Positions 1 to 64,000 of a stretch of 64,000 nucleotides of DNA are shown piece by piece. Within the stretch, counting starts at the first letter, position 1. Each line of letters starts with the position of its first letter. The stretch covers positions 1 to 64,000 of the forward strand of contig CALUXE010000008.1 of the NCBI GenBank assembly GCA_944324675.1, given 5' to 3'. Below the pieces are notes generated by a model. It had not been told where the DNA came from and made no database searches. It was given only the letters and a program-made list of their open reading frames with translations. A program made the position numbers and the translations under genes. This DNA is from an uncultured Elusimicrobiales bacterium. GTDB lineage: Bacteria; Elusimicrobiota; Elusimicrobia; Elusimicrobiales; Elusimicrobiaceae.

Positions 1-590
1 TATCCCGTCTTCTCGGCTATTAAATTTACTATCTCTTCCGTTACCGAGGCCTCGTCAAGTTTCTTGGCGGGCGCCGCAACAGGGGCTGGCGTGGGTTGGG
101 CAACGGGCGTCGGAGTTATGGGCTGAGCGGCAGACGCGGGTGTTGCCACAGTTACAGGCGCCGCTTGTACAGGCGCCGCCGCGGGCTGTGTCTGTACGGG
201 AGCCGCTTGCGCAGGGGCGGACGCCGCCGAAGCGCTTAAAGCATAGTTAATACAATGCCTTATAGTCGGGTAATCCTTAAGCTGTACGCCTTCGGCTTGA
301 GGCAGATTATACATCTCCCTCATAGCGGCGAACAGTTCCGCCTGTTTTACCGTATCTATGCCCAAATCCGCCTCCATATCGAGGTCGAGCTCAAGCATAT
401 CTTTCGGATATCCCGTCTTCTCGGCTATTAAATTTACTATCTCTTCCGTTACCGAGGCCTCGTCAAGTTTCTTGGCGGGCGCCGCAACAGGGGCTGGCGT
501 GGGTTGGGCAACGGGCGTCGGAGTTATGGGCTGAGCGGCAGACGCGGGTGTTGCCACAGTTACAGGCGCCGCTTGTACAGGCGCCGCCGC
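1..590 (-). repeat. Tandem repeat of the carrier-domain/linker module (408-bp period)
   Basis: Bases 1-182 are identical to bases 409-590, an offset of 408 bp or 136 codons. One unit holds a carrier-type domain plus an Ala/Pro/Val/Gln-rich linker. After base 182 the copies remain related but diverge. The first base of the window lies inside the second unit, so more copies may follow outside. Identity at the nucleotide level, including third positions, suggests recent duplication or gene conversion. Confidence 0.9.
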
Positions 591-3500
591 AGGCTGTACG
601 GCTGAAGCCGCTTGCGCAGGTGCGGACGCCGCATGCAAATGGCCCGCGTCGGCCTTATCAACAAAAGCCTGCGAAGCTTCCATCACCAAGGCGGGGCGTT
701 TGCCCGCTTGATAGTTATCCTTTATTCTTAAAGTATTGTTTACGACTTCAAGGACGGGGTTCTCCTGGTTGGAAGCCTCTTTAAGCCACTGGGTATATTT
801 GGCTTGATCCACTATTCTAGGCTGGCCGACGCTCCAAGTCTTCTCCTGTAAAGTCATGGAAAGCTGGGAACCGAATCCCGCCGCAAGTCTTAAAGCGTAT
901 TTAAAGTTGTAATGGCCCCCTTTGCTCAAATTGATGCCCGCCAGTTCCGGATCGGGTTCCTTATAGTTGGCTATCGGCGGGACATTGCCGGTATTTAAAG
1001 AATGTACGGCGATAACATCTTCAAGGCCGGCGCCCATGGAGTGCCCCGTGAATCCTTTCACATTGCTTACTATTACATTGCGGACATCGTCTTTAAAAGT
1101 ATTCTTTAAAGCAAACACCTCCGCGCTGGCGCTGCCGCCGCGGGCGGGAGTATAAGTCTCGTGGGAGATAAATATCATCTCTTTTGACATATCGGAACGA
1201 TTAAGATGATATTTCTTTTCCACCTTGCCTATCATTCTGTCCATAACTTCCGCGACATGGTTGACATCCAATCTCGTCGGGTGGAAAGCGCTGTTTGTTA
1301 TCTCGGTGGCTAAAATCCTGGTAAGAGGCGTCATGCCGCGCTTGCGTATTTCGGACTCGGCCTCAACAACGAGGCCCGCCGCGCCCATACCGACTATCAT
1401 GCCGTTCCTTCTCTTGTCAAAAGGCAAGGCGGCCTTGGTTACATCGCCCTCGCGGCTTACCGCGCCGGAAGCCAAAAAGCCCGCCAATATCCATTCCTGT
1501 ATGACATTGTTGGTCACATCGTCGGCGGCTATTATTACCACCCTCTTGGCTCGGCCGAGTTTTATCCAGTCTTCCGCCACGCTTATGGCTTGGGCGGTAG
1601 AAGAACACGCTCCGCTTAAATGCGTCGCGGGGCCTCTGGCCCTTATCCATTGGCAGAATTGGCTGTGCGCTATAGGTATAGCCTTGAGCAGAAAATCTTG
1701 GGAGAATACCCTCGGATGATGATTTTCATATTCCGCGAAGCGTTCCTCAAACCAAGCTTTTATCTGAGCTTTTAAAGTTTCGTCGTTTATGCTGTTTATT
1801 ATCTGTTCGTAGAAAGCCCTGACTTCTTTTTTCGTCTTGCCCATAAGGACATCCGCCATTTTGGTAGAAACCTCAAAAGCCCAGCTGTTTACCGTAGGGA
1901 AAGCCGAAGTGAATATTACGCCCGTATCGTCTATCATGCTCTGCGGCAAGCCCCAACGGTCGGGCAGATAAGTGCCGGCCGTAGTAGGTTTATAGTAAAG
2001 CACCAAAGGTATACCGGCGTCTTTTAAAGCCAAAATCCCGGCCGCTACGGCTAAAGTGAAACTCGGGTCCATGGATTTTACCCATTTTGCCGGTACGCCA
2101 AATTCCTTTTCCAAGTCAAACTCGCCCTTCTTGGCGGCCAATTTAACCGATTGGGAAACATCCGTCAGCCTCTCCACCCGGTGATTGCCTACCCGAGACT
2201 TGACCACATACTCTATATTCTTCTCTATCTGCTTTTCCTGATCGCTGACGGAAATATTTTCAATAAAGTTCTTGCCCTGTAAAATTTCGTCCAAGTTGCC
2301 CTCGCGGAATACCTTTTCCCAGCTGCCGGGCGTACCCGCCGCTATACCGCTTATCGCCACTTGTATATCCCCGCAATTATCGGCGGAGCCGCCGCAAGCC
2401 GCGAGGCTTGCCGGCTCGCTCTTGTCCTGCGCGGCTTTGCCGCCGGCCGCAGCTACAAAAGCCGGGTTAAATATAGTCTCTTCTTTGTTCATGTCCGTTT
2501 TGCTCCAGTCTATCCATATGCCCGCCGCTGCGAGGTTCGCCATTAAATCGTTAAATTCCGTTATGCCGCCGCGTTTGGGGTGGTTGGAGGCCAAGACCCT
2601 TATATCCTTCTTGTCCGCCAAGGTGCTGGTCACAAAAGCGCTGAGCACTCTCTTCGGGCCAACCTCAATAAACAGCCTTACGCCGCGCGCATAGGCCAGT
2701 TCAACCTGCTTTATCCATTCCACGGAGCTCATTATCTGCTCCACCATCATATCCCTTATTTTTGAAGGATCGGAAGGGTAAAAATCCGCCGAGACATTGG
2801 AGGTTATCGGCAGTTGGGGCGCGTGGATCTCAAGGCCGTTCAAAAATTCCCTGTACACCGCCGAGGCCGGCCTTACTATCGCCGAATGGAAAGCGTGCGA
2901 CACCGGCACCAATACCGATTGTATCCCCATGGCCGTAAACATCGCCACAGCGTCTTCCACGGATTTGCTTTCCCCGGCTATCACCGTCTGCGTAGGACAG
3001 TTCTTGTTGGCTACCGCCACATAACCGGATATCTTCTTAAGTTCCGGCTCTATCTTTTCCACGGGGGCGGCTATAGCGGCCATTTTGCCGCAATCCGGCA
3101 CTTGTATATTAGCCATAGCCGTACCGCGCGTTGTTACCGCCTTAATAGCGTCGGGGAAACTGAGCACCCCCGCCGCCACCGCCGCGCCGTATTCGCCCAA
3201 GCTGTGCCCCATCGCCACATCGGGTTTAATGCCGAATTGATAAAGCAGCCTCATCATGGCGACATTGGCCGTAAGTATCGCCGGCTGGGTTATCTGGGTC
3301 TGCTTAATGCCCTCTTCCCGCTGTTTATACTCCTCTTTGCTTTCGCCTTCCTTGCTCCATATTACATCCGTCAAAGTGGTGCCGGCCAGCTTTTCCAAAA
3401 TAGCGTCCGCTTCTGCAAAGGTATCCCGAACAACCTTATACTTGCTGGCCAAATCTTTCATCATATCCACATATTGAGACCCCTGGCCCGGGAACATAAA

Positions 3501-5360
3501 GCAAACTTTGGGTTTCTCGCTGTGGTTATAGAAAGGATATATGCCTTTCATCTTTAAATATAAAGAAGGCTCGCTCCAAACATCGGTGGAGCTGGCCGTC
3601 TTAATAAAAAATTGTATTTTCTCTTTCAGCTTATCGGGCGATTCGGCGTTTATGCTCACCGCGTACTGTTTATAATGCGCGGTATGGTTTTTATACGCCG
3701 CTTTTACCAAATATAAAGGATCGCCCTGTATGCTTTGTACGGCCGAGTTTAGCTCGTTAAACAAATCCTGTTTGCTGTCCCCGGAGAATACCAGCATATC
3801 GCCCTGAAGTTTCTCCATAGGCACCAAAAGCTCATATTTACCGGCCGTGTTTTGGGTTTGTGACATTGTTTCTTTCTCCTCATTATTTGAAATCTTGACA
3901 TCAGATACGACAGGGGTATCCGCGCCGGACGCCGCGGCTTTCTTTACTCTGAGCGAGGGATTATATTCCTCCGCCGCCAAGTGGAAGTTCGTCCCGCCGA
4001 ACCCGAAGGACGATACATTCGCCCTTCTTATTTTATCGCTCTTCCATTCGCGCGCTTCCGTTATCACTTTAAACGGAGTGGACACCCAATCCACTATCGG
4101 GTTGGGGGTTACAAAATTGATTGAAGGCGGCAATACTTTATTATGCAAAGCCAGCATCGTCTTTATTACCGAGGCTATCCCCGCCGCCGCTTTGGCGTGC
4201 CCTATCTGCGATTTAACCGAGCCCAATCCTATAGAGCCCGCCGGCGCGTAGGGTTTAAAAACTTCGTCTAAGGCCGAAAGCTCCGCCGCGTCGCCCACTT
4301 TAGTAGCCGTACCGTGCGCTTCCATAAGGCCGATGTCGCCGGGGGTATAATCCAACTGCCTGAAAGTATTTTCTATCGCCAGTTTCTGACCTTTGGGATT
4401 GGGCGCCGTTATGCCCTTCCCCTTGCCGTCGCTTGACGCGCCGATGGCCCTTATTACGCCGTAAATTTTATCGCCGTCGCGCTCGGCGTCGCTTAAGCGT
4501 TTTAATAAAACTATACCCGCGCCTTCCGCCATTACAAAACCGTTAGCGCGCGCGTCAAAGGCAAAAGAACCGTCGGCAGACAAAGCCCCTATCTTGCAAA
4601 ATTTAATATAGGCCGCGGGCGACATCATCTGGTCCACACCCCCGCATAAAGCCATATCGTAATTGCCTACCCTTAAACCGTTTACCGCTTGGTCCAAAGC
4701 CGCCAAAGAGCTGGCGCAGGCCGCGTCTATGGAAAAGCTGGTGCCGTTAAGGTTAAAAACATTGGCCACCCTGCCCGCTATCACATTGGGCAATTCGCCG
4801 GGCATGCTGTCTTCGGTTATAGGGAGGAATCTCTCATTAACGGCGGCTTCCACTTCCTCTATTATAGCCTCCTGCTGCGAAGGCGGCAGAGAAGCGAAAT
4901 GCCCCGCGTGTTTTAACATATCGTAATAAAAGGCTTTGTATATCCGTACATTGCTGTATTCATTTTTAATGCCGCCTACCGCGTTGGCTATTATTACCGC
5001 GGTGCGGGAACGGTCAAAATCTTTCTTGTCATAGCCGGCGTCTTCCAAAGCCATACTCGCCGTTTCCAAAGCAAGATGCTGGATAGAATCCATCTGCTTG
5101 GCCACAGAGGGCGGTATCCTGTACTTTAAAGAATTGAATTTAAAACCCGTTATAAAACCGCCGATTTTGCTGTAGGTCTTATCGGGTACGCTCCTGTCCT
5201 CGCTGTAGAACAGGCGGTAGTCCCACCTGTCTTGAGGAACTTCTATGATGGAATTTCTGCCTTCTATGATATTTTTCCAAAATTCGTCCTTGCTCAGCGC
5301 GCCCGGCATTATCGCGCCAATACCTATAACCGCTATGGGTTCCAAATTGTTTTTAGACAT
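1..5360 (-). CDS. Multidomain PUFA/polyketide-type synthase, N-terminal part (KS-AT-KS-ACP-ACP...)
   Basis: This is the first ~1786 residues of a giant iterative synthase; its 3' end lies outside the window. Starting at ATG 5360, the domains in order are as follows. KS1 (about residues 5-450) has Cys215 in DAACASSL and His in EAHGTAT and QIGHAKAAAG. An acyltransferase (about 600-900) has GQGSQ near 622 and GHSLGEY near 720. KS2 (about 1000-1480) has Cys1252 in GACSST plus SHETYT and FTGHSMGAG, so its Cys-His-His set looks intact. An Ala/Pro linker and an acyl-carrier-type domain (about 1631-1707) follow, then a second linker and the start of another carrier. The arrangement recalls PfaA-type PUFA and heterocyst-glycolipid synthases, but the second KS before the carriers is atypical. 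The carrier motif reads LGIDTVK, with Thr1670 where the phosphopantetheine Ser is expected. No ketoreductase or dehydratase is visible here. The product is unknown. Confidence 0.85.
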   Translation of the reverse strand, partial: MSKNNLEPIAVIGIGAIMPGALSKDEFWKNIIEGRNSIIEVPQDRWDYRLFYSEDRSVPDKTYSKIGGFITGFKFNSLKYRIPPSVAKQMDSIQHLALETASMALEDAGYDKKDFDRSRTAVIIANAVGGIKNEYSNVRIYKAFYYDMLKHAGHFASLPPSQQEAIIEEVEAAVNERFLPITEDSMPGELPNVIAGRVANVFNLNGTSFSIDAACASSLAALDQAVNGLRVGNYDMALCGGVDQMMSPAAYIKFCKIGALSADGSFAFDARANGFVMAEGAGIVLLKRLSDAERDGDKIYGVIRAIGASSDGKGKGITAPNPKGQKLAIENTFRQLDYTPGDIGLMEAHGTATKVGDAAELSALDEVFKPYAPAGSIGLGSVKSQIGHAKAAAGIASVIKTMLALHNKVLPPSINFVTPNPIVDWVSTPFKVITEAREWKSDKIRRANVSSFGFGGTNFHLAAEEYNPSLRVKKAAASGADTPVVSDVKISNNEEKETMSQTQNTAGKYELLVPMEKLQGDMLVFSGDSKQDLFNELNSAVQSIQGDPLYLVKAAYKNHTAHYKQYAVSINAESPDKLKEKIQFFIKTASSTDVWSEPSLYLKMKGIYPFYNHSEKPKVCFMFPGQGSQYVDMMKDLASKYKVVRDTFAEADAILEKLAGTTLTDVIWSKEGESKEEYKQREEGIKQTQITQPAILTANVAMMRLLYQFGIKPDVAMGHSLGEYGAAVAAGVLSFPDAIKAVTTRGTAMANIQVPDCGKMAAIAAPVEKIEPELKKISGYVAVANKNCPTQTVIAGESKSVEDAVAMFTAMGIQSVLVPVSHAFHSAIVRPASAVYREFLNGLEIHAPQLPITSNVSADFYPSDPSKIRDMMVEQIMSSVEWIKQVELAYARGVRLFIEVGPKRVLSAFVTSTLADKKDIRVLASNHPKRGGITEFNDLMANLAAAGIWIDWSKTDMNKEETIFNPAFVAAAGGKAAQDKSEPASLAACGGSADNCGDIQVAISGIAAGTPGSWEKVFREGNLDEILQGKNFIENISVSDQEKQIEKNIEYVVKSRVGNHRVERLTDVSQSVKLAAKKGEFDLEKEFGVPAKWVKSMDPSFTLAVAAGILALKDAGIPLVLYYKPTTAGTYLPDRWGLPQSMIDDTGVIFTSAFPTVNSWAFEVSTKMADVLMGKTKKEVRAFYEQIINSINDETLKAQIKAWFEERFAEYENHHPRVFSQDFLLKAIPIAHSQFCQWIRARGPATHLSGACSSTAQAISVAEDWIKLGRAKRVVIIAADDVTNNVIQEWILAGFLASGAVSREGDVTKAALPFDKRRNGMIVGMGAAGLVVEAESEIRKRGMTPLTRILATEITNSAFHPTRLDVNHVAEVMDRMIGKVEKKYHLNRSDMSKEMIFISHETYTPARGGSASAEVFALKNTFKDDVRNVIVSNVKGFTGHSMGAGLEDVIAVHSLNTGNVPPIANYKEPDPELAGINLSKGGHYNFKYALRLAAGFGSQLSMTLQEKTWSVGQPRIVDQAKYTQWLKEASNQENPVLEVVNNTLRIKDNYQAGKRPALVMEASQAFVDKADAGHLHAASAPAQAASAVQPAAAPVQAAPVTVATPASAAQPITPTPVAQPTPAPVAAPAKKLDEASVTEEIVNLIAEKTGYPKDMLELDLDMEADLGIDTVKQAELFAAMREMYNLPQAEGVQLKDYPTIRHCINYALSASAASAPAQAAPVQTQPAAAPVQAAPVTVATPASAAQPITPTPVAQPTPAPVAAPAKKLDEASVTEEIVNLIAEKTG
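3864..3881 (-). promoter_or_regulatory. Internal Shine-Dalgarno and ATG inside the synthase gene
   Basis: On the minus strand a GAGGAG (complement of 3876-3881) lies 9 nt before an in-frame ATG at 3866 (codon 499), exactly in the KS1-AT linker. Translation from here would give an AT-KS2-ACP protein beginning MSQTQNTAGK. The reading frame is continuous across it, so it may be a relic of a gene fusion or a live internal start. Confidence 0.5.
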
Positions 5361-5541
5361 AGCTAAATGACTCCTGATAAAATTTTTTGGGATTTTAAAT
5401 AGGAAGATACAACCTTAAAGCTTGTGGGCTTTGTAGATTTTCTCATATATATTAATGATATTAAATTATGAGATTCTTATCAACTTAAAGCCCCCCGCCA
5501 AGCCCTTGGACAGCGCCCGCGCGTACCTTATTATATATTTA

Positions 5542-5572
5542 TTTACAAAAGCGCGCTCTTTTTTGATATAAT
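5542..5572 (+). promoter_or_regulatory. hinT promoter, extended -10, probably leaderless
   Basis: An extended -10, TGATATAAT (TATAAT at 5567-5572), is preceded 19 bp upstream by TTTACA (5542-5547). The ATG of hinT is at 5582, only 9 nt after the -10 box, and no Shine-Dalgarno is present. The transcript should have little or no 5' leader. Confidence 0.6.
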
Positions 5573-5581
5573 TGTACAGGT

Positions 5582-5920
5582 ATGAGCGATTGCATCTTTT
5601 GCAAAATAGCCAAAGGCGAAATACAGGCGCAGATATTATATCAGGATGAGGACCTCATCGCGTTTAAGGATTTGAACCCGCAGGCCCCATCCCATATACT
5701 TATCATACCCTTTAGGCATATTGAAAATTTGGCCGCCGCGCAAGAGCAGGACGCTTTGCTGCTGGGCAAAATTCAGCTGGCCGCGGCTAAAATAGCGAAA
5801 GAGCTCGGCTTGAAAGATTTCAGACTCGTCGCCAATAACGGCAAGGGCGCGGGACAGAGCGTGTTCCACCTGCACTATCATTTGATGGGCGGAAGGCGTT
5901 TCCTGTGGCCGGCGGGTTAA
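5582..5920 (+). CDS. hinT: HIT-family purine nucleotide hydrolase (HinT-like)
   Basis: This 112-residue protein has the usual HinT length. It begins MSDCIFCKIAKGEI, with the CxxC typical of bacterial HIT proteins, and carries the histidine-triad motif HLHYHLMGGR near its C-terminus, ending in the family-typical WPAG. Members hydrolyse AMP-linked phosphoramidates and aminoacyl-adenylates in the cytoplasm; the natural substrate here is not known. The gene lies just upstream of rpsU on the same strand and 221 bp from the divergent synthase start. It has no Shine-Dalgarno and a TATAAT box 9 nt before the ATG, so it is probably translated from a leaderless or near-leaderless mRNA. Confidence 0.92.
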   Translation: MSDCIFCKIAKGEIQAQILYQDEDLIAFKDLNPQAPSHILIIPFRHIENLAAAQEQDALLLGKIQLAAAKIAKELGLKDFRLVANNGKGAGQSVFHLHYHLMGGRRFLWPAG

Positions 5921-5971
5921 TTTTAAGTTTTTTATTTTAAGGTCTTTGCAAGATAAGGTGGTGAAAAGCAA

Positions 5972-6166
5972 ATGGTATTCGTAAAAGTACGCGACGCCGA
6001 ACATCTTGAGGAAGCTTTGAAACGCTTTAAAAGAGAATGCGAGAAGAACGGTATCCTTAAAGAAATAAAAAGAAGGGAAACCTATACTCCGCCAAGCGTG
6101 AGAAGAAAACTCAAATCTCAGGAAGCGCAGCGCAGAATGAGACGCACTAAAAGAAAACGCTTTTAG
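5972..6166 (+). CDS. rpsU: 30S ribosomal protein S21
   Basis: This is a 64-residue, strongly basic protein beginning MVFVKVRDAEHLEEALKRF and ending in an Arg/Lys-rich tail (RRTKRKRF), the classic S21 layout. S21 sits on the 30S platform near the anti-Shine-Dalgarno end of 16S rRNA and helps initiation. An AAGGTGG element 9 nt before ATG 5972 is a good ribosome site. It is followed by dnaG and rpoD in the same direction, reproducing the rpsU-dnaG-rpoD macromolecular-synthesis operon. A hairpin between rpsU and dnaG probably lets S21 be made in excess of primase. Confidence 0.95.
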   Translation: MVFVKVRDAEHLEEALKRFKRECEKNGILKEIKRRETYTPPSVRRKLKSQEAQRRMRRTKRKRF

Positions 6167-6183
6167 TTCCTTAGTAAAATAAT

Positions 6184-6219
6184 CAGCACAATAGTCCGCT
6201 AAACGGCGGGCTATTGTGC
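6184..6219 (+). terminator. Hairpin between rpsU and dnaG (partial terminator or processing site)
   Basis: An almost perfect 14-bp stem, GCACAATAGTCCGC against GCGGGCTATTGTGC with one G-T pair, closes on a short A-rich loop. No T-run follows, so read-through into dnaG is expected. In E. coli the same position holds an internal terminator and RNA processing site in the homologous operon. The hairpin swallows an upstream in-frame GTG (6216) and so argues for the dnaG start at 6234. Confidence 0.7.
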
Positions 6220-6233
6220 CTATATGTGTAAAT

Positions 6234-7949
6234 ATGAATAATGCCCTGATTGAAAAGATTAAAGACAGTATTGATATATTGGAGCTTATAAAAGAATATG
6301 TCCCCGCCGTTAAGCGTACGGGGCGTACTTATAAAGCCTGCTGTCCCTTTCATCAGGAGAAAACGCCCTCCTTGTCCATAAGTTCGGAAAAGGGGCTTTT
6401 CTATTGTTTCGGCTGCCAAACCGGGGGGGATGTGTTTGACTTCCTGATGAAGATTGAAAACCTCTCTTTCAACGAGGCCGCAAGACGCTTAGCCCAAAGG
6501 GCGGGTATACCTTGGCAGGAGGAAGATTCCCTGTCCGAGCAGGAAAAAAGCCGCATAGCGGACTATAAACTTATGAACTCCGCCAAAGATTTCTACCACC
6601 GCCAATTGCTGGGCGAAAGCGGCCTAAGCGCCAGAAATTACCTAGAACAGCGCGGCATTAAACCGGAAACTATAGAAAAATTCCAATTGGGATTAAGCTT
6701 ATACGACGGATTAACAAGAGCCGCCACAAAAAACGGCTATTCCTTACAGGATTTAAAAAAGCTAGGCCTATGCGCCCACTCGGCCGCCACGGATTATTTT
6801 AAAAATAGATTAATGTTCCCCATATTCAACCACAGGAGCGAATGCGTTGCTTTCGGCGGAAGGATTTTGGGCGAGGGCCAGCCGAAATATCTTAATTCGC
6901 CCGAAACGCCTTTGTTTTCCAAAAGCAAGGTGCTTTACGCCTTAAACTTCGCGGGGCCGGCCATAAGAAAAGAAGGGAAAGCCGTCCTCCTGGAAGGCTA
7001 TATGGATGTAATAGCCTGCCATCAAGCCGGGGCGGAAAACTGCGTGGCGCCGCTGGGCACATCCTTCACCCCGGAACACGCCAAACTGTTAAAAAGATAC
7101 ACCGATACCGCCGTAGTCTTGTTTGATCCCGACCAGGCCGGTACAAAGGCATCGCTTAGAACCTCCCTTATATTGGTGGAAAACGGAATATATGTTAAAG
7201 TGGCCTCCCTAAGCGAGGAGCTGGACCCTGACGAATATATAAATAAATACGGGCTTGACAGTTTTAAAGAAGTTTTGGAAAACGCCAAAGACATAATCAA
7301 CTTCCGCTTGGACTGCGTTTTAAAAGGGGCCAAAAACATATCTCCAAAAGACAGAACCGATATCACCGCGGAATTAACTGAAATAATACAAAAACAACCC
7401 GATAAAATAATAAGAAACGAATGGATATTGATAGCGGCCAACCGCTTAGGCATACACCCGGAAATCATAGCCCAGCAAATAAAACAAACCGGGCCCGCGG
7501 AAAAAAAGCCCGCCCCTCTTTACGCTGAGCGGAACGCCACGCCGCAAAGCGAGGCCGATTTGATAAAGCTGCTCTTAAAATTCCCCCGCTATGTTGAGCT
7601 ATGCTCCGATTTAAAGGAAGAACACTTTGAAAATAAAGACATTTGGCTTATACTTAAAGAGATAGAAAATCTGCGCGGGGAAAGGCCCGATATTGAAGAA
7701 CCGCTCCCGCAGATAGCTTTGAGAAACGAGGCTTTGGCAAAGAAAGCTCTAAAGTACGCGATGCATCCGCTGCCGGAGGGCATACGCCCTCAGAAGGAAA
7801 CGGAGGCCTGCGTAAACACTTTAAAGAGAACCGCCTTAAACAAAAGATACCGCCATATCCAACAGCTGCTTGCCGGGTATGAGCCGGGCGCGGCCCCTTT
7901 GGATTTGCTTAAAGAACAAATTGAAATACAAAAGAAATTAAAATCATAA
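6234..7949 (+). CDS. dnaG: DNA primase
   Basis: This protein of about 571 residues makes RNA primers at the replication fork. It has an N-terminal zinc ribbon ([10 protein letters not shown] ... [11 protein letters not shown]), the primase core, and a Toprim domain with [11 protein letters not shown] and the acidic [11 protein letters not shown] DnaB-binding-type helical C-terminus follows. ATG 6234 ([15 protein letters not shown]) is preferred over an in-frame GTG at 6216, which lies inside a stable hairpin. No clear Shine-Dalgarno precedes it. The gene sits second in the rpsU-dnaG-rpoD operon, 22 bp before rpoD, which supports coordinate expression of replication, transcription and translation initiation functions. 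Confidence 0.95.
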
Positions 7950-7971
7950 AGAGCGAGGAAATCTTAATTAT

Positions 7972-9693
7972 ATGGCACAGGACAACAAGGCATTTAAAGA
8001 ACTTGTAGAAATAGGTAAAGAACACGGCTACCTTACTTTGGACGAAATTAACAAATCTCTTACTTCGGCCGCCATGAACGCAGACGATATAGACGGCCTT
8101 ATGGGCACCTTGGAAGATTTGGGAATACAAGTCGTTGACCGTAAAAAATACAAAGCCGTCGCCATGGCGGAAAAAGAAGCCTATACCGAGGAATGGGCTT
8201 CAAATATGGATATATCAAACTCCATAAGAATGTACCTGTCTGAAATGGGGAAAGTGCCGCTCCTCACCAGAGACGAAGAAGTAACCCTCGCCAGAAATAT
8301 ACGCGAACGCGAAAAGGAACTGCGCAAAATAGTGCTTGAATCCCCTATAACCATGCGGGAAATTTGCTCGTGGGAAGAACTAGTAGACCAAGAGGAAATG
8401 ACCACCAAAGAACTTATGCCCAGAGGGAAAAGGACTACGCGCGAACTTAACAATATGCGAAAAAAGCTTAAAGAGGCCGCCGCTTTCATCGCAAAAAGAG
8501 AAAAGGATATATCCGCCCTGATGAAAGAATTGCGCAACCCCAATTTAAGCGATAAACTTATAAGCAAATACACCAGCAAACTGGAAGAAAAACAGAAAGA
8601 AGTCGTAGAAAGAATAATAAAGCTTAATCTTAACCAAAATAAAATTAAGCGCCTTACCAACAGAATAAAGGGCTTGGCGGATAAACTAAACGAATATAAA
8701 AACGATATAGCCCGCTTTGACGAGTACTTCGGCAAATACGAAGATGTGCTAAAATTGTTTAAACAGTATCAGCAAGGGAAATTGTCGCCAAGCGTTTTGG
8801 CCAAAAAAACAAAAACAAAAAGCCCCGAGGAATTGGAAAGAGCCATCAAAAATATAAATACCGTCAAATCCAGATATGAGAAGCTTCTATCCACCCTGCC
8901 TATGTCCGAGCAAGAATTCCTCTCTTTAAACGAAAGGATAGACTTCTTTGAAAAAATGATTTTGCAGGATAAACTAAAACTTATCCGCGCCAATTTGAGG
9001 CTGGTGGTTTCCATCGCCAAAAAGCATGTCAATTCCAATCTGGAACTTTCCGACCTTATACAGGAAGGCGGACTGGGCTTAATGAAAGCCGTAGAGAAAT
9101 TTGAATACAAAAGAGGTTTCAAATTCTCCACTTACGCCACTTGGTGGATAAGGCAGTCCATCAACCGAGCCATAGCCGACCAGGCCAATACCATACGCAT
9201 ACCGGTGCATATGAAAGAGCTCGTTTCCAAATTGACGAAGGTTACCAATAAATTCCGCCAAGAACACGGCAGAGAACCGGATTTGGACGATTATGTAAAA
9301 TCTTTAAGATTATCGGTGGAAAAAGTTAAAGGAATACTGAAGATTATGCAGGATCCCATTTCCCTTTCCACCCCGATAGGCGAGGACGAGGATTCCAATT
9401 TGGAAGATTTTATAGAAGACAAAAACGGGCCAAATCCTTCCTCTTCCGCGACGGATTTCCTGCGCAAGCAGGAAGTGGCGGAAGTCTTGGCGACCTTGTC
9501 GGAAAGAGAAGCGAAAATCATCAAACTTCGCTTCGGCATAGAATCGGGCTACCCGAGAACTTTAGAAGAAGTCGGAAAAATGTTCAATGTAACAAGGGAA
9601 CGCGTCAGACAGATAGAGGCTAAAGCCATCAGAAAGCTGCGCCACCCTAGCAGAACGAGAATGCTTAGAGACTATTCCGACCAACCGTTCTAA
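7972..9693 (+). CDS. rpoD: RNA polymerase primary sigma factor (sigma-70)
   Basis: This 573-residue protein has a region 1.1-like N-terminus, a charged non-conserved insert (about 150-310), then region 2 with [17 protein letters not shown] and [14 protein letters not shown]. Region 3 follows, and region 4.2 has [18 protein letters not shown] and a family-typical C-terminus LRDYSDQPF. These are hallmarks of the housekeeping sigma that recognises TTGACA/TATAAT promoters, consistent with promoters seen elsewhere in this window. ATG 7972 is preceded by GAGGAA. It is the last gene of the operon and is closed by a strong terminator. Confidence 0.97.
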
Positions 9694-9724
9694 AATCCCC
9701 CGGGCCAAAACCCGGGGGTTTTAA
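9694..9724 (+). terminator. Rho-independent terminator after rpoD
   Basis: The stem is CCCCCGGG (9697-9704) with CCCGGGGG (9711-9718), a 6-nt loop, then TTTT. It directly follows the rpoD stop codon. The ~230 bp from here to apt hold nothing else I could recognise. Confidence 0.92.
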
Positions 9725-9953
9725 TTAGGCGCTATATTAAAGAGAATTGTTAGACTTGCAAATATTATCGAGAATTGCCAGCAATAGCGTCTCTCACGGC
9801 GAATAAAGCTTTTCTATCCTCGTTTTAGCGCCGCCTTATACAACAATTAAACCTGCACAAAAGTTTTAATTTTAACTAAAAGCGAATGCGGATAAAATCG
9901 GGAGAAAAAGCGCGGGGCGACAAGCCCCGCGCCGCGCAAAAACCTTTAAATTT

Positions 9954-10475
9954 CTATAACGGAAGCAAAGCTTTATACGGCCTTTTCAATTTGGCTCCTC
10001 CGTTTAAGAAGCCGAGCTCGCACACAAAAGCGCAAAAAGCCACTTCCGCGCCCAAACGGCTAACCAAATCTATAGCCGCGTTAGCCGTACCGCCTGTCGC
10101 AAGAAGGTCGTCAACTATTACCACTTTGTCGGAAGATGTCAAAGCATCCTCGTGCATTTCTATTATGTCGGTGCCGTATTCCAAAGCGAATGAGGCCGAT
10201 ATAGTTTTATAAGGCAATTTGCCTTTCTTGCGGACGGGCACAAATCCGACCCCCAAAGCGTAGGCCAAAGCCGAGCCGAAAATGAAACCCCTTGATTCTA
10301 TTCCCACAATTTTTGTTATGCCCTTGCCCGAACATTCCTCGGCAAAGGAGTCTATAACCTGCTTAAATAACGACCCATCCGCCAAAAGCGGCGTTATGTC
10401 TTTAAATATAATGCCCGGCTTGGGGAAATCTTTAACGTCGCGCAAAGCTTTTAACAAATTACCGTTGTCTTTCAT
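9954..10475 (-). CDS. apt: Adenine phosphoribosyltransferase
   Basis: This 173-residue enzyme converts adenine and PRPP to AMP in purine salvage. The length is standard. The sequence shows PKPGIIFKDITPLL near the N-terminus, GIESRGFIFG, and the PRPP-binding loop VVIVDDLLATGGTA. The start at 10475 lies inside the last codons of the upstream sigma factor (17-bp overlap), so the two are probably translationally coupled. Why a sigma factor and a salvage enzyme are coupled is not evident. Confidence 0.95.
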   Translation of the reverse strand: MKDNGNLLKALRDVKDFPKPGIIFKDITPLLADGSLFKQVIDSFAEECSGKGITKIVGIESRGFIFGSALAYALGVGFVPVRKKGKLPYKTISASFALEYGTDIIEMHEDALTSSDKVVIVDDLLATGGTANAAIDLVSRLGAEVAFCAFVCELGFLNGGAKLKRPYKALLPL

Positions 10476-11607
10476 TTTTCTTACCTTTCTTTATCTTCTT
10501 AATATTTTTGCCGAGCGGACTTTTTGAAATCGGCGTCTTCCCGTTCTTGGGTTTATATTCTTTGCCGCGATTGTCTTTGAGCGTCTTTGTCTTCTTTGGC
10601 CGCGGTTTAAAAGTGTTCCGTTCCGCCGCTTTCTTCGCGGCGGCCTTTATTTTCATCAGTTTCGTCGCCTTAGGGCTATATACCGATATGGCGTCGCCTA
10701 AGATATTGGTCTTTTCTTTTATATCCAGGCCCGTATGGACTTTTCTTGTGCTATGGTTCATTTCCGCGAATTCAAAAAGGCCCATCTGTTCGGCTTTTTT
10801 GCGCACCGTCCTGACGGCGCGCTCCTCTATCTGTCTGACGCGCTCCCTGGAAATACCCATCTTTTCGGATACTTCCGCCAAAGTCAGCGGCTCCTCGGAA
10901 GCTATGCCGTAGCGCATAATTAAAATTTCTTTATCGCGCGGATTTATCTCTTCCAATATCGCCAAAAGCGCTTTATTGGAAGCGGCATCCGTAACCAAAT
11001 TGTCGGGATTGCCCTTGCCGTAATCGGTTATTGTATCTTCAAGCGTCATATCTTCTTCTTCGCTCAAAGCGGAAGAAAGAGAATCCACGCTGTAGGCCGC
11101 GCTTAAAGTATCCAAAATGGAACGCACCTGCCTGGCGGAAATATTCATCTCGGAAGCCACTTCCTTCAGGCTGGGCTCTCGGCCGAGTTTCTCTTTAAGT
11201 TTATCCCAAGTCTTACCCCAAAGGCGCAGATTGTCCCAGGCGTGCGACGGTATTTTTATCATACCGCTTTGCTCCTCCACCGCGCGGCGGATATATTGCT
11301 CTATCCAGTGTATGGCGTATGTGGAAAAGCGAAAGCCTTTGGACGGATCAAATTTGTCTATAGCCTGCAAAAGGCCGAGGTTGCCCTCCTCTACCAAATC
11401 CATCAAATCCATGCCGCTTCTTGCGAAGCGTTTGGCGGTCGGGATAACCAGCCTAAGATGCATTTGGACGAGTTTCTCCCGCGCGTCCCTGTCCCCCGCT
11501 TTGGCCCTTTTCCAAAGCGCGCCTTCCTGCTCTCTGTCGATTTTTTTGACCAGAGAACTTATATTCTTAAAATATTCGTTTGTAGAGTCCACGCCTTTTT
11601 CTTCCAT
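10459..11607 (-). CDS. Second sigma-70 family factor with a lysine-rich C-terminal tail
   Basis: This 382-residue protein has region 2 (DLVEEGNLGLLQAIDKF, TYAIHWIEQYIRRAVEE), region 3, and region 4 with [20 protein letters not shown] ending near residue 270. It lacks a region 1.1 and the long insert of the primary sigma, so it looks like a group 2 or RpoS/RpoH-like factor. The remaining ~100 residues are not part of any sigma region I know. They are very rich in Lys, Arg, Asn and Pro and end in a run such as KNIKKIKKGKKNERQR, a probable disordered nucleic-acid-binding tail. A TATGAT box 6 nt before ATG 11607 suggests a leaderless mRNA. apt overlaps its end. Confidence 0.9.
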   Translation of the reverse strand: MEEKGVDSTNEYFKNISSLVKKIDREQEGALWKRAKAGDRDAREKLVQMHLRLVIPTAKRFARSGMDLMDLVEEGNLGLLQAIDKFDPSKGFRFSTYAIHWIEQYIRRAVEEQSGMIKIPSHAWDNLRLWGKTWDKLKEKLGREPSLKEVASEMNISARQVRSILDTLSAAYSVDSLSSALSEEEDMTLEDTITDYGKGNPDNLVTDAASNKALLAILEEINPRDKEILIMRYGIASEEPLTLAEVSEKMGISRERVRQIEERAVRTVRKKAEQMGLFEFAEMNHSTRKVHTGLDIKEKTNILGDAISVYSPKATKLMKIKAAAKKAAERNTFKPRPKKTKTLKDNRGKEYKPKNGKTPISKSPLGKNIKKIKKGKKNERQR

Positions 11608-11613
11608 ATGTAT

Positions 11614-11619
11614 ATCATA
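11614..11619 (-). promoter_or_regulatory. -10 box of the second sigma gene, leaderless start
   Basis: TATGAT (complement of 11614-11619) ends 6 nt before ATG 11607 with no Shine-Dalgarno between. With the usual 6-7 nt spacing, transcription would begin at the start codon. No convincing -35 was seen. Confidence 0.45.
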
Positions 11620-11736
11620 CTACATATTTAAGGTTATTGTAAAAGTTAAAAAACGGCTTTCCATTGCTCGTAAAACACAGGCCAAAACCAATAATTTTTC
11701 TCTTTCGGCGATGGGGCGAAAGACAGGGCAAGAGTT

Positions 11737-12753
11737 TTAAATTTTATCAATATACCATCTTACGGTATGCTCCAGCGCCTCGTTAAAAGGGGTGCTCGGT
11801 CTCCAGCCCAAATCTTTTTTTATTTTGGAATAGTCTATACCGTAACGTCTGTCGTGGCCAGGCCTGTCGGCGACGAATTTTATCTGTCTGGAATAATCCC
11901 CCCCGTTTGGCTTAAACTTGTAAAGCAAATCGCAAATGCGTTTTACCAAAGTAAGGTTGTCAATTTCGTTGCCCGCGCCGATATTGTAAGTTTCGCCGGG
12001 GCGCGCTTTATGGAAAATCAAATCCAATGCTTGGCAGTGGTCCCGCACGTAAAGCCAATCCCTGATATTGCCGCCGTCGCCGTAGACGGGTATATTTTCC
12101 CCGATTAAGGCGCAGCGTATGACGGTGGGAATAAATTTCTCGCCATGTTGACACGGCCCAAAATTGTTGGAGCAGTTGCTTATCGTAACGTTAAGCCCGA
12201 AAGTTTTAATGTAAGAACGGGCTATCAAATCGGCCGAGGCTTTGCTGGCGCTGTAAGGAGAATTTGGCTCAAAGCGGGAGCTTTCCGTAAAAAGGCCGCT
12301 GTCGCAGGAGCCGTAAACCTCGTCGGTAGACACCAAATGAAACCGCGCATGGCGGTACCGCTCTTTAACTTCAAAAGGCCCATTATGCCACGCCTCGTAA
12401 GCAATAGAAAGAAGATTGAAACTGCCTTCTATATTGGTCTTGATAAATTCCCGCGGGCTCTTTATGGAATTATCCACGTGCGAACACGCCGCCAAATGGA
12501 ATACCCCGTCGACGCCGTATCGCCTAAAAATATCTTTTACCAAAACCTCGTCGCAAATATCGCCCTTGATAAAGACGTAATTGTCCAAAGACGAAACTTC
12601 CTTCAAATTGTCCAAATCCGCCGCGTAGGTGAGTTTATCCAAATTTATTATGCGGTAGTTCTTGTATTTCTTCGCCAGCAGACAAACTAGGTTGGCCCCG
12701 ATAAAGCCCGCCCCGCCGGTAACAAGAATATTCCTTTCAAATTCATTTTTCAT
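11737..12753 (-). CDS. rfbB: dTDP-glucose 4,6-dehydratase
   Basis: This ~338-residue short-chain dehydrogenase-type enzyme makes dTDP-4-keto-6-deoxyglucose. It shows the NAD-binding NILVTGGAGFIGANL, the DKLTYAADLDNL signature of RfbB, and the catalytic region STDEVYGSCD with YSASKASAD (YxxxK). ATG 12753 is chosen because it overlaps the rfbC stop by 11 bp and begins right before the Rossmann fold; an in-frame TTG at 12786 would only add an unconserved segment. It is the last gene of rfbA-rfbC-rfbB on the minus strand. No rfbD (reductase) is present here, so dTDP-rhamnose synthesis must be completed elsewhere, or another 6-deoxysugar is made. Confidence 0.95.
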   Translation of the reverse strand: MKNEFERNILVTGGAGFIGANLVCLLAKKYKNYRIINLDKLTYAADLDNLKEVSSLDNYVFIKGDICDEVLVKDIFRRYGVDGVFHLAACSHVDNSIKSPREFIKTNIEGSFNLLSIAYEAWHNGPFEVKERYRHARFHLVSTDEVYGSCDSGLFTESSRFEPNSPYSASKASADLIARSYIKTFGLNVTISNCSNNFGPCQHGEKFIPTVIRCALIGENIPVYGDGGNIRDWLYVRDHCQALDLIFHKARPGETYNIGAGNEIDNLTLVKRICDLLYKFKPNGGDYSRQIKFVADRPGHDRRYGIDYSKIKKDLGWRPSTPFNEALEHTVRWYIDKI

Positions 12754-13309
12754 ATTTAAATACGGGGTTTTTATTGTACTCGTCAAAAGAGCTCAGCGCC
12801 AAATCCTTATCGCTGAGCATTGGGCTAATCCCTCGCAAATCCCAATCGATGTTAAGGGCGGGATCGTCAAATCTTATCCCTCCCTCAGATAACTGATTAT
12901 AAAAATTATCGCATTTATAAAAAACCTTCGCGCCGTCGCTTAAAACCAAAAAGCCGTGCGCAAATCCCCGCGGCACAAAAAGTGTCAGGCCCTCTTCCCC
13001 GTTTAAAGTTATTTTTTTAAACCGCCCGAAACTCGGGCTGCCCAAGCGCAAATCCACTATCACATCTTCTATCAATCCCTCAAGCACTCTAAGTAATTTC
13101 GCTTGGCAGTACTCGCCTTTTTGAAAGTGCAACCCCCTCAAAACGCCGCGCGAGGAATAAGATTCATTTTCCTGCACAAACCGCGCGTTTATTCCGAGTT
13201 CGGAAAAAGCTTTTTGATTATAACTCTCAAAGAAACAACCGCGCGCGTCTTTAAAAATACGCGGCTTAAGCAGTTTCGCGCCGTTTAAAAATTCCCCTAT
13301 TATTTCCAT
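12743..13309 (-). CDS. rfbC: dTDP-4-dehydrorhamnose 3,5-epimerase
   Basis: This ~188-residue cupin-type epimerase has the normal RfbC length. Typical motifs are KPRIFKDARGCFFESYN, the QENESYSSRGVLRGLHFQ block with the catalytic His, and FVPRGFAHGFLVLSD. The start is taken as ATG 13309, which overlaps the rfbA stop; the TTG further upstream (13327) only adds MRRRGL. It sits between rfbA and rfbB with overlaps on both sides, so the three genes form one tight operon for an activated deoxysugar used in surface polysaccharide. Confidence 0.93.
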   Translation of the reverse strand: MEIIGEFLNGAKLLKPRIFKDARGCFFESYNQKAFSELGINARFVQENESYSSRGVLRGLHFQKGEYCQAKLLRVLEGLIEDVIVDLRLGSPSFGRFKKITLNGEEGLTLFVPRGFAHGFLVLSDGAKVFYKCDNFYNQLSEGGIRFDDPALNIDWDLRGISPMLSDKDLALSSFDEYNKNPVFKYEK

Positions 13310-14178
13310 AAGCCCTCGGCGTCGCAATTTAAAAGATAATCGCCGTAAGGGGTGCCCTTCATTCCCTCGGCGCGCTTGAGCAGAGCGGCGCGGTCTATCC
13401 AGCCCTTTTCAAAGGCGATAGCCTCAAGGCAGGCCGTCTTTATGCCTTGGCGGGTTTCTATGCTCTCTATAAAAGTGGAGGCCTTTATCAAATCCTCGTG
13501 CGTACCGGTATCAAGCCAGGCTATGCCGCGCTCCATAAAATTAACACGCATAAGGCCTTTTTCCAGATAGGCGTTATTGATGTCCGTTATTTCAAGCTCG
13601 CCGCGCGCCGAAAATTTAAGCCCGCGCGCTATTTGCGATACTTGGCTATCGTAAAAGTACAAACCCGTTACCGCCCACGGCGAGGCCGGCTTTGAAGGCT
13701 TCTCCGTTATCTTCGTCGGCTTGCCTTTATCGTCAAAACCTATGACGCCGTAAGCCGCGGGATTAACCACCCAGGAAGCGAAAATCTCCGCCCCCTCTTT
13801 AAGCGCGGCCGCCCGCAAAAGCATTTCTTCCAAGCCAGAACCGTAAAAGATATTATCGCCCAGTATCAAAGCGACATTATCGCCTGCGATAAAATCCTGC
13901 GCCAAAATAAAAGCCTGCGCTATACCTTTGGGCTGTGGCTGTTCTATATAGGTAAAATTGAGGCCCAATTCCCGCCCGTCGCCAAAAAGCGCTTTGAAAG
14001 CGGGCAAATCTCTCGGGGTGGAAATAAGCGCGATATCCCTTATGCCCGCAAGCATCAATACCGAAAGCGGATAATAAACCATCGGCTTGTCATAAACGGG
14101 AATAAGCTGTTTTGACACCGCGAAAGTCGCCGGGAACAGACGGCTGCCCGTTCCGCCGGCAAGGATAATGCCCTTCAT
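13300..14178 (-). CDS. rfbA: Glucose-1-phosphate thymidylyltransferase
   Basis: This 292-residue nucleotidyltransferase joins dTTP and glucose-1-phosphate to give dTDP-glucose. The N-terminus KGIILAGGTGSRLFPAT is the nucleotide-binding signature, followed by SKQLIPVYDKPMVYYPL, ILGDNIFYG and EKPSKPASPWAVTGLYFYD, all diagnostic of RfbA/RmlA. A GGAGG lies about 5 nt before ATG 14178. It is the first gene of the rfbA-rfbC-rfbB operon. Confidence 0.96.
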   Translation of the reverse strand: MKGIILAGGTGSRLFPATFAVSKQLIPVYDKPMVYYPLSVLMLAGIRDIALISTPRDLPAFKALFGDGRELGLNFTYIEQPQPKGIAQAFILAQDFIAGDNVALILGDNIFYGSGLEEMLLRAAALKEGAEIFASWVVNPAAYGVIGFDDKGKPTKITEKPSKPASPWAVTGLYFYDSQVSQIARGLKFSARGELEITDINNAYLEKGLMRVNFMERGIAWLDTGTHEDLIKASTFIESIETRQGIKTACLEAIAFEKGWIDRAALLKRAEGMKGTPYGDYLLNCDAEGLWK

Positions 14179-14301
14179 ATTTCCTCCGTCATACGATAAA
14201 GAGATTATATCATAAAAAATAAAGACGAAAGCGGACGGCTTGTATTTTAAAACAAAAGGATTATACTAATAAACGGCGGACAAATCCGCTTGGGGGTAAA
14301 T

Positions 14302-14631
14302 ATGAGCAAAGTGACAAACGTAACGGAAGGAAACTTCTATCAGGAAGTGCTAAAAGGCGAAATGCCGGTATTGGCGGAATTTTTCGCCTCGTGGTGCGGG
14401 CATTGCAAAAATATGGAGCCGATATTAAATGAGCTAAGCGCGGAATATTTCGGTAAAGTAAAAATATGCGCCGTTGACATAGATAAAACGCCGCAAGCCG
14501 CCGCGGCCTACGCCGTGCGGGCGATACCGACATTTTTGCTTTTTAAAGACGAAAACTCTTACGAGCGCTTCAGCGGAGAGATGAGCAAAGCGGCTTTAAA
14601 AGAGAAAATAGAGGCTTCTCTAAAGAAATAA
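14302..14631 (+). CDS. trxA: Thioredoxin
   Basis: This 109-residue thioredoxin-fold protein has the active site FFASWCGHCKNMEP and the cis-Pro segment VRAIPTFLLFKD. The dipeptide between the cysteines is GH rather than the GP of E. coli thioredoxin. CGHC is common in disulfide isomerase-type and some bacterial thioredoxins and tends to raise the redox potential. There is no signal peptide, so it should act in the cytoplasm. GGGGGT just before ATG 14302 serves as ribosome site; the longer reading frame from TTG 14290 would start inside that site. Confidence 0.92.
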   Translation: MSKVTNVTEGNFYQEVLKGEMPVLAEFFASWCGHCKNMEPILNELSAEYFGKVKICAVDIDKTPQAAAAYAVRAIPTFLLFKDENSYERFSGEMSKAALKEKIEASLKK

Positions 14632-14670
14632 AATCTTGAATGCCGTTATAACGCCCGTTGAGGAGGATGT

Positions 14671-14699
14671 TTTCCGAGATTTGCATAAAATGGTAAAAT
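14671..14699 (+). promoter_or_regulatory. Candidate promoter of tRNA-Arg
   Basis: TGG followed by TAAAAT (14694-14699) forms an extended -10, with a weak TTTCCG 17 bp upstream. The tRNA begins 11 nt after the -10 box. Confidence 0.45.
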
Positions 14700-14709
14700 T
14701 AAGATATAA

Positions 14710-14784
14710 GCGCCCATAGTTCAATGGATAGAATAGCGGCCTCCGAAGCCGTTGGTGCAGGTTCGATTCCCGCTGGGCGCACCA
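14710..14784 (+). tRNA. tRNA-Arg (CCG)
   Basis: A complete cloverleaf: acceptor GCGCCCA with TGGGCGC, anticodon loop CTCCGAA giving anticodon CCG, and T-loop GTTCGATTC. The 3' ACCA (14781-14784) is encoded, unlike the other tRNAs in this window. Confidence 0.96.
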
Positions 14785-14789
14785 GTTTT

Positions 14790-14822
14790 AAAGGCGCTTA
14801 CTAAAAGCGCCCTTTTTGTTTT
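14790..14822 (+). terminator. Rho-independent terminator after tRNA-Arg
   Basis: GGCGCTT pairs with AAGCGCC around a 5-nt loop, followed by a run of T (TTTTTGTTTT). It begins a few bases after the tRNA end. Confidence 0.85.
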
Positions 14823-14928
14823 AATCCCCTTTTGCCAAGTTGACAAATACTAATATAAAATAATAATATTGGTATAGCTATTTGACAATTTATCTTTCAT
14901 ACTGTCATAACAAATTTTGAAACATATC

Positions 14929-15557
14929 ACTTTGACAGGACTGAAAAAACAGATTTGTTTCAATCTTGATTAAGAACAGACTCTGAATCAACACGTTTTG
15001 ACAGGACTGAAAAAACAGATTTGTTTCAATAAAGAGCTTTTGGAAAGTTTTCCGGCTGTCGTTTTGACAGGACTGAAAAAACAGATTTGTTTCAATAAGC
15101 GGAGCGGTTGGAAGCATTGCGAGAATGTTTTGACAGGACTGAAAAAACAGATTTGTTTCAATCTTTTACCGCTGCTTCTTCCGCCCTTAAGCGTTTTGAC
15201 AGGACTGAAAAAACAGATTTGTTTCAATAAAACTTTTTCTTTCCCTATAATAGGGCAAGTTTTGACAGGACTGAAAAAACAGATTTGTTTCAATGGATTA
15301 CTTTAGGTATCTTGTAGCCCCGTTGTTTTGACAGGACTGAAAAAACAGATTTGTTTCAATTGTTTGTACCCGTCATGGCGCATAATGCGTGTTTTGACAG
15401 GACTGAAAAAACAGATTTGTTTCAATCTCTTTCGTATTAAACTGCGGTGCGTATTGTTTTGACAGGACTGAAAAAACAGATTTGTTTCAATTAACAGGAT
15501 ATAAACAATTCATAAACACCTGTTTTGACAGGACTGAAAAAACAGATTTGTTTCAAT
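14929..15557 (+). CRISPR. Type II-C CRISPR array, 10 repeats and 9 spacers
   Basis: The 36-bp repeats begin GTTTTGACAGGACTG and end TTTGTTTCAAT. They start at 14929, 14995, 15061, 15127, 15193, 15259, 15325, 15391, 15456 and 15522. Spacers are 30 bp, except one of 29 bp (15427-15455). Nine repeats are identical; the one at 14929 differs in its first two bases (AC for GT), which marks it as an array end. The GTT...AAT orientation, and the matching tracrRNA anti-repeat downstream, place crRNA on the plus strand, opposite to the cas genes. No separate leader was recognised. Each repeat contains TTGACA (repeat positions 4-9) and TGTTTCAAT (positions 28-36), which could act as a promoter in every unit. 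Confidence 0.98.
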
Positions 15558-15576
15558 AGCATTGTATAGATAACAA

Positions 15577-15688
15577 CTGTATTTTATGCTTTATCCGTTT
15601 TATTTTCAGTTATGTCTTAACATAGGAAAGGAAATCGTACCTCTGTAAGAATAATCTTATACGTAAGGTTAACCTTTCAACCTTTTAA
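15577..15688 (+). ncRNA. tracrRNA (inferred)
   Basis: The anti-repeat lies at 15593-15621: TTTTCAGTTATGTCTTAAC (15603-15621) matches the reverse complement of the repeat's first 19 bases at 15 of 19 positions, and ATCCGTTTT extends the match. Downstream come a nexus-like stretch, then a stem TGTAAGA-ATAA-TCTTATA (15644-15661). A final hairpin AAGGTT...AACCTT (15665-15684) runs into TTTT (15683-15686). This order (anti-repeat, hairpins, terminator) is the standard tracrRNA layout. It begins within 40 bp of the last repeat and ends about 20 bp before the cas2 stop. A TATAGA at 15565-15570 or the last repeat's own extended -10 could start it. The 5' end is approximate. Confidence 0.82.
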
Positions 15689-15707
15689 TATGAAAGATAT
15701 TTTGTCT

Positions 15708-16034
15708 TTACCAAAATTGCAGCTGCTCGCCTAAATTATCCTCTTTATTGATTTGGCGCCTTTTTTTAGCTTCAACGGCGCTTATTGTAATGCTGGTCTT
15801 CCATTGGGCATCCGTTATAAAAAAGCATTGGATATTGCCTGTCGTCGGGCTGATTATTTTTAGGTTATGGATGGCGGAATCTTTCTTTTCCGTACTTATG
15901 GCATTCTTGGCGTAGACGGAATACTGCAGCATTAAAAAGCCGCTGTCCAAAAGAGCATGGCGGAAGCGGGCGGCCTCACGGCGTTCTTCTTTGGTATCGG
16001 TGGGTAAATCAAATAGGACTATCAGCCAACCCAT
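15708..16034 (-). CDS. cas2: CRISPR-associated endoribonuclease Cas2
   Basis: This 108-residue ferredoxin-fold protein partners with Cas1 in spacer integration. It shows the typical opening WLIVLFDLPTDTKEERREA with the conserved Asp, and SVYAKNAIS. The start is taken as ATG 16034, which has AGGAG about 10 nt upstream. A TTG 33 bp further up would put that site inside the coding region. It ends the cas9-cas1-cas2 operon, and its stop faces the convergent tracrRNA with about 20 bp between them. Confidence 0.94.
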   Translation of the reverse strand: MGWLIVLFDLPTDTKEERREAARFRHALLDSGFLMLQYSVYAKNAISTEKKDSAIHNLKIISPTTGNIQCFFITDAQWKTSITISAVEAKKRRQINKEDNLGEQLQFW

Positions 16035-16056
16035 ATAATATTTGCTCCTTGGGCAA

Positions 16057-16953
16057 TTACTCCTCAAAAGAAACTCCTTTCAAAGACGGCAGTTTTATAT
16101 ATTTGGTATCCCCGTATTTATAGGCCTTGCTTATGGAACTTACATAAAAATCCACCGCGGCGGGAAGGCTTAACTTTCTGGCGGAAGATATATCTATCCT
16201 TGCTTTAAGCAGATCTTTGGCGCAATGCTTGACGAAGGTTTCTATCTTCATACGAGGATTGTTTTTATGATAGCGCAGCAATATATAATCGCAGAACGGG
16301 CGCAGCGGCTCTATCAAATCGTAAACCAGCGGCGCGCTTCTAAACCGATAGCGGTGATATATCCCCAATACGGGGCTTAGGCCGTGTATCAAAATGCTTC
16401 GGTGCACTAAGGCCGACATCACGGCATAACAATAATTAAGCATACCGTTTATCGGGCTTTGCGCATTTTGATATTCCCTTTTCTTGGGGGCGTTTTTGCC
16501 GAAAGATTTAAAAAATATCTTCCAATAATGGCGGGCGATATTGCCTTCCGCCAAGTCCGATTTCTCCAGATAGCGCCATATTTTATGTTCTTTGCACAAG
16601 GCGTCAAGAAGGCAGGCCTGGTTTTCGCTTTTAGCCCTAAGAATGATATTCCACAGAGCGGCCCTGAAATAGGGCGGCATATTCATTTGAGTTTCAAATA
16701 TTTCATTATGGACTATTCTGTGTAAACCGATACTGTATCCTATCGGTTTATAGGAAGAATCACAATGCATTATAACGGCATTATTTTCTATCAGGCGAGA
16801 GAAACTCTCCCCGGAAAAGGACACGCCCCTCGCCGCTATTATTACGGCCAGAATATCGCATAGGGGAAGCCTCTTTTCCGTTTTATCCGGCAAAGTACAT
16901 ACCAGGCAGCCCCTGTCTATACCTATAAAGCTGCCGTGGTTTAATATATGCAC
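16057..16953 (-). CDS. cas1: CRISPR-associated endonuclease Cas1 (type II)
   Basis: This is the integrase subunit of spacer acquisition, about 298 residues. Metal-binding residues can be placed in DLAEGNIARHYW (Glu), GIYHRYRF (His) and LIEPLRPFCD (Glu/Asp). It lies 17 bp after cas9 and 22 bp before cas2, in the three-gene order of type II-C loci with no csn2 or cas4. The start is uncertain. GTG 16953 is about 20 nt from the GGGGG that ends cas9. An in-frame ATT at 16968 sits 5 nt from that GGGGG and would add five residues. Confidence 0.94.
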   Translation of the reverse strand: MHILNHGSFIGIDRGCLVCTLPDKTEKRLPLCDILAVIIAARGVSFSGESFSRLIENNAVIMHCDSSYKPIGYSIGLHRIVHNEIFETQMNMPPYFRAALWNIILRAKSENQACLLDALCKEHKIWRYLEKSDLAEGNIARHYWKIFFKSFGKNAPKKREYQNAQSPINGMLNYCYAVMSALVHRSILIHGLSPVLGIYHRYRFRSAPLVYDLIEPLRPFCDYILLRYHKNNPRMKIETFVKHCAKDLLKARIDISSARKLSLPAAVDFYVSSISKAYKYGDTKYIKLPSLKGVSFEE

Positions 16954-16970
16954 AATATGAGTTGTAATAT

Positions 16971-19900
16971 TTACCCCCTTTCTTTGTAGGCTTTACAATC
17001 CTCCAACAGATGTTTTAATGAAACTGCATATTTTACCCCGGAAGAAAGTGCCGTTATAGTGACATCTCCGGAAATAGTATTAAGCTTATATTTACCGGGT
17101 TTTATAGCGCAAGGTATTCTTTTTGACTTTTTATCTTCCGTTTTAATTACTTTTCTGGCGTCTTCGGTTCCATTGGGAAGGCATAATGTAATACCGGTAC
17201 TCCAAAATATTACTTTGCCGTATTTTTCCTTAGCTTCCTTAAGTTTGGCGCTTAAACTATCAAAGGGATAGACCTGTTCCACAATCCATTTCTTGCCGTT
17301 ATTGTAGATTATCTGCCCCAAATTACCCTCTTTAGGCATAAAATACTGACCCGGCATCTTGCCCATAGCCCTATATTCGCCTATGGCTTTTTTGTAGGTG
17401 CCGTCCTCATTTAACACTTCCGACTTTTTAAAGGCTCTGGAAGCTGTCATAGATATTTTATATACCGGAGTATTACCCGCTACTCTAAAATCGCGCAGGA
17501 AAGATTCCCACTCTTCCTGCGACGGAGAAGAATTGAGCTTTTCTTCAAACGATTTTCTTACCGACAAATCAAAAATATTTTTAACGTTCTTTTTAGCGTC
17601 GGCAAGTTTCTTAAATTGGTCCGCCAGCGAAGTATTAAAACGAGTTACCATATAATATTTAAATTCCTTCCCCTCTTGGCGGGCCCGCAAGGCATACACA
17701 GTTTCCCTAAGGCGAGGAGGCTTACTCTTTAGCTCTATCGGAAAGACTTTATCCAATACTTCGGAATAAAAGGGCGGTTTTTGGACAAAATCCGGCAATA
17801 CTATTTTGCCTTTTTCATTATATTTAACTTCCCGCGCGAAGGATATTACCAAGGCGTCTAAGGCGTGGTGGCGTTTATTGGCGCGGTTCTTTTCGTCAAG
17901 TTTGCCGCTTAAATATAGTTTTTGATATTCCTCTTTACTCAAATCCTGGTGCAGCAAACGGTTAAGATTACGCTGAGCGCGTATTTTGGCAGTGAGTCCG
18001 CCCGTACAGACATACATTTTTCTTAAGTCGCCTGCCGTTTGCTCCCCCCAGCCGAAGTAGAGGCTTATTATTTTTTGCGCCAGCTTTTCTATATATCTAG
18101 TGGCTTGGAGGTCATTTCTTTTCTTTTCCAAATCCACCGCTTTATCGGAGGTCAGCAAATCCAATTTAAGGGAAGAAGTAATTCCCGCCTTTTTTAAATT
18201 CTCCTGATATTCCGCCCATAAAGCGCGGTCGGCAAAAAGCCACTCGTATGGCGTTTTGTTGCCTTTCTTGTTCTGGTTTAACTCCCTGGAAGTAAGCACC
18301 TTGTTTACAAAACTGTCGGCCCCGCCGCGCGATATAGGGACGATATGGTCCACGTCATAGGCGTCAAGCTCCTGCGGGATTATGGTTCTGTTTTCGTTAA
18401 AGACATTGTATATATCAATCCCTTTTTGTAATCTGAAAAGTTTCATTTTTTCCAAATTGCCGTTTTCGCGCGAAACGCTTAAACCATATTTTATACACTC
18501 GTCATAAGCCTCAAGATTATTTTTAAAGTTCTCTTTGTTTGCTTCTTCCAAAAGGCGTTTTTCTTCATCGCTGATAAACTCGTCCCGGCCGATTTCAAGT
18601 ACGCAATAATCCGGGGCTCCGTATCTTTCGCTCAAAGTTTTAAGCCGCCCCAGCAAAAGAGTTAAACGACTGCGAACAATAGCATTGGTTATGGAAGATA
18701 AAATATCGTCTATCTTTTCCATACGCTGTTCTTTGGTTAAATTTTTATTCTCTTCTCTTTCGTCGGGTATATGGATTTTATACCAATCGTTGGGCATTTT
18801 AAGCAGGAAATCATAATCCTCCTTCACAAGGCCTTTGTTTATATCGCTGTTGCTGATGTTCTCCGTAAGTTCCAAATAAAAATCGTGCGGATTCTTGCCG
18901 GAAAATATCAGCTCTTTCAATATTCTTAAAGCGGGGCGGCAAAAGCGGCTGCGCCCGTTATCTTGTGGAGCGGGTATCTTTTCGTGCCCCTCAAGCATTA
19001 AATAGCCTTTGGCATTAAGATATTTTTTTATTGCGCCTTTATCTACGAAATTGGCGTGAGAAGAGCCGTCAAACAATTTGCTTTTATGCTCGTCAAAAAG
19101 CTCTTTTACTTCCTCAAAATCAAAAGCGCCTATTTCGTCGCCTTTGATAAATCTAAAATTCTTTAAAGCCATTAAAAACCTGACTTCTTTGCTCAACGGT
19201 GTTTCCGATTTGCAAACATTAAGCCTCGGTATTAAACAGCATTTGGATATAATTCTATTGTCAAAGCGGGGCGTTTTTTGGCCGAGGATACCCTCGGTTT
19301 CATATTTCCTTTTTGAAGGATCTTTGACTGCGGCATAAGGCTTAGCGTTAGAACCGTATAAAATATAATCCGTATCCGGCAGTTGGGGATAGAATTTCTT
19401 CGCATTTTCCAAAATCAGGCGGAGTTCCTTTTCAACCATTTCCCTAGGGGCAACGATTTGTCCGCGCCCCGCTTTATTGCGGGCATTAGCGGGGCAGGAA
19501 GAAAGCCTTAAATTAAATTTATTGTCTTTATAATCCCATAAGCCCATTTTGAAGGCTTCGTAATAACAAGGCAGGCAATATTCCTGCGGAAGGCTTTTTG
19601 TAATATCCTCGATATAGAGTTTGGAGGCTTTTATATCTTCTTCATCCTTATCCCCTTTGCCCCACTCTACATTAGCGTCGTAACCACGGTGCTGGAACGA
19701 TGACCATACCGCCTTAAAAATCTGCCACCCGGCAAGTTTTTGGCCTTGCAAAAGCATAATCCTGAGCAAAGCGGAATTGTAGATAGTTTCATCGCCTTTT
19801 TGAGGGAACTCCCTAAGCATATTAGGGCCGCAGTCAAATACATAATTGCCGTATTTGTCTTTGCGGATATTGCCGCCGGGGATATCCAAGCCCGCCTCTA

Positions 19901-20099
19901 TTGCTATTTTTATCCACCAAGATTCCCGCGCTTTGTGCGAAAGACGCGTCCTATAAGCCCTGCGCTGTTTTCTTATTTCTTCAAGAGAGGCGAACTTGCT
20001 GTCTATCAAAAGGCTTTGCAAATGCAAAACATTTTCCTTTTCCCTTACACACTCGCCTATACTGCCGCTGCCCAAATCGAAAGAAAAAACTTTACCCAT
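16971..20099 (-). CDS. cas9: RNA-guided endonuclease Cas9, compact type II-C
   Basis: This 1042-residue Cas9 is in the small II-C range. RuvC-I is FSFDLGSGSIG with Asp8. An Arg-rich bridge helix follows (KQRRAYRTRLSHKAR), then a recognition lobe. RuvC-II is VLEIGRDE with Glu502, the HNH domain is DVDHIVPISRGG with His585 and later a conserved Asn-rich segment, and RuvC-III is HHALDAL with Asp748. All nuclease residues expected for double-strand cleavage are present. A C-terminal wedge/PAM-interacting region of ~250 residues completes it. AAGGGGG precedes ATG 20099. No csn2 or cas4 is nearby. The target motif (PAM) cannot be read from the locus alone. Confidence 0.97.
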   Translation of the reverse strand: MGKVFSFDLGSGSIGECVREKENVLHLQSLLIDSKFASLEEIRKQRRAYRTRLSHKARESWWIKIAIEAGLDIPGGNIRKDKYGNYVFDCGPNMLREFPQKGDETIYNSALLRIMLLQGQKLAGWQIFKAVWSSFQHRGYDANVEWGKGDKDEEDIKASKLYIEDITKSLPQEYCLPCYYEAFKMGLWDYKDNKFNLRLSSCPANARNKAGRGQIVAPREMVEKELRLILENAKKFYPQLPDTDYILYGSNAKPYAAVKDPSKRKYETEGILGQKTPRFDNRIISKCCLIPRLNVCKSETPLSKEVRFLMALKNFRFIKGDEIGAFDFEEVKELFDEHKSKLFDGSSHANFVDKGAIKKYLNAKGYLMLEGHEKIPAPQDNGRSRFCRPALRILKELIFSGKNPHDFYLELTENISNSDINKGLVKEDYDFLLKMPNDWYKIHIPDEREENKNLTKEQRMEKIDDILSSITNAIVRSRLTLLLGRLKTLSERYGAPDYCVLEIGRDEFISDEEKRLLEEANKENFKNNLEAYDECIKYGLSVSRENGNLEKMKLFRLQKGIDIYNVFNENRTIIPQELDAYDVDHIVPISRGGADSFVNKVLTSRELNQNKKGNKTPYEWLFADRALWAEYQENLKKAGITSSLKLDLLTSDKAVDLEKKRNDLQATRYIEKLAQKIISLYFGWGEQTAGDLRKMYVCTGGLTAKIRAQRNLNRLLHQDLSKEEYQKLYLSGKLDEKNRANKRHHALDALVISFAREVKYNEKGKIVLPDFVQKPPFYSEVLDKVFPIELKSKPPRLRETVYALRARQEGKEFKYYMVTRFNTSLADQFKKLADAKKNVKNIFDLSVRKSFEEKLNSSPSQEEWESFLRDFRVAGNTPVYKISMTASRAFKKSEVLNEDGTYKKAIGEYRAMGKMPGQYFMPKEGNLGQIIYNNGKKWIVEQVYPFDSLSAKLKEAKEKYGKVIFWSTGITLCLPNGTEDARKVIKTEDKKSKRIPCAIKPGKYKLNTISGDVTITALSSGVKYAVSLKHLLEDCKAYKERG

Positions 20100-20164
20100 A
20101 TAAAATCCCCCTTATTTTTAAAACCGAGTAATATAACTATATCAAAATAATTAACACATAAAAT

Positions 20165-20192
20165 AAAAAACCCGCTTTTTAGCGGGTTTTTC
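20165..20192 (-). terminator. Terminator downstream of lysS
   Basis: CCCGCT pairs with AGCGGG (20171-20186), flanked by A-runs on one side and T-runs on the other, so it works in either direction. It separates lysS from the cas9 promoter region (about 20100-20160), which is very AT-rich. Confidence 0.88.
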
Positions 20193-20226
20193 ATACTTAA
20201 ATATTACTCTTAATCAAACGGAAAGT

Positions 20227-21744
20227 TTATTTCTCCACAGCCTTTAAGGTCGGGAACAATATTATCTCCCTTATCGAATCCTGCCCCGTAAGCATCATCG
20301 TTATGCGGTCAATACCAATACCCATTCCGCCGGTCGGGGGCATACCCGATTCCATAGCCTTTATATAGTCTATATCCACAATGTCGGCGTCCTCGTTTTG
20401 TTTATCTTTGGCCTTTGCCTCGGCTTGGTCTTTAAGACGCTGATACTGATCGGCAGGGTCGTTAATCTCGCTGTAAGCATTGGCGATTTCCTGCCCGCCC
20501 GCGACGAAAGCCTCAAAACGTTCCACTATCTCGGGGTCGCCCGGTTTATTCTTGGAGAACGGGCTCACCGCCGTAGGATAATCCATCATAAATACAGGGT
20601 CGTTATATTTGCTGACGATTTTCTCCTCAAACAGTACATCATAAATCTTGTCGGAAGGTTCGTCCTCCTTAAAGGATACTCCGCTCTTTTTGGCTAAGGC
20701 GATAAGTTTTTCGCGGTTAAATTCGCGGCCGTTTAAAATCTCGTGGATATCTTCGCCGAAAGTTTCCTGCCACGCCTGCGGGATATAAACCCTCTTGAAC
20801 GGCGGCTTCAAATTGATTTCCTTGCCGCGGTAGGTCACCTTTTCCGCACCTATCGCTTTGGCGGCATTGCCGATGATTTCCTCAAACAAATCGGCCATGG
20901 TGTTTACGTCGCCGTAAGCCTGATAAAGTTCCATCATGGTAAATTCCGGGTTATGAGTGGTGTCTATACCCTCGTTGCGGAACATTTTGCCGATTTCATA
21001 AATTTTATCAAGCCCGCCGATTATAAGACGTTTATGGTAAAGTTCCAAAGCTATCCTCATAAAAAGCGGCATTTTTAAAGCATTGTGGTAAGTCTCAAAC
21101 GGTTTGGCTATCGCGCCGCCGGCACTGGGCGTCAAGGTAGGGGTTTCGACTTCCAGATACCCCTTTTCGTCCAAAGTCTTGCGGATAGAGGATATTATCT
21201 TGGCGCGTTTTATAAAAATATCTTTGACTTCCTCGTTTGCGATAAGGTCCAGATGGCGGTTGCGGAAGCGCACTTCCGTATCCTGTATGCCGTGGAATTT
21301 TTCCGGCATGGGCCTAATGGCTTTAGATATTAAATCCACTTTATCGGCTTTTATCGTTTTCTCGCCCGTTTTGGTAATGAACATATGGCCTTTTACCAAA
21401 ACAAAGTCGCCAACAGCTATATGTTTTTTAAAGAAGGCGTAAGCCTCGTCGCCCAGCAAATCGCGCTGAACATATATCTGCACTTTCGCGCTTACGTCCC
21501 TAATATGCGCAAAAGCCGCTTTGCCCATAAGCCTAAGCTGCACCAAACGTCCGGCGGTCACCACTTCCGTTCCTTCCGCAGCTTCTTTTGCCTGCAGGCA
21601 GGTATTTTTTACTTCAACATGCGCGGGATAGGGATTTATACCGCTTGCTTTCAATTCGCCCGCTTCTCGATATTTATTCTTTATAATATCGTCCAAACCC
21701 GTTGTTTTTTGTTCCTGATTTACTTCCCGCTCTTTATTTTCCAT
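20227..21744 (-). CDS. lysS: Lysyl-tRNA synthetase, class II
   Basis: This 505-residue enzyme charges tRNA-Lys. It has an N-terminal OB-fold anticodon-binding domain (GRLVQLRLMGKAAFAHIRD) and the class II catalytic core with motif 2 (FRNEGIDTTHNPEFTMMELY). Motif 3 follows (GMPPTGGMGIGIDRITMMLTG). The ~40 residues before the OB fold are charged. AGAGGCAG precedes ATG 21744. A terminator-like hairpin ends just 11 nt before the start codon, after the upstream tRNA gene. Confidence 0.97.
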   Translation of the reverse strand: MENKEREVNQEQKTTGLDDIIKNKYREAGELKASGINPYPAHVEVKNTCLQAKEAAEGTEVVTAGRLVQLRLMGKAAFAHIRDVSAKVQIYVQRDLLGDEAYAFFKKHIAVGDFVLVKGHMFITKTGEKTIKADKVDLISKAIRPMPEKFHGIQDTEVRFRNRHLDLIANEEVKDIFIKRAKIISSIRKTLDEKGYLEVETPTLTPSAGGAIAKPFETYHNALKMPLFMRIALELYHKRLIIGGLDKIYEIGKMFRNEGIDTTHNPEFTMMELYQAYGDVNTMADLFEEIIGNAAKAIGAEKVTYRGKEINLKPPFKRVYIPQAWQETFGEDIHEILNGREFNREKLIALAKKSGVSFKEDEPSDKIYDVLFEEKIVSKYNDPVFMMDYPTAVSPFSKNKPGDPEIVERFEAFVAGGQEIANAYSEINDPADQYQRLKDQAEAKAKDKQNEDADIVDIDYIKAMESGMPPTGGMGIGIDRITMMLTGQDSIREIILFPTLKAVEK

Positions 21745-21755
21745 ATCTGCCTCTA

Positions 21756-21781
21756 TAAAAAAACCCCGAAAAACGGGGTTT
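21756..21781 (-). terminator. Hairpin between tRNA(CAT) and lysS
   Basis: On the minus strand AAACCCCG, a 5-nt loop and CGGGGTTT are followed by a seven-T run. This is a textbook terminator for the tRNA at 21798. Because it ends only 11 nt from the lysS start, lysS must either rely on read-through or have a promoter overlapping the hairpin. Confidence 0.85.
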
Positions 21782-21797
21782 ATTAAACAAATTCAAA

Positions 21798-21871
21798 TGC
21801 GCCCTGCAGGACTTGAACCTGCGACCCATCCGTTATGAGCGGATTGCTCTAACCAACTGAGCTAAGGGCGC
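21798..21871 (-). tRNA. tRNA with CAT anticodon (elongator Met, or Ile2)
   Basis: The acceptor GCGCCCT pairs with AGGGCGC. The anticodon stem ATCCG/CGGAT holds loop CTCATAA, giving anticodon CAT. It lacks initiator features (there is a normal first base pair), so it is elongator tRNA-Met or the lysidine-modified tRNA-Ile2. No 3' CCA is encoded. Confidence 0.93.
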
Positions 21872-21961
21872 GACAGAAATATTATAACAAAAATATCGAG
21901 GCTTGTAAAATTTTTGGCGTTATTTTCGTTTTAGCGTCGATATTTCGGCCGCAATTTCTAT

Positions 21962-23713
21962 TTAAATACCGTCCTTCTCTTTATAAATCGGATAGAAATA
22001 TATACCCATAAACACGGGGTTGTCCAGAAAACCTTTTACGTCCTTTCTGTATACCCACACGCCGGGCGAATGGATAGTATAAATCTGCGCCGCGGTGTCA
22101 TAGCTTACCCGCTGGATTTGGCGGTAAAGTTTTATCCTTTCGGCCGGATCGGTCGAACGTACGGCTTTATCTATCATAGCGTCCAAATCGGGATTGCCGA
22201 AGGACTGCGCCACCGCGTAACGCCCTTTGGAATGAAGGAACGGAAATACAAAATTATGTTCGTCGGGATAATCCGCTATCCAGCCGCGCACCCACAAGGG
22301 CATTTTGGAGGCTTGAGTCTTCTCCAAGAAAGAAGCCCAGGGCACGCCGCGCAGTTCTATATTAAATTTAGGATTTAATTTTTCTATATTGCGCTTTAAT
22401 ATTTCTGCGGCGGTCTGCCTCATTTGAGAGCCTGTATTGTAGGTAAGAGTGAAGGAAAAGCCTTTCTCCCACACTTGCCCGTCATAAGCTTTTTTAAAAT
22501 ATTCTTCCGCTTTTTTTAAGTCGAACTCATAGCAAGGGGCGTCTTTATCGTAAGAGGCCAACCCCGGCGGCACCGGCCCGCACGCGCGCGGCGCTTTGCC
22601 GCCCATAGATTCTTCTACGAAAGCGTCATAATCAAAAGCGTAGGAAAACGCTTTCCTTATATTTATATCCTTAAAAAAATCCGATGGTATCCCCGCACCG
22701 TCCAGCTTGCCGCTGCCTATATCGGGGTTGGCTTCCGTATTGATGTCAAAAGTAAAGAAGATGACGGGATCGGTTTTTAGGCGCGGAAGCCTGTCCTGTA
22801 CCACCAAATCGGGGTTGGAGGCTATCTGATCGGTAAAAGTCGGCGCGATTTCCGCTATGTCCACGTCGCCCGATTCCAGCATAAGGCGCATGGTGCTTTG
22901 TTCGGGCACGGTGATAAGCTGGACGGAATCGAGCTTCGGCGCGCCCAAAACATAGTCCTTGTTCGCCCTAAGATATATCCTCTTGGCGGCATTGTCCCAG
23001 CGCTCAAGCATAAAAGGACCGCTGCCGTTGGCTTTATCGAAAAGATAAGACTCGTTCTTGCCGCGGTTATTGTATTGCCGCCAAGTTTCCGCCGTGCCGT
23101 CCCATTCGCCGTGGCTTACCGCCCAGTCCTTGCTTATTATATAAGACCAGCGGGCAAGTATGGAAAGCAGCGGCGCGAACGGCCTTTTTAAAGTTATTAT
23201 TACTTTATCGCCGTCGCTTTTTATAGCGTTCTCCACGTCTTGGTAATCGAGTATTATATTTCCTTTATTGTCGCGGGTGGAAGTTATGCCCAAAATAGGC
23301 TCCAAAAGCAGGGTTGAGGGGCCGCTGACGGCATCTGATATCAAAAACCGTTTTAAGGAATATTCCACGTCCTGCGCCGTAAGCGGGGTGCCGTCGTGGA
23401 ATTTTATGTCTTTTCTTATATTAAAGGTATAAGTTCTGCCGTCTTGGGATATAAGGCCGTTCTCAACGGAAGGCACTTCTTGCGCTATCAGAGGCTCAAA
23501 CTCCGTAAGGGAAGAACCTTTAAATTTTATTAAAGTATCGTAAATATTAAGCAAAACACCGTGCGTAAAGCCGTCGTAAGAAAAGACGGGATCGAAAGAT
23601 TCCGCCTCCCCCACTACCGCCACCGTAAGATTATTTGTTTCCTGCTTGGGCGAGCAGCCAAATATGGCCGCAAGGCAAAGCGCTGCCGTAAAAATTATAT
23701 TGTTTTTTTTCAT
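21962..23713 (-). CDS. ABC transporter substrate-binding lipoprotein, family 5 (OppA/DppA-like)
   Basis: This 583-residue solute receptor has a lipoprotein signal (hydrophobic stretch then FGC at about residue 20, followed by SPKQE). The mature part has the family-5 pattern (EAESFDPVF near the start, FNIRKDIKFHDGTPLTAQDVEYSLKR, and a C-terminal LYRQIQRVSYDTAAQIY). Members bind oligopeptides, dipeptides or nickel and feed a membrane permease. No permease or ATPase genes accompany it here, so it is an orphan receptor. It starts directly after the stop of the C39-like peptidase gene with no gap, which suggests coupled translation and a link to peptides. Confidence 0.93.
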   Translation of the reverse strand: MKKNNIIFTAALCLAAIFGCSPKQETNNLTVAVVGEAESFDPVFSYDGFTHGVLLNIYDTLIKFKGSSLTEFEPLIAQEVPSVENGLISQDGRTYTFNIRKDIKFHDGTPLTAQDVEYSLKRFLISDAVSGPSTLLLEPILGITSTRDNKGNIILDYQDVENAIKSDGDKVIITLKRPFAPLLSILARWSYIISKDWAVSHGEWDGTAETWRQYNNRGKNESYLFDKANGSGPFMLERWDNAAKRIYLRANKDYVLGAPKLDSVQLITVPEQSTMRLMLESGDVDIAEIAPTFTDQIASNPDLVVQDRLPRLKTDPVIFFTFDINTEANPDIGSGKLDGAGIPSDFFKDINIRKAFSYAFDYDAFVEESMGGKAPRACGPVPPGLASYDKDAPCYEFDLKKAEEYFKKAYDGQVWEKGFSFTLTYNTGSQMRQTAAEILKRNIEKLNPKFNIELRGVPWASFLEKTQASKMPLWVRGWIADYPDEHNFVFPFLHSKGRYAVAQSFGNPDLDAMIDKAVRSTDPAERIKLYRQIQRVSYDTAAQIYTIHSPGVWVYRKDVKGFLDNPVFMGIYFYPIYKEKDGI

Positions 23714-24688
23714 TTATTCACCTATCGCGTAAGCTATTCCTTTTTTGTTTTTGAGCCAAGCCGCCGCGAATTGTTTCCTGTCGTATATCCGCCGCACGCC
23801 TTGCTCTTTGGAAGCGGCGGGATCCATAACGATTACGTTCCCATCCGCGTCAAAACCGCAAATCACCACCAAGTGCCCTTCGCTCTTTTTAACAGCCGCA
23901 TTTTTTAAGGCGCCATCTTTATAAGCTATGGACGCTATCAAAGGGCGCCCTTTATAAAGCTCACCTTCCGCCTGCGCCAGGGAACTGCACCTTACAACCG
24001 CCGCCGCAAGGCCAAGCTGAGCGGCAAAGGCGGTATTAAGCGGCCAACTGCCATAAATTTCGGCGCCTTCGTCATATACGCCTTTTAATATTTCCTCAAG
24101 CGGCAAATCTTTGCCGTAATGGGCCAAAACCATTTTAAGACAAGCCGGTGAACAAATGCGGCGGCGCAGTTTCTTATCCGCGTAAAGCATTTGGCTGACA
24201 GGCTTTAAAGGTATTTCAAAATCCCTAAGATCCAAAGTCTCCAAAGCCAAAGAGGCATCATAGGCGGCTTTGGCGCGCGTAAACGCCGCGGCAAGGAAGT
24301 CTATCTTCGCGCGGCCCAGCACGGTTATCTGATATTTAAAAGCCAAAGCGGGCTTTTTGGGGATTAAAGTATCGCCATCAACTTTGGCGAAAGCGTCGCT
24401 CTGCTCTTTGAAAGTTTTTTTGTAATTAGGACTTACATAAAATAATTTGTACAGGCCGCTCCAACCATCTTCCGTTTTTACCGCCGCCTCCGCCAAAGCG
24501 GCCGAGCCCTCGTCAAAGCGCGCGCTTAAAGATAAAGTAATCGCGTCAAAATCAAACGGGCCTTTAATCGGCTTTGAGGCTATTACGTAAAAACCTTTAA
24601 ATTTGGCGTTTGGAGTCAGTTTCTCTTTGGGGAAAATATTGTTGTATACGGGCAATAGGGCGATTTGTTTTTTGCTAAGCGGTTGCAT
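23714..24688 (-). CDS. C39-like cysteine peptidase family protein
   Basis: In this 324-residue protein the C-terminal half resembles the papain-like C39 fold. ICSPACLKMVLAHYG provides the candidate catalytic Cys, and SEGHLVVICGFDADG with VIVMDPA the His and Asp. The N-terminal ~170 residues are an Ala/Lys-rich segment of unknown fold, probably substrate-binding. I see no signal peptide or membrane segment, so its location is unclear. The gene abuts the OppA-like lipoprotein gene, which suggests a role in peptide processing or scavenging. The function is inferred only from the motif. Confidence 0.75.
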   Translation of the reverse strand: MQPLSKKQIALLPVYNNIFPKEKLTPNAKFKGFYVIASKPIKGPFDFDAITLSLSARFDEGSAALAEAAVKTEDGWSGLYKLFYVSPNYKKTFKEQSDAFAKVDGDTLIPKKPALAFKYQITVLGRAKIDFLAAAFTRAKAAYDASLALETLDLRDFEIPLKPVSQMLYADKKLRRRICSPACLKMVLAHYGKDLPLEEILKGVYDEGAEIYGSWPLNTAFAAQLGLAAAVVRCSSLAQAEGELYKGRPLIASIAYKDGALKNAAVKKSEGHLVVICGFDADGNVIVMDPAASKEQGVRRIYDRKQFAAAWLKNKKGIAYAIGE

Positions 24689-24711
24689 CGGCTCGGCCTC
24701 CTGTCAAGAAT

Positions 24712-24781
24712 CGGGGCACCCGGGCTCGAACCGGGAACCTCCCGCTCCCAAAGCGGGCGCTCTACCATTGAGCCATGCCCC
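24712..24781 (-). tRNA. tRNA-Pro (TGG)
   Basis: The acceptor GGGGCAT pairs with GTGCCCC, the anticodon stem is CCCGC/GCGGG with loop TTTGGGA (anticodon TGG), and the T-arm is CCCGG/CCGGG. The D-loop is short. CCA is not encoded. The ~220 bp from here to the next terminator hold nothing I recognise. Confidence 0.94.
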
Positions 24782-25000
24782 GAATATATAGAATTATACA
24801 AAATTATGTCGTACCGTTTTGAGGCTGGCCGCCTACGCTCGGTACGCCGTTAAAAACAATCCGTTTGAAATACAATCCCGCCAAAAGCTCCCGCCACATC
24901 TATCCGAACAAGCGGTGAAAAGCAATTTGCGGACGCAGAAAACATTTTAAACAATTATTTAGCCTGCGCCTTGGATTTCTGTACCAACTATATAGCCAAC

Positions 25001-25024
25001 AAAAAACCCCCGATCTATCGGAGG
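25001..25024 (-). terminator. Terminator after tRNA-Gln
   Basis: On the minus strand CCTCCGAT pairs with ATCGGGGG (one T-G pair), followed by TTTTTT. It lies 15 nt after the tRNA end. Confidence 0.85.
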
Positions 25025-25039
25025 CCGCAATAAAAACCA

Positions 25040-25110
25040 CTCCGGGACTAGGACTCGAACCTAGGCTAAACGCTCCAGAGGCGCTTGTGCTACCATTACA
25101 CCATCCCGGA
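25040..25110 (-). tRNA. tRNA-Gln (CTG)
   Basis: The acceptor TCCGGGA pairs with TCCCGGA, and the anticodon loop CTCTGGA gives anticodon CTG. The weak first U-A pair is typical of tRNA-Gln. CCA is not encoded. Confidence 0.93.
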
Positions 25111-25168
25111 AAAATCTTTTTTCTTTATATTGATATTTTAGCATTTTTACGAAAAAATTAGAATAGTG

Positions 25169-25174
25169 TATAAT
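25169..25174 (+). promoter_or_regulatory. -10 box of murI, short or absent leader
   Basis: A perfect TATAAT ends 10 nt before ATG 25185, and no Shine-Dalgarno lies between. The transcript would have a leader of only about 3-4 nt. Confidence 0.55.
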
Positions 25175-25184
25175 ATTCTATTAT

Positions 25185-25991
25185 ATGAAATCAGACGAAA
25201 AAGCCATCGGCATCTTTGATTCCGGCCTGGGCGGCCTTACCATTTTAAAAGCCGTAAGAAAGCTAATGCCGAAAGAAGATATTATCTATTTCGGCGATAC
25301 GGCCCACGTGCCTTACGGTTCAAAATCCAAAGAAACGGTTACGGAATATTCTCTAAACGTAGCCAAATTTTTAGAGAGCAAGAAAGTCAAGTTGATTTTA
25401 GTCGCGTGCAATACCGCCTCAGCGCTTGCTCTTCCCACTTTAAAACGGCACATAAAAGTACCCGTACTCGGTGTGATAACCCCGGGGGCGGCCTGCGCCG
25501 TTAATACGACAAAGAACAAAAATATAGCCGTTCTCGGCACCGAGGCGACGGTAAAAAGCAAAGCGTATATAAAAAACATCAAAAAGGCGGATAAATCCAT
25601 ATCCGTTACGCAATACGCCTGCCCGCTTTTCGTACCTATAATAGAGGAAGGCTTGGCCTTAAGCGATATTTCCCGCTTGGCCATAAAAAAATATCTTACT
25701 CCTCTTAAAGGCGGCAAAGCCGATACCGTAATTTTAGGCTGCACGCATTATCCGGTAATCAAAAACGAGATAGCGGAATTTCTAGGCAAGAAAATAATGC
25801 TTGTCGATTCCGCCGAAGAAATTGCAAAACGCGCCAAAGATTTGCTTGAAAGGAAACGTATTTTAAAAACTAAAGGCAAAGGCAAGACGCAGATATACGC
25901 AAGCGACCTGCCGGAAAGATTTTCCCGCTTGGCGATTAACATAATCGGCGGCAAAAGACTAAAAGTTAAAGAGAGCAGATTTTACATATGA
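25185..25991 (+). CDS. murI: Glutamate racemase
   Basis: This 268-residue enzyme supplies D-glutamate for peptidoglycan. Family motifs are GIFDSGLGGLTIL, YFGDTAHVPYG, LVACNTASA (first catalytic Cys) and ILGCTHYPVI (second catalytic Cys and His). The start ATG 25185 is preceded by TATAAT and not by a ribosome site, so it is likely translated from a nearly leaderless mRNA. The last four bases overlap the next gene (ATGA), which indicates translational coupling to pgeF. Confidence 0.97.
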   Translation: MKSDEKAIGIFDSGLGGLTILKAVRKLMPKEDIIYFGDTAHVPYGSKSKETVTEYSLNVAKFLESKKVKLILVACNTASALALPTLKRHIKVPVLGVITPGAACAVNTTKNKNIAVLGTEATVKSKAYIKNIKKADKSISVTQYACPLFVPIIEEGLALSDISRLAIKKYLTPLKGGKADTVILGCTHYPVIKNEIAEFLGKKIMLVDSAEEIAKRAKDLLERKRILKTKGKGKTQIYASDLPERFSRLAINIIGGKRLKVKESRFYI

Positions 25992-26689
25992 AAATATTTT
26001 CCGACGAAAGACTTATAAATTTGGGTATTATCAGCGGCACCGCCTCCAAAGACAGCGGCAGCGGCAGAGAAAAGCAAAACACCGATAAATTTTTCTCTTC
26101 CCTCAATATTCCCGCAGATAAGATATTGGGGCTGAAACAAGTGCACGGCGATAAAATAATCCCCCTTTTAACAGAGCGGGATCTTTCCGCATACCGCGCG
26201 TCCGAAGTTCATGAGGCCGACGGCTGGCTCTTGGGTTTAAAAGGATTTGGAGTAATGATTTTAACTGCCGACTGCGTACCGCTGTATCTGTGGGATAAAC
26301 AAGGCAAATTTATAAGTCTGTGCCATTGCGGCTGGCGCGGAGTAGCCGCGCAAATGCCCAAAAAAGCGGCAAAACTCATTAAAGACCAGGCCGGCCAAAA
26401 CTGCGAGATTTGCGCTTATATCGGCCCCCACATAAACGCCTGTTGTTTTGAGGTTCAAGAGGATGTGGCGGGGCAGTTTGATCCTTCCTCCATAATTAAA
26501 AGGGACGGCAAGCTGTTCGTGGATTTGACAGCCGATATAGTACGCCAGCTTAAGGAATGCGGAGTAAAAATGGAAGACATAAAATCGCCCTGCTCCTGCC
26601 AATGCACCTGCTGCAACAAAGAGATATTTTTCTCCTACCGCAGGGACCACACTAAAGATGTGCTTATCTCTTTCGCTTACAAATTATAG
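25988..26689 (+). CDS. pgeF: YfiH/LACC1-family purine nucleoside phosphorylase / polyphenol oxidase
   Basis: This 233-residue multi-copper-oxidase-like protein (DUF152) has the family signature LTADCVPLYLWD and the metal ligands of CHCGWRG and CCFEVQEDV. The C-terminal Cys-rich CSCQCTCCNKEIFFSYRRD is longer in cysteines than usual. Family members cleave purine nucleosides, and E. coli YfiH also edits peptidoglycan precursors that carry L-Ser. The overlap with murI fits a cell-wall quality-control role, though that is inference. Confidence 0.9.
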   Translation: MKIFSDERLINLGIISGTASKDSGSGREKQNTDKFFSSLNIPADKILGLKQVHGDKIIPLLTERDLSAYRASEVHEADGWLLGLKGFGVMILTADCVPLYLWDKQGKFISLCHCGWRGVAAQMPKKAAKLIKDQAGQNCEICAYIGPHINACCFEVQEDVAGQFDPSSIIKRDGKLFVDLTADIVRQLKECGVKMEDIKSPCSCQCTCCNKEIFFSYRRDHTKDVLISFAYKL

Positions 26690-26721
26690 GTAAATATAGC
26701 GCCAACAAAATCCGAGCGGGA

Positions 26722-28050
26722 TTATCTGTCCTTAGCGATAAGATGCTTTTGCTGGTGCATAATTTCAGTCTTTTTTACCGGCGAACACCAAGCGGCGTTT
26801 TCCGGACAGGCGTCGCGGTGCCTTTTGAATAGAAAGTTTATCGCCGGCATACACCAGCCCTTTTCTATGAAGAACGAGAACAAAGTCGCCAAAATAATGC
26901 TGAACAGTATTACCGAATAAATTGTATTTTGCAATACGGCACCGCCCGGCACTCCGGACTGCATAATCAAAGCCGCCAATACCGCCGTAACCAACCCTTT
27001 TGGAACCATTACCGAAGTTACCGCGCTGTCTATGCGGCTGACCGATCTGTCCAAAACATAATTTACTATGGGTATTCTGGCCATGAAAATGACAAGGGTA
27101 AACAGCAGTCCGCAAAGCATAGAATACATGCTCGCAATCTGCATTGATATGCCGATATAGACGAAAAAGAAAGTCCTCAATATAAACACCACTTCGCTGA
27201 AGAAACTTTTCTCCACGTCGTTAAAGGCTTTGCTTTTTACGTTCATGGTAAAACGCTCTATAAACTTAAAGCCGTTGAGTTTCCTTATCGTCCTTATATT
27301 GCCCGCGACTATCCCGAACACGAAGGCGCCTATAGAACCGTCCGAGCCCAAAGTTTCGCACACTGAGTAAACCACCAAGACGAACGCCAAAGTCAAGAAA
27401 ATGCCGTTTTCCAGTTTTCTTACCTTATTAAGGACGGTCGTCCAAAATATCGCCGCCGCGCTTCCGACTACGCAGGACACCAAAAAGGTATATATTATTT
27501 TGGCTATTATTAGGCTGGGATCGAAAGACTGTATCTTGGCCATATTAAGCAGCGTTATCGCAACTACGATGGATATTACGCCGCCCATCGTCGATTCCGT
27601 CAAAAGAACCGTCTTGATATTGTTGGATATGTTCAGTTTTGATATCAGCGGTATTATTATGGCAAAGGAATTGTCGGCCAGAATGGAGCCCAATATTATC
27701 GCGTAAGCCCAATGCAGGCCAAGCGCTATTTTTGCCAAAAGCGCCACAACGCACATTATTATTATAAAGCTGATCACGGTAAGTCTGGAGCTCTGCTCCC
27801 ACGTGCTTCTTATCTGGGAAATGCGCAGCCCAAGTCCGCTTTCAAACAAAATCACTATCAGCAGCACTCTGCTGAACACTTGGTCAACCATGCCGAAATC
27901 GCTTGGCGATACTATTTTAAATATCGGCCCTATTATAATGCCCAAAATCAAAAGCGGCAGCACTTCGGGCATACGCGTTTTGACGAACATGGCCGAAAAC
28001 AAATGCGACAAAAAAATCAATATCGCCAGTGATATTATTACCCCTTCCAT
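26722..28050 (-). CDS. Cation/proton antiporter (CPA-type, NhaP/KefB-like membrane domain)
   Basis: This 442-residue integral membrane protein has about 12 hydrophobic segments. Segments such as MPEVLPLLILGIIIGPIF, ILGSILADNSFAIIIPLI and VMVPKGLVTAVLAALI match the sodium/proton exchanger family, with the acidic Asp in the LADNSFA helix as candidate ion-binding residue. There is no TrkA-N or TrkA-C domain, only a short hydrophilic tail. It probably exchanges Na+ or K+ for protons at the inner membrane; the specificity cannot be told. It stands alone, convergent with pgeF and divergent from the kinase gene. Confidence 0.88.
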   Translation of the reverse strand: MEGVIISLAILIFLSHLFSAMFVKTRMPEVLPLLILGIIIGPIFKIVSPSDFGMVDQVFSRVLLIVILFESGLGLRISQIRSTWEQSSRLTVISFIIIMCVVALLAKIALGLHWAYAIILGSILADNSFAIIIPLISKLNISNNIKTVLLTESTMGGVISIVVAITLLNMAKIQSFDPSLIIAKIIYTFLVSCVVGSAAAIFWTTVLNKVRKLENGIFLTLAFVLVVYSVCETLGSDGSIGAFVFGIVAGNIRTIRKLNGFKFIERFTMNVKSKAFNDVEKSFFSEVVFILRTFFFVYIGISMQIASMYSMLCGLLFTLVIFMARIPIVNYVLDRSVSRIDSAVTSVMVPKGLVTAVLAALIMQSGVPGGAVLQNTIYSVILFSIILATLFSFFIEKGWCMPAINFLFKRHRDACPENAAWCSPVKKTEIMHQQKHLIAKDR

Positions 28051-28150
28051 ATTTTATATGATAGAAATTTAAGGGCCTCAAGCGCAACAAAATAGCCTTC
28101 TAAAGCGAAAACCATTGTATTTATCGTCATTTTTATTTAATATATCTTAT

Positions 28151-29608
28151 ATGGCAAAACTGCTGATGGCCGTTTTCTTTATGTTTATTCCGCTTTTCGG
28201 GTTTGCGGCTCAAGCCGCCCCCATAATAGTGGAAGGGCGTTATTCGGCCGGATTTCAAAATATAGAAGACGGCGCGAACAGCAAAAAAGCCGCCGCTTTG
28301 GAAAACGCTTTAAACGAAATCGAGCGCAAACTCGAAGCGGGCGACTATACCACCGTACTCAACGCCTGCCAAAGCCTACTAGACAATAACTACGACGACC
28401 CCCGCATTTACACTTTAATGGCGCGCGCCTATGAAAATTCGGAAGATTTCGACAATGCCTATTATTTCGCTTCTCAAGCGATAGCCAAAAGCCCCTCCAA
28501 CGTGGAGGCTTACACCACCCGCGCCCACAGCTACCTGGAGCGAAAAGACATCATGCGCGCAACAGAGGATATTGACACCGCTTTAAAACTCAATCCCCGC
28601 GCCTCAAGAGCGAAAGAAGTCCAAAATATGATAACCGAAGCGCAAAAACCTGCCAAAAAAAAGCGGAAATCTCTATCTGACTACCGTTTGCCGCCGTGGT
28701 TCTTCGTTTATTTCGTCTGTGTAGTGCTGGTTATAGCCTTCTACGTGGTAATGAGGTATTATAACGTATTCGGCGGGCCGGTGGACGTGAAAGGCAGAAA
28801 ACTCAAAGAAGTCAACATAAAAGAGCAATACCATTTTATAAGGCCGATAGGCGAAGGCGGCATGGGAAAGGTATATGAGGCTTACGACAATGCCCTTAAA
28901 CGCAAGGTAGCGGTAAAACGCATTAAGCCGGAATTGTTAAGAAGCGATTACGTGCGCGAGCAGTTTTTGTCCGAGGCGAGAATGGTCGCCATGCTTCACC
29001 ACCCGTGCATAGTTGAAATCTATACCGTTATAGAAACGGTAAACAGTTTATATTTGGTGTTTGAATACGTAGACGGACAGACTTTGGAAACCCGCCTCGA
29101 CATCGACAGCTATATAGATTTTGAAGAAGTAAAGAATATCTTTGAATCCGTCTGCAAAGGTTTAAGTTACGCACACGCCCAAAACATCGTACACTGCGAT
29201 TTAAAACCCGGCAATATAATGATAGCCGACAGCGGCGTGGCAAAAGTGATGGACTTCGGCGTGGCGCAAAAAATTACCGACGACACGGAGGATAAATCCC
29301 ACCCGGTAGCGGGTACGCCCGCTTATATGTCGCCAGAACAACAAAAGGGCATTACTTCAAAACAGTCCGACATATATTCCTTGGCGGTATGCCTCTATGA
29401 GGCTTTGGTCGGGCAGGTGCCGTGGAGCGTAAAAGGGTTCGACTTAACCACTAAAAAGATAGTGCCCCCTTCTCAAATAGCGCCTTATATCCCCAAGGAA
29501 ATAGACGAGCTTATAATCCGCTCTTTAGACGAGGATCCCTCAAAACGCATACAGACGGTGGAACAATTCTGGGATATACTTAAAAACGCTCAGGCGGTAA
29601 ATTCTTAG
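28151..29608 (+). CDS. TPR-containing transmembrane Ser/Thr protein kinase
   Basis: This ~485-residue protein has an unusual order. An N-terminal signal-anchor or signal peptide (about 1-25) leads to TPR repeats (about 70-160; PRIYTLMARAYENSEDF and VEAYTTRAHSYLERKD). A transmembrane helix (PPWFFVYFVCVVLVIAFYV, about 180-200) follows, then a eukaryotic-type kinase. The kinase has the glycine loop IGEGGMGKVYEAY, VAVKRIK (Lys), HCDLKPGN (HCD in place of HRD), DFGVA, and APE replaced by SPE in YMSPEQQ. TPRs outside and kinase inside the membrane suggests an envelope sensor. ATG 28151 is chosen because the TTG 36 bp upstream has no signal-like support. The substrate is unknown. Confidence 0.9.
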   Translation: MAKLLMAVFFMFIPLFGFAAQAAPIIVEGRYSAGFQNIEDGANSKKAAALENALNEIERKLEAGDYTTVLNACQSLLDNNYDDPRIYTLMARAYENSEDFDNAYYFASQAIAKSPSNVEAYTTRAHSYLERKDIMRATEDIDTALKLNPRASRAKEVQNMITEAQKPAKKKRKSLSDYRLPPWFFVYFVCVVLVIAFYVVMRYYNVFGGPVDVKGRKLKEVNIKEQYHFIRPIGEGGMGKVYEAYDNALKRKVAVKRIKPELLRSDYVREQFLSEARMVAMLHHPCIVEIYTVIETVNSLYLVFEYVDGQTLETRLDIDSYIDFEEVKNIFESVCKGLSYAHAQNIVHCDLKPGNIMIADSGVAKVMDFGVAQKITDDTEDKSHPVAGTPAYMSPEQQKGITSKQSDIYSLAVCLYEALVGQVPWSVKGFDLTTKKIVPPSQIAPYIPKEIDELIIRSLDEDPSKRIQTVEQFWDILKNAQAVNS

Positions 29609-30318
29609 AGGAATTTTTTCACAACTTCTTCGGTTAAAGCGCGCAAAGCCTTCGCGGTTTGCGCATTTTTGTTTGTCGGGCGCCAGCGCCCTCCGAAAAG
29701 CAAATCGCTTATCACGAACACCGCCGAAGCCTTAAAGCCGCGCGCTTTGGCAAAGGCGAACAAAGCAGAGGCTTCCATATCAACGGTAAGGCAGCCTTTG
29801 TCGGCATAATAATTTATGGCAGAGGAAGTTTCCCTGAAAAGAGCATCGGTAGTCCAAGTATCGCCTTCGGCCTTAACGGGCAGCCCGCAAAGCGCGGATA
29901 TTTTATCGGCCGGGATATATTCCCCGTCAAAATAATGTCGTCCGGTTCCTTCATCTCCAAAGGCGCCGCGGCACAAAATTCTGTCGCCGAAATCCAAACC
30001 TTCTTTTAAAGCGCCAGCGCTGCCAATCAAAATAAAATTCTCCGCGCCCAACGCGGCGGACATTTCCGCCAAAACAACACATAAAGGCGCACCCAAAGCG
30101 AAATTGTGGATAAGCGCCAAATCCTCGTTGATTATATCGATGTCGGACATAAGATTGTAGCGCTTCACGCTCAAAACTGAAACCGCCGATCCCAAATTGA
30201 CGCACGGCGCCATAATAACGGTTTTGGGCAAGGGAAAATAGATCTTTTTGGCGGCCAAAAAATCGGCGGCGGAAAAAAGAGGGCTATCCTTTTTAACGTC
30301 TTTATCTCGCATCGACAC
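29605..30318 (-). CDS. Nucleoside phosphorylase family protein
   Basis: This 237-residue protein is of the PNP/UDP phosphorylase superfamily. It has FILIGSAGALKEGLDFGD (phosphate/ribose loop) and CLTVDMEASALFAFAKARG (the VxMExxA ribose-binding motif) followed by VISDLLF. It probably splits nucleosides in purine or pyrimidine salvage; the base specificity is not clear. GTG 30318 has GGAAGG 6 nt upstream; ATG 30312 is an alternative. It converges with the kinase gene, and the two overlap by 4 bp. Confidence 0.87.
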   Translation of the reverse strand: MSMRDKDVKKDSPLFSAADFLAAKKIYFPLPKTVIMAPCVNLGSAVSVLSVKRYNLMSDIDIINEDLALIHNFALGAPLCVVLAEMSAALGAENFILIGSAGALKEGLDFGDRILCRGAFGDEGTGRHYFDGEYIPADKISALCGLPVKAEGDTWTTDALFRETSSAINYYADKGCLTVDMEASALFAFAKARGFKASAVFVISDLLFGGRWRPTNKNAQTAKALRALTEEVVKKFL

Positions 30319-30392
30319 CGTAAACCTTCCAATAATGATAAAATATTCAAGACAATAAGATTATATAAAATATAGGCAAACGGAATCGGCCT

Positions 30393-30497
30393 ATGCGGGG
30401 AGCGGAAAAGGCAATAAGCCGTTTTAAACAATTTATTTGGACTTATCCGACGGCATTATTGCTCATAGCCCCATTTATATCTTACTTTCAAACTTAA
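30393..30497 (+). CDS. Possible small membrane protein (34 aa)
   Basis: A short open frame encodes a basic N-terminus (MRGAEKAISRFKQF) and then one hydrophobic segment (TYPTALLLIAPFISYF). A TATAAA lies upstream at about 30364, but no Shine-Dalgarno is evident. It lies in the 380-bp gap before corA, which otherwise holds the structured segment at 30541-30593. Weak support; it may be chance. Confidence 0.22.
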   Translation: MRGAEKAISRFKQFIWTYPTALLLIAPFISYFQT

Positions 30498-30540
30498 ATT
30501 TATACAAAAGCATATATTTAAAGCGATAAAAATTACCAGG

Positions 30541-30593
30541 GGAAAGCCCGTTCGCCTTTAAAGCGGGGCGCGGTAGCTTACGATAACCGCCCC
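30541..30593 (+). other. Structured segment upstream of corA
   Basis: GGGGCG(CG)GT (from 30564) pairs with ACCGCCCC (to 30593). A competing pairing, CCCG (about 30547) with CGGGG, would use part of the same strand. Two mutually exclusive stems about 105-150 nt before a magnesium/metal transporter gene could be a cis-regulatory RNA. It does not match the M-box as I recall it. Confidence 0.3.
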
Positions 30594-30698
30594 AATACTT
30601 ATTATGCTCTTTAATGCTTGGAAAAAGAAGAACGAAAAAACAAATCTTTATCTAAAATCGGAAATAGATAATATATAATTAAAAAAGGAGGCGAAAAA

Positions 30699-31622
30699 AT
30701 GCAAAGAACTTATCTTATCAGAAACGGAAAAATTACTGAAGACGAATCGGCGTCCGCCTCCAGTTGCGATATACTATTGTTCGTAGACCCCACTTCAAGC
30801 GAACAGCGTTACTTGATCGACCATCTTAAAATAGACGAACATACCTTGGCATCTTCCATGGACCCGGAAGAACTGCCCCGTCTTGAAACGGAGCCCGATC
30901 ATACCGCCTTGATTTTAAATCGTCCGCGCAATTATTCGGGCAAAGAGCAGCTGGTGTTTAAGGTGGCCTCGATGGGGATGTTCCTGTTCAAAGATAAATT
31001 GGTAATAGTAATGACGGAAGACATTCCGCTGTTCATAGGCAAAAGATTTAACCAGGTGCTTTCGCTGCACGACGCTTTCCTGAAAATAATCTACAACGCC
31101 ATAGCGCACTATTTGGAACATTTGCGCGTCATCAATATGATAACGGAAGAAATCGAGGACAAGATGACGGGCTCGGTCGACAATAAATATCTGATAAATC
31201 TCTTTAGTTTGGAAAAGAGCTTGGTGTATTATCTGAGCGCGATAACATCAAACGGATTCGTATTTGAAAAGTTGAGAAACTTTTCCGGCCGTATCGGCTT
31301 TGACGAACGCTGCCGCGAAATGCTCGACGATATTATAATTGAAAACACTCAATCGCAAAAGCAGGCGGAAATTTATTCCAGCATTTTGGCGGGCCTTATG
31401 GACGCCAGAGCCTCCATCGTAAACAACAATTTAAACCTGCTGATGAAACGCCTAAACGTTATCACCATTTGGATTATGGTGCCGACCTTCGTGGTGAGCG
31501 CGTTCTCAATGAACGTAATGATACCGCTTCAGGAGCACCCGCAAGCTTTCTGGATGGTGATGGGATTGGCGATAATGTCGGTCTGGCTGACGGCGATATA
31601 TTGGAAACACAGAAACTGGTAA
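30699..31622 (+). CDS. corA: CorA-family divalent cation transporter with SMN instead of GMN
   Basis: This 307-residue protein has the normal CorA build: a soluble N-terminal domain, a long helix, and two C-terminal membrane helices (ITIWIMVPTFVVSAFSMNVMI and AFWMVMGLAIMSVWLTAIYW). The signature after the first helix is normally Y/F-GMN and is the selectivity filter for hydrated Mg2+; here it reads FSMN. The periplasmic loop PLQEHPQ is acidic as usual. AAGGAGG lies 7 nt before ATG 30699, with a TATAAT-like box near 30675. It probably moves Mg2+, Co2+ or another divalent metal, with altered selectivity possible. Confidence 0.9.
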   Translation: MQRTYLIRNGKITEDESASASSCDILLFVDPTSSEQRYLIDHLKIDEHTLASSMDPEELPRLETEPDHTALILNRPRNYSGKEQLVFKVASMGMFLFKDKLVIVMTEDIPLFIGKRFNQVLSLHDAFLKIIYNAIAHYLEHLRVINMITEEIEDKMTGSVDNKYLINLFSLEKSLVYYLSAITSNGFVFEKLRNFSGRIGFDERCREMLDDIIIENTQSQKQAEIYSSILAGLMDARASIVNNNLNLLMKRLNVITIWIMVPTFVVSAFSMNVMIPLQEHPQAFWMVMGLAIMSVWLTAIYWKHRNW

Positions 31623-31667
31623 ACTCTCAAACCAACTCTCCGCCGCCGTTCGGCACAATAATTTGTT

Positions 31668-31704
31668 ATAAAAAAACTCCCGTTCATAAGCGGGAGTTTC
31701 TATT
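31668..31704. terminator. Bidirectional terminator between corA and uppP
   Basis: AAACTCCCG pairs with CGGGAGTTT (31674-31699) around an 8-nt loop, with A-runs before and T-rich sequence after. It serves the convergent corA and uppP genes. Confidence 0.85.
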
Positions 31705-31753
31705 TTAAAGAAATATTAAAGGGCAAAACTCAAACGCCCAAAAGACGTTTTTC

Positions 31754-32539
31754 TTATTTTAGGAAATAAAGAGCTATTATCACTATGCCCAAAATCCACC
31801 TATAATAAACGAAGACGTCAAAGCTGTGGCTTTGGATATATTTCATCAAGAATTTTATTACCAGCCAACCGCAAATCATCGCCGCGAAGAAACCCGCCAA
31901 AAACGGGGCGTCTATTTCCGAAAAGGAAATATCCTTCAGTTTAAGTACGGCCGCGCCCGCTATTATGGGTATAGACAGGAGAAAGGAAATTCTAGCCCCC
32001 GCGGCGCGGCTGAAGCCGAGCAGCAAAGCGGCGGTAATAGTTGCGCCGGAGCGCGATACGCCGGGCATTATCGCCAAAGCCTGCGCGCAGCCTATAAGCA
32101 TCATTGCCGCCAGCGGGAAAGAAGTCTTATGGCTTTTAAGTTTGGCGTTGTATCTATCGGCCAAGAACAGAAACAGCGCAAAAAGCATAAGCATAACGGC
32201 TATCATAAGAGGGGAGCGGAAAACATTTTCCGCCGCGTCCTGCAAAAAATAGCCCGCCAAAGCCGCAGGTACAGTAGCCAGACCGATATACCAAAATTGG
32301 CGGCCTTCCTCGCTTTTTGGCCTGCTCAACCCGTTAATGGTAAGTTTAAGCAAATCCTTCCAAAAGTAGGCACATACGGCTATCAAAGTAGCCAAATGCA
32401 GGGCGACGTCATAAGTCAAACCTTGATAAACCCCGCCCGAAAAAAATGGAAAAAGCGCCAAATGCGCCGAACTTGAAATCGGCAGGAACTCTCCCAGAGC
32501 CTGCAATATACCCAAAAAAACCGCTTCGCCGAGCGTCAT
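31754..32539 (-). CDS. uppP: Undecaprenyl-diphosphatase (BacA type)
   Basis: This ~261-residue inner-membrane enzyme dephosphorylates undecaprenyl diphosphate to recycle the lipid carrier for peptidoglycan and surface glycans. Active-site segments are ALGEFLPISSSAHL (E/QxxxE-like and PxSSxxH) and MPGVSRSGATITAAL. Several hydrophobic helices follow, as in BacA. ATG 32539 is chosen because the family normally starts about ten residues before the first motif; TTG 32569 would add MIFWIKAVTF. It is divergent from addB, separated by a very AT-rich 60 bp. Confidence 0.94.
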   Translation of the reverse strand: MTLGEAVFLGILQALGEFLPISSSAHLALFPFFSGGVYQGLTYDVALHLATLIAVCAYFWKDLLKLTINGLSRPKSEEGRQFWYIGLATVPAALAGYFLQDAAENVFRSPLMIAVMLMLFALFLFLADRYNAKLKSHKTSFPLAAMMLIGCAQALAIMPGVSRSGATITAALLLGFSRAAGARISFLLSIPIIAGAAVLKLKDISFSEIDAPFLAGFFAAMICGWLVIKFLMKYIQSHSFDVFVYYRWILGIVIIALYFLK

Positions 32540-32599
32540 AAAAGTAACCGCCTTTATCCAAAATATCAAAACATTACATAAATTATATATTATTTATAT

Positions 32600-35500
32600 A
32601 TGCGTCTGTTTACGGGAAGTTTCCGCGCTCTTGAGGAGCATTTTATAAACTTTATCTCAAAGGAAAAGCAAAATCCTTTGGATAGAGCGCTCGTCGTTTT
32701 GCCTTCCGTAAGGCTGCAAAATTCGCTTTCCAAGGCATTGGCGCGCAAAAGCGGGTTTATCAGCGCGGTGGATTTCGCCGATTTTGAGAATTTGGCCGCC
32801 TCGCTTAACGCTTATTCGCCCGATAAAGCCAATGCGCTGCTGCCGGCAAACGCTTTGCAGGATTTTATAATTAAAGACATACTTAACAAATACAGTTCCC
32901 TGCCCGTTTCCCGCGGATACAGAACTCTGTTTAAATCCGCATTTAGGGACCTTATCGCCGCAGAAATAACCGTCAAAGACCTGCTGCTTTTAATGGAGTC
33001 GGACGAAATTCCCTCACAGGAACAAAAAAAACAACTTTCCGAATTTATAGTCTGCTACGATCAATACCTCCGCCAAATACGAAAAGACGGCTTTGATTCT
33101 TACGGAGACTTTTTCAAAAAAGCGGCGGGCACGGTAAAAAACAATGCCTATTTAAAAAAATTCAAATATATAATCTTTTACGGCTTTTACGATTTGACCG
33201 CCCTGCAATACAATGTATTTAAAGAGATAGCGGCCGATTTTGAGGTATCGGTATATTTCCCATATTTAGATACGCCCGCTTATTCATTCGTCAAGAATTT
33301 TTACGAAGGCTCTATCCTTCCTTTGGCGCAATATAAGGAGGCTCTGCCCCCGGACAATTCCCCCTTCCGTCAAGCGGCTTGCGATATCTTCCTTCCCTCC
33401 GATAACGAAGCGCAAAATCCGGATATAAGGATTATAGGCGTTTCGGGCGTACGCGACGAGGTAAACGCCGCGGCCAAAGAAATTCTGACGCTAAAGGAAA
33501 AGCACCACATCGCCTTTGGCGAGATTGCCCTTTTCGCCAGGAGCATGGATCCTTACAAGTACGATATTCCTTCCATATTCGCGCGCAACAACATACCGGT
33601 AAATTACTCGTTCGAAATTCCTCTTTTAAGCCACCCTTTCGCGGCCTATATATACAATCTTCTGAATTTGGGCAGGAATAATTTTTACAGCGCGGACGCG
33701 GCCGCGGTTTTGGCTTCGCCGTATTTTAAAGCGGGCAGGCGCGAGTGGCGGGACTTAATAAGAAACAGCGGCATAACGGGCGGGCTCGCGCAATGGTCGG
33801 GGTTGGCGGATCTATACATCAACAGCAAAAACGAGGAAGACAAACGCCTTTATAGGGATAACGCCGCGCAAATAACCCAAACGATACAAGCCTTGGCAAA
33901 ATTCTATCCCGCGTTGGAAGAGGCGGGCGATTTTGAACTGTTGGCGGGAAGGGCAAACTCTTTTATAGACGCTTTCACCCGGGAAGATATTGAGGATTAC
34001 GAGCGGGATATTCTTGAGAAAATAAGGAAAATCATCTCGCAAACCGCATCATTCTCGCAAGTTCGGCGCAGGGCGCAAAAGGGAGAATTTTTGGACGAAT
34101 TGCTTTGGGCTATTAAAGAAGAAACTTTCAATAAAACCGCCCAATACTCCGACGGCGTACAAGCCGCGGACATAATGGCCTTAAGAGGGCAGCGCTTTAA
34201 AGCGGCGGTATTTCTTGGCATGAACGAAGGCCTTTTGCCGGCCACCCCTGCGCCGGACCCGATATTAAAAGAGGAATACCGGGTTCTGCTTCAGAAAATA
34301 GGATTTTTGATACACAATCAAAGCGAAAGATATTTTGAGGAAAAACTGTTATTCTCGCTGGCTCTTTCAAGCGTGGAAGAAAAATGCTCTTTTATCTTTG
34401 AGAGAAGCGGCGACGACGGAAAGACAAAAATACCCTCTCTGTATCTAAGCCGCCTGGCGCAAAACGCTGGCAAGAACGTAAAGCGGCCGGACCTTTCTTT
34501 AAGCCGCAGGGAAAGCGAAAAACTGGCACAATGGCCCTTTGAGCTTTTAAACCAGGACGAGGTTTCCGCCCTAGCGGCTTTAAAATTCCCAAGTGCCAAA
34601 CAAGCGCTTTATACGGCCTTTAATCCCGAAGCGAGGCCCGACACTCTGCTGGAAAGCCAACTTGAAAAGGCGCCCTTTCTGGCCTTTAAATCGCCCAGCC
34701 TAAACGCCTATGACGGCGTTATAGGGCGCTCCAACGCCTTGGCGGAAAAAATAAACATCAAAGGGCTTTCGCCCAGCAATCTGCGCGCTTTATGGCTATG
34801 CCCGGCAAGCTATATGTTCAAGAACATTATACGCTCAAACGAGCCGCCGGAATACGACCGCGCCAAAATACCCGCAAACGCCAAAGGCACCCTGCACCAC
34901 GAGATTTTGCAAAAGTTCTATATTTACATAACGAAGAACAAACTGCTGGACAAATTGTTTGCCGGTACGGCGGGCGATATTTTTGAGGAGTTTTCAAACT
35001 CCATACTTACCGCCGAACGCTATAAAGAATACGGCCTTTATCCGCTCGTCTGGAAAGACCTTTGCAAAGACATCAAAAAGAACATAAGGCACTTGATAGA
35101 AGCCGATTTGCCCGTCCTCCAGCAAAATAATTTAACGCCCTCTTTTTTTGAATATCACTTGGAGGCCGAAGCCGATTTCGACGGCGTCAAACTTAAACTG
35201 CACGGCGAAACCGACCGCATAGACATCAACAAAGAAACCCTTTTCTGCCGCGTGGTGGACTATAAGAGCGGCAAGGAAAACGCCTCCATGCTAAAAGCCA
35301 TTTTTGAAAAAGGCGTTTTGCAGCCGCCGCTTTATATGCTAATGATAAACGAAAGCGAAGACAAAAATCTGCAAGGCTGCAAAGCCCAATCGGCGTCGCT
35401 TTTGGCGGTGGAGGAAGATGGCAACCCGGAAAAGAGCTTTTCCCTTTCGGAATACGAAGCCGTAAAAACCTTTTTTGAGCAGGCGGTTAAATATCGTTTG

Positions 35501-35662
35501 GAATTGGCGCATGAGGGGCTTTTTATCATAACGCCCTGCGAGGACGCCTGCAAATACTGCGCCTTTGCCGACATTTGCCGCAAAGACCACGGCCCGAGTT
35601 TAAGACGCGCGGGCTTATCGGCGCAAGCCGTTAAACTGAGGAGTTTCAATGCCCCTAAATAA
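32600..35662 (+). CDS. addB: ATP-dependent helicase/nuclease subunit AddB-like
   Basis: This 1020-residue partner of AddA handles double-strand break repair. The N-terminal two thirds are a degenerate helicase-like region with no clear Walker A. The C-terminus has a RecB-type nuclease (LHHEILQKFY, GETDRIDIN, VVDYKSGKE). Four cysteines of an iron-sulfur cluster are placed as in AddB (LWLCPASYMF, then CKYCAFADIC). The ATG at 32600 has a TATATT box 8 nt upstream and no Shine-Dalgarno, so a leaderless start is likely. Its last 14 bases overlap addA. Confidence 0.9.
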   Translation: MRLFTGSFRALEEHFINFISKEKQNPLDRALVVLPSVRLQNSLSKALARKSGFISAVDFADFENLAASLNAYSPDKANALLPANALQDFIIKDILNKYSSLPVSRGYRTLFKSAFRDLIAAEITVKDLLLLMESDEIPSQEQKKQLSEFIVCYDQYLRQIRKDGFDSYGDFFKKAAGTVKNNAYLKKFKYIIFYGFYDLTALQYNVFKEIAADFEVSVYFPYLDTPAYSFVKNFYEGSILPLAQYKEALPPDNSPFRQAACDIFLPSDNEAQNPDIRIIGVSGVRDEVNAAAKEILTLKEKHHIAFGEIALFARSMDPYKYDIPSIFARNNIPVNYSFEIPLLSHPFAAYIYNLLNLGRNNFYSADAAAVLASPYFKAGRREWRDLIRNSGITGGLAQWSGLADLYINSKNEEDKRLYRDNAAQITQTIQALAKFYPALEEAGDFELLAGRANSFIDAFTREDIEDYERDILEKIRKIISQTASFSQVRRRAQKGEFLDELLWAIKEETFNKTAQYSDGVQAADIMALRGQRFKAAVFLGMNEGLLPATPAPDPILKEEYRVLLQKIGFLIHNQSERYFEEKLLFSLALSSVEEKCSFIFERSGDDGKTKIPSLYLSRLAQNAGKNVKRPDLSLSRRESEKLAQWPFELLNQDEVSALAALKFPSAKQALYTAFNPEARPDTLLESQLEKAPFLAFKSPSLNAYDGVIGRSNALAEKINIKGLSPSNLRALWLCPASYMFKNIIRSNEPPEYDRAKIPANAKGTLHHEILQKFYIYITKNKLLDKLFAGTAGDIFEEFSNSILTAERYKEYGLYPLVWKDLCKDIKKNIRHLIEADLPVLQQNNLTPSFFEYHLEAEADFDGVKLKLHGETDRIDINKETLFCRVVDYKSGKENASMLKAIFEKGVLQPPLYMLMINESEDKNLQGCKAQSASLLAVEEDGNPEKSFSLSEYEAVKTFFEQAVKYRLELAHEGLFIITPCEDACKYCAFADICRKDHGPSLRRAGLSAQAVKLRSFNAPK

Positions 35663-38600
35663 AGATATTTTTATCGTCGCGGACCAAAAAGCGCGCGACG
35701 CCGCCGTAACGGAAACGTCCAACAACGTAATAGTGGAAGCGGGCGCAGGTACGGGCAAGACCACTCTTTTAATAGACAGGCTCTGCTATCTTATCTTGGG
35801 AAAGGGCATAGCCATAGATAAAATAATCGCGCTCACTTTTACCGAGAAAGCCGCCGCGGAAATCAAATCGCGCCTGCTTGACAAAATGAACGATATCCTC
35901 CTATTGATAAAAGGGGAGCCCGCCAACCCGAGCGAAGAAGAAAAGCGCAAACAAACTTTGGAACTGAGAAACAAAATCGGCGGCGACCAAAATACCCTTA
36001 AAGAGAATATAGAAAAGAATTTGGAATTGGCCGAGCGCGCAATAATAAGCACCATACACGGCTTCTGCTTTAAGATTTTAAAGAGATTCCCCGCCGAAGC
36101 CGGGACCGCGCCCGATCTTACGGCGGACGCGCAAAACTCGTCGGAGGCGATACTAGATAAAGTATGGACGGCATTTTTGGACCAACAGCTTAATTACGAT
36201 TCCCCGCGCGCCGCCTTATGGGAAGATATACTCTCCGCCTGCACTTTGCAGGAGATAAAAGATTTCGCCTTTACTCTTTTAAAACCTCCTCTGGCAAATT
36301 ACCGTCCTGATTTAAAAAGCAGGGAAAAGGCCAAAATCCTGCGCGAAAAAGCGCAGCGCGCCGAAAACTTTTTAAAAGAATATAAAAACACCAGTAAAAA
36401 AGGGAACGCTTTCGACCGAAATTTGGAGCAGGCGATAGCCGTCCTAAACAATAGCGCGGCATATCACGAGGGCGGCGAATACGGCGAAGTCGATATGGAT
36501 CAAAGCAAAAAAGTTTCCCGCCGCCCCAGCGGCTGGACCTCGGAAGAAGATTTTGTGGAAGCGGGCGAAATAATAGCTTTGGCCAATAATGCCTCGGTAA
36601 AGAACATAGAACTTCTTAAAAAGGCTCGCCTTGTCTTAAGCGACTTTCTGCCTTTGGCGCGCGAAGCTTTGGATAAATCCAATCTGATAGATTTCGACGA
36701 TATGATACTCAAGACAAGGGATTTGGTAAAAAACCATCTTCACGTAAGGCAGACTTTGAAAGAGGAATATCAGAGCATTCTGCTTGACGAGTTCCAAGAC
36801 ACCGATCCCGAACAGGGCGAAATATTTCTCTACCTCAGCGAAACGCGAGACAGCCAAGCCAAAGACTGGCGCGACGTGCTTTTGGAGCGCGGGAAACTTT
36901 TTATAGTAGGCGATCCCAAGCAGTCCATCTATCGCTTCCGCGGCGCGGACATAGCCGCCTATGACGTTTTTATCGACACCCTTCTAAAACAAGGCGCGGC
37001 GAAGTATTTTCTGCAAAGCAATTTCAGGAGTTCGCGCGAAATAGTCGCCTACGCCAACAAGTTCGGCCAGAAAGCGATAAGGGAGGAACACGGCATACAG
37101 CCAAAGTATGTCGCCATAGAGCATACTAAAAATTACAAGCCCGAACCGGTACGGCTATTGGCCATTACGGACAACGACAAAAAAATCCATTCGGAACGCC
37201 TGCGCCGCTTTCAGGCCGATATTATCGTAAAATGGATAAACGAAAACGCCTTCAAAGCCAAGCTTTCCGATGGCCGCGCCATGACTTATAAAGACATCGC
37301 CGTTTTATACCGCAGCGCGACAGGTCTTTCTCTTTTGATAGACGCCTTAAAGCAATCTTCCATACCTTACAGCGTAGAGGAAAACAAAAACTTCTATCAG
37401 ACCCAGGAAATAAAGGATATTTTAAACTTGTTAAAGCTGGCTCAAAACCCGATGGACAAAACGGCTCTTATCGGCGTACTTAGAAGCCCCCTGTGCCTTA
37501 TCGGCGACGACGAAATCCTAGCTTTGGCCGAAAGCGGCCGTTTAAACATATACGCGGAAGTTTCCTCCCCCCACATAAAAGCCTGCTTTGATATGCTGAA
37601 AGAAATTTGCCGCCGCGCGCAAATTTCGCCGCTGGAAGATTTTATAAACTATATTATTTACCAAACACGCTTTAAGCAAATGCAGCTTTTATGCGGCGCG
37701 GGCGAACAGACAAGCGCAAACATTTCAAAATTTATGGATATAGCCAGGGGTTTCGCCTCAAACGGAATGCTGGCCTTGCCCCAGCTTATAGGCCATATAG
37801 AAGTTTACTTCAAAGAAAAGGAAAAAGAAGGGGAATCGCCTTTGGCCGAAGACTCTTTGGACAGCGTCAAACTGATGAGCATACACAAATCCAAAGGGCT
37901 CCAGTTCCCCGTAGTACTAATTTACGACATAGCCAAAGAGGACAAAAAAGGCAATAAGGAAGAAAGCTATTATCTAAGCGATTGGCTCTCGGGCGCAGGC
38001 GCGCCGCGCTTGGGCAAAATAAAGGATTTGACCTATGCCCTCTTGGAACAGAGCAACAAAAAACACTCCAAAGCGGAAGAGCGGCGCATTTTATACGTTG
38101 CCCTTACCAGGGCTAAAGAAAGGCTTATAATTTTAGGCTCGGCAAAAGCGGAAAAGACCTTGGCCGAACCGCTTTTGGAGGCGGGCTGTTATCCTGGCGA
38201 AGATATGCCTCCGACGCTGCAAGAAGGCGTTTGCGAAGTTTCCTATATCCCCTATAGCGAAGGCGGCGCGGACGCACCCGGCTTCGGCGCGCAACCGGGG
38301 CAAAGCGATTCCGCTTTCCTTGCGCAATGGAAAGAAATATGGCTTAAAAGAAGCGAAGCCTACCGACAAGCAGCCCTTCAAAACACTCCGCGGCCCAGCG
38401 CCGCCGCCCAAAGCGGATATGAAAGCAAAGAAAGAACTAAAGCCATGCTCATAGGCCGAATATGCCACAGACTGCTTTGCCAAATTCTGCTGGGGCGGGA
38501 AATATCCTTAAACAATGCCGCAGTGATAGAAGGCGCGGACCCTAAAGCCGACGCTGAGGCTATCAACGAGGCGCAAGGCATTATCGAAGATTTTAAACAA

Positions 38601-38918
38601 AGCGAGGCTTTTAAAAAATTAACCTCTATGAAAACGCTCGCCTGCGAATTGCCCTTTTCATTAAAAGAAGACTCGGCGGAAGTTTACGGCGGCGGAATAA
38701 TAGACGCCATCTTTGAAGACAAATTCGGCGGCGTATTTATAGCGGAGTTTAAATCTGATAAGATAAATAAAAAGCGGCAGAAAGAAACCGCGGAAAAATA
38801 CGCGCCCCAGCTTGAGGCATACCTAAACGCCGCACGCATTATATTCGGCGGCAAAAAAGTAACTGGAGCGCTGGTGTTTTTGCGGAGTAAACAAATTTGC
38901 CCTTTAGGAGAAGATTAA
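35649..38918 (+). CDS. addA: ATP-dependent helicase/nuclease subunit AddA-like (UvrD family)
   Basis: This 1089-residue SF1 helicase with a nuclease tail has the Walker A VEAGAGTGKTTLLIDRL, motif Ia ALTFTEKAAAEIKSRL, and motif II LLDEFQDTD. Motif III/IV VGDPKQSIYRFRGAD and motif VI VALTRAKERL follow. The C-terminal RecB-type nuclease has GGGIIDAIFED and FIAEFKSDK. With AddB it should process DNA ends and load RecA. It starts inside the addB end, and its stop is directly followed by the ybaB start codon. Confidence 0.95.
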   Translation: MPLNKDIFIVADQKARDAAVTETSNNVIVEAGAGTGKTTLLIDRLCYLILGKGIAIDKIIALTFTEKAAAEIKSRLLDKMNDILLLIKGEPANPSEEEKRKQTLELRNKIGGDQNTLKENIEKNLELAERAIISTIHGFCFKILKRFPAEAGTAPDLTADAQNSSEAILDKVWTAFLDQQLNYDSPRAALWEDILSACTLQEIKDFAFTLLKPPLANYRPDLKSREKAKILREKAQRAENFLKEYKNTSKKGNAFDRNLEQAIAVLNNSAAYHEGGEYGEVDMDQSKKVSRRPSGWTSEEDFVEAGEIIALANNASVKNIELLKKARLVLSDFLPLAREALDKSNLIDFDDMILKTRDLVKNHLHVRQTLKEEYQSILLDEFQDTDPEQGEIFLYLSETRDSQAKDWRDVLLERGKLFIVGDPKQSIYRFRGADIAAYDVFIDTLLKQGAAKYFLQSNFRSSREIVAYANKFGQKAIREEHGIQPKYVAIEHTKNYKPEPVRLLAITDNDKKIHSERLRRFQADIIVKWINENAFKAKLSDGRAMTYKDIAVLYRSATGLSLLIDALKQSSIPYSVEENKNFYQTQEIKDILNLLKLAQNPMDKTALIGVLRSPLCLIGDDEILALAESGRLNIYAEVSSPHIKACFDMLKEICRRAQISPLEDFINYIIYQTRFKQMQLLCGAGEQTSANISKFMDIARGFASNGMLALPQLIGHIEVYFKEKEKEGESPLAEDSLDSVKLMSIHKSKGLQFPVVLIYDIAKEDKKGNKEESYYLSDWLSGAGAPRLGKIKDLTYALLEQSNKKHSKAEERRILYVALTRAKERLIILGSAKAEKTLAEPLLEAGCYPGEDMPPTLQEGVCEVSYIPYSEGGADAPGFGAQPGQSDSAFLAQWKEIWLKRSEAYRQAALQNTPRPSAAAQSGYESKERTKAMLIGRICHRLLCQILLGREISLNNAAVIEGADPKADAEAINEAQGIIEDFKQSEAFKKLTSMKTLACELPFSLKEDSAEVYGGGIIDAIFEDKFGGVFIAEFKSDKINKKRQKETAEKYAPQLEAYLNAARIIFGGKKVTGALVFLRSKQICPLGED

Positions 38919-39203
38919 ATGTTTGACAACTTAAAGAAACTTATGGAACTTAAAAAAACAATGACCGAGGTAAAAAAACGCTTGGACGAAATGGTAATCA
39001 AGGTGGAAAGCCCGGCCAAAAATTTTGAGATGACGATATCGGGCTCCCAGCAGGTGCGGGAACTTAAAGTCCTCAAGGATTTAAAAGAAGTTTCAAAAGA
39101 AGATATAGAAAAGGATTTGACCGAGCTTTTTAACAAAGCGGTAAAAGATTCCCAAGCTATGGCCGCGCAGGCCATGGGCGGCTTGGCGAACTTGGGGCTG
39201 TAA
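38919..39203 (+). CDS. ybaB: YbaB/EbfC nucleoid-associated protein
   Basis: This 94-residue DNA-binding protein has the usual EbfC size. It opens with a long charged helix (FDNLKKLMELKKTMTEVKKR), has a short beta core (VESPAKNFEMTISGSQQVREL), and ends in a Gly/Ala/Leu-rich tail (AMGGLANLGL) like that of YbaB proteins. Members bind DNA as dimers and are often encoded next to dnaX and recR; here the neighbour is addA, again a recombination gene. The ATG follows the addA stop with no gap. Confidence 0.85.
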   Translation: MFDNLKKLMELKKTMTEVKKRLDEMVIKVESPAKNFEMTISGSQQVRELKVLKDLKEVSKEDIEKDLTELFNKAVKDSQAMAAQAMGGLANLGL

Positions 39204-39210
39204 GGAGATT

Positions 39211-39573
39211 ATGCGGGAAGGGATAATAGCGGTCGCGGGGGCATCCTCGGACAAAAGTAAATATTGGTATAAAATCTTTGCGGATTTAAAAGCCGCGGGA
39301 TTTGACGTTTTCTGCGTCAACCCTAAAGCCGAAGCCGACCCGCAGCAACGCATATACAAAGATTGGGCCGGCCTCCCGCAAAAACCACAAACGATCATAA
39401 TAGTGCTCCGTCCCGAACTCACCGCCGAGATAGCGGCTTACGCCGCGGAAAACGGCGTCAAGGAATTATGGTTCCAGCCCGGAACTTATAATGAAAAATC
39501 CGCAGAAATGGCAAAAGAGGCGGGCATAAGCGTACATAATGCCTGCTTTATGGTCCAAAAAGGTATTTGGTAG
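39211..39573 (+). CDS. CoA-binding domain protein (YccU-like)
   Basis: This 120-residue single Rossmann-like domain shows the CoA_binding family pattern (IAVAGASSDKSKYWYKI, VFCVNPKAE, and a C-terminal WFQPGTYNEKSAEMAKEAGI). The N-terminal glycine-poor loop ASSDKSKY matches the YccU/succinyl-CoA-synthetase-like phosphate loop. The physiological role of the family is not established. GGAG precedes ATG 39211, and the stop is immediately followed by the ATG of the aldo/keto reductase gene, so the two are co-translated. Confidence 0.85.
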   Translation: MREGIIAVAGASSDKSKYWYKIFADLKAAGFDVFCVNPKAEADPQQRIYKDWAGLPQKPQTIIIVLRPELTAEIAAYAAENGVKELWFQPGTYNEKSAEMAKEAGISVHNACFMVQKGIW

Positions 39574-40500
39574 ATGTTATACACCCAAAAATCAGGTCTA
39601 AAAATATCAAGGCTGGGGCTGGGTACTTGGGCCATGGGCGCGGGGAAGGACTGGGGCCCCGCCGATAAAAACGATTGCGTCGATACGATACACGCCGCCT
39701 TGGACGCGGGAGTAAACTTGATTGATACCGCGCCGATATACGGCAACTTCCGCGCTGAACTTATAGTAGGCGAAGCTATTAAAGGCAAAAGAGACAAAGT
39801 TGTTCTGGCGACGAAATGCGGCCTTCAGCCCGGGCAAAGGGCGGCGCGTTTTGATCTTTCCCCAAAAGCCGTACGTATGGAAATAGAAGCCTCCCTAAAA
39901 AGACTTGATACCGATTATATCGATATTTACCTTATCCACTGGCCCGACAGAAATACGCCCCTTGCCGATACTTTGGCCGAATTTGAAAAAATCAAACGGG
40001 AAGGGAAAATCCGCTTTTGCGGAGTTTGCAACTTTACTCCCCCCCAGCTTAAAGAGGCTTGCGAAACAGCCGACATCGATTTTGTTCAAAACGAGTTTTC
40101 GCTCCTAAAGAACGAACAGGCCAAAGAGATAATCGCCTTCTGCGGACAAAACAATAAAACCTTTATGGCCTACGGCGTGCTGGGCGGCGGGATATTAAGC
40201 GGGAAATACAAAAAGGAACTCTGCCTGCCTAGATGCAGCGTAAAATCGTTTTTCTACAAATTTTACAAAGGCGCGGCTTTTGAAAAAGCGCAGCAAGCCG
40301 CCGAACTTTTATCGCAAGCGGCGCAAAAACACAACGGGGCGCCCGCGCAGGCGGCGCTGAATTACGCTCTGGCGCAAAAGGGCGTAGATATTGCCCTGTT
40401 CGGCGCGAGAAATCCGCGCCAAGCCCTGCAAAACGCCCGCGCCGCAGATTGGAGTTTTACCCCCGAAGAACTGGAGTTTTTTAATGAAAGATATGCTTAA
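39574..40500 (+). CDS. Aldo/keto reductase
   Basis: This 308-residue NADPH-dependent oxidoreductase is of the TIM-barrel AKR family. It shows LGLGTWAMGAG, the catalytic Asp/Tyr segment NLIDTAPIYGN, the Lys/His motifs KVVLATKCG and YIDIYLIHWPD, and the cofactor loop near the C-terminus (ALFGARNPRQALQNA). The substrate cannot be predicted. It is coupled to the CoA-binding gene upstream and overlaps the radical SAM gene downstream by 17 bp. Confidence 0.92.
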   Translation: MLYTQKSGLKISRLGLGTWAMGAGKDWGPADKNDCVDTIHAALDAGVNLIDTAPIYGNFRAELIVGEAIKGKRDKVVLATKCGLQPGQRAARFDLSPKAVRMEIEASLKRLDTDYIDIYLIHWPDRNTPLADTLAEFEKIKREGKIRFCGVCNFTPPQLKEACETADIDFVQNEFSLLKNEQAKEIIAFCGQNNKTFMAYGVLGGGILSGKYKKELCLPRCSVKSFFYKFYKGAAFEKAQQAAELLSQAAQKHNGAPAQAALNYALAQKGVDIALFGARNPRQALQNARAADWSFTPEELEFFNERYA

Positions 40501-41785
40501 CCTGCAAGAAACCGCCCGCGCCGCCGCGCAAGCGCTTCTGCCCAAAGCCGGCCTTAACAAACAGCGCGAAATATCGCGCCTGATCTTTGAAATATGCAAA
40601 CGCGACGATACCGCCCCCGCCGATATTTCCGCGCGTATAAACGCCAAGAATTTTGAGCAGGCAAAAAAAGAACTGCTGGCCCTAAGATACCCCCTTTCCT
40701 TTAAAACGGCGAAACGGGAAAACTTCTATCTTCCGAAACTGGACCTGCAAGCCCTGCCCGACGCCGAAATCAAAAGGGAAGAATTTTACCCCAAAAATAT
40801 ATTTATAGAGAAGGAAGTCCTCAATTCACCCTTGGCGCAAAGAGCTTTAAAACTTTTCCCCAAAGCTAAAACCGAAATATTGGAAAAGAAAACTTTCTGC
40901 GGGAGCGAAAACTATTCCAAGCGCAAAGAGAACTTGGTAATAATAAAGGAAAATTTTGATTTCGTCAAACCCTGCCCCTGCACCAAAAACTGCTTTTGCT
41001 GCGGATACAATTTGGTTAATTTAGGTTTTGGCTGCGCCTACGAATGCAGTTATTGTTTTCTCCAGCAATACCAAAACCTGCACGCCATAGTACTGCCGGC
41101 GAATATCCAAGATTTTTTGGATAAAATAGAAAAGACCCCTTTAAGAAAAGGCCCTTTCCCCCATATCCGCATAGGCAGCGGGGAATTTACCGATTCCCTG
41201 CTGTTTGACCACATAACAAACTATTCTTTTGACATAGTTGATTTTTTCAGAGGGCGGGAAGAATATTTTGAGTTTAAAACAAAAAGCGCAAATATCGGCA
41301 ATCTTTTAAAAATACCCGCCGCCAAAAATATCGTGGTGGGCTGGAGCGTAAATCCGCAAAACATAATAGACGACGCCGAAACGCTGACAATCCCTCTGGA
41401 CGCGCGACTGGCCGCCGCCGCAAAAATAGCCGCGCACGGCTGCAAAACCGCCTTTCACTTCGATCCCGTCATTATCCACGAAGGCTGGCGGGAAAATTAT
41501 CTCTCGGTAATAGAAAAGATAAAAAACGCCGTACCCGCCGAAACCATCGCCTGGATAAGCATCGGCACCTTGCGCTTTAGCAGGGAACTTAAAAAATGCA
41601 TAGAAAGCAGATTTAAAAACAACACCATACTGGACGGTGAATTTCTGTTGGATTTCGACGGGAAAATGCGCTATCCCAAAGCCCTGCGCAAACAGGTTTA
41701 CGAAACTTTGGCGCCGGCATTAAAAAAAGCCTTTCCGGAAACTTATGTCTATCTCTGTATGGAAGAGCCCGATTTGCAAATATAA
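40484..41785 (+). CDS. Radical SAM protein, spore photoproduct lyase-like
   Basis: This ~433-residue protein has a radical SAM cluster motif GCAYECSYCFLQQYQ (CxxxCxxC), like that of the SplB family. A second Cys-rich block just before it (PCPCTKNCFCCGYN) could hold an additional iron-sulfur cluster. Family members repair UV-damaged thymine dimers in spores; related proteins occur in non-sporeformers with unknown function, and nothing here points to sporulation. ATG 40484 is used because GGAG lies 8 nt upstream; the longer frame from 40391 would overlap the reductase by 110 bp. It ends the addB-addA-... run. Confidence 0.85.
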   Translation: MKDMLNLQETARAAAQALLPKAGLNKQREISRLIFEICKRDDTAPADISARINAKNFEQAKKELLALRYPLSFKTAKRENFYLPKLDLQALPDAEIKREEFYPKNIFIEKEVLNSPLAQRALKLFPKAKTEILEKKTFCGSENYSKRKENLVIIKENFDFVKPCPCTKNCFCCGYNLVNLGFGCAYECSYCFLQQYQNLHAIVLPANIQDFLDKIEKTPLRKGPFPHIRIGSGEFTDSLLFDHITNYSFDIVDFFRGREEYFEFKTKSANIGNLLKIPAAKNIVVGWSVNPQNIIDDAETLTIPLDARLAAAAKIAAHGCKTAFHFDPVIIHEGWRENYLSVIEKIKNAVPAETIAWISIGTLRFSRELKKCIESRFKNNTILDGEFLLDFDGKMRYPKALRKQVYETLAPALKKAFPETYVYLCMEEPDLQI

Positions 41786-41849
41786 ATTCCCCGCGGAACT
41801 TGCGACCAGATTTGAAAACTCCCCCCGCCCGGCCAGGATTTTTATTTTA

Positions 41850-41966
41850 TAACAAAAGGAGTCTTTCTACTTTGGGCAACGGTAAAACCTTTACCGAACT
41901 CCCAGCCTGGCTGGAGGTTTTTACGACATACAAAAAGGCCTCCGCTTTTGCGAAGGCCTTTTTTGT
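41850..41966 (+). ncRNA. Candidate small RNA or long terminator region
   Basis: This stretch between the radical SAM gene and the TlpA-like gene contains GGTAAA-acc-TTTACC, CCAGCC-t-GGCTGG, and an outer AAAACCT/AGGTTTT pairing that competes with the first stem. A terminator (AAAGGCC...GGCCTTTTTT, about 41932-41963) closes it. The last hairpin probably ends transcription for both convergent genes. The upstream stems are either part of the 3' UTR or a small RNA. I recognise no known family. Confidence 0.35.
41932..41963. terminator. Bidirectional terminator
   Basis: AAAGGCC-tc-CGC pairs with GCG-aa-GGCCTTT around TTTT, flanked by A-runs and T-runs. It separates the plus-strand radical SAM gene from the minus-strand TlpA-like gene. 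Confidence 0.85.
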
Positions 41967-41979
41967 TAAGCTCAATTCC

Positions 41980-42504
41980 TTATTTTAAAGATTCGTCTAT
42001 GGTCGCCGACATCAACTCTATATAGGCCGGATCGGCGCCGATCCATTTCTTGGTTTCGCCGTTTGTACCGATAAAGAACATCGTCGGGAAACCTGTTACG
42101 CCCATATCTTGCCCGAAATGCGCGGCATTATAGTGGATCTTTACGTTTTTGGCGTTTTTCACAACGTCTATTTCTTTAAGTTTGTCATTGGCGGGATCCA
42201 CGAAAGCTATAACGATATCGACGTTTTTGTCTTTATATTTGCCGGCCATTTCGTCAATCAAAGGCAGCATTTTTTTGCAATAGCCGCAAAAACCCGCCAT
42301 CGAAGCGACCAATATCGGTTTGGAAGGATTCTCTTTTTCCAAGACGAAATCCTCTCCGCCGAAAACGGCGGGCAAAGTATAGGCAGCAGGAGCTTGAAGC
42401 TGAGCGAGCGTATCCTCAGCCTGGACCGGCTGCTGTTGGGAACTTTCTTTGGCGCAAGCCGCGAAAGCTAATACGGCAAAGGTTAATATTAACAGTTTTT
42501 TCAT
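41980..42504 (-). CDS. TlpA-like thioredoxin-fold lipoprotein
   Basis: This 174-residue lipoprotein has the signal KKLLILTFAVLAFAAC with lipobox FAAC. Its thioredoxin-like domain carries the active site SMAGFCGYCKKMLP (CGYC) and the cis-Pro region GVTGFPTMFFIGTN. It probably works in the periplasm on disulfide reduction, for example for cytochrome c maturation or protein repair, but the partner is unknown. ATG 42504 (MKKLL) is preferred because it begins the signal peptide; the longer frame from 42606 runs through the divergent promoter region of the M23 gene. Confidence 0.9.
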   Translation of the reverse strand: MKKLLILTFAVLAFAACAKESSQQQPVQAEDTLAQLQAPAAYTLPAVFGGEDFVLEKENPSKPILVASMAGFCGYCKKMLPLIDEMAGKYKDKNVDIVIAFVDPANDKLKEIDVVKNAKNVKIHYNAAHFGQDMGVTGFPTMFFIGTNGETKKWIGADPAYIELMSATIDESLK

Positions 42505-42591
42505 AACTCTATTATAGTTTTTATTTAATTCCTTTGCACTATGTTTATTATTTAAGTTATAAAACGGGCTAAAAATGATAGAATTAAATTT

Positions 42592-43497
42592 GTGAGAAAA
42601 AGTCAATCTTCAATCTCAAGGCTGTTGTTTGAGCGTATGGAAATAGTCCTTATGCCGAGGTTCGGTTCCGGCATAAAAATTTCCCTATATCCTATTTTTG
42701 CTTTATTGCTTATACTGATTTGGCTGGCCATTACTGTCTATGCCGTTTTTATAGTTTCAAAAAACATCGACTGCGAAATAGTCAAAGCCGACAACAGGGT
42801 GATGAAGACGAAATTCGCCATGATAGCGGAAGAACTTTCAAGAAACAGAAAATATATAGAAATGTCGCAAAAAACCGATGAGCAAATGCGTCAAATGCTC
42901 GGAATGAAAGACGGCAAATACGTAAACCGCCCTTTTGAAGGAAGCGAAGAAATAAACTTTAAAGAAATGCTTGCAAAAGAAGCCAAGGATATTGACGAAG
43001 AACAAATAAACCAATATCTCAAGGACACCACCGAGCTGGCGCAGGCGCGTTTGGCGAGTTTTCAAGAAATAGCCTGGTTCTACGCGAACCAAAAAAATAT
43101 AAGCGATTCCACGCCGTCAATCAAACCGGCGACCGACGCGGCTATAACCTCAGGCTTTGGCTACAGGCTTTCGCCGTTTGGCTCTTTTATAGCGTCATTT
43201 CACAAGGGTTTGGACTTTGCGGGCAAGCCCAATTCCAGAATAAGAGTAACCGCAGACGGCGTAGTAAGACACGCGGGTTGGGCGCAGGGTTACGGCCAAG
43301 CGGTGCTTGTGGACCACGGGTTCGGCTATTCGACGCTTTACGGCCACTTGGCAGACATCAAAGTAAAAGCGGGCGACGTGGTAAAAAGAGGACAGTTTAT
43401 AGCCAATATGGGTACGACCGGCCGCTCTACGGGCGTGCATTTGCATTATGAAGTTTGGAAAGACGGAACACCCGTCAATCCCAGATCATATTTTTAA
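42592..43497 (+). CDS. M23 family metallopeptidase (membrane-anchored)
   Basis: This 301-residue protein has an N-terminal membrane helix (ISLYPIFALLLILIWLAITV, about 29-50), a helical linker, and a C-terminal LytM/M23 domain. The zinc-binding motifs are HKGLDFAG (HxxxD) and HLHYE (HxH). It should cleave peptidoglycan cross-links in the periplasm. The start is taken as GTG 42592 because TAGAAT (in an extended TGATAGAAT, 42576-42584) ends exactly 7 nt upstream, as for a leaderless mRNA; ATG 42637 is the alternative. The following bactofilin gene is a known partner of M23 peptidases in cell-shape control. Confidence 0.92.
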   Translation: MRKSQSSISRLLFERMEIVLMPRFGSGIKISLYPIFALLLILIWLAITVYAVFIVSKNIDCEIVKADNRVMKTKFAMIAEELSRNRKYIEMSQKTDEQMRQMLGMKDGKYVNRPFEGSEEINFKEMLAKEAKDIDEEQINQYLKDTTELAQARLASFQEIAWFYANQKNISDSTPSIKPATDAAITSGFGYRLSPFGSFIASFHKGLDFAGKPNSRIRVTADGVVRHAGWAQGYGQAVLVDHGFGYSTLYGHLADIKVKAGDVVKRGQFIANMGTTGRSTGVHLHYEVWKDGTPVNPRSYF

Positions 43498-43514
43498 TTT
43501 ATTTCGGAGGAGTT

Positions 43515-43976
43515 ATGGGTTTCTTAAGCAAAGACGTTAAAACGGGAGAGTACGTTTCCGTAATAAGCGAGCAATGCCAATTCCAAGGGACATTGGATTT
43601 GCAGGGATCTTTAAGAATAGACGGCGCTTTGGAAGGCAATGTCGATAACGCGAAATACGTAACCGTAAGCAAAAGCGGCACCGTAAAAGGCGACATTACC
43701 GCGAAGGGCGTAGTGGTGATAGGACAAATGACGGGCGACATTGTAGCCGACAGCGTGGAAATTTTGTCCGACGCAAGAATTACAGGCAATATCCGCTCAA
43801 AAAGCATTTTGATAGAAGGCGGAGCAAAAGTCAGCGCGACTATTCACGTCGTAGGGGAGGAAGAAGCCTCTCTTGACGAGGAAGAAATAGCCGCCGACGA
43901 ACCGCAAAACAAAACCGCTAAAGCGGAAAAGCAAGAAAAACTCGAAAAGAAAGACTATAAAAAAGGAGATAAATAA
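43515..43976 (+). CDS. Bactofilin
   Basis: This 153-residue cytoskeletal protein has a short N-terminal tail, then a central repetitive beta-helix (LDLQGSLRIDGALEGNV, VTVSKSGTVKGDITAKGVVV, IRSKSILIEGGAKVSATI), and an acidic then Lys-rich C-terminal tail. Bactofilins polymerise without nucleotide at the membrane and recruit cell-wall enzymes. GGAGGAG lies 4 nt before ATG 43515. Its place right after the M23 peptidase and before a PpiD-like gene, all tightly spaced, supports a cell-shape operon. Confidence 0.93.
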   Translation: MGFLSKDVKTGEYVSVISEQCQFQGTLDLQGSLRIDGALEGNVDNAKYVTVSKSGTVKGDITAKGVVVIGQMTGDIVADSVEILSDARITGNIRSKSILIEGGAKVSATIHVVGEEEASLDEEEIAADEPQNKTAKAEKQEKLEKKDYKKGDK

Positions 43977-44693
43977 ATGATTTCCATTCTCAACAAGTAC
44001 AAAAACCCCATATTGATTATAACCATTTTGTTCTTTGTCGGCAGCTTGGGATTCGTCGGCGCGGGCGTATTTATGGAAGAATACGGCCCGAACGCGGCTG
44101 TGGCAAAAGTCGATGGAGAGCCTATAAAGTATAAAGACTTTTTGAGAAATGTCGAGTTGGTATCGCAGGAAGCCAGAAATCAGGAAGACTATACCGAAGA
44201 TACCGAAAAGGCCATTCGCCAACAGGTTCTGCAGGCTATGATAACCCAGGAAACTATGGCTCAGGCGGCGGAAAAGTTCGGGCTTGGCATCTCCGACTTG
44301 GAAATAGGCTACGAAATAAAAAACTCCCCCGCGTTCAACGACGGCAACGGCTTTAACAAAAACGCTTATATTTGGGTGGTAAGGAACCAATTCCATTTAA
44401 ACCCCGCCGAATATGAGGCGCAGCTTAAAAAAGAGAAGTTAGCCTCCAAATTCCAAAACACCTTAATCCTCTCGGCGAAGGTAACCCCGCAGGAGGAAAA
44501 ACTTTTGAAAGAGGAAACGGACAAGGTCTTCGCCTCGGACAAAGAAGCCGCGAAAAAATTAAGTTCCGACGCCGATACCGCGCAAGCGGCCTTGCAGCTG
44601 GCTGCGATTCAGGTAAAAGCGCAGGATCTGCTGAAAGCTTATTCCGATAAAATCAACAGCGAAAATAAAATAAAGTTGTTCTATAAGGACTAA
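43977..44693 (+). CDS. SurA/PpiD-like periplasmic chaperone without PPIase domain
   Basis: In this 238-residue protein a membrane helix (PILIITILFFVGSLGFVGAG, about 11-30) is followed by a SurA_N/PpiD-type chaperone segment (VAKVDGEPIKYKDFLRNVE, then QVLQAMITQETMAQAAEKFG). It ends in a charged coil. A parvulin peptidyl-prolyl isomerase domain is absent, so it is shorter than PpiD and SurA. It likely holds unfolded exported proteins. The ATG follows the bactofilin stop with no gap, placing it in the same operon. Confidence 0.82.
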   Translation: MISILNKYKNPILIITILFFVGSLGFVGAGVFMEEYGPNAAVAKVDGEPIKYKDFLRNVELVSQEARNQEDYTEDTEKAIRQQVLQAMITQETMAQAAEKFGLGISDLEIGYEIKNSPAFNDGNGFNKNAYIWVVRNQFHLNPAEYEAQLKKEKLASKFQNTLILSAKVTPQEEKLLKEETDKVFASDKEAAKKLSSDADTAQAALQLAAIQVKAQDLLKAYSDKINSENKIKLFYKD

Positions 44694-44694
44694 A

Positions 44695-45612
44695 ATGGAA
44701 AAGAACAAAAGCAAGGTAATAATAGTCGGCTCGATGGCTTTCGACAATATAAAAACGTACAAATCGTCGGTTAAAAACGTTTTGGGCGGCTCGGCCAGTT
44801 ATTCGTCGATAGCGGCAAGTTTCTTTGCCAAGCCGAAGGTAATAGCGGTGGTTGGAAGCGACTTTACCAAAAACCACATTAAGCCTTTCCGCGATCGAGG
44901 GGTTGACACTTCCGGCATAGAAGTTCGTGACGGGAAAACCTTTACTTGGGCGGCACAATACGATAAAGATTTCAAGAACGCGACTACTATCTGTACGGCT
45001 TTAAACGTCTTTGCCGATTTCGCCCCCGCTTTAAAACCGGCGGATACCCAACCCGACGCCTTGTTCCTTGCCAATATATCGCCAAAACTGCAGCTTGACG
45101 TGTTAAAACAAGTCAAAAAGCCGCGCCTTATCGCCTGCGACACAATGAACTTGTGGATAAAAAACAATAAAGCGCAGCTGCTTAAACTGCTCAAATCGAT
45201 AGACATCGTTTTCGTAAACGAGGCCGAATCGCGCCAGCTTACCGGCATATACAATCTTATAAAGGCGGGCAAAGCGATACTTAAAATGGGCCCGAAAGTG
45301 GTGGTAATCAAGCTGGGCCCCAACGGCGCTTTGCTGCTGACAAAAGACGCCATGTTCCAGGTGCCGCCTTTTCTTATCGAAGAACCGGTGGACACCACCG
45401 GCGCGGGCGACAGCTTCGGCGGCGGATTTGTAGGCTATTTGGCCTCGGTAAAAAATTGGAATAACATAAAGCATATAAAGAAAGCCTTGGCTTACGGCAC
45501 CGTTTTGGCCTCTTTCGCGATAGAAAGCTTCAGTATAAAAAAATTGGCGAGGGTAAGCCCGCAGGATATAGAAAAACGGTTTGAAATTTACACCAAATCC
45601 TGCCGTTTTTAA
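44695..45612 (+). CDS. PfkB-family carbohydrate or nucleoside kinase
   Basis: This 305-residue ribokinase-fold kinase has GSMAFDNIKTY, the glycine pair NVLGGSASYSSIAAS, and the ATP/catalytic motif DTTGAGDSFGGGFVGYL with the catalytic Asp. The N-terminal part with VIAVVGSDF resembles adenosine kinase and ribokinase types. The substrate is undetermined. It begins 1 bp after the PpiD-like gene stop and ends the operon; an inverted repeat at 45641-45686 follows. Confidence 0.88.
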   Translation: MEKNKSKVIIVGSMAFDNIKTYKSSVKNVLGGSASYSSIAASFFAKPKVIAVVGSDFTKNHIKPFRDRGVDTSGIEVRDGKTFTWAAQYDKDFKNATTICTALNVFADFAPALKPADTQPDALFLANISPKLQLDVLKQVKKPRLIACDTMNLWIKNNKAQLLKLLKSIDIVFVNEAESRQLTGIYNLIKAGKAILKMGPKVVVIKLGPNGALLLTKDAMFQVPPFLIEEPVDTTGAGDSFGGGFVGYLASVKNWNNIKHIKKALAYGTVLASFAIESFSIKKLARVSPQDIEKRFEIYTKSCRF

Positions 45613-45680
45613 AACTGTTTTGCGTAAAAAAGTTTTGTTTTGCCAAGCGAAAAAAAGCAAGGAAAAAGCCCTGCCTTTCC

Positions 45681-45709
45681 TTGGCATAGAAAATAAAAAT
45701 TGTTATAAT
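45681..45709 (+). promoter_or_regulatory. tRNA-Thr promoter
   Basis: TTGGCA (45681-45686), a 17-bp spacer, and TATAAT (45704-45709) within TGTTATAAT: a near-consensus sigma-70 promoter with extended -10, 18 nt before the tRNA. An imperfect inverted repeat, TGCCAAG...CTTGGCA (45641-45686), overlaps the -35 and may be the end of the pfkB transcript. Confidence 0.8.
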
Positions 45710-45727
45710 TTTAACTAGTCAGTTGGC

Positions 45728-45799
45728 GCCGAGGTAGCTCAATGGTTGAGCAACGGTTTTGTAAACCGTAGGTTGTGGGTTCGAGTCCCATCCTCGGCT
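45728..45799 (+). tRNA. tRNA-Thr (TGT)
   Basis: The acceptor GCCGAGG pairs with CCTCGGC, the anticodon stem is ACGGT/ACCGT with loop TTTGTAA (anticodon TGT), and the T-loop is GTTCGAGTC. The discriminator is T, and CCA is not encoded. Confidence 0.95.
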
Positions 45800-45834
45800 T
45801 TCTTTGCACAAACGCGGTTTGCGCGGTACTTTCT

Positions 45835-46584
45835 ATGAGGAAATACATCGTCTTATTATTTTTATTGTCGGGCGCCGTCACAAACGCACAAAAAACACCG
45901 GCCGAAATAGCGGCCCAATACGGCAATGCCATAGTATCGGTAAACGTGCTTAAGGAAGACGGCTCGACATACAGCGGAACGGGCTTTATCGCCAATTCCG
46001 ACGGGCTTGTCGCTACCGCGGGGCATGTCGTGGAAGACGCGGCGTTCGTAAACCTCACGTTTAAAAACGGCGTCGTCTCCGAAGAAGCGGCCATAATAGA
46101 CAAAAGCCCAAATAAAGAGGTGGATTTAGCCCTGCTAAAGATAAACAACCACAATCTGCCTTACGTAGAGTTTAAAAACGCGGACTATGTAAAAGCGGGA
46201 GACCCGATTATAGTAATAGGCAATCCCAGAAGGCTGCAAAATACCGTCACCGACGGCCTTATATCTCAAATAAGAAGAGTCAGCAAAGGCGTAATTTGGC
46301 TGCAGATCAGCGCGCCTATTTCCCCTTCGTCCTCAGGTTCGCCGGTATTTGACAAAGACGGAAGGGTAATAGCTATGGCCCTTTCAAGCCTGAAAGGAAA
46401 CGATATACAAAACATCAACTTCGCCATACCCTCAAACTACTTGATGCAGATGATGCGCAAAAACGGATATCTTATACCTATGCCGGCAAAAAAAATCCCG
46501 GATAATACCGTCTGGGGCAGACTGAAAGAACATTGCGCCAAATCTTGGCGGATACTCAAAAGCAAATTGGCGGCGATATTCTAA
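45835..46584 (+). CDS. Secreted trypsin-like serine protease (HtrA-like, no PDZ)
   Basis: This 249-residue protein has a signal peptide (RKYIVLLFLLSGAVTNAQ) and an S1C protease domain with the catalytic triad in TAGHVVEDA (His), DLALLKI (Asp) and PSSSGSPVF (Ser, in SSGSP). A PDZ domain is missing, so it is shorter than DegP. It likely degrades misfolded periplasmic proteins. ATG 45835 is chosen over an in-frame ATG at 45775, which lies inside the tRNA-Thr gene. Confidence 0.9.
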   Translation: MRKYIVLLFLLSGAVTNAQKTPAEIAAQYGNAIVSVNVLKEDGSTYSGTGFIANSDGLVATAGHVVEDAAFVNLTFKNGVVSEEAAIIDKSPNKEVDLALLKINNHNLPYVEFKNADYVKAGDPIIVIGNPRRLQNTVTDGLISQIRRVSKGVIWLQISAPISPSSSGSPVFDKDGRVIAMALSSLKGNDIQNINFAIPSNYLMQMMRKNGYLIPMPAKKIPDNTVWGRLKEHCAKSWRILKSKLAAIF

Positions 46585-46655
46585 AACGGATTTACATTAA
46601 AACGCTTTTTTAGTACAATATAGTAAACAAATTTATAAGCCAGGAAGAAGAAAAT

Positions 46656-46850
46656 ATGTCATATAAATGCGAAATCTGCGGAAAACAGTCTGTAAGCGGC
46701 GGTTCTTACAGCCATTCCCACTTGAATACAAAAAGAACTTTTAAACCGAATCTCCATAAGCAAAAAATTGTTTTAAACGGCAAGACGCAAACCGCTTATG
46801 TCTGTTCCAAATGTATGAAGTCGGGCAAAGTAATAAAACCGTCTATATAA
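46656..46850 (+). CDS. rpmB: 50S ribosomal protein L28, zinc-ribbon form
   Basis: This 64-residue ribosomal protein has the L28 motifs SHLNTKRTFKPNLHK and VCSKCMKSGKV, and a CxxC at each end (CEICG, CSKC) that should bind zinc, the C+ form of the protein. It opens MSYKCEICGKQSVSGGSYSH. The AGGAAGAAG upstream is a ribosome site. No rpmG follows; a strong terminator closes the gene. Confidence 0.95.
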   Translation: MSYKCEICGKQSVSGGSYSHSHLNTKRTFKPNLHKQKIVLNGKTQTAYVCSKCMKSGKVIKPSI

Positions 46851-46865
46851 TACGGCTGATTTTTA

Positions 46866-46892
46866 AAACCCCGCTTAACGGCGGGGTTTTTT
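46866..46892 (+). terminator. Terminator after rpmB
   Basis: AACCCCGC pairs with GCGGGGTT, followed by a run of six T. The ~130 bp from here to the ECF gene show no other feature. Confidence 0.92.
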
Positions 46893-47023
46893 GTTGCCGT
46901 AAAAACCCTTATGCCGGGAAAACGTTTCATCACAAATAAACTTCCAGATAATGGGGGTTTCTTGCCAATAAAAAGGAATATGCAATAATTCTGCCCGGCT
47001 TTGCGTTTTATTAGTGAGGGCCT

Positions 47024-47563
47024 ATGATACACGAAGATATAGTTATTTACAATGTTAAGAACGGAAATACGGAAGACTTCGGACTTATCATAGAGAAGTA
47101 TAAGGACTCTTTATATTCCTATATCTTTTACAGCGTAAAAGACGAAGGCGCGGCGGGGGATATCTTTCAGGATACGATGCTCAAAGCGCTGACGGAAATA
47201 AACAAATATAAAGAGAAAGGCAAGTTTAAGGCGTGGCTCTTTACCATAGCGAGAAATAAAATTACGGATTATTTCCGCAAGGCGTCAAAAACCGTAAGTC
47301 TGGAAGACGAAGAAAACGGAGAAAGAGCGGACTCTTCGGACAATACGGAAGCCAAGGCGCTTTCAAATATCTCGCTGGAGGAGATCTCGTCCTTCATAGA
47401 CAAATTGCCGCAAGCCCAAAAGGAAGTAATACTGTTAAGGCAGTACCTGAGCTTCAAAGAGATAGCGCAAACTTTGTCTTGCCCGCTTGGAACGGTGCTC
47501 GCCAGAATGAACAGAGCTATAAAAAAATTGCAGGAATTTATGGGAGAGGAATATGCCGTATAA
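47024..47563 (+). CDS. ECF-type RNA polymerase sigma factor
   Basis: This 179-residue sigma factor has only region 2 (DSLYSYIFYSVKDEGAAGDIFQ, then FKAWLFTIARNKITDYFRK) and region 4 (LPQAQKEVILLRQYLSFKEI, then CPLGTVLARMNRAIKKL). This is the layout of extracytoplasmic-function factors. GAGG lies before ATG 47024. It overlaps the downstream anti-sigma gene by 11 bp, the usual arrangement for co-expressed partners. The target promoters are unknown. Confidence 0.95.
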   Translation: MIHEDIVIYNVKNGNTEDFGLIIEKYKDSLYSYIFYSVKDEGAAGDIFQDTMLKALTEINKYKEKGKFKAWLFTIARNKITDYFRKASKTVSLEDEENGERADSSDNTEAKALSNISLEEISSFIDKLPQAQKEVILLRQYLSFKEIAQTLSCPLGTVLARMNRAIKKLQEFMGEEYAV

Positions 47564-48002
47564 ACACAACGAAAAAATGCTGGAAGACGCGCTCCTTTAC
47601 GCCTACGGCGAACTGCCGCAGGAACGGGAAGGAATATTCCTTGAACACCTTAAGGACTGTAAAGAATGCCAGCGTATTGTTCAAACTTCTTCGCTGATAA
47701 ACGCGGCTTTGCCGCAGCTTAAAGCGCCGGAAAATCTGCCCGTGCCGGATTTAGGCGCCTTTAAGCGAAAGAAGAGTTCTTTATTTTCTTTCTTGGGCTT
47801 TAACTTCAGATTCAGACTTCTGGCCCCGCTCGGAGCCGCGGCCGTTATGCTGGTAATGGCTTTGGGCGTTTACGAAACGGCCAATATATATTCCCAGCGC
47901 CGCAGCCAAGCGTCGCTGCGATATATAGACGATATGTACGACAGCGTCTATACGCTTGAAGATGAAGTCTATGATCTGGCTGACTACATTGACAGCTTAT
48001 AA
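47553..48002 (+). CDS. Zinc-finger anti-sigma factor
   Basis: This 149-residue protein has an N-terminal zinc-binding anti-sigma (ZAS) motif FLEHLKDCKECQ (HxxxCxxC) in the cytoplasm. A transmembrane helix follows (LLAPLGAAAVMLVMALGVY, about 91-110), then a ~40-residue acidic, Tyr/Asp-rich extracytoplasmic tail. It should hold the ECF sigma until an envelope signal releases it. It lies between the ECF gene (overlap) and a secreted charged protein. Confidence 0.88.
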   Translation: MPYKHNEKMLEDALLYAYGELPQEREGIFLEHLKDCKECQRIVQTSSLINAALPQLKAPENLPVPDLGAFKRKKSSLFSFLGFNFRFRLLAPLGAAAVMLVMALGVYETANIYSQRRSQASLRYIDDMYDSVYTLEDEVYDLADYIDSL

Positions 48003-48014
48003 AAGGAGAGTATA

Positions 48015-48560
48015 ATGAAAAAAATATTTACAACCGCGTTGGTATTGGTGTTCGGGGTAGGAATATTAGCGGCCCAGCCCATGCAGGATAGGGAAGAGCG
48101 CAGAAAAGAGTTCAAGGAAATGAACCAACTGGTGGAAAATTATAAGAACGAGAAGAACAAAAAGAAGAAAGCCGCCATTGAGGAACAAGTTAAGGAAAAG
48201 GTTTCGGCCAATTATGACAGGCATATAAAATTCCTGGAAAAATTGGTCGCCGATTCAGAGGAAAGGCTCGCCAAAACAAAAGAGAAGCTGAATAAAGCCA
48301 ATGACCCCAAAGAAAAAAGCAAACATATAGACGAAGTAACGAAGAAGATCCTTTCTGGAGAAAAACCGACCCTCTTCGGTCCGCCCGATATGGAAAAGGC
48401 CAAGAAGTTTGACCGCAAAGACAGACGCCATCACATGGACAGAAGAGACTGCCCTTGCTTAAAAGGACCCAAAGGCGGACCGGCTCCTGACGGGGAAATG
48501 CTTCCTCCTCCCCCACTGGCAGACGAAAAGCCCGTAAAAGAGGAACCGGCCAAAAAATAA
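48015..48560 (+). CDS. Secreted, highly charged helical protein of unknown function
   Basis: This 181-residue protein has a signal peptide (KKIFTTALVLVFGVGILAAQ). The mature part is very rich in Lys and Glu and predicted to be a long helix or coiled coil (EERRKEFKEMNQLVENYKNE and RLAKTKEKLNKANDPKEKSK). The C-terminal tail is Pro- and Gly-rich (GPKGGPAPDGEM, PPPPLADEKP). It resembles, only in a general way, small Spy/CpxP-like periplasmic stress proteins. It sits 12 bp after the anti-sigma gene, so it is probably a target or sensor for that pathway. Confidence 0.7.
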   Translation: MKKIFTTALVLVFGVGILAAQPMQDREERRKEFKEMNQLVENYKNEKNKKKKAAIEEQVKEKVSANYDRHIKFLEKLVADSEERLAKTKEKLNKANDPKEKSKHIDEVTKKILSGEKPTLFGPPDMEKAKKFDRKDRRHHMDRRDCPCLKGPKGGPAPDGEMLPPPPLADEKPVKEEPAKK

Positions 48561-48637
48561 AATCGTGTGACATACAGCTACAAAACAAACGATCTTCGCC
48601 GTTTCCTATAAGACGGCGATACAAAAACGGCCTACAA

Positions 48638-48671
48638 AAGATGCAGCCTTTACCCGGGCTGCATCCTTTTT
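48638..48671 (+). terminator. Terminator after the ECF operon
   Basis: GATGCAGCC pairs with GGCTGCATC (48640-48665), with an 8-nt loop and CTTTTT after. It separates the ECF operon from bamA. Confidence 0.9.
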
Positions 48672-48750
48672 AAGGGCCGCGCCTAAGAACCTCCCCGAAA
48701 AATTATCATTCTCTTTTACAGCCGCCGGGTTTAAACGAAAGGGGCAAGAA

Positions 48751-48759
48751 TGATATAAT
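48751..48759 (+). promoter_or_regulatory. bamA promoter with leaderless start
   Basis: Extended -10 TGATATAAT ends 6 nt before ATG 48766, so the transcript should begin at or next to the start codon. No Shine-Dalgarno is present. Confidence 0.65.
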
Positions 48760-48765
48760 ATTTAT

Positions 48766-51246
48766 ATGTTTAAACATTTAAGGTTTCTGACTTTTTTTGC
48801 TTTGCTGGCGGCATTACCTGCCGGCGCTTCGGCGCAGGGGCTTGGCATAGACCCAACAATAAAAAGAAGTCCTTTCAATTTTACCAAGGATAATTATGTC
48901 AGCCCGGAAGAATACAACGAAGAAACTTCCCCCGCCTACGAGGAAACACCTTTTGGCGCGCTTCAAGAAAACAGTGGGATGACTTCCCAAACAGACCCTG
49001 ACGGCCCTTGGATGATATGCAAAATAGCCGCCGACGGCATTGTAAACATAAACAAAAAGACCATTACCAAGAATATATCGGCCAAAGAAGGACAGTTATA
49101 TTACAAAGGGTCAATCCAAGACGACGTGGCCGCCTTAATGGCTTTGGGCAACTTTGACAATATGGAAATCGCCATAGAACAAACAGAGGGGCAGAAAAAA
49201 AACAAAGAAGACAAACAAATGTATCCCTGCCACACTTTGACCGTTATAGTAACGGAAAAACCTATCGTAGATAAAATAAATTATGTCGGCAGGAAAGCCC
49301 TCTCGAAAACGGCAATACAAAACGCCACGGCGCTTAAAGTAAAAGACCCTTACAGCGAGTCAAAATTGGAATCGGATATGGCCAAGATAGAAGCCGCCTA
49401 CGCCGCAAAAGGTTATACGAACGCGAAAGCGGATTTTTCCGTTTCCCAAAACGAGAAAACAAATACCGTAACGGTAACTATTAATCTTAACGAAGGTTCC
49501 AGAACAAGAGTTAAAGAGGTTATAGTAGAGGGCTTAAAAGATATTCCCGCCAAAAAATTTATCAAACAAATGTCCAACCGCCCCAAGAAAGTATTTAAAG
49601 GGCAAAACTTGGCGCAGGACCAATACAAAGCGATAACCTACGCCAGAAATTTAGGATACTTTGATTTTAAAATAGATGATTTTTCCACGAAATTTAACGA
49701 CGACAAAAGCGAAGTCACCCTAATTTACAAAGTGACCGAGGGGCATGATGTCGTATTCGGGGACACCACTTTTGAAGGCAATACGATATATACCTCGCCC
49801 GAATTGGAAGAAGTGGTGTTCTATAAAAAAGGCCAAAAATTCAATCAGCAGAAATTTGACATAACCGTACGCGACTTGCAGGAAAAATACGCCAATAAAG
49901 GTTATTTGCGCGCCAATATTACCCCCCAAAAGAACTTAGACGAGGAAACAGGCGAACTAAATATCAATTTTGACATATTGGAAAACAACCGCGTATATAT
50001 AGATCATATCGATATTACGGGCAACGAACAGACAAAGACCTATGTCTTTGCCAGGGAGTTGACGATAAAAGAAGGCGAGATTTTCAATTACGATAAAGTA
50101 AGAAGAAGCCAAAACAAACTTATGAACCTCGGCTTTTTAAACGACGCGCAAATAGACATTACTCCCACCAACGATATCAGCAAAGTTGATGTGGCGTACA
50201 ATGTCGTTGAGGGGCGGCCGGGAATGTTTACGGCGGGTATAGCGATGTCTTCTTTAGACGGCCTTTACGGCGATGTATCCCTTAACCACCTTAACTTGTT
50301 CGGCAAGGCGCAGCGGCTCTCATTAAGGGCCTTGTTCGGAAGCAGAATATTGGATTATACGGTCAGCTGGTCTACCCCGTGGATAGGCGAAAAACCGATA
50401 AGTTTCGGCGTGGACGCCTTCAACACCAGGCGCTACCGCTCTTACAGAAGCACAAGTTCCGCCTATACGGAAAAGCGCAAAGGCGGGAGGCTCAATCTCG
50501 GGCCGAGATTCAACGACGATATTTATCAACTGAACTTCTCCTATACCTTTGAAAACATCAATATCTACGACATAGAGGAACAATACAAAAACGAACTGGA
50601 ACAGGGTACGACAAATGTTTCCACTCTGGGGGCGAGCTTCGCCATAGATACGCGCGACAATATCTGGGACGCGACAAGCGGCGCGAGGAACTCCCTAGCG
50701 GTAGATCTTTCCGGCGGGCCGATGTTCGGCGATTTGGACATATACAGGCTTACGCTCAAATCCTCGTACAACAAGACTTTGATAAATATCGGCAAAGACT
50801 ACCCGATAGTGCTTATGATAGGCAACCGCGCGGGCCTGGTAAAGCCCTACGGCAGAACGGACGAGGTGCCCGCCTACGAAAGAGTGTTTTTGGGCGGCGC
50901 CGATACCGTAAGGGGATATGACACCACCGGGCAAATCGGGCCGGCCACGGGCGGAGAGCTGTATTATATAGGCAATGTGGAACTTAAATTCCCGCTGGCA
51001 AGAGAGGGGCGCCGCACCATAGCGCAAATAGCCGCTTTCTTTGATATCGGCAACTCTTGGATGAACTTTGACGATATAAAATTCCAGACCGGTACGGCCG
51101 AGGACCAATTCAAGATGGGCGTAGGCTTGGGCTTAAGACTGGTAACGCCGTCCTTGCCGATAAGGATAGACTGGGGTTACGGATTAAATCACAGGCCGGG
51201 CGAAAAGAGAGGGTACATTTACTTCTCCATGGCCAATTTGTTTTAG
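48766..51246 (+). CDS. bamA: Outer-membrane assembly factor BamA
   Basis: This 826-residue Omp85 protein inserts beta-barrel proteins into the outer membrane. It has a signal peptide (FLTFFALLAALPAGASAQ) and an extra ~70-residue region before five POTRA-like domains (about 90-440). A C-terminal 16-strand barrel follows, with the conserved VRGYDTTGQIGPATGGE region and a terminal FSMANLF ending in Phe, as in outer-membrane barrels. It heads a cluster with an OmpH-like chaperone and lpx genes, a grouping seen in many diderms. An extended -10 lies just before the start. Confidence 0.96.
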   Translation: MFKHLRFLTFFALLAALPAGASAQGLGIDPTIKRSPFNFTKDNYVSPEEYNEETSPAYEETPFGALQENSGMTSQTDPDGPWMICKIAADGIVNINKKTITKNISAKEGQLYYKGSIQDDVAALMALGNFDNMEIAIEQTEGQKKNKEDKQMYPCHTLTVIVTEKPIVDKINYVGRKALSKTAIQNATALKVKDPYSESKLESDMAKIEAAYAAKGYTNAKADFSVSQNEKTNTVTVTINLNEGSRTRVKEVIVEGLKDIPAKKFIKQMSNRPKKVFKGQNLAQDQYKAITYARNLGYFDFKIDDFSTKFNDDKSEVTLIYKVTEGHDVVFGDTTFEGNTIYTSPELEEVVFYKKGQKFNQQKFDITVRDLQEKYANKGYLRANITPQKNLDEETGELNINFDILENNRVYIDHIDITGNEQTKTYVFARELTIKEGEIFNYDKVRRSQNKLMNLGFLNDAQIDITPTNDISKVDVAYNVVEGRPGMFTAGIAMSSLDGLYGDVSLNHLNLFGKAQRLSLRALFGSRILDYTVSWSTPWIGEKPISFGVDAFNTRRYRSYRSTSSAYTEKRKGGRLNLGPRFNDDIYQLNFSYTFENINIYDIEEQYKNELEQGTTNVSTLGASFAIDTRDNIWDATSGARNSLAVDLSGGPMFGDLDIYRLTLKSSYNKTLINIGKDYPIVLMIGNRAGLVKPYGRTDEVPAYERVFLGGADTVRGYDTTGQIGPATGGELYYIGNVELKFPLAREGRRTIAQIAAFFDIGNSWMNFDDIKFQTGTAEDQFKMGVGLGLRLVTPSLPIRIDWGYGLNHRPGEKRGYIYFSMANLF

Positions 51247-51290
51247 GGTATTGCCCGGATGAATGAAATCTGCTTAACTAAATTTAAGAG

Positions 51291-52430
51291 ATGATAAAAA
51301 AATATTTGATATTTTCGGCTGTATTCCCATTGCTGGCGATAAGTCTTGCCGCGCAGCAAAACGGCGTCGTGCCGCAGGATGAGGAAGTTTCGCAGGAAAC
51401 AGCCCAGGCTCTTGAACAGCTGCCGGGTTCAAGCTCCATTCCTTTGGAAAAATACGATACCACTGCGATAGTGCAAATACCGGTAATGTCGCCAAGCACA
51501 AGCAAACCGGCGGGCGATTTCGGCGGAAATTCCCAAATGCCGCAGGGCACTTCTTCCGGCGATCAAACGCCGCAAACGCTCGCGCCCGTACAGGATCCTC
51601 AGGCGGCCGCCTTGCAAAACCCGGTGGATAATGCCTTGGGCATACCCGCCGCTCAAGAAGCGCTGGAACAGGCGCAGGAACAAAGCGCCTCCTTAACCCA
51701 AAACGCCACTCCCGCCAAAGCTTGGGACGAACGACACTTCGGCTTGAAACTTGACGGCGACCATGCGGAAGAAACCGATATCCCGCCCGGCACCTTGGCC
51801 GTATATATAGACATAGAAGAAGCCTTTAACAACAACCCTTGGACGATAAAAGCCCGGCGCAATATCAAAATAGACCTGGAAACCAAACAGCTTGAATATG
51901 TGCAAATGCAAAGCCAGCTGCAGGAACTAAAAAACAAACTGGCTAATTTAAGAAAAGAGCTGCTCTATTATACCCCGTATTATCAAAATATTCAGTATAT
52001 CCCGGCGCTGGGCGATAAGACATACCCATCGGTCAAGACGGACAAAATAGAGGAAATATGCAAAAATCTGCTATTCTGTTCCTCGGCGAACCAAGTGGAC
52101 AGCCCCCTAAATATTCCGCTTAAAATAAAACAATTAAAAAGCGCTATTAAAGATACGAAAAAAGCAATAATAGAAAAGGAAGCTTTCCTGCTGAATTACA
52201 GGGAACTTTCCAAAGAGGAAATACTGTCAAGGCAAGATTATATAGTCCAGCAAATACTCAAACAAATATACAGCGGGATACAAGAATACGCCAACGTAAG
52301 AAATATCGGAATAGTGGTGGACAAAAAAGATTTAATCTTCGGCAAACCTTTGGACATAACGCCGGAGTTTATAAAATGGATGAAAACTTATAATAAAAAA
52401 TATACGAAAGAGAACGGAGATATATTATGA
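51291..52430 (+). CDS. OmpH/Skp-like periplasmic chaperone with a long N-terminal extension
   Basis: This 379-residue protein has a signal peptide (MIKKYLIFSAVFPLLAISLA). About 140 residues rich in Gln, Pro and Ala follow (SQETAQALEQLPGSSS and QGTSSGDQTPQTL). An OmpH-like domain then begins at TLAVYIDIEEAFNNNPW, with a long coiled coil (KQLEYVQMQSQLQELKNKLA) and a C-terminal sheet strand (YANVRNIGIVVDKKDLIFG). Skp itself is ~160 residues, so this is about twice the usual size. It probably carries unfolded outer-membrane proteins to BamA. It overlaps lpxD by 4 bp. Confidence 0.85.
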   Translation: MIKKYLIFSAVFPLLAISLAAQQNGVVPQDEEVSQETAQALEQLPGSSSIPLEKYDTTAIVQIPVMSPSTSKPAGDFGGNSQMPQGTSSGDQTPQTLAPVQDPQAAALQNPVDNALGIPAAQEALEQAQEQSASLTQNATPAKAWDERHFGLKLDGDHAEETDIPPGTLAVYIDIEEAFNNNPWTIKARRNIKIDLETKQLEYVQMQSQLQELKNKLANLRKELLYYTPYYQNIQYIPALGDKTYPSVKTDKIEEICKNLLFCSSANQVDSPLNIPLKIKQLKSAIKDTKKAIIEKEAFLLNYRELSKEEILSRQDYIVQQILKQIYSGIQEYANVRNIGIVVDKKDLIFGKPLDITPEFIKWMKTYNKKYTKENGDIL

Positions 52431-53452
52431 ACCTTACCTTAAAACAAATAGCCGAATTGAGCAAAAGCGAACTTAAAGGCGACGGCGATTTCATCCCGAC
52501 GGGCATCTGCGGCTTAGATAATATTCGTGAGGGCGCCCTTTCTTACAGTAATAATATAGACAAGCCGGAAACTTTTAAAGATTTAAAATTAGGCGCCTTG
52601 ATTTTGCCCAAAACGGCTAAAGATAAGGAAATCCCGTTTAACGGCAATATAATATACGCCGATAATCCCGAATGGGCTTTCACCTTGGTAATGAGGGAGG
52701 TCTCCACCCTCAATAAAGGCATTAAACCGGGCATTCACGAAAGGGCTGTCGTATCGCCCTCCGCCAAGATAGGTCAGAATGTTTTTATCGGGGCCAATAC
52801 GGTGGTGGAAAACGACGCCGTTATAGGAGACGGCACTATAGTTTATCCCAATGTCTATATCGGCAAGAGAGTTGAAATCGGCCAAGGGTGCGTCATCTAT
52901 CCCCATGTGGTAATACGGGAAGAATGCGTTCTAAAGAACAAGGTAATTTTACAGCCCGGCTGCGTTATAGGATCCGACGGATTCGGCTATGTATTCAACG
53001 GCAAGCACGAAAAGATACCGCAGCTTGGCAATGTAATTTTGGAAGATGATGTTGAAATCGGCGCCAACAGCACCATAGACCGCGCGAAGATAAACCATAC
53101 CGTAATAGGGGCCAACACCAAAATAGACAATTTGGTGCAAATCGGCCACAATGTAAAAACGGGTATGAGCTGCATTATAGTATCGCAAGTAGGGATAGCG
53201 GGCTCTACAGAGCTTGGCAACGGCGTAATTTTGGCCGGCCAAGCGGGGGTATCGGGTCATCTGAAATTGGGCGACGGCGTAGTAGTAGGCCCGCAGACGG
53301 GGATTATAACCAATATAAAAGCGGGCGAAAAAATAATGGGATCGCCCTCTATGCCTTACGGCGATTTTATGCGCCTTAATGTGATTTTCAAGAAACTGCC
53401 CGACTTGTATAAAGAGATAACAAACTTAAAGAAGAAATTTAAACTCTTCTAA
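52427..53452 (+). CDS. lpxD: UDP-3-O-acylglucosamine N-acyltransferase
   Basis: This 341-residue left-handed beta-helix acyltransferase carries out the third step of lipid A synthesis. The hexapeptide repeats (ISANSI-type turns such as KIGQNVFIGANTVVENDAVI) are plain. The conserved GCVIGSDGFGYV with QIGHNV carries the catalytic His. It starts with the 4-bp ATGA overlap after the OmpH-like gene, and a 9-bp gap follows to lpxC. Confidence 0.96.
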   Translation: MNLTLKQIAELSKSELKGDGDFIPTGICGLDNIREGALSYSNNIDKPETFKDLKLGALILPKTAKDKEIPFNGNIIYADNPEWAFTLVMREVSTLNKGIKPGIHERAVVSPSAKIGQNVFIGANTVVENDAVIGDGTIVYPNVYIGKRVEIGQGCVIYPHVVIREECVLKNKVILQPGCVIGSDGFGYVFNGKHEKIPQLGNVILEDDVEIGANSTIDRAKINHTVIGANTKIDNLVQIGHNVKTGMSCIIVSQVGIAGSTELGNGVILAGQAGVSGHLKLGDGVVVGPQTGIITNIKAGEKIMGSPSMPYGDFMRLNVIFKKLPDLYKEITNLKKKFKLF

Positions 53453-53461
53453 GGGAATACG

Positions 53462-54289
53462 ATGAAAAGAAAAACCATAATCAAACCGATAACTATAAAA
53501 GGCATAGGCCTGCATACCGGCGAGCCATGCTCCATGACCTTCAAACCCTCTAAGGAAGGCGGGATAAAGTTTTTAAGGACAGACATTAAAGAGGCCGAGC
53601 CGATATTCGCTCTAGCCAAGAATGTATCCTCCACAATGAGAGGCACCAATCTTACCAACGGCAAAGAGCAAGTCCATACTGTAGAGCATGTGCTAAGCGC
53701 GGCGAACGGGCTTGGCATAACAGATCTCCTTGTTGAAATGGACGGGCCGGAACCCCCGATAATGGACGGCTCTTCCCTGCCTTACGCCCAAGCCCTGGCG
53801 GAAGCGGGCTTTTTTGAATTGCAACAAGAGGCTTCTGTCCTTAAGCTTAATAAAGATATAGAATATAAAGAGGGCGATATATCCTACACGGCCAAACCAG
53901 CGGACAAACTGTCTATAACCTTCCTGTATTTAAGAAATCATCCTTTGGTAAACAGACAGGAATATACTTTTGAATACAGCGAGGAAGGCTACCTAAAGGA
54001 AATAGCCCCGGCCAGAACTTTCGGCTTTGAAGAGGAAATAGCCTTTTTGCAGGCAAACGGTTTAGCTAAAGGCGGACGCATAGATAATTGCGTAGTCATC
54101 AAAAAAGACGGCTTTTCCGTTCCTTTGAGATTTAGAGACGAAATGGTGCGTCATAAAATTTTAGATTTATTGGGCGATCTGAAATTGACCGGCAAAATCT
54201 TGGGCCCTATGAGCCTCGTATGTCATTGCGGAGGCCATAAAACTAACGTCGAATTTGCTAAGATGTTACTAAAGCAGTGTGAGGAATAA
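53462..54289 (+). CDS. lpxC: UDP-3-O-acyl-N-acetylglucosamine deacetylase
   Basis: This 275-residue zinc enzyme performs the committed step of lipid A synthesis. It shows GIGLHTGEPCSMTF, the zinc and catalytic region HTVEHVLSAANGLGI, EMDGPEPPIMDGSS, and HKILDLLGDLKLTG (His/Asp). In some phyla LpxC is fused to FabZ. Here the two remain separate but share one base (TAATG), so a fusion would need only a single-codon change. Confidence 0.97.
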   Translation: MKRKTIIKPITIKGIGLHTGEPCSMTFKPSKEGGIKFLRTDIKEAEPIFALAKNVSSTMRGTNLTNGKEQVHTVEHVLSAANGLGITDLLVEMDGPEPPIMDGSSLPYAQALAEAGFFELQQEASVLKLNKDIEYKEGDISYTAKPADKLSITFLYLRNHPLVNRQEYTFEYSEEGYLKEIAPARTFGFEEEIAFLQANGLAKGGRIDNCVVIKKDGFSVPLRFRDEMVRHKILDLLGDLKLTGKILGPMSLVCHCGGHKTNVEFAKMLLKQCEE

Positions 54290-54762
54290 TGGCAGGAAAG
54301 TTGGAATTTGTTTTAAAAATGCCCGCAATAAGGGTAATAAGCAAAAAGGAAGCGGAGCAATATTTGCCTCATCGCGATCCTTTTTTACTTTTGGACGAAA
54401 CTTATATTCTAGAAGACGGGAGATATATATCCGGCTCTAGAGTATTTACCGGAGAGGAAGATTTTTTTAAGGGGCATTTCCCCACCCACCCGGTAGTTCC
54501 GGGAGTGTTGATACTTGAAATAATGTCGCAAATCGGCGCCACCGCCATAATGCAGAATGAGCGTTTTAAAGGGAAAGTAGGTTTCCTTATGAGCATAGAT
54601 TACGCCAAATTCCGCGGGCAGGTGGAACCCGGCGACAAAGTTAGAATTGCTATAGAAGTATTAAGGTTAGGCAAGGTCACCAAGTTGTATGCTGAAGCTT
54701 ATACCGACAAGGGCCTGTGTTCCGAAGCCCAGTTAAACTTTATCCTAGGAGAGAATGAATAA
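54289..54762 (+). CDS. fabZ: 3-hydroxyacyl-ACP dehydratase
   Basis: This 157-residue hot-dog-fold dehydratase of fatty acid synthesis has the conserved LPHRDPFLLLDE and the active site FFKGHFPTHPVVPGVLILE with the catalytic His and downstream Glu. It competes with LpxC/LpxA for 3-hydroxyacyl-ACP, which may explain its placement here. The stop is overlapped by the potential upstream start of lpxA. Confidence 0.96.
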   Translation: MAGKLEFVLKMPAIRVISKKEAEQYLPHRDPFLLLDETYILEDGRYISGSRVFTGEEDFFKGHFPTHPVVPGVLILEIMSQIGATAIMQNERFKGKVGFLMSIDYAKFRGQVEPGDKVRIAIEVLRLGKVTKLYAEAYTDKGLCSEAQLNFILGENE

Positions 54763-54763
54763 T

Positions 54764-55579
54764 ATGCAACCCGCTAAAATACATCCGACGGCCATCATAG
54801 ACGCGGAGGCTAAACTCGGCAAGAATGTTGAAGTAGGCCCCTATACGATAATAGGGAAGAATGTCACCATAGGCGATAATACCAAAATAGGGCCTTTCTG
54901 CGTAATAGAAAATACCGTAATGGGCAAGAACAACGATATTATAGCCAGCGCGTTTATAGGAGTTAAGCCTCAAGATCTTTCCTATAACGGGATAGACAGC
55001 ATGGTAATAATGGGCGACGGCAACAAGATACGCGAATGCGTGACTATACACCGTTCCACTTCCCTGGACCATCCAACCAAAATCGGCAACAATTGCCTTT
55101 TAATGGCCAATTCGCATGTGGCGCACGACTGCACTTTAGGCAATAATATAATACTTGTCAACAGCGTGGGCATAGCGGGGCATGTACAGATAGACGACGG
55201 AGCGATACTTTCCGGGATGGTGGCCGCCCACCAGTTTGTAAGGGTTGGGAAATACGCGATGGTATCGGGTTTGAGCGGCCTGCCTTTGGATATGCCTCCT
55301 TTCTGCAGGGCTACGGGCGGCAGGGCAAAGCTAGTAGGTCTAAACACAGTGGGTTTGGTAAGAAACGGCTTCAGCAAGGAAGCGATACGAGCTATAAAAA
55401 ACGCTTATAAGGAATTGTTCCTTTCAAACAGAACTTTGAAAGAATCTATGGAATTATTGAAAAACTCCAATCCCACGCCCGAGGTTATGGAGCTTATAAC
55501 CTTCTGCGAAAATACGAAACGCGGCATAACTCCCGCCAGAATGAAATTCCATCACAGCGGCGGACAGGATGACGAATAA
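54764..55579 (+). CDS. lpxA: UDP-N-acetylglucosamine acyltransferase
   Basis: This ~271-residue left-handed beta-helix enzyme starts lipid A synthesis. It has IHPTAIIDAEAKLGKNVEVG, the catalytic His in NSHVAHDCTLGNN, and a C-terminal helical domain (AIRAIKNAYKELFLSNRTLK). ATG 54764 is chosen because AGGAG lies 12 nt upstream; ATG 54755 would sit only 3 nt from it. It overlaps lpxI by 11 bp. Confidence 0.96.
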   Translation: MQPAKIHPTAIIDAEAKLGKNVEVGPYTIIGKNVTIGDNTKIGPFCVIENTVMGKNNDIIASAFIGVKPQDLSYNGIDSMVIMGDGNKIRECVTIHRSTSLDHPTKIGNNCLLMANSHVAHDCTLGNNIILVNSVGIAGHVQIDDGAILSGMVAAHQFVRVGKYAMVSGLSGLPLDMPPFCRATGGRAKLVGLNTVGLVRNGFSKEAIRAIKNAYKELFLSNRTLKESMELLKNSNPTPEVMELITFCENTKRGITPARMKFHHSGGQDDE

Positions 55580-56399
55580 AGAAAAACTCGGGATAATAGC
55601 GGGCGAGGGTAAATTCCCCGTCAATATCGCCAAAGAAGCCAGCTCAAAAGGCGTGGAGGTATATGTCATCTGCGCAAAGAACAACGCTTTTGAAAAAGAT
55701 TTCCTTCCCTACGCCCAAAAAATAGCGACAATGAAGTTAGGCCAAATGAGCGGAGCCATAAAATTCTTTAAAGAAAACGGCGTAAGCAAAGCGGTAATGG
55801 CGGGCCGGGTGCAGCATGTAAACATATTCAGCGTCATGCCCGATTTGCGCACCGCCAAAATACTGGCAAAAATAAAGGATATGCGCGCGGACACGATATT
55901 GGGCGCCGCGGTGAATGAATTTAAGAAAGAGGGTATAGAGTTTATATCCTCCTCCTCCTTTATGGAAAAATGCTTGGCCCAAAAAGGCGTTTTGACCAAA
56001 CGCGCGCCCTCGCCTGAAGAAATGAGCAGTATAGAACTGGGACTAAAAATATCCAAAACGATGGCGGGGCTGGATGTGGGGCTGACCTGCGTTCTGTGCG
56101 ACAGGGCCGTACTCGCCCTTGAGGCGATGGAAGGGACGGACAACTGCATCAAACGAGCGGGAGAAATTTATAATTCCGCCCCCATAAGCAAAGGTGGAAG
56201 TATAGTGGTGGTAAAAGTGGCTCGCCCCAAGCAAGACGACCGCTACGATTTGCCCGTTATAGGCAAGGGCACGATAAGAGCGATGAAAGAAGCCAAAGCG
56301 CAAGTTTTGGCCGTAGAGGCGCAAAAAACGATAATTTTGGATATAGAGGAAGTCATCGCTTTAGCTGACAAATACAATATCTGCCTAACCGCGATATAA
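55569..56399 (+). CDS. lpxI: UDP-2,3-diacylglucosamine pyrophosphatase LpxI
   Basis: This 276-residue member of DUF1009/LpxI, the enzyme that replaces LpxH in many alpha-proteobacteria and other phyla, makes lipid X. It shows LGIIAGEGKFPVNIAKEA at the start and KRAPSPEEMSSIELGL with GLDVGLTCVLCDRAVLALE later. Its use here rather than LpxH, next to LpxA, is a lineage marker. The later steps (lpxB, lpxK) are not in this window. Confidence 0.93.
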   Translation: MTNKEKLGIIAGEGKFPVNIAKEASSKGVEVYVICAKNNAFEKDFLPYAQKIATMKLGQMSGAIKFFKENGVSKAVMAGRVQHVNIFSVMPDLRTAKILAKIKDMRADTILGAAVNEFKKEGIEFISSSSFMEKCLAQKGVLTKRAPSPEEMSSIELGLKISKTMAGLDVGLTCVLCDRAVLALEAMEGTDNCIKRAGEIYNSAPISKGGSIVVVKVARPKQDDRYDLPVIGKGTIRAMKEAKAQVLAVEAQKTIILDIEEVIALADKYNICLTAI

Positions 56400-56418
56400 C
56401 ATACCGGTTTTTAAAGAA

Positions 56419-56447
56419 GAAAGCCTTTCTCCCAAGAGAAAGGCTTT
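56419..56447. terminator. Bidirectional terminator between lpxI and ybaK
   Basis: AAGCCTTTCTC pairs with GAGAAAGGCTT (56421-56446) around a short loop, followed by TTTT. It serves the convergent genes and touches the ybaK stop codon. Confidence 0.88.
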
Positions 56448-56923
56448 TAGTTTTTTAAGGTAAGATCCGCCAAAGAGAAGGATATCAGCTTGCCCAAGTC
56501 CCGCAAAGAAACCTCCACTTGAAAGCCGATTTTTCCCCCGCTGAATATAATAGTTTCAAAGTTTTGCGCGGAAGAATCTATAAAAGTGACAAAAAACTTC
56601 TTCATACCCAAAGGCGAGCAGCCGCCGTGTATATAGCCGGTAAGGGGCAGAAGCTCTTTGTTTTTAACCATCTCGACCGATTTTTCGCCGCAGGCCTTGG
56701 CGGCTTTTTTAAGGTCCAATTCCTCGGCGACTGGCACCACAAAAACGTAATGCGCTCCGCTTTTACCGACGGTGACAAGAGTCTTAAACACTTGCGCCTC
56801 GTTCTGATTTAAGGCGCGGGCGACCTCAACCCCGCTTAAAGCCTCTTTGACATCATAGCAATAACTTTTGTAACTTATTTTAGCGGCGTTTAAAATACGC
56901 ATGACATTTGTCTTATGCTCCAT
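56447..56923 (-). CDS. ybaK: Cys-tRNA(Pro)/Cys-tRNA(Cys) deacylase YbaK-like
   Basis: This 158-residue editing enzyme removes Cys mischarged on tRNA-Pro. The family pattern is clear: HKTNVMRILNAAKISYKSY, the conserved Lys in QVFKTLVTVGK, and GYIHGGCSPLGMKK near the C-terminus. It is a stand-alone gene between convergent and divergent neighbours. The divergent ldh gene starts 138 bp away. Confidence 0.94.
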   Translation of the reverse strand: MEHKTNVMRILNAAKISYKSYCYDVKEALSGVEVARALNQNEAQVFKTLVTVGKSGAHYVFVVPVAEELDLKKAAKACGEKSVEMVKNKELLPLTGYIHGGCSPLGMKKFFVTFIDSSAQNFETIIFSGGKIGFQVEVSLRDLGKLISFSLADLTLKN

Positions 56924-57060
56924 ACGACAATTATATAATTTGCGACAGACTGAAATTCGGCTATCGCAATATTTTTATAGCGGAAAAAAACCCGGCATTT
57001 AAAAATGAAATAAATCCCGGGAAATCATTTCAAAAGATTGAAAGGGGGGTAGCAGGAAAT

Positions 57061-58035
57061 ATGGAAAGAAATGAAGAATGTCCTAACTGTATCAATTTTG
57101 GCAAAGCGGCTATTATAGGATGCGGTTTTGTAGGGTCGGCCTCGGCGTTCAGCCTTATGCAGAGCGCCATATTTAGGGAGCTCGTTCTAATAGACGCCAA
57201 TAAAGAAAGAGCTGAAGGCGAAGCCCTGGACATCAGCCACGGTATTCCTTTTTCCAGACCTATGAAGATATACGCCGGCGATTATGACGACATTTCCGAC
57301 GCCGGCATAATAATAATAACCGCGGGCGCCAACCAGCAGCCGGGGGAAACTCGCCTCGACTTGGTAAAGAAAAATATAGCCATATTCCAAAAAATAATAC
57401 CGGAAATCGCCAAACGCAACTTCAAGGGGATATTATTGATAGTGGCCAATCCCGTTGATATACTTACATACGCAGCGATAAAATTGAGCGGCCTGCCTGA
57501 AAACAGGGTAATAGGTTCGGGTACGGTTCTTGACACCGCGCGCCTAAAATGCGAAATAGGCGATCATCTTAACGTCGACAGCAGAAGCGTACACGCCTAT
57601 ATAGTCGGCGAACACGGCGACAGCGAAATAGCCGCCTGGAGCAGCGCCAATATTTCGGGCATACCTTTAAACGACTTCTGCGAAATGAGGGGTCACTTCG
57701 ACCACAAAAGGGCGACGGAAAAAATCGCCGCCGACGTGCGAAACAGCGCCTATGAGATTATATCAAGAAAGAAAGCCACCAATTATGGTATAGCCATGTC
57801 CGTAAAAAGGATATGCGAGGCCATAGTCCGCGACGAAAAATCCATTCTGCCGATATCGGCTATGATGCACGGAGAATACGGGATAAAAGACATTGTGCTT
57901 AGTATGCCCTCCATAGTCGGCAAAAACGGCTTTGAAACGCATGTGCCGATATCGCTTAACAAGGAGGAAGTCGAAAAATTATACAAATCTGCGCGGATAC
58001 TAAAGGATATACTAAAAGAAAACAATCTGTTATAA
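57061..58035 (+). CDS. ldh: L-lactate dehydrogenase
   Basis: This 324-residue NAD-dependent enzyme reduces pyruvate to lactate. It has the Rossmann motif AAIIGCGFVGSASAF, the Asp for NAD in LVLIDANKERAEG, and the catalytic HGDSE in IVGEHGDSEIAAWS. The NQQPGETRLDL loop, with Gln102-like residues, points to lactate rather than malate dehydrogenase. ATG 57061 is chosen because a purine-rich AGGAAA precedes it; the longer frame from 56908 runs over the ybaK promoter. It suggests a fermentative lifestyle. Confidence 0.93.
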   Translation: MERNEECPNCINFGKAAIIGCGFVGSASAFSLMQSAIFRELVLIDANKERAEGEALDISHGIPFSRPMKIYAGDYDDISDAGIIIITAGANQQPGETRLDLVKKNIAIFQKIIPEIAKRNFKGILLIVANPVDILTYAAIKLSGLPENRVIGSGTVLDTARLKCEIGDHLNVDSRSVHAYIVGEHGDSEIAAWSSANISGIPLNDFCEMRGHFDHKRATEKIAADVRNSAYEIISRKKATNYGIAMSVKRICEAIVRDEKSILPISAMMHGEYGIKDIVLSMPSIVGKNGFETHVPISLNKEEVEKLYKSARILKDILKENNLL

Positions 58036-58080
58036 GCTAAAAATTACCGACGACGGCAAAAAGTATTTCTTTAAGCGATA

Positions 58081-58111
58081 AAAAAGCGCTCTTTAAAAAG
58101 AGCGCTTTTTC
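58081..58111. terminator. Bidirectional terminator between ldh and the DMT gene
   Basis: AAAAAGCGCTCTTT pairs with AAGAGCGCTTTTT, an unusually long stem with A-run and T-run. It serves convergent genes. Confidence 0.92.
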
Positions 58112-58122
58112 TATCAAAACAA

Positions 58123-59046
58123 CTAATGTTTTTCGAGTGAGGATCTCTTTAAAGAAGTTTTGTCAAATTGTATAAGCACCAGGCTGACCACTATTATAAA
58201 CATTCCTATTATCTCATACTTATTGGGGATTCGGCCATTAAGCAAAAAATCGCTGCCTAAAGCTATAAAAGGGACTAAATAAGTTGCGATGCTGGCTCTT
58301 AAAGCGCCCCATTCTTTAAGCAGTTTCATAAGCAAAAGCAAAGCCGCCGCGGAAGAGCCTAAAGCCACATAAAGCACAGATATTATAACCTTCGGGGACA
58401 GCACCTGCTCAAACGACGGGATTTTTATCCCCGCCAACAACGATACTATAAATAAAAACACCATGCTGAACAGATATTGATGAAATACGCTCTGCTGCCA
58501 AGTGATTTTATTTATCATAATATACTTTATAAGCACATTCCCGCAGGCGTAGCATATGGCCATAAGCAAAAGAGAAACGCTTCCGTAAAGCGCGGCCTTA
58601 TTCATAGAAGCCGAGGTATAAGCCTCCACCGCCGGCTGAAAGATAAACATCAGGCCTATAAAACCTACCACCACTCCTACGGCTTTGCGCCAGGTGAAAG
58701 AATCTTCCCCCTTAAGAGTAAACGCCGCTATAATAAATACCCACAACGGAACCGTTCCGTTGAATATTCCGCCCGTACCCGGCGGCAGAAATTGCTGCCC
58801 CCAATACAAAAAGATAAAGGGTATGCCCATAATCAGCATGCCGGCGAGCCAAGGGCGCCAAGCTTCTTTTCTGGGAAGATAAAAAGACTGTTTCGTCAGC
58901 AAAAACCAAACCGTAAAGAAAATGAAACCTATAAAAACTCTTAAAAAAGCGGAAAAATAAGGGTCAAAAACATCTACGGTATATTTAACCCCGACAAAAG
59001 CCGTCCCCCAAAAAAAAGCTAACAGAAAAAAATAAAAAACATTCAT
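58123..59046 (-). CDS. DMT-superfamily transporter (EamA domains)
   Basis: This 307-residue integral membrane protein has about ten hydrophobic helices in two EamA repeats: FFLLAFFWGTAFVGVKYTVD at the start and MAICYACGNVLIKYIMINK in the middle. LGSSAAALLLLMKLLKEWGA lies in the second half. Such carriers export amino acids or metabolites across the inner membrane; the substrate is not predictable. It is a single gene, divergent from the DUF4097-like gene. Confidence 0.88.
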   Translation of the reverse strand: MNVFYFFLLAFFWGTAFVGVKYTVDVFDPYFSAFLRVFIGFIFFTVWFLLTKQSFYLPRKEAWRPWLAGMLIMGIPFIFLYWGQQFLPPGTGGIFNGTVPLWVFIIAAFTLKGEDSFTWRKAVGVVVGFIGLMFIFQPAVEAYTSASMNKAALYGSVSLLLMAICYACGNVLIKYIMINKITWQQSVFHQYLFSMVFLFIVSLLAGIKIPSFEQVLSPKVIISVLYVALGSSAAALLLLMKLLKEWGALRASIATYLVPFIALGSDFLLNGRIPNKYEIIGMFIIVVSLVLIQFDKTSLKRSSLEKH

Positions 59047-59129
59047 AAGCGGTTCTCCTTATTTTTCGGCTTTTACAAATGATATTTAAATATATATACT
59101 TTCTGTATACGCCTATATAAGGTAATTAT

Positions 59130-59939
59130 ATGATAAAAAAATTTCTATTCCTACTCTTTAGCCTTTTATGCGCGGCGAATTATAGCAAGGCGGCCGAAAG
59201 CGTAAAGCTTTTTGACACCGATTCTTATACCGATATTTTCATATCCTCGCAAAAGGCCGACATAACCGTGATACCGGCCGACGCGCAAGGCAGCGGGATA
59301 GTTTGGAACCCTAAACTCTGCGTTATGACTTTCCGCCGCCCCAGCAAAGACGTGGTGGAAATAACCATAGAACCCAGAAAGCAAAACGCGTTTTTTCAAA
59401 AGATGCTTATGATTCCCCATTCAAGATGTTCCGTTCAGCTTAAAGCCGGAGAGAATAAAAATATTTATGCCTCCTCGCAAAGCGGGGATATTAGGTTTTT
59501 CTATTTGACTTCCAAAACAGCCCGGGCCTACAGCGGGCAAGGCGTTGTGGAAACACTAAATACCGGCGGGAACTTCTCCGCGGAAACCTTAACGGACAAA
59601 ATAAACATACGGGAATTTGACGGCAAGGATTTATCGCTTAAAACCGTAAGCGGGAATATCACGGTTACGGGTAAAGCGAAGAATATATCTCTGCTTAATA
59701 CCAGCGGGGACAGCAAATTGACCGGCTTTGCCGAAACTTTGATGTTTTATTCCTCGCAAGGCGGATTAAACGCCAAGTGGGAAAGTCTGCCCGAGAACGC
59801 TCTGAACGTATCGGCGCACTCATTTTCCGGAGACATAAAACTGTCGCTGCCCAAGGCGGAGAAAAATTATAAGGAAGCCAGCAAACTGGACTTAAAAACT
59901 TTTTACGGCGATATAACAATTGAAGAAAGACGAAATTGA
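59130..59939 (+). CDS. DUF4097-like secreted beta-repeat protein
   Basis: This 269-residue protein has a signal peptide (KKFLFLLFSLLCAANYSKAA) and a repetitive beta structure with recurring short units (SSQSGDIRFF, TVSGNITVTGKAKNISLL, SFSGDIKLSLP, TFYGDITIEE). This is the pattern of DUF4097/adhesin-like right-handed beta-helix proteins. The function is unknown. A weak AAGG lies before ATG 59130. No operon partner is obvious; tdh follows 60 bp later with its own ribosome site. Confidence 0.75.
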   Translation: MIKKFLFLLFSLLCAANYSKAAESVKLFDTDSYTDIFISSQKADITVIPADAQGSGIVWNPKLCVMTFRRPSKDVVEITIEPRKQNAFFQKMLMIPHSRCSVQLKAGENKNIYASSQSGDIRFFYLTSKTARAYSGQGVVETLNTGGNFSAETLTDKINIREFDGKDLSLKTVSGNITVTGKAKNISLLNTSGDSKLTGFAETLMFYSSQGGLNAKWESLPENALNVSAHSFSGDIKLSLPKAEKNYKEASKLDLKTFYGDITIEERRN

Positions 59940-59999
59940 CGATACAATGCGGCAAGCCTGCCCGCAGTTATGCAAGTTTCAAGCAGACAAGGAGATAAT

Positions 60000-61037
60000 A
60001 TGAAAGCCATATGCAAAACAAAACCGGCGCCCGGCGCGGAATATATCGACGCCGAAGTACCGCAAATTAAAAGTGACGAACTTCTAATAAAGATTCACGC
60101 CGCTTCCATCTGCGGAAGCGACTTGCCGATATACGCTTACAGCTCCTGGTCGGCAAAAAGAATGCCGATCCCTTTCATATTCGGCCATGAGCTTTGCGGC
60201 GAAGTGGTGGAGATAGGCGATAAAGCCAAAGGCTTTAACAAGGGCGATTTCGTATCGGTGGAATCGCATATTTTCTGCGGGTTGTGCTATCAATGCCGAA
60301 ACGATCAGAGGCACGTATGCTCTAATTTGAAGATTTTGGGCATAGACGTTCAAGGCGGTTTCGCCGAATACGCCGCCATACCCGCGCGCTGCGCGTGGAA
60401 ACACAGTGACAATTCCTGCAAAGACATCGGCTCGATAATGGAACCTTTGGGCAATGCCGTATTCGCTACACTTTCTGAAGACATAGTAGGCAAATCGGTA
60501 GTAATATCGGGCTGCGGGCCGCAGGGGCTTTTCGCCACGCAGATAGCCAAAGCCTGCGGAGCGGCCAAAGTAATTTCCTTGGAGACTTCCGCCTTCAGGC
60601 AAAAACTGGCCGAAAAAATGGGCGCCGACGTCGTCCTAAACCCGATGGATCCAGATATTCTTAAAAAAATTATAGAGGCGGGCGGCGATAAATCCGGCAT
60701 AGATATAGTTATAGAAATGTCCGGCAACCCCTCGGCGATTAACTTGGCCTTGGAAATGGTAAAGCCCGCGGGCAGAATGGTATGCTTCGGCCTGCCTAAA
60801 GACAATATCAGTATAGACTACGCCAATAAAATCGTATTCAAAGCGGTGCGCCTGCAAGGCATAGCGGGCAGAGAAGTGTTCCGCAGCTGGTACAAAATGG
60901 AAAGCCTGTTAAAAAGCAAGGCCATAGACCCGCGCCCCGTAATCACGCACAGCTTTAAGATGAAAGACTTCGCCAAAGCGTTTGAAATCGCAATGGACCC
61001 CAAAAAAGAATGCGGCAAAATTCTGCTTATACCGTAA
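60000..61037 (+). CDS. tdh: L-threonine 3-dehydrogenase
   Basis: This 345-residue zinc-dependent medium-chain dehydrogenase oxidises threonine to 2-amino-3-ketobutyrate. It has the catalytic zinc ligands in ASICGSDL and FGHELCGEVVE, the structural zinc cysteines in CGLCYQCRNDQRHVC, and the NAD motif VISGCGPQGLFATQIA. AAGGAGA lies 4 nt before ATG 60000; the frame could extend to 59970, but the ribosome site argues against it. kbl follows 16 bp later, completing threonine breakdown to glycine and acetyl-CoA. Confidence 0.93.
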   Translation: MKAICKTKPAPGAEYIDAEVPQIKSDELLIKIHAASICGSDLPIYAYSSWSAKRMPIPFIFGHELCGEVVEIGDKAKGFNKGDFVSVESHIFCGLCYQCRNDQRHVCSNLKILGIDVQGGFAEYAAIPARCAWKHSDNSCKDIGSIMEPLGNAVFATLSEDIVGKSVVISGCGPQGLFATQIAKACGAAKVISLETSAFRQKLAEKMGADVVLNPMDPDILKKIIEAGGDKSGIDIVIEMSGNPSAINLALEMVKPAGRMVCFGLPKDNISIDYANKIVFKAVRLQGIAGREVFRSWYKMESLLKSKAIDPRPVITHSFKMKDFAKAFEIAMDPKKECGKILLIP

Positions 61038-61053
61038 TCGGAGGATAAAATAA

Positions 61054-62238
61054 ATGGAAAAAATGAAATTTTTAGAAGATGAAATAGCCCAGCTTAAAGC
61101 TGAAAATCGCTTTATCCAGCCCAATGTCCTGCAAAGCGCGCAGGGGCCGATATCCGTAATAGACGGCAAAGAAGTCATAAACCTGACTTCAAACAATTAT
61201 CTTTGTCTTACCACGCATCCCAAAGTGGTCGCGGCCGCTGTAGCCGCCACGGAAAAATACGGCATAGGCACCGCCGCCGTACGCACTATAATCGGCACCA
61301 CTTCCCTGCACGAGGAGCTGGAAAAACGCCTGGCGGAATTTAAAGGGACGGAAGATTCCATTGTAATACAATCGGGTTTCACTTCCAACACGGCAACCTG
61401 CCAAAGCCTGATGACCAGCCCCGACGATGTTCTTATATCCGACGAGCTCAACCACGCCTCTATAATCGACGGCGGCAGGCTGGCCAAAGCCAAAAAGAAA
61501 ATTTACCGCCATAACGATATGGCCCATTTAAAAGAAATTTTGGAAACGCCGGAAGTTCGCTCCGCCAGGAGAAAACTACTTGTTACCGACGGAGTATTCA
61601 GCATGGACGGCGACATCGCAAACCTGCCGGAAATAGTCGAACTCTGCAACAAACACGATGTCATCACCATGGTTGACGACGCGCACGCCAGCGGCGTAAT
61701 AGGGCCGCAGGGCCGCGGCACCGTCGCGCATTACGGGCTTAAAGGAAAGGTGGATATCCAGATAGGCACCCTTTCAAAAGCGTTTGCTACAATAGGCGGT
61801 TATGTGGCGGGCAGCCATAATTTAAAGCAGTATATGCAGTCGGTCGCGAGGCCGTTTTTATTCTCCAGCTCGCATCCGCCGGCCGTAGTGGCCACCTGTT
61901 TGGCGGGCCTTGACGTAATTTACAATGAGCCCGAGCGCCTGCAAAAGCTTTGGGATAACACCAAATTCTTTAAAGAAGAACTTAAAAAAGCCGGCTTTGA
62001 CACCGGCGCGTCCCAAACGCCGATAACGCCCGTAATGGTGGGAGACACGCAGAAAGCGCACGCTTTAAGCAAAATGCTTTTTGACGAAGGCGTATTCGCT
62101 TTGGCGATCGGATTCCCTACGGTAGCCAAAGGCAAGGAGCGGCTTAGAACTATAGTAACGGCGGGGCACGAGTTTGCCCAGCTGGAAAAAGCCGCCGCCG
62201 CTTTCAAAAAATGCGGCAAGGACTTAGGGATAATTTAA
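61054..62238 (+). CDS. kbl: 2-amino-3-ketobutyrate CoA ligase (glycine C-acetyltransferase)
   Basis: This 394-residue PLP enzyme of the alpha-oxoamine synthase family splits 2-amino-3-ketobutyrate with CoA to glycine and acetyl-CoA. It has TSNNYLCLTTHPKVV, MVDDAHASGVIGPQGRG, and the PLP lysine in IGTLSKAFATIGGY. It pairs with tdh just upstream. Its stop codon overlaps the znuA start by one base (TAATG), tying threonine catabolism and zinc uptake into one transcript. Confidence 0.95.
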   Translation: MEKMKFLEDEIAQLKAENRFIQPNVLQSAQGPISVIDGKEVINLTSNNYLCLTTHPKVVAAAVAATEKYGIGTAAVRTIIGTTSLHEELEKRLAEFKGTEDSIVIQSGFTSNTATCQSLMTSPDDVLISDELNHASIIDGGRLAKAKKKIYRHNDMAHLKEILETPEVRSARRKLLVTDGVFSMDGDIANLPEIVELCNKHDVITMVDDAHASGVIGPQGRGTVAHYGLKGKVDIQIGTLSKAFATIGGYVAGSHNLKQYMQSVARPFLFSSSHPPAVVATCLAGLDVIYNEPERLQKLWDNTKFFKEELKKAGFDTGASQTPITPVMVGDTQKAHALSKMLFDEGVFALAIGFPTVAKGKERLRTIVTAGHEFAQLEKAAAAFKKCGKDLGII

Positions 62239-63143
62239 TGTACGGCAAGTTGAAAAAATCGTTAAGCGTCGGGGTCCTCGCGGCCCTGACGCTTATCTTA
62301 GCGGCGGGCTGCGCGAAAGAGCCTCAAAACCAAGGGGAAAGCGGCGGCGCCTCCTATGCCATAAAAACAGCCGAGGCCGATTATGTCGCCTATTCTTTGG
62401 CAAAGCAGGTGCTTAAGGATATAGCTGAAATCAAAATGATTATCCCCCCCGGCTCCCAGCCGCATGGTTTTGAACCGCTCCCCAAAGACATAGCGGAAAT
62501 AGAAAAAACGCAGTTTTTGTTTTATATAAACGACAGGCTGGAACCTTGGGCTAAGAAACTCGGCGGGGATAAAGCTTTCCCTTTAGAAAGAAACCTCCCG
62601 GAAATCAACCCGGCCGATCCGCATGTCTGGATGGATTTTGACAATATACAAGTAATGGCCGAAAATATGGCCTATTATATATCTTCGCAATACCCCGACA
62701 CGGAAAAACAGCTCCTTAAAAATATTCTTAATTTTCATAACGAAGTTGATATGCTCAAAAGGATTTACGGGCAAATGCTTTCAAACTGCGAGCATAAAGA
62801 CATCTATCATATCGGGCATTTAGCTTTCGGCTATATCGCCGACAGATACGGCTTGAACTTCAAGCCGCTTACCGGCGCTAAAGCCGATGCCGAACCGACT
62901 CCCAAAGATATGGCGGAAATGATAAAAAGCATTAAGGAGAACAAGGTTAAATATATCTTTACCGAGGAAACTTTAAACCCGGCCATTTCTCAGGCCATCG
63001 CGCGGGAAACGGGGGCGCAAATACTTTATCTTCATACGATAGAACACGTAACAAAACAGGAATTTGAGCAGAATATGACTTATAGGCAGCTTATGCTTAA
63101 AAATCTGGACAGCCTGGCAAAAGGACTTAACTGTAAAGCGTGA
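62238..63143 (+). CDS. znuA: Zinc/metal ABC transporter substrate-binding lipoprotein (ZnuA-like)
   Basis: This 301-residue cluster A-I metal receptor has a lipoprotein signal ending in LAAGC (Cys about residue 25). Metal-binding residues are likely the His in PGSQPHGFEP, DPHVWMD and HIGHLAFGY plus a late acidic residue. The His-rich loop found in many ZnuA proteins is absent, so Mn2+ or Fe2+ are also possible. It overlaps kbl by one base and is followed by the ATPase (9-bp gap) and the permease. Confidence 0.92.
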   Translation: MYGKLKKSLSVGVLAALTLILAAGCAKEPQNQGESGGASYAIKTAEADYVAYSLAKQVLKDIAEIKMIIPPGSQPHGFEPLPKDIAEIEKTQFLFYINDRLEPWAKKLGGDKAFPLERNLPEINPADPHVWMDFDNIQVMAENMAYYISSQYPDTEKQLLKNILNFHNEVDMLKRIYGQMLSNCEHKDIYHIGHLAFGYIADRYGLNFKPLTGAKADAEPTPKDMAEMIKSIKENKVKYIFTEETLNPAISQAIARETGAQILYLHTIEHVTKQEFEQNMTYRQLMLKNLDSLAKGLNCKA

Positions 63144-63152
63144 TAACGGAAT

Positions 63153-63938
63153 ATGAACATAATAGAAGTTAAGGATTTGTCTTTCGCTTATAACGGGGAA
63201 GAAGTATTGAAAAATATTTCTTTCAGCGTAAAGCGCGGCGATTTTACCGGCCTGCTGGGCCCAAACGGCAGCGGGAAGACGACTCTTATAAAACTGGTTT
63301 TGGGGCTGCTTAAAACCGAAAAGGGCGGCGTAAAACTATTCGGGCAAGATTTAAACCGCTTTAAAGACTGGCGCAAAATAGGATATTTGGAACAAAAAGC
63401 CACCCCGCCCAAACTTATGCCCCTTACCGCTTTTGATGTGGCGAGGCTGGGTCTGTTAAGCACAAAGAAAATGCCGCGCATTTTCAACGCGCGCGACAGC
63501 CGCCTTACCGAAGAAATTATGGCCTTAACCAAATGCTTGGAATATAAAGACAAACTGTTCAGCGAACTTTCCGGCGGACAGCAGCAGCGCGTGCTCTTAG
63601 CCAGAACGCTGATCAATAAACCCTCCCTGATAATACTTGACGAACCTTCCACCGCTTTGGACAGCTCCTCCAGGGAAAACTTTTTTGAAATGATTTCCCA
63701 AATCAATAAAAACGCCGAAACCTCCGTTTTGGTTATTACGCACGACATAGCCGACATAGGCAAATATGTGAACAATTTTATAATTTTGGACAAAGAGATA
63801 ATCTTCTGCGGAGATAAACGCGAGTTCTGCCGTTCAAAAAGAGTTACCGATTATTTCGGGCCCTATACTCCCCATCTTATGGACCATCTGCACAGCGAAG
63901 ACAGCTGCCCGTTTAAGGAGAACCATGAACATCTTTGA
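63153..63938 (+). CDS. znuC: Metal ABC transporter ATP-binding protein (ZnuC-like)
   Basis: This 261-residue ATPase has Walker A GLLGPNGSGKTTLIKL, the signature LSGGQQQRVLLARTL, Walker B SLIILDEPSTALDS and the switch His in VITHDIADIG. The C-terminal His-rich end (HLMDHLHSEDS, then KENHEHL) is typical of metal-uptake ATPases. It overlaps the permease gene by 14 bp. With ZnuA and ZnuB it imports zinc or a similar divalent metal, possibly for the zinc enzyme Tdh in the same operon. Confidence 0.95.
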   Translation: MNIIEVKDLSFAYNGEEVLKNISFSVKRGDFTGLLGPNGSGKTTLIKLVLGLLKTEKGGVKLFGQDLNRFKDWRKIGYLEQKATPPKLMPLTAFDVARLGLLSTKKMPRIFNARDSRLTEEIMALTKCLEYKDKLFSELSGGQQQRVLLARTLINKPSLIILDEPSTALDSSSRENFFEMISQINKNAETSVLVITHDIADIGKYVNNFIILDKEIIFCGDKREFCRSKRVTDYFGPYTPHLMDHLHSEDSCPFKENHEHL

Positions 63939-64000
63939 GTTTCTATCTTACGCCTTTGTGCAAAAGGCTCTGATCGCCGGCGCGCTGATAGCGGTAATCA
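63925..64000 (+). CDS. znuB: Metal ABC transporter permease, N-terminal fragment (ZnuB-like)
   Basis: Only the first 25 codons lie in the window: MNIFEFLSYAFVQKALIAGA followed by a further hydrophobic run. This is the typical beginning of ABC-3 family permeases (an amphipathic start, then the first membrane helix). AAGGAG (63915-63920) precedes ATG 63925, which lies inside the end of znuC. The rest of the gene is outside the window. The call rests on the start pattern and on its position after znuA and znuC. Confidence 0.85.
   Translation, partial: MNIFEFLSYAFVQKALIAGALIAVI

Follow-up and report, generated by a model that had tools for sequence, protein, structure and literature searches.

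Evidence for a tracrRNA gene with a covarying scaffold in the cas9–cas1–cas2 CRISPR locus of an Elusimicrobiota bacterium

In type II-C CRISPR loci, the 5′-most repeat is degenerate and new spacers are added at the last repeat (PMC12080349). Type II-D loci share cas1, cas2 and cas4, as set out in the 2025 classification (PMC12669027). MG33 (Cas9c2) enzymes measure 900–1050 amino acids, and zinc ribbons have been reported for both Cas9d and Cas9c2 (PMC9755519). The sgRNA of Cas9d-MG34-1 is 158 nt long and comprises helices P1–P4 and a kissing loop (PMC11706934). In Streptococcus pyogenes, the natural single guide tracr-L, a long tracrRNA form, steers Cas9 onto the cas promoter (PMC11417352). 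Open-access literature searches returned no tracrRNA described for the phylum Elusimicrobiota.

We analysed a 64,000-nucleotide stretch of DNA (the window) from an Elusimicrobiota genome of 1.40 Mb that is 99.7% complete. The cas9, cas1 and cas2 genes lie on the minus strand of the window and a CRISPR array lies on the plus strand, and the 150-bp gap between the last repeat and the cas2 stop codon holds the candidate tracrRNA:

14929–15557, plus strand: CRISPR array of ten 36-nt repeats (GTTTTGACAGGACTGAAAAAACAGATTTGTTTCAAT) and nine spacers of 29–30 nt
15558–15571, no strand assigned: conserved block AGCATTGTATAGAT adjoining the last repeat, from the alignment of relatives
15562–15590, plus strand: weak putative promoter, TTGTAT-17-TATGCT
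15597–15682, plus strand: predicted tracrRNA core, found by a covariance model with 58.9 bits and a genome-wide E = 2.2e-9, a score that includes the anti-repeat and is not that of the scaffold alone
15603–15621, plus strand: anti-repeat core, pairing with repeat positions 1–19 through 15 Watson–Crick pairs and one G–U pair
15626–15678, plus strand: scaffold hairpin, from single-sequence folds and covariation
15708–16067, minus strand: cas2 (TIGR01573), convergent with the tracrRNA
16057–16953, minus strand: cas1 of type II (TIGR03639)
16971–20099, minus strand: cas9, 1042 amino acids (NF049971, 803 bits; alignment)

The cas2 stop codon lies 30 bp beyond the scaffold. Upstream of the array, a tRNA gene occupies window positions 14710–14781, about 150 bp from the array start. 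The first repeat (14929) is degenerate, with AC in place of GT, and wherever such a degenerate end repeat is present (the window, L043, L044, L084 and L039) it occupies the tracrRNA-distal end of the array. In this arrangement, which is that of type II-C, the array probably gains new spacers at its tracrRNA-proximal end, so that the newest spacer would adjoin the tracrRNA gene, with both on one strand. The conserved block at 15558–15571, within which the putative −35 element also falls, is a probable leader-side integration element, judging from its retention in relatives and from the degenerate repeat at the opposite end of the array.

The Cas9 protein exceeds the cut-off of the NCBIfam Cas9d model NF049971 (803 bits against 375), and its length falls inside the MG33 range; the locus resembles Cas9d/II-D systems (MG34, MG102 and the Cas9c2 enzyme MG33) in these features and in its tracrRNA, which II-D loci encode too. 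Unlike II-D loci, it belongs to a genome in which no cas4 scored over the cut-off, the sole sub-threshold match (21 bits) lying inside a 1026-aa frame. Unlike Cas9d and Cas9c2, the window Cas9 carries no conserved paired CxxC in REC or near RuvC-II; the alignment of its family contains no paired CxxC zinc ribbons, and the conserved cysteines (17, 178, 287, 296 and 387) are single. The guide RNA also departs from the Cas9d-MG34-1 sgRNA, with a core of about 86 nt and one hairpin. The operon consists of cas9, cas1 and cas2 alone, without csn2 or cas4, and cas1 is matched by the general type II model. Among proteins of solved structure, the closest in sequence are Cas9s of 1055–1154 amino acids, whose length suggests II-C enzymes. 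The three-gene operon, the order of anti-repeat and structured scaffold and the degenerate 5′-most repeat are shared with type II-C, and a putative −10 element stands in the repeats of several relatives, whereas the single interrupted hairpin with its conserved CCUCUR/YACG loop and the lack of a conserved 3′ terminator hairpin set the RNA apart from type II-C tracrRNAs by description. Because the Cas9d score is strong but cas4 and the zinc ribbons are absent and the array is II-C-like, we do not decide on a subtype, II-C and the II-C2/II-D branch being the two candidates. Near the Cas9 locus of one relative (L084, G293), positions 9877–15677 hold a second array-like repeat block of another type (ATTTCAATTCACGCTCCCGTGAAGGGAGCGAC).

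A first-pass annotation had proposed a tracrRNA between the array and cas2, on the plus strand opposite cas9–cas1–cas2, and this proposal is backed by repeat/anti-repeat co-evolution, a covarying scaffold and co-occurrence with the Cas9 family. From these lines of sequence evidence and from the pairing potential, the plus-strand segment 15597–15682 almost certainly encodes the tracrRNA of a complete cas9–cas1–cas2 CRISPR system. Any CRISPR–Cas9 system would be expected to have such an RNA, and this one is genuine; the novelty lies in a scaffold backed by covariation for the Cas9 lineage and in the orphan sgRNA-like genes of relatives, which are the more unusual find. Transcription, RNase III processing, Cas9 binding and cleavage are extrapolated from type II systems generally, with the studied systems as the model (PMC12669027). 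Accepting this analogy, the 5′ part of the tracrRNA would pair with approximately the first 19 nt of each pre-crRNA repeat, RNase III, whose gene is present in the genome, would probably trim the repeat/anti-repeat duplex, and Cas9 would bind the duplex and the long interrupted hairpin before finding and cutting DNA through the spacer. The RuvC (D8, E502, H745, D748) and HNH (D584, H585, N608) residues of this Cas9 are intact, and these positions are invariant across the family alignment. Cas9 enzymes of this family, about 1040–1100 amino acids in length, thereby gain a guide-RNA model. Spacer-target searches gave no convincing match: phage records yielded nothing better than weak 88% matches (E 0.05), six spacers scanned for exact matches in viral contigs yielded none, and no PAM was therefore derived. 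The earlier description of the locus as a complete RNA guide model goes too far as to the RNA ends, the PAM and transcription.

The repeat start partnered by the anti-repeat (5'-GTTTTGACAGGACTGAAAA) forms a duplex that runs, in order, through GTT/AAC, a TT/TT mismatch, GACA/TGTC, a G–A and G–U step and 8 bp. This order is exactly as the first-pass annotation had given it, and pairing with the repeat likewise confirms the anti-repeat end at 15621 and the count of paired positions that it had listed. Beyond the core, weaker pairing may reach 5′ to about 15595. The window duplex has −18.2 kcal/mol, and each of the other 13 systems compared below pairs more strongly. When places in the window are ranked by simple complementarity, the candidate is missing from the top 19 on its strand, and 15 of 25,295 sampled 29-nt stretches of the window match the repeat pairing or better it in duplex energy. 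Since the site is not outstanding in either scan, we do not take raw complementarity or duplex energy as proof: pairing alone is suggestive, still notable inside a 150-bp gap, and it becomes significant because of its position and of the relatives. In a pattern search of the genome the candidate was unique outside the array at 0–1 mismatch, a result that is circular because the pattern was derived from the candidate itself.

The putative promoter ends 31 nt ahead of the anti-repeat end, and its −10 element reads TATACT in a 95% relative. Near that distance, promoter matches across 14 loci reached 115 against a maximum of 109 in 200 shuffled sets, the window on its own not being significant. 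The tracrRNA therefore probably starts near 15597 and not at 15558, as far as promoter matches can indicate. At the other end, the first-pass annotation had a second stem-loop running into TTTT; this TTTT (15684–15687) is not conserved among relatives, and the plus strand between the scaffold and cas2 showed no terminator-like site. In several relatives (L036, L037, L041, L082–L084, L086, L088 and L090) the repeat closes with the extended −10 element TGTTATAAT, which would let every repeat start its own crRNA.

In addition to this main reading, the newest spacer–repeat and the tracrRNA might be read as one self-folding transcript, either a natural single guide or a regulatory long form akin to tracr-L; we hold this to be doubtful. 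The array and the tracrRNA share one strand, so that the last repeat would fold onto the anti-repeat in cis with the scaffold after it, and the TGTTATAAT element, when present in the last repeat, would drive a joint transcript. However, the window repeat ends in TGTTTCAAT, a poorer −10, a separate promoter is suggested just ahead of the anti-repeat, and folding in cis is expected of any such arrangement and is no sign of use. The covariance model described below also detected free-standing sgRNA-like genes far from cas genes in two Endomicrobium-like relatives, L118 (G279 contig C20, ~10570–10690) and L119 (G282 contig C3, ~14640–14770). Each is laid out contiguously as a guide-like 5′ end, the repeat start, a short loop, the anti-repeat and the full scaffold, and by sequence they look like natural single-guide RNAs, which speaks for the one-transcript reading. 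Like tracr-L, they join a guide, a partial repeat, an anti-repeat and a scaffold in one RNA; unlike tracr-L, they are remote from any cas genes, and no cas9 upstream region contains a match to their guides, which speaks against regulation of cas9 by these orphan guides, an idea that we rejected. The guides also found no site with fewer than three mismatches in the rest of their own, incomplete genomes. A phage origin of the two genes was likewise discarded, as most of their neighbours (clamp loader, purine synthesis) have a chromosomal look. No gene of this single-guide kind is present in the window. It is improbable, if conceivable, that natural single-guide RNAs also serve this Cas9 lineage, through the L118 and L119 genes and through read-through from the newest spacer into the tracrRNA at window-like loci; the two genes nonetheless raise the question of whether natural single-guide RNAs exist outside type II-A.

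A tracrRNA is expected to carry a conserved RNA structure 3′ of the anti-repeat. The first-pass annotation had drawn two stem-loops here. We find instead a single compound hairpin supported by covariation, made of the following plus-strand elements:

15626–15631/15673–15678, plus strand: H1, outer helix
15633–15640/15663–15670, plus strand: H2, inner helix with one G–A mismatch
15640–15644 opposite 15660–15663, plus strand: internal loop of the fold, CCUCU opposite UACG
15644–15650/15655–15661, plus strand: apical stem of the fold

The scaffolds of most relatives, folded singly, adopt H1, a small internal loop, H2, a CCUCUR/YACG internal loop and an apical hairpin, and the window scaffold folds with z = −2.9. 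We aligned 13 tracrRNAs of relatives, leaving out the window and its 95% relative. In this alignment, each of the 15 modelled base pairs has changed at both of its positions. Paired cells amount to 90%, compared with 65% in shuffles (0 of 500 as high) and 41% after a one-column slide; as the structure was drawn from the same 13 sequences, the paired percentage is biased upward, but the double-sided changes are not. The predicted scaffold is thus one interrupted compound hairpin on the basis of both fold and covariation, and it is covariation across sequences, not one predicted fold, that fixes it. In one relative (L002, G083 contig C12 17565–17768), two tandem tracrRNA copies, both scoring well, lie between cas2 and the array; their H1 and H2 sequences differ while the pairing is preserved.

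Cas9 searches recovered 19 Elusimicrobiota genomes above the cut-off for the window's Cas9 family, the nearest relatives being Elusimicrobiales, Elusimicrobium or Endomicrobium MAGs. Wherever the contig allows, the order cas9–cas1–cas2, gap, array is unchanged, the gap carries an anti-repeat for the local repeat, and the position and strand of the tracrRNA relative to cas2 and the array are constant. The co-evolution test comprised 14 systems, the window and 13 other Elusimicrobiota, of which two share one repeat. Own repeat/anti-repeat pairs had a mean duplex energy of −25.3 kcal/mol versus −13.9 kcal/mol for swapped pairs; in 13 of the 14 systems the own repeat was the best partner, a result not equalled in any of 20,000 permutations. 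When the duplexes are paired without gaps, every system retains the two-base mismatch at positions 4–5 of the repeat. Three of them (L083, L084 and L086) have C in place of T at repeat position 4 and likewise C opposite in the anti-repeat, although an alternative TGA/TCA pairing is predicted for these three. We infer that the mismatch at positions 4–5 is needed; with the aligned set, repeat/anti-repeat co-evolution, including the kept pyrimidine mismatch, is directly testable.

These data weigh on a second alternative, in which the conserved gap is a DNA element (leader or integration site) and the RNA-like pairing merely reflects an ancient repeat copy in inverted orientation. The block adjoining the last repeat is indeed conserved, the leader lies on the same side of the array, and L090 retains a nearly full-length inverted repeat, as expected if the anti-repeat arose from a repeat copy. 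Double-sided scaffold changes and repeat/anti-repeat co-evolution with a kept mismatch are nevertheless expected of an RNA and not of an integration site, and a leader element has no need of a hairpin 70–120 bp from the repeat; we regard this alternative as very improbable. In L090 itself (G279 contig C17, ~600–780), the anti-repeat approaches the full repeat in length, as would be expected had it arisen from a repeat copied in inverted orientation, and part of the scaffold is duplicated internally.

An RNA gene in the gap, the reading retained here, was sought genome-wide with a covariance model built from the same 13 sequences, again without the window and its 95% relative. The first-pass annotation had held that a better anti-repeat elsewhere in the genome would speak against the assignment; the model returned no rival and no second significant match in the whole genome, the next having E = 1.2, and a run on the window with filters off gave the same result. 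That the complementarity is fortuitous and the true tracrRNA lies elsewhere in the genome, as the sampled stretches that pair equally well might suggest, is refuted, at the level of sequence, by the covariation, the single significant place in the whole-genome model search, the use of the same place by relatives and the co-evolution test, and its probability is close to nil. An Rfam search gave no tracrRNA match.

Across 341 Elusimicrobiota genomes, the model matched 18: 17 of the 19 with the Cas9 family, 12 of which had contributed training sequences, versus 1 of the 322 without it (Fisher p = 1.4e-25). Five of the seven Cas9-family genomes outside the training set contain the tracrRNA, and in both Cas9-family genomes that gave no match cas9 sits at a contig end. 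Two viral contigs matching the scaffold pattern were both turned down by the covariance model. The one matching genome without the Cas9 family, G271, contains a pair of degraded-looking repeat-plus-tracrRNA copies in inverted orientation, separated by about 1.1 kb (L120, contig C9 160917–162068), likely relics of a lost system.
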